This document shows, piece after piece, positions 1-12,076 of a stretch of 12,076 nt of DNA (its first letter is position 1; each line of letters starts with the position of its first letter). Both the position numbers and the translations under genes were made by a program. The notes beneath the pieces were generated by a model, which saw only the letters and a list, made by a program, of their open reading frames with translations, had not been told where the DNA came from and searched no databases. The stretch comes from an uncultured Pseudomonadaceae bacterium (GTDB lineage Bacteria; Pseudomonadota; Gammaproteobacteria; Pseudomonadales; Pseudomonadaceae), in the NCBI GenBank assembly GCA_947630465.1, contig CANRHT010000045.1:1-12076 (forward strand), read 5' to 3'.

Positions 1-89
1 GCCTGCTCAATGCCGGCATCGACTACGAACTGCGCGCCATGGAAAAACCCTCCGACCACGCCCCGATCTGGCTGGAGTTAAAGGCCTGA
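1..89 (+). CDS. xthA: Exodeoxyribonuclease III, C-terminal end (partial)
   Basis: Only the last 28 codons are present, read from base 3 to a TGA at 87-89; the gene starts outside the window. The peptide contains IDYELRAMEKPSDHAPIW, nearly identical to the end of E. coli ExoIII. The Asp-His of SDHAP is the catalytic pair of the exonuclease-endonuclease-phosphatase fold. The family is a Mg2+-dependent 3'-5' exonuclease and AP endonuclease of base-excision repair in the cytoplasm. The related Pseudomonas regulator Crc ends differently, so XthA is preferred. I see no strong terminator after the stop; the 82 bases to the first repeat arm hold only a weak ACACA/TGTGT hairpin. Confidence 0.88.
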   Translation, partial: LLNAGIDYELRAMEKPSDHAPIWLELKA

Positions 90-171
90 TTACAACTACC
101 ACAGCACACTCAAACACAAGTATGTGTAATCGCGACATGCGCCAATCCCATTAACAACACCCATGCTCAAC

Positions 172-275
172 GCGAGTGGCGCTGGGTCTGTGGCAAGCGC
201 AGCCATGGATGGCGCAGCGCCCGAATCGAGCCCCGGACGGGCTCGCTGAGGGAAAACAGACTCAGCGCCACTCGC
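172..275 (+). repeat. Structured dispersed repeat, copy 1
   Basis: This is a 104-bp element bounded by 20-base arms at 172-191 (GCGAGTGGCGCTGGGTCTGT) and 256-275 that are inverted complements, with 19 Watson-Crick pairs and one G.T pair. Inside are two perfect small hairpins: GCCAT-gg-ATGGC at 202-213 and CGAGCCC-cggac-GGGCTCG at 227-245. Together they predict a three-way-junction fold. The same element recurs at 375-478 and 3625-3729 in the same orientation. Homology with copy 2 extends outside the arms (about 152-288). I cannot name the family. It may be a MITE/REP-like element or a structured RNA. Short reading frames across it are not credible genes. Confidence 0.85.
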
Positions 276-374
276 AACACTGCGAGCTAGACCTGCAACC
301 CCACAACACACACGTGCTAGCAAAGCTATCACAAACGACATGCATCAATCTCGATAACAACGCCCATGCTCAGC

Positions 375-478
375 GCGAGTGGCGCTGGGTCTGTGACAAG
401 CGCAGCCATGGATGGCGCAGCGCCCGAATCGAGCCCGGATGGGCTCGTTGAGGGAAAAACAGATTCAGCGCCGCTCGC
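375..478 (+). repeat. Structured dispersed repeat, copy 2
   Basis: This is the second copy of the repeat at 172-275, exactly 203 bp downstream and in the same orientation. The arms at 375-394 and 459-478 pair fully if G.T pairs at three positions are allowed (380/473, 388/465, 389/464). The inner hairpins lie at 405-416 and 430-447, the latter CGAGCCC-ggat-GGGCTCG. The flanks TAACAAC and CCCATGCTCA upstream and AACACTGCGA downstream are shared with copy 1, so the duplicated unit is about 135 bp. It lies directly upstream of the ABC exporter's promoter region. Confidence 0.85.
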
Positions 479-516
479 AACACTGCGATATAAGGTTAGC
501 CCGCCTCTTGACTGAC

Positions 517-529
517 GTTTAGGCTAAAC
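517..529. promoter_or_regulatory. 13-bp palindrome upstream of ABC exporter
   Basis: GTTTAG-G-CTAAAC is a perfect 6-bp inverted repeat around one base, 75 bases before the chosen start of the exporter. A TTGACT hexamer lies just upstream at 508-513, but no -10 box at a normal 16-18 base spacing is convincing. The palindrome could be a repressor operator. No regulator is encoded nearby, so this is a low-confidence call based only on symmetry and position. Confidence 0.3.
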
Positions 530-591
530 TACAGCCATCTCAGCAATACACAGACTCACACGCCGGATCAAAACGCGTCGATGAGCACCTC

Positions 592-599
592 AAAAGGAA
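592..599 (+). promoter_or_regulatory. Shine-Dalgarno site choosing the exporter's GTG start
   Basis: AAAAGGAA lies 5 bases before an in-frame GTG at 605. The alternative ATG at 581 has only a distant GGA at 565-567. The site therefore favours starting the exporter at 605, eight codons inside the longest reading frame. Confidence 0.5.
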
Positions 600-604
600 T
601 ACCC

Positions 605-2392
605 GTGCGCCCTTCCACCGACAACAATTACAGCCATCACAAACCCAACTGGAAAATCATCGCCGGCCTGTGGCCTTATTTGGGCGAATTTAAAGGTCGT
701 GTGATCCTCGCTGTCGGCATGCTCATTCTAGCCAAGGTCGCCACTGTCTCCACCCCTATTGCCCTGAAATACATCATTGACTATTTAGACCAAAACCGCG
801 GCACCGACATGCTGTTATGGCTCCCCATGATGCTGGTGATCGCTTACGGTGCACTGCGTTTTGGTAGCACACTGTTTAGCGAGCTGCGCGACGCCATTTT
901 CGCTCGCGTCGCCGAACGCGCCATGCGCCGCGTATCCCTGCGCGTATTTCAGCATCTACATAACCGCGAACTGGCCTTTCACTTGGATCGCAAAACCGGC
1001 GGCCTCGCCCGTGACATCGAACGCGGCACTAACGGCATCAGCTTTCTGCTGCGCTTCACCCTGTTTAATATAGTGCCCACCTTGCTCGAAATCGTCATGG
1101 TCACCGGCATTTTATTAATTGCCTTCAACGTCAGCTACGTGTTGGCCATTATGGTATCTGTCCTCGTCTACGTGGTGTTCTCGATTCGCGTCACCGAGTG
1201 GCGCACCCGTTTTGTCCGCGAAGCCAACAACCGCGACAATCAATCCAACACCCGCGCCATCGACAGCTTACTCAATTACGAAACCGTCAAATATTTCAAC
1301 AACGAACGTTTTGAAGCCGAGCAATACGATCAAGGACTGCAACTTTGGGAACAGGCACGCCTGAAAAACCGCTTATCCATGGCCACCCTCAACACCGGGC
1401 AAGCCTTGATTATTGGTGTATCACTGATCGTCATTATGAGCATGGCCGTGCGCGAAGTTGCCAGCGGTCAAATGACCTTGGGTGATTTCACCATGGTCAA
1501 TGCTTACCTGATTCAGCTGTTTGTGCCACTCAACGCGCTGGGCTTTGTTTACCGTGAAATCCGTCAATCACTGGTCAACGTCGAACGCCTGTTTGCCCTA
1601 CTCGGCGACAAACCCGCCATTGAAGACGCCCCTGATGCTAAACCCCTCACCGTCAGCCAAGGCGCGGTAGACTTTTGCGATGTCCACTTTAGCTATCACC
1701 CCGAACGGGCGATTTTAAAAGGCGCTAATTTCACCATCCCAGCTGGACACACAGTTGCCGTGGTTGGCTCAAGCGGCGCAGGCAAATCAACCTTAGCCCG
1801 CTTGCTGTTTCGTTTCTTTGACGTCAATGGCGGCAGCATCAGCATTGACGGCCAAGATATACGCCACATCACTCAAGACAGCCTTCGCACCGCAATCGGC
1901 GTTGTCCCACAAGATACCGTGTTATTTAACGACACCCTCTATAACAACCTGGCCTACGGCCGCCCCGGCGCCAGTGAAGCTGAAGTGCATCATGCTGCTG
2001 CTCAAGCTCATTTAAGTGACTTTATCAGCAACTTACCCGACGGCTACAACACCAAAGTGGGCGAGCGCGGTTTAAAACTATCCGGCGGTGAAAAACAACG
2101 CGTTGCCATTGCCCGCGTCTTGCTCAAAAACCCACCGCTGCTGATTCTTGATGAAGCCACCTCATCACTGGATTCCATCTCCGAACACGTTATTCTCGAC
2201 GCCCTCAACGAAGTCAGCCGCCAACGCACCACCCTCGTCATCGCCCACCGCTTATCCACCATACGCGACGCAGATACGATTTTAGTGATGGAGCAAGGCA
2301 CAATCGTCGAAAGCGGCAGCCACAATGCATTACTCGAAAAAGACGGCTACTACGCCCGCCTCTGGCAGCAACAGCAGCACACAGTTGAATAA
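605..2392 (+). CDS. Atm1/ABCB7-type ABC exporter (fused permease-ATPase)
   Basis: This is a half-transporter of 595 aa that should work as an inner-membrane homodimer. Residues about 20-310 form the type-I exporter membrane domain with six predicted helices. Residues about 350-590 form the ATPase. Visible motifs (numbering from the GTG) are Walker A GSSGAGKST at 388-396, Q-loop Gln436, signature LSGGE at 492-496, Walker B LLILDE at 512-517 and H-loop His548. The stretches NYETVKYFNNE, LNTGQALI (263-266 = NTGQ) and GFVYREIRQS are typical of the Atm1/HMT1 family, where the NTGQ Asn and Gln contact glutathione. Known relatives export glutathione-linked sulfur or metal/polysulfide compounds. The exact substrate here cannot be read from sequence. 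The start at GTG 605 is chosen for its AAAAGGAA site; ATG 581 would add eight residues. It appears monocistronic. MsbA-type lipid export is a less likely alternative. Confidence 0.9.
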   Translation: MRPSTDNNYSHHKPNWKIIAGLWPYLGEFKGRVILAVGMLILAKVATVSTPIALKYIIDYLDQNRGTDMLLWLPMMLVIAYGALRFGSTLFSELRDAIFARVAERAMRRVSLRVFQHLHNRELAFHLDRKTGGLARDIERGTNGISFLLRFTLFNIVPTLLEIVMVTGILLIAFNVSYVLAIMVSVLVYVVFSIRVTEWRTRFVREANNRDNQSNTRAIDSLLNYETVKYFNNERFEAEQYDQGLQLWEQARLKNRLSMATLNTGQALIIGVSLIVIMSMAVREVASGQMTLGDFTMVNAYLIQLFVPLNALGFVYREIRQSLVNVERLFALLGDKPAIEDAPDAKPLTVSQGAVDFCDVHFSYHPERAILKGANFTIPAGHTVAVVGSSGAGKSTLARLLFRFFDVNGGSISIDGQDIRHITQDSLRTAIGVVPQDTVLFNDTLYNNLAYGRPGASEAEVHHAAAQAHLSDFISNLPDGYNTKVGERGLKLSGGEKQRVAIARVLLKNPPLLILDEATSSLDSISEHVILDALNEVSRQRTTLVIAHRLSTIRDADTILVMEQGTIVESGSHNALLEKDGYYARLWQQQQHTVE

Positions 2393-2400
2393 TAAACAAC

Positions 2401-2465
2401 ACAGCTCATAGGTATAACACGCGCAAACAATACACAGCCAAGCTTCACAAGGGACTCATGCAAAG
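2401..2465. repeat. Imperfect direct repeat left of the rpn-like gene
   Basis: The block at 2401-2417 matches 3535-3551 in 15 of 17 bases, including the 11-mer CATAGGTATAA. Looser similarity continues about 50 bases in both places (AGCC, then a CA-rich stretch ending GCAAA). The two blocks flank the Rpn-like gene. This fits insertion with flank duplication, or a shared repeat family. The match is short and the extended part is weak. Confidence 0.45.
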
Positions 2466-2545
2466 CATCTAATAACGCAATCTAGGCAGCAAAACCAGAA
2501 GTAGCACCTATACTGTATTTAGACCGGACTTAATCTAAGTAACAT

Positions 2546-2550
2546 GGAGG
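2546..2550 (+). promoter_or_regulatory. Shine-Dalgarno site choosing the rpn-like start
   Basis: GGAGG lies 5 bases before ATG 2556. An upstream in-frame ATG at 2544 overlaps this site and would place the ribosome binding site inside the coding region, so 2556 is taken as the start. Confidence 0.75.
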
Positions 2551-2555
2551 TTACG

Positions 2556-3491
2556 ATGTCCCAATACAGTAAAAACGCGCCAGAAGACCATGACAGCCCA
2601 TGGAAAAGTGCTTTAGAAGTCTTCTTCAAACCCTTTATGGACTTTCTATACCCACAAATAAGCTCTTTAATTAACTGGCAGAAACCGGTTGAGTTTCTTG
2701 ATAAAGAACTGCAAAAAATCACCCGCAAAGCCAAAAACTCACGACGCTATGCTGACAAACTGATCAAAGTACATTTCTTAAACGGCTCAGAAAAGTGGAT
2801 TTTAATTCATATCGAAGTGCAAGGCGCAGCAGAAACAGACTTTGCTGAGCGCATGTTTATTTATTATTACCGCATTCGTGATCGCTACCAGAAACCAGTT
2901 ATTAGCCTTGCAGTACTTACCGACACTCAAGCAAACTTCAAACCAAACTATTACAGCGACAGCATTGCTGGCTGCAGCATTCGCTTTGATTTTGCCACTG
3001 TCAAGCTACTCGACTGGCAAGATAAAACCAACGAATTACTGCAGCACCCCAATCCATTTGGTTTACTCATTGCTGCACAACTCACCGCAAAACTGATCAA
3101 AGATGGTAAAACTCGAGTTGACAACTTAATCGGTTATTACCGCCTAGCTGCTGAAAAGAAACTGCCCCGCGAACACATCATGCAATTAGTGGTCTTTTTA
3201 GAATGGATCGTAGCCCTACCCGAAGACCTCACCCCATATTACAATGAGCAACTAGAGCACCTCGAAGAGGATAATAAAATGACTTACATTTCAATTATTG
3301 AACGCCAAGGCATTGAGCAAGGTGTGGAGCGTGGCCGTGCCGCAACTCTTTACAAGCAACTTAGGCTCAAATTTAACGAACAGGCTAGCCAATATGAGCA
3401 ACGCTTATTCCAAGCCAATGACGCCGAACTCAGCCTTTGGACCGAGCGTGTGCTTTTTGCCAACACCATTGAAGCAGTATTTGCCGAATAA
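2556..3491 (+). CDS. Rpn-family PD-(D/E)XK nuclease / transposase-like protein
   Basis: The protein is 311 aa. Residues about 10-200 match the Rpn (recombination-promoting nuclease, transposase_31-like) fold. Candidate catalytic residues are Asp67 in YADKLIKV and Glu87/Gln89 in HIEVQG, the usual D...ExQ form of this PD-(D/E)XK clade. The C-terminus (about 245-311), with a charged IERQGIEQGVERGR coil and then LYKQLRLKF...LWTERVL, resembles DUF4351. E. coli Rpn proteins are DNA endonucleases that promote RecA-independent recombination, and some act in phage defence or as toxin-antitoxin-like pairs. The reading frame is intact. Its base composition is visibly more AT-rich than the neighbouring exporter and ATPase genes, and imperfect direct repeats flank it, so it was probably acquired laterally. 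Partner and target are unknown. Confidence 0.85.
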   Translation: MSQYSKNAPEDHDSPWKSALEVFFKPFMDFLYPQISSLINWQKPVEFLDKELQKITRKAKNSRRYADKLIKVHFLNGSEKWILIHIEVQGAAETDFAERMFIYYYRIRDRYQKPVISLAVLTDTQANFKPNYYSDSIAGCSIRFDFATVKLLDWQDKTNELLQHPNPFGLLIAAQLTAKLIKDGKTRVDNLIGYYRLAAEKKLPREHIMQLVVFLEWIVALPEDLTPYYNEQLEHLEEDNKMTYISIIERQGIEQGVERGRAATLYKQLRLKFNEQASQYEQRLFQANDAELSLWTERVLFANTIEAVFAE

Positions 3492-3534
3492 ATTTGTTAG
3501 CCACACTGACTAAGTAAAGCTAGGCAAAAACACC

Positions 3535-3598
3535 ACAGAGCATAGGTATAATCCGCTCAAATATTGCAAGCCTGCACTCCAAAAGAGACAAACGCAAA
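3535..3598. repeat. Imperfect direct repeat right of the rpn-like gene
   Basis: This is the partner of 2401-2465, in the same orientation. ACAGAGCATAGGTATAA at 3535-3551 differs from the left block at two positions, and the following bases are loosely alike. TATAAT at 3547-3552 looks like a -10 box but lacks a properly spaced -35. This block sits 43 bases after the rpn-like stop codon. Confidence 0.42.
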
Positions 3599-3624
3599 AC
3601 CCACTCAGCCCTCAACTGCTCAAC

Positions 3625-3729
3625 ACGAGTGGCACTGGGTCTGTGGCAAGCGTAGCCATGGATGGCGTAGCGCCCGAATCGAGCCCCGGATGGGCTCGTT
3701 GAGGGATAAACAGATTCAGTGCCACTCGC
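3625..3729 (+). repeat. Structured dispersed repeat, copy 3
   Basis: This is a 105-bp copy of the 172-275 element, in the gap where the rpn-like gene and the ATPase operon converge. The arms are 3625-3644 and 3710-3729. One pair that is G181-C266 in copy 1 has become A3634-T3720, a compensated change. The other deviations are two G.T pairs and one terminal A-C mismatch. The inner hairpins are at 3655-3666 and 3680-3698. The two GCGCAGC direct repeats of copy 1 are both GCGTAGC here. The 377-base gap 3492-3868 contains this element, the direct repeat at 3535-3598 and the module at 3781-3844, and no credible gene. Confidence 0.82.
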
Positions 3730-3780
3730 AACGCACCAGTCTAGATAACAAAACTTACAGTCGACATAGCGACAAGCAGG

Positions 3781-3844
3781 CAACACTCCGATCTAGACCA
3801 ACAGATCTACAACACAGACCGCCGCTAGCAAAGCACACACAAAC
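3781..3844 (+). repeat. Second repeat module, matching 275-337
   Basis: This stretch resembles the sequence right after copy 1 (275-337). Shared blocks, in order, are CAACACT, CTAGACC, ACAACACA, GCTAGCAAAGC and CACAAAC. In copy 1 the module directly abuts the right arm. Here about 50 unrelated bases (3730-3780) separate them. The repeat unit is therefore larger than the hairpin element. Confidence 0.6.
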
Positions 3845-3868
3845 CAAGCAGCACAGAACTGCTGAAAA

Positions 3869-4738
3869 TCAAGCTAAATGCCCGATCACAATATCCATCA
3901 ACTCATTAGTGATCTCATCTTGACGCACACTACTGAGTTCTTGCTGCACCGACTCCAGCTGCTCATCCACCGACTGCTCAGCCTGCTGCATTAACGCCAA
4001 ACGCGTTGCATTTTCAGTCACCATTGCTTCCGCAGACGCACGAAACACACTGGCAAACACATGATTGCGAATCAACGACGCCAATAACGCCTCAGCATCC
4101 ATCGTGTAATCCGGTAAAGAACGTGATTGCCAACGCTGCTGTGGCTGCAATAATGACGACGCCAAAGGCAATAAATCACGCGTGACCACCTCTTGGTAAC
4201 CGTGCTCAGCACGCTGCGTAAACACCAAAGTCACCGCCAAATTCGTCAACGACTGCCCACGGCCTAAACGCTCAACTCGCGTAACAATATCCCCTGCCAA
4301 ACGCCCAACACCATCTGCAGAGGCCGGCGGCATCAACACCGCATCGGGCGTTAATTCCTGCTCCAATAAAGCATTGGCCATACGCGAACCAATACACAAA
4401 ATATGCTGCTGAGCAATCGGCTGCTCAGCGCTGTAGGCCGTCACCCGATTGGCCAGTAACTCATTATAGTTACCGCACAAACCATGATCAGAACCAAACA
4501 CCACCAACAAACGCTGATGCGGCTGCACCGCCTCAGTCAGCAGACTGACACCACCGGTGCGATAGACGAAAGCCGCCAAACCTTGCAACACCGTTTGATG
4601 ATAAGCCTCAATCGATTGCGCCGCCTGCTCATAGGGCGCGGCATTAATCGCTGACAGCGTTTTCATCGTGTGCACAATGCTTCGAATACTGGTCAGCGTG
4701 TCATTTTTACGTGAGAGGTGCTCAAGGGTTTGCGCCAT
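3869..4738 (-). CDS. atpG: N-ATPase F1 subunit gamma
   Basis: The protein is 289 aa, the expected length for the central-shaft gamma subunit. The N-terminal helix (SIRSIVHTMKTLSAINA, about 17-33) and the C-terminal helix (DEITNELMDIVIGHLA, 274-289) form the antiparallel coiled coil that rotates inside the alpha3beta3 ring. The middle contains the Rossmann-like part (LLVVFGSDHGLCGNYNE, about 78-94). It is the last gene of the operon, as in the canonical N-ATPase order atpDCQRBEFAG. The start ATG is preceded by GAGG at a 6-base spacing, and 8 bases separate it from the atpA stop. No strong terminator follows: the only candidate is a 5-bp AGCAG/CTGCT stem at 3847-3863 without a clear T-run, beyond which the repeats begin. 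Confidence 0.93.
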   Translation of the reverse strand: MAQTLEHLSRKNDTLTSIRSIVHTMKTLSAINAAPYEQAAQSIEAYHQTVLQGLAAFVYRTGGVSLLTEAVQPHQRLLVVFGSDHGLCGNYNELLANRVTAYSAEQPIAQQHILCIGSRMANALLEQELTPDAVLMPPASADGVGRLAGDIVTRVERLGRGQSLTNLAVTLVFTQRAEHGYQEVVTRDLLPLASSLLQPQQRWQSRSLPDYTMDAEALLASLIRNHVFASVFRASAEAMVTENATRLALMQQAEQSVDEQLESVQQELSSVRQDEITNELMDIVIGHLA

Positions 4739-4746
4739 TTATCGCC

Positions 4747-6300
4747 TCACTCGCCCAATTCAGCAGCAGACACATCCAGCGCCAGCAACGCCTCGCGTGC
4801 GCACGCCACAATCAGCTGATGATCATCCTCTTGCAGCGTTTCATTGGCCGCAATACGTTGTTCAATCACCGTTAACTCTTGTTGCGCTGCATCGCGAACC
4901 AAACGCAGCGCCGCACTGATTTGCTGCTCATCAAACTGATCAAACAAACCTTCCATCGCCGCCACTAACACCGCCAACTGCTCAAGGGCGGGCATCGGAT
5001 CGCGCTCCGCTTGGCGTAAAGCCGTGCGCACTGCCGTGCCTCGTGCTAAGCGCGCACGGGTCACATCATCCAAACGCGTACCAAAACGTGCAAAATCTTC
5101 CAGTTCTTCAAACTGCGATAAAGTCACGCGTAAGTTGCCTGACACACCGCGCAAAGTACGGTTCTGCGCTTTACCGCCCACCCGTGACACTGACAAACCT
5201 AAATCCACCGCCGGAAATTGGTTTTTACGCACCAACTGCGGTGACAAATAAATCTGTCCATCGGTAATCGAAATCAAGTTGGTCGGAATATACGCCGACA
5301 GGTTACCTGCTTGAGTTTCTACCACCGGCAACGCCGTAATAGAACCACCACCAATTTCTGCACCAAACTGCCCAGCACGCTCTAACAGACGCGCATGCAC
5401 ATAGAAAATATCCCCCGGAAAAGCCTCACGCCCCGGTGGACGGCGCAGCAATAACGACAGTTCACGGTAAGCACGGGCGTGGTGAGTCATATCATCAAAG
5501 ATCACCAACACATCCTGACCTTGTGCCGAGAAATACTCAGCCATCGTCATCGCCGCATAGGGCGCGATATAGGCCAGCCCCGGTGCTTCTTCATCACCGG
5601 CGCTCATGACCACAGTACGCTGCAGCATCTTGCCGTCTTCGAGCGCACGAATCACCCGCGCTACCGCATCGCCACGCTGCCCCACTGCACAATAAACACA
5701 GATCACATCGGTGCGCGCTTGATTGAGCATGGTATCAATGGCAATCGAGGTTTTACCGGTTTGGCGGTCACCAATAATCAGCTCACGCTGCCCAAGGCCT
5801 ACAGGAATCGCTGCATCAATGGCTTTGAGACCCGTGGCTAAAGGTCGAAAAATGGGTGTACGGTTGAGAATACTTGGCGCTTCGGCCTCAATCGGATGCT
5901 CAGCCACGGCATCTATTGGCCCAAGTATGTCGCGTGGCCGCCCCATCGCATCCACCACCCGCCCGAGCAATGCCGAACCCACAGGCACACTGACCACTTT
6001 ACGGGTGCGGTACACAGTTTCACCCAGCGCTATCAGCTCTGATGGCCCCAGCAAAATCACGCCTAAACGACCCGGCTCTAAGTCCAGCACGATACCTTGC
6101 ACGCCACAGGCAAACACCAGTAACTCATCGGCTAAAGCACGCGCCAAACCCGACACAATGGCCACACCATCGCCGACTTCAGTCACGATACCGGTTTCAG
6201 TCAGCACCGGCGTTGGCGTAGGGCTGGCCACTAAAGTATCCACCCAAGCATTAAAATCCTGCGCAGATCCGGACTCAATCGTTTTATCAAGCTCAGTCAC
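4747..6300 (-). CDS. atpA: N-ATPase F1 subunit alpha
   Basis: The protein is 517 aa from the chosen GTG start, close to the usual ~510 aa. It is the non-catalytic nucleotide-binding subunit of the alpha3beta3 hexamer. Motifs (GTG numbering) are Walker A GDRQTGKT at 177-184, the Walker-B-like VLVIFDD at about 264-270, and [10 protein letters not shown] with the arginine finger at about 373. The reading frame extends upstream to 6423 through two ATGs (6360, 6321). However, AAGGGG at 6307-6312, overlapping the atpF stop, sits 6 bases before GTG 6300, and the extra residues do not look like alpha. The gap after atpF is 10 bases. The C-terminal helical domain is complete and ends 8 bases before atpG. 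Confidence 0.95.
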
Positions 6301-6306
6301 AACAAT

Positions 6307-6312
6307 CCCCTT
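6307..6312 (-). promoter_or_regulatory. Shine-Dalgarno site choosing the atpA GTG start
   Basis: On the - strand AAGGGG overlaps the TAA stop of atpF and lies 6 bases before GTG 6300. It implies stop-restart coupling between b and alpha and argues against the upstream ATGs at 6321 and 6360. Confidence 0.7.
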
Positions 6313-7081
6313 AGCGGCCATCGGCGCTGAGTCGTACTGAGGTATGAGCGGATGCATGTTGAGTGAGCAACTCAGCCAGCTCATCCATATAGCTGTCAGT
6401 GGTCCACGCCACTTGCGCACCACCCACTTGCATCACCAAACCGGGTGACTGTTGTTCACGAATCGCAAAACTCACACTCACCTGCGGCAACCACTGCTGC
6501 ACTTCTTTCTGCAGCAAGGCTTGAGTGGCTTGGGGTAATGGCGCACGCGTGGTGACCTGTGCTTGCTGACTGCCGGCTGCCGACTGGATTAACTCGTCAG
6601 CTATGGGCTGCAACTGCTTACCAATATGACGCACAATGGCATCTTCAAGCTGCTCATCCGCTAAATCATGCAGTGCTTTGCGAGTTAAACGCACGAGTGC
6701 ATCGGCACCGTTTTTTTGTAAGCGCTGATTAAAGGCCTGACGCTCATGCTCAAGGTGTGCACGCCAGTCTTTTTGCTCTTGCTGCAAGGTGCTACGCCCT
6801 TGCGCCAGCAACTCATCACGCTCAGTTTCGGTGGTGGCTAAGGCTTTTTCCAGCAAGGCGTCCTGTTCAGACACCAACTCCGCACGTTGCTGTAGGTACT
6901 GCTGCTCAGCTGTTTTTGCAGCATGCTGGGCCTGTTCAGCCGCCGCTATACGCTTGGCAATTTCAGTTTCGCGCGCATCAATACCCTCTAAAATCGGACG
7001 GTAGAGAAAACGCTTCAACAACCACAACAACACTAAAAAGTTAGCAATCTGTGCCAGCACTGTGACCCAATCAATGGACAT
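6311..7081 (-). CDS. atpF: N-ATPase Fo subunit b, long form with delta-like C-terminus
   Basis: The protein is 256 aa, against about 156 aa for E. coli b. One N-terminal membrane helix (about 5-25, followed by [18 protein letters not shown]) is typical of b. A long charged, Ala/Gln-rich coiled coil follows, about 35-165, forming the peripheral stalk. The tail, about 185-240, includes [18 protein letters not shown] and a MDELAELL helix. It resembles the end of the delta subunit, which has a V/I-x-x-G-D core and a final RLERLADLL-type helix. N-ATPase operons lack atpH, so this tail may replace delta in tying the stalk to F1; that part is inference. It begins 6 bases after atpE. Confidence 0.92.
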
Positions 7082-7087
7082 AAGTGA

Positions 7088-7366
7088 TTAAGCTCCTGCT
7101 GCCGCCTGCATGGAATCCCAGAACGGGTTAGCAAATATAAGAATCATCGCCACTACGAAGCAATAAATTGCCGTGGATTCAATCATCGCCAAACTGACAA
7201 ACAAAGTACGCGATAAAGTCGGTGCCGCATCCGGTTGCTGGGCAATTGCCGCAATCGCCGCCGCCGCCGCACGCCCTTCACCTAAAGCGGGGCCGAGCGA
7301 ACCAATAGCAACGGTTAAGCCAGCGGTAAAAATTGAAATAGCGGCAATCAGCGCAAGATCAGTCAT
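7088..7366 (-). CDS. atpE: N-ATPase Fo subunit c (rotor ring, two-carboxylate ion site)
   Basis: The protein is 92 aa, a two-helix hairpin. Helix 1 is about 5-42, the loop is QQPDAAPTLSR (43-53), and helix 2 is about 54-80. Helix 2 carries IESTAIY: Glu63 is the ion carrier, and Ser64, Thr65 and Tyr68 match the Na+-site residues of Ilyobacter c. Helix 1 has Glu30 in GPALGEGRA where Na+-type F-ATPases have Gln32, giving a two-carboxylate site. The glycine ladder ends in an alanine run (33-37), which may affect ring size. N-ATPase c subunits were proposed to be Na+-binding, but the Burkholderia pseudomallei ring was reported H+-specific with 17 subunits, so the ion is open. AAAGGA lies 8 bases before ATG. 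The gene overlaps atpB by 8 bases. Confidence 0.95.
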   Translation of the reverse strand: MTDLALIAAISIFTAGLTVAIGSLGPALGEGRAAAAAIAAIAQQPDAAPTLSRTLFVSLAMIESTAIYCFVVAMILIFANPFWDSMQAAAGA

Positions 7367-8060
7367 GGTGTTTATCCTTTTCAGACGTTTTAACAGTGGG
7401 TTCTGCCATAGCAGATGAAATATACACAGTGGCTAAAATGGCAAAAATATATGCCTGAATAAAGCCGGTTAATAAACCGAGCATATCCATCACCACTGGA
7501 AAGAAAAAGGGCGCGATACTGAGCAAAATAGCCGCAATCACGGCTCCGCTCATCACGTTGCCATACAAACGAATGGCCAGCGATACACCGCGGGAAAACT
7601 CACCAATAATATTAAACGGCAACATAATCAACGAGGGTTCAATAAACTTATGCAGGTACTGGCGCACACCGCCATTGGCAATGCCAAACATCGGAATTGC
7701 CACTAAGACTGATAAAGTCAAAGCCACAGTGGTTGATAGCGATGAAGTCGGTGCGGCAAAGCCTGGAATCACCGCCAACACGTTCGACAGGGCAATAAAC
7801 AGAAACAGTGTGCCGGCAAAGTACAACACATGCCGTGCGCCGCTGCGGGTCACTTCTTCGATTTGCCCTTGAATCGTGGTCACCACCAACTCTAAAGCAC
7901 TGCGCCAGCGCCCCGGTGCTGTGTCAGCACGCAAATTGCGCGTGACCAACATCGAAATAATCACCAGCAGTGCCATTACAATCCAAGTATTCACAATGGT
8001 CGCACTCACCGGCCAACTGCCGAGATGAAAAACTATTGTTTGATCGGGACTGAGCTGCAT
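7359..8060 (-). CDS. atpB: N-ATPase Fo subunit a (ion half-channels)
   Basis: The protein is a 233-aa multi-pass membrane protein and the stator partner of the c ring. The key motif SLAIRLYGNVMSG places the essential Arg at 164 (E. coli Arg210). Gln202 in FIQAYIFAILA corresponds to E. coli Gln252. LSNVLAVIPGF (about 91-101) and PSLIMLPFNIIGEFSRG (142-158) are also typical. It is shorter than E. coli a (271 aa), mostly at the N-terminus. The ATG directly follows the TAA of atpR, and the end overlaps atpE by 8 bases, so the genes should be translationally coupled. Confidence 0.94.
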   Translation of the reverse strand: MQLSPDQTIVFHLGSWPVSATIVNTWIVMALLVIISMLVTRNLRADTAPGRWRSALELVVTTIQGQIEEVTRSGARHVLYFAGTLFLFIALSNVLAVIPGFAAPTSSLSTTVALTLSVLVAIPMFGIANGGVRQYLHKFIEPSLIMLPFNIIGEFSRGVSLAIRLYGNVMSGAVIAAILLSIAPFFFPVVMDMLGLLTGFIQAYIFAILATVYISSAMAEPTVKTSEKDKHHD

Positions 8061-8375
8061 TTATACGCCCTCCTGTTGCGCCAATAATGCTTTACGGTTG
8101 AGCTGCGCACGCATCACAGCAACAATACGCACCAACAAAAAAGCTGCCATATAACCAGCCAACGGCCACAGTGATTGCAGCAATTTAGTTAAAGCCAAAC
8201 CCACGCCAAGCAACATGACGAGACGGCAAAAAAAACTCAACAACAACACCCGCCCTGGCTGCTCCGAGGCTAAAGCCACACGCATGCCCCAGTTGAGTCC
8301 CCAAAAAAACAGCAGCGCCATCGGTAGGCCAACTATAAATCCTAAACCCAGCGCACTGGCATCAATCTCAAACAC
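8061..8375 (-). CDS. atpR: N-ATPase accessory membrane protein AtpR
   Basis: The protein is 104 aa with three predicted membrane helices (about 9-31, 42-65, 68-88), matching the small AtpR family found only in N-ATPase operons between atpQ and atpB. Arg51 and Arg83 lie within helices 2 and 3. Buried arginines of this kind have been thought to contact c-ring carboxylates during assembly, which is not shown here. The start is GTG at 8375, preceded by AAGGGAGAA at a 5-base spacing. A 38-base gap from atpQ is one of the few real gaps inside the operon. The end abuts atpB with no spacer. The family assignment rests mainly on position, size and topology. Confidence 0.82.
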   Translation of the reverse strand: MFEIDASALGLGFIVGLPMALLFFWGLNWGMRVALASEQPGRVLLLSFFCRLVMLLGVGLALTKLLQSLWPLAGYMAAFLLVRIVAVMRAQLNRKALLAQQEGV

Positions 8376-8413
8376 GGCACTTCTCCCTTCATTTGCGGCG
8401 CACTAAAGCAGCT

Positions 8414-8694
8414 TTATTGATCCGCAGACTTATCAATCCAGTTCCACGCCACCATCGCGCCAATCACTACACCGCCGAGGATTAAAGCGATCGGCCATGA
8501 AAAACTTTGTGGCGCCACACGGTTTAACCAGAGTCCTAAAAAAGCCCCGCCGACTGTAGGAATCGCTACCGACCAGCCGATCACACCAAATACACCCAGC
8601 CCGGTTAATGGACTGTATTTCGGCTCATCACGCGTCTGTTGCATGCGCTGTGCCCGGCGATGAATGGCGGCGGAAGCATCGTCTTTATCTTTCT

Positions 8695-8698
<4 letters not shown>
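8414..8698 (-). CDS. atpQ: N-ATPase AtpI-like subunit AtpQ
   Basis: The protein is 94 aa. A charged N-terminus of about 30 residues precedes two predicted membrane helices (about 32-55 and 67-86) separated by NRVAPQSFSW. This is the AtpI/AtpZ-like 'ATPase gene 1' form placed third in N-ATPase operons. AtpI relatives help assemble the c ring and may carry Mg2+; the role here is inferred from that. The ATG overlaps the atpC stop by 4 bases (ATGA), indicating coupled translation. Confidence 0.83.
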
Positions 8699-10541
<1,843 letters not shown>

Positions 10542-10575
10542 TTACTCTAACCTCTCATCCATGCCGCACACTGTG

Positions 10576-10593
10576 TAAGCCAGCAACGGCTTA
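10576..10593. other. Hairpin between RNA ligase gene and atpD
   Basis: TAAGCC-agcaac-GGCTTA is a perfect 6-bp stem with a 6-base loop in the 55-base gap upstream of atpD. The partial palindrome CACACTGTG lies next to it at 10567-10575. No T-run follows on either strand, so it is not a classic intrinsic terminator. It might be an operator, a processing site or a weak attenuator. Confidence 0.4.
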
Positions 10594-10596
10594 GGC

Positions 10597-11298
10597 TTAT
10601 GCAAAATCCTCTGCGGTTTGTACGCGTACATCGTTCCACTCAATGGCACGGCTGCGCCAATGCTCTTCAATGGACTGGGCAAAATCAGCACGCACTAACT
10701 TGGCGCGTGCCTCACACCACAGCTCAGAATCATGACGCATGACCACACCCTCAGGTGTCCCTTCACGGTATTGGCTGCTGGCACTGCTGAGTAACGTTTT
10801 GAGTTCGTCTAGCGTGGTGTGACCTTGATACAAAGTGGGTACGACAGCTAAACCCAACTGGGCTGCCAGCGCATTGCGACGCTCACAACTCCAAAACTTT
10901 TGTTCAGTGCGGTCATACACATCAAACACCACAAACCAATCGGGCAAATTATCGTAATCCAAGGAGTGACGCGCGGCGCACCACTCACCAAAAATGATCC
11001 AATCGCTTTTTAAGCTATCACATAAAGCATAACGATGCTGAGCCAACCAAGAATTGAGGCGTGAGAACTGCCCAGCAAAAGGCTCTAACAGGTACTGACC
11101 GCGATTTTGCGCACGCAGTTCGCCATTTTCGCGCATCGAAATGCCTAAGTTGGCGCCATCAAGCTTTTCCTCAATACGCAGCGGTTCAGCTAAAATAGCT
11201 GCCACTTCAGCGTCATTGAGCACCTTATCGTCACGCGGCATACCCTCACCGAGCCAATCAATATGCGGTGTATGAGGGAATCGAAAGAAATCAGACAT
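10597..11298 (-). CDS. Rnl2-like RNA ligase family protein
   Basis: The protein is 233 aa. It carries the ordered nucleotidyltransferase motifs: I, EEKLDGAN with the AMP-accepting Lys45 and Asp47-Gly48; III, IIFGEW with Glu105 (102-106); IIIa, WFVVFDVYD (121-129); IV, PEGVVMR (182-188); and V, AKLVRADF (199-206). This is the catalytic domain of RNA ligases (T4 Rnl2 type), which seal 3'-OH/5'-phosphate RNA ends via an adenylated enzyme. It lacks the C-terminal domain of full-length Rnl2 (about 330 aa) and any DNA-ligase OB domain, so it is a minimal ligase. Its ATG directly follows the TAA of the PIN gene, with GGAGAG just upstream, so the two are coupled. The context suggests RNA repair paired with RNA cleavage. 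The substrate is unknown. Confidence 0.85.
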   Translation of the reverse strand: MSDFFRFPHTPHIDWLGEGMPRDDKVLNDAEVAAILAEPLRIEEKLDGANLGISMRENGELRAQNRGQYLLEPFAGQFSRLNSWLAQHRYALCDSLKSDWIIFGEWCAARHSLDYDNLPDWFVVFDVYDRTEQKFWSCERRNALAAQLGLAVVPTLYQGHTTLDELKTLLSSASSQYREGTPEGVVMRHDSELWCEARAKLVRADFAQSIEEHWRSRAIEWNDVRVQTAEDFA

Positions 11299-11853
11299 TT
11301 ATTTACTCTCCGGCATGGCAGGCGCTGGAACATGGCGCTGCCTTGGAAACTTGTTTTTATAGAAACGCTGCGCATCGGCAGCACATAAAAATTTAATCTG
11401 GATACCGTGCTCCGCTAAAGCGGGCCACCAATCAATCCACTTGCAATCTGCGGCTTGCCAAATCGTTGGCTTATCCGCATGCGCATAGGCATGCGCCACA
11501 GCAGGAAAAATACGGTCAGGCGGATCAAAACGTGCTTGCAGTGCTTGATCTGGAAACTCAGCGTAACAATCAATATCGGTGAGCGTCACATTGACCATTT
11601 CCACCCGCGCAGGATTACCCATATTGCGTAGCAGCCATTTCAAGAATACATCACCTACACCGCGCGGTGGTTTGATGCGGGTTTTGTGCTGGTACTCGCC
11701 TAAAATAATAAAGGCATCATCAATCACCACCACGCCAGTCTCTTGAACCCCTTGCAAACGCTCAATGCAGTGAGCCACACACTCAGTCGACATTTCAGGG
11801 TGCTGTTGATTGGCCACTAACAAAACATTGGTATCAATCACCACTTTAAGCAT
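11299..11853 (-). CDS. PIN-domain putative ribonuclease
   Basis: The protein is 184 aa from ATG 11853; a GTG at 11859 would add two residues but leaves only 2 bases after the AGGG site, versus 8 for the ATG. The N-terminal strand VVIDTNVLL carries Asp7. Glu53 (LGEY), Asp110/Asp113 (FDPPDRIF) and Asp136 (AADCKW) fit the acidic metal site of PIN nucleases. The family cleaves single-stranded RNA (VapC toxins, rRNA maturation), and some members act in defence systems. No VapB-like antitoxin is adjacent. It lies 10 bases after the ATPase gene and abuts the RNA ligase gene with no spacer, so the three form one operon. It is longer than a typical VapC (about 130 aa), with a basic tail (FYKNKFPRQRH). 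Confidence 0.8.
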   Translation of the reverse strand: MLKVVIDTNVLLVANQQHPEMSTECVAHCIERLQGVQETGVVVIDDAFIILGEYQHKTRIKPPRGVGDVFLKWLLRNMGNPARVEMVNVTLTDIDCYAEFPDQALQARFDPPDRIFPAVAHAYAHADKPTIWQAADCKWIDWWPALAEHGIQIKFLCAADAQRFYKNKFPRQRHVPAPAMPESK

Positions 11854-11863
11854 AGCCACAGCC

Positions 11864-12076
11864 CTAATTATTCTGCTGACGTTTGCGTTGCACGGCTGCC
11901 ATCGCGCGTGCGGCGATATCGGTCATTTCATCACCAAATAAATTCTCTGGCCAATTAGCAATTTCACCGTAAGTATCCACATTGAGTGCTTCAATCTGTG
12001 TTTGCGTGCCATTACGACTGCAAAAGTACAGCGCGACATCGGTGTGACTGATCACACCTTCAGCAATACGTCTTTG
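11864..12076 (-). CDS. C-terminus of probable AAA ATPase (DUF3696-like), partial
   Basis: The frame is open to the window edge (starting QRRIAEGVISHTD) and ends at TAG 11864-11866, giving 70 visible residues. DVALYFCSRNG and YGEIANWPENLFGDEM resemble the end of DUF3696, which follows an ABC/AAA-type ATPase domain in OLD/RecF-like prokaryotic ATPases. No ATPase motif is in the window, so the assignment rests on this tail alone. The stop codon overlaps the ribosome site of the PIN gene. Such ATPases commonly act as sensors or regulators beside nucleases. A GTG at 12055 is internal, not a start, because the frame continues upstream. Confidence 0.6.
   Translation of the reverse strand, partial: QRRIAEGVISHTDVALYFCSRNGTQTQIEALNVDTYGEIANWPENLFGDEMTDIAARAMAAVQRKRQQNN

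Follow-up and report, generated by a model that had tools for sequence, protein, structure and literature searches.

An ATPase-PIN nuclease-RNA ligase cassette from a Pseudomonadaceae genome, a candidate for RNA-cutting defense with its own resealing enzyme

We call the whole 12,076-nucleotide stretch of DNA analyzed here the window; its final 1.5 kb carry three minus-strand genes in the order ATPase, PIN nuclease and RNA ligase that form one unit (Table 1). We estimate the probability at about one half that this cassette encodes an RNase with a resealing ligase that serves in defense, is gated by the ATPase and is PARIS-like in its logic; the observations behind this estimate are the gene order, the tight spacing, the intact active-site residues, the predicted folds, the correlated divergence and the frequent embedding in defense operons. 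An earlier note on this DNA had described the ATPase tail, the PIN and the ligase as neighbors in one operon, and they proved to be real genes of a single unit. Its author did not recognize the combination, which stands for the ligase and not for the ATPase-PIN half; the latter is known already, listed as HEC-03 (without a ligase) and described in outline. A literature search of limited coverage found no report of a ligase as third gene of the ATPase-PIN pair.

Table 1. Genes of the cassette in the window
Feature	Position	Strand	Remark
ABC ATPase of the HEC-03B family, OLD/AriA-like and with DUF3696; C-terminal 70 residues	11864..12076	-	N-terminal part beyond the contig end
PIN-fold nuclease, HEC-03A family; 184 aa when read from the ATG, a GTG at 11859 being a possible alternative start	11299..11853	-	
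RNA ligase of 233 aa, limited to the catalytic domain, with an Rnl2-like nucleotidyltransferase fold	10597..11298	-	

The window is contig C45 of a 2.2-Mb genome in 308 contigs (76% complete), the closest named relatives of which are Denitrificimonas. On contig C91 of the same genome (G000) an ATPase of this family is present in full length, together with the start of a PIN (L116, 6318-7793); the end of this contig overlaps window positions 11700-12076 with 85.2% identity over 297 bp, which indicates that the bin holds two strain variants. Outside the main genes, the plus-strand frames 176-451 and 3564-3923 of the window have a stretch in common (KRSHGWRSARIEP) and, judging from this stretch, a repeated element may flank the window's first genes on either side.

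The DUF3696 tail proposed earlier is borne out by a Pfam DUF3696 match of the window fragment (9.5e-12), which also matches the PADLOC model HEC-03B (1.9e-22) over profile positions 388-455 of 458. The earlier note had allowed that the ATPase might be a gene fragment; this was rejected, since it is the contig end that cuts the gene, and the ATPase is full length in other genomes. A full-length ATPase from a relative in the genus matches HEC-03B with 1.6e-104 and contains AAA_15/AAA_21 as well. Among the PADLOC models HEC-03B scored best with this protein and NsnB second (6.2e-58), and both NsnB and PDC-M55A ranked above AriA (1.6e-23). The Walker A residues G34-K35-S36 are kept in 82/82 relatives and H378 and E380 in 83/83. 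A search of the PDB with the ATPase gave no matches. The NsnB-type ATPase is what we take to be a gene of the Menshen system. PADLOC probably includes models for the other Nsn genes; at E values up to 1 no Nsn model was matched by the PIN or by the ligase.

The PIN protein of the window matches HEC-03A (2.2e-24), and the structure model of the gene product is a PIN fold, the fold neighbors of which also include non-PIN names (RohQ at 8.0). Its active-site residues, of which the acidic ones were described earlier as intact, are near-invariant among relatives (82/83 or better): T10, N11, D47 and E55 are kept in 83/83, D9 in 82/83 and D112, D115 and D138 in 82/82. A search of the PDB with the PIN profile yielded four matches, none of them named as a PIN protein. 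HARP, itself a PIN-type RNase, was rejected as the identity of the protein because no HARP family model matches the window proteins. A small antitoxin gene directly upstream of the PIN, as in the VapBC arrangement, is absent, and in 80/80 loci the ATPase is found there. At one locus (L101, 7992-8531) the first catalytic Asp of the PIN is replaced by Gly; the ligase beside it retains the residues scored 79/79 in the following paragraph.

The ligase has a predicted nucleotidyltransferase fold with the ligase motifs, as in Rnl2-type RNA ligases, and this predicted fold is nearest to RNA ligases that seal. The claim that the motifs are intact agrees with their conservation, K45, D47, G48, G104, E105 and D126 being kept in 79/79 relatives and E183, G184 and K200 in 78/78. 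The C-terminal domain after motif V is absent: the protein ends 33 residues past K200, residues 209-233 of the model have a pLDDT under 50, and the relatives bounded for alignment are of similar length (about 224-243 aa). A ligase that consists of the catalytic domain only may, when alone, seal incompletely. The window ligase matches TIGR01209 weakly (30.4 bits, the cut-off being 136.9) and, in a profile search, solved ligases of the TIGR01209 kind with E values of 6.6e-5 and weaker; no PADLOC model matched it at E up to 1. The idea that any RNA ligase accompanies a PIN was rejected using seven longer ligases (L162-L168; 27-40% identity), within 4.2 kb of which nothing matched the ATPase or the PIN of the cassette. 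Four of these longer ligases (L162, L166, L167, L168) adjoin a protein of 379-405 aa, alike among them by eye, and possibly form with it another RNA repair pair.

The co-occurrence of the three families in other genomes is strong, and the prospect raised in the earlier note, that the genes might be neighbors nowhere else, is contradicted by the loci in which they adjoin. When one genome per species was scanned with the PIN alone and the best 80 of 96 confirmed loci were kept, the ATPase was found upstream in 80/80 and the ligase downstream in 76/80, on which grounds a chance grouping of the three genes was rejected. Four loci show no ligase downstream: L033 is located where its contig ends; L095, L096 and L103 have no ligase gene. 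Because the genome scan relied on two exact peptides, close relatives were favored. In a less biased sample, for which the HEC-03A profile was run against two overlapping sets of genomes, 369 at class level and 398 at phylum level, 17 distinct loci were found besides the window; the ATPase is present in 17/17 and the ligase in 11/17, the ligase-less ones being L122, L123, L192 and L193, which form one group in the tree, L199 and L202.

The spacing is tight. The gap from PIN to ligase is -11 to +11 nt in 70/70 measured loci (-4 in 32) and that from ATPase to PIN, in the same measurement, -17 to +35 nt (-4 in 21), where each gene was taken to begin at the first start codon met on going upstream from a conserved residue. 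Distance matrices of 63 dereplicated loci (six of 79 rows were dropped for low cover and then ten by dereplication) correlate with r = 0.62 for PIN and ligase, 0.58 for PIN and ATPase and 0.41 for ligase and ATPase, each value being above all 2000 permutations; since species history is left in these correlations, they speak for joint inheritance and not for binding.

In a tree of the ATPases from 104 loci the ligase is present in 93, absent in 10 and undecided in one. Gain or loss of the ligase requires six changes on this tree versus 9.7 in shuffles, 0/500 of which were as low; loci with the ligase fall on either side of the midpoint split, and its absence is confined to one ligase-less group and scattered single losses. 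The tree was calculated with FastTree only, gave long-branch warnings and was rooted at the midpoint for drawing; it takes frames of at least 350 aa with a matched PIN and omits L061, L071, L075, L090 and L132. The ligase-less relatives (10/103 scored loci; 6/17 in the profile sample) indicate that the ATPase-PIN pair is tolerated without the ligase. The cassette ranges over Pseudomonadota, two Sphaerochaeta MAGs (L094, L100) and one Rhodococcus plasmid, and within the window's family the PIN was found in 12/248 genomes, 10 of which belong to one genus.

In our view the best clue to a ligase that serves the cut is that the type of nuclease changes around it while the ligase stays the same. In the window's family outside its genus there are ten near-full-length ligases, 10/10 of them beside a PIN-type protein; four are 60-67% identical to the window's ligase and the other six, from a search of 199 genomes of one genus, 52-66% to the ligase of L120, a 29-residue ligase match in G006 having been left out. 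The neighbor is an HEC-03 PIN in five (G033, G210, G625, G765, G680), a diverged PIN in four (G051, G695, G639, G697) and another PIN in the tenth (G193, L120), which matches Pfam PIN at 2.7e-4 with 22.0 bits, below the cut-off of 23.6. The diverged PINs of L186 and L119 match HEC-03A with 6e-7 and 1.4e-7, respectively, and the former aligns with the PIN profile at a probability of 96%; the diverged PIN of L188 matched no model at 1e-4, and the proteins of L188 and L190 were assigned to the PIN type by eye. At L120 (7158-9531) an HTH-peptidase matching RmrA (7e-53), the different PIN and the ligase of the same kind stand in a row, which resembles a toxin-antitoxin-like unit carrying a ligase.

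Exchange is also seen at the ligase's place, which in L095 (6619-9283) and L131 (8639-11296; from an Acinetobacter soli plasmid, with the ATPase annotated as two frames) is taken by an HNH gene in the order ATPase-PIN-HNH. At both loci the PIN is of the window's type and the ATPase, a sister to that of L186, belongs to the other deep group; by the gene sequences, this combination is apparent module shuffling. A further locus (L170, about 4956-5680), in which no ATPase or PIN match was found, has a C-terminal piece of a ligase followed by a frame that by eye starts like the HNH of these islands, and looks like a decayed island.

Among 72,556 plasmid records 12 contain the PIN, and in the six of these that were read the ATPase is annotated upstream in 6/6 and the ligase downstream in 5/6. 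All nine plasmid records with a ligase of at least 45% identity also hold the PIN, and in 8 of the 9 the ligase abuts it by coordinates, the piece listed for AP022111 being partial and 1.6 kb off. Some of the carriers are conjugative plasmids. A phage-borne system was rejected, as none of 50,697 phage records gave a PIN match; a PIN pattern was matched by 17 stretches of viral contigs, none of which was confirmed.

The link to defense suggested in the earlier note is strong in other genomes (RM-type, HmaB-like and helicase-methylase operons) and absent in the window's genus. In L038, L039 and L043 the cassette lies between HsdS and HsdR (HsdM-HsdS-cassette-HsdR), and in L065, L073, L077 and L082 it is preceded by a type III methylase together with a protein of no assigned family; these type I and type III cases are from close relatives and may represent one event each. 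In L088, L104 and L105 it adjoins an HmaB-like methylase (assigned with 5.4e-71 in L104 and by clustering in the other two), a protein matching Orf5/HEC-06 and a helicase, and in L042, L044, L045, L053, L055, L063 and L098 it lies between a methylase and an HNH gene, together with a helicase in some and a 664-aa unlabelled protein in three. The islands of L095 and L131 contain a helicase scoring DpdE above HmaA.

Within the flanks covered, at least one of ten PADLOC-labelled neighbor families (HsdS was labelled from tally and position, each of the other nine from a named member) occurs in 25/73 loci, or 19/63 after dereplication, and none of the ten in 48/73. Immediate neighbors match PADLOC models in at least 16/111 cases versus at most 3/110 in a control set of frames drawn from 10 genomes at 20 places (Fisher p 0.003, for sets unmatched by genome and with related loci non-independent). 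Upstream the labelled neighbors, at least 8/52, are five methylases and three type I specificity proteins; downstream, at least 8/59, they are three HNH proteins (one being L095's own third gene), two type I restriction proteins, one PsyrT, one type III methylase and one Orf5/HEC-06. These are hand counts over the neighbor families listed (25 of 144 and 25 of 87), with the classes taken as exclusive. Within the window's genus the order permease-ATPase-PIN-ligase-ATP synthase beta is found in 7/7 loci with both flanks, and 11/12 of the genomes listed contain the PIN or the ligase; here the cassette is an inherited fixture at a fixed site, next to an operon for ATP synthase, and does not lie in a defense island.

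The mechanism that we propose would begin with the OLD-type ATPase, which would sense the trigger, probably phage interference with restriction-type defenses of the host, or hold the PIN. Once triggered, the ATPase would let the PIN cut cellular RNA, most likely tRNA, and translation would stop. Hydrolysis by the PIN would leave 5'-phosphate and 3'-hydroxyl ends, which the ATP-dependent ligase could seal without an end-healing kinase; the ligase would reseal leaky cuts in healthy cells, and survivors would recover. It is the RNA target, its being tRNA, the end chemistry, the trigger and the action of the ligase on the PIN's own products that we infer. In its widest form the proposal is one of self-contained reversible immunity, in which an ATPase-gated PIN RNase with its own kinase-free ligase would turn abortive infection into a pause open to reversal; this we hold tentatively, at somewhat short of even odds.

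As reported in one study, AriB cuts tRNA, and of the ends it leaves the 3'-OH is confirmed and the 5'-P expected (PMC12409363); by analogy, such ends would need no kinase, which would explain why the ligase is carried alone. For the VapC toxins, which belong to the PIN proteins, another paper states that cutting yields 5'-OH ends (PMC6459853), and ends of this kind would block direct sealing. This VapC report, the ligase-less relatives, the HNH swaps and the non-defense site in the window's genus count against the proposed mechanism, as do the limitation of the ligase to its catalytic domain, the possible origin of the type I and type III cases in one event each and the 48/73 loci with none of the ten labelled families.

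The fixed site in the window's genus would suit a housekeeping function, in which the PIN cuts a specific host RNA, the ligase joins or circularizes the product, the ATPase acts as a remodeller and the defense neighbors are incidental. According to the available text on HARP with Rnl3, a joining or circularizing role is under consideration there, and 665 of 751 HARP-positive genomes also hold an Rnl3 ligase (PMC12153264); the weak TIGR01209 match of the window ligase and its profile matches to solved ligases of that kind point in the same direction. We nevertheless regard a housekeeping function as rather unlikely, since the PIN is patchy (in the family it is concentrated in one genus, as given above), the cassette is found on conjugative plasmids and in or beside RM-type operons, and the HARP models match nothing in it. 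An accessory of restriction, the PIN cutting or nicking DNA and the ligase sealing self DNA, would agree with the methylase and restriction subunits that adjoin the cassette and with the replacement of the ligase by HNH in two loci, and is in our view unlikely.

It is also conceivable, and we think quite unlikely, that the ligase-fold protein does not join RNA and instead works as a nucleotidylating antitoxin or end-capper, with the PIN, the ATPase or the 5' ends of RNA as targets of its adenylation. Nucleotidyltransferase antitoxins exist, MntA for HepT being an example, and the ligase has the nucleotidyltransferase domain only. All motifs beyond the adenylation lysine are kept, however, and the predicted fold is closest to that of sealing RNA ligases; as adenylation alone would need most ligase motifs too, motif retention is not decisive here. 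An altering ligase, which would misjoin or circularize the PIN fragments and so make the damage permanent or generate a signal, has a precedent in an Rnl3 ligase that circularizes RNA, as stated in the available part of that paper (PMC12153264), but cassettes that lack a ligase would then need another mode of action, and we consider it very unlikely.

If the cassette is an ATPase-gated RNase with a resealing ligase, it would point to immunity with a built-in means of reversal. To our knowledge RNA-cutting defenses have been described as one-way, and RNA repair is known mainly as a phage counter-move or in separate host operons. T4 versus PrrC is an example of repair as a phage counter-move in the available text of two papers (PMC3506569, PMC12409363). 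A nuclease and a ligase kept together in Pseudomonadota, in Sphaerochaeta and on a Rhodococcus plasmid would make reversible immunity directly testable, and small ligases of the cassette kind may serve as reagents.

The PADLOC candidate HEC-03 has the same ATPase and PIN (HEC-03B and HEC-03A) in the same order and lists no ligase, which the cassette described here adds; with HEC-03A the ligase-less L122, L123, L192 and L193 score 125-251 bits, the window's form 84. In BREX loci an OLD-ABC ATPase is paired with a PIN or other nucleases, which a survey interprets as backup effectors (PMC12839542); OLD-ABC ATPase and PIN endoRNase are the same kinds of protein as in the cassette, and the word ligase is absent from the main text of this survey as available to us, whereas the cassette has a ligase. 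PARIS (AriA-AriB) shares with the cassette the logic of ATPase plus nuclease, and its AriA is matched by the cassette's ATPase (1.6e-23), though behind HEC-03B, NsnB and PDC-M55A. In the account given in the available part of the same survey PARIS senses a phage anti-restriction protein and then cuts tRNA (PMC12839542). The nuclease of PARIS is the Toprim protein AriB, whereas that of the cassette is a PIN, with an extra gene for the ligase.

RNA ligases that counter ribonuclease damage have been described, in the texts available in part, for T4 Pnk-Rnl1 versus PrrC (PMC3506569) and for the Pnkp1-Rnl-Hen1 repair system (PMC4411300). Both need end-healing enzymes, and the T4 repair belongs to the phage, whereas the cassette has ligase and nuclease in one operon and, by our reading of the gene rows, no kinase. 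In HARP with Rnl3 a nuclease is likewise linked genetically to an ATP-dependent RNA ligase; the available part of the paper mentions no ATPase and gives the position of the ligase as typically bidirectional (PMC12153264). Among documented linkages of a nuclease with a ligase, HARP with Rnl3 comes nearest to the sort found in the cassette.
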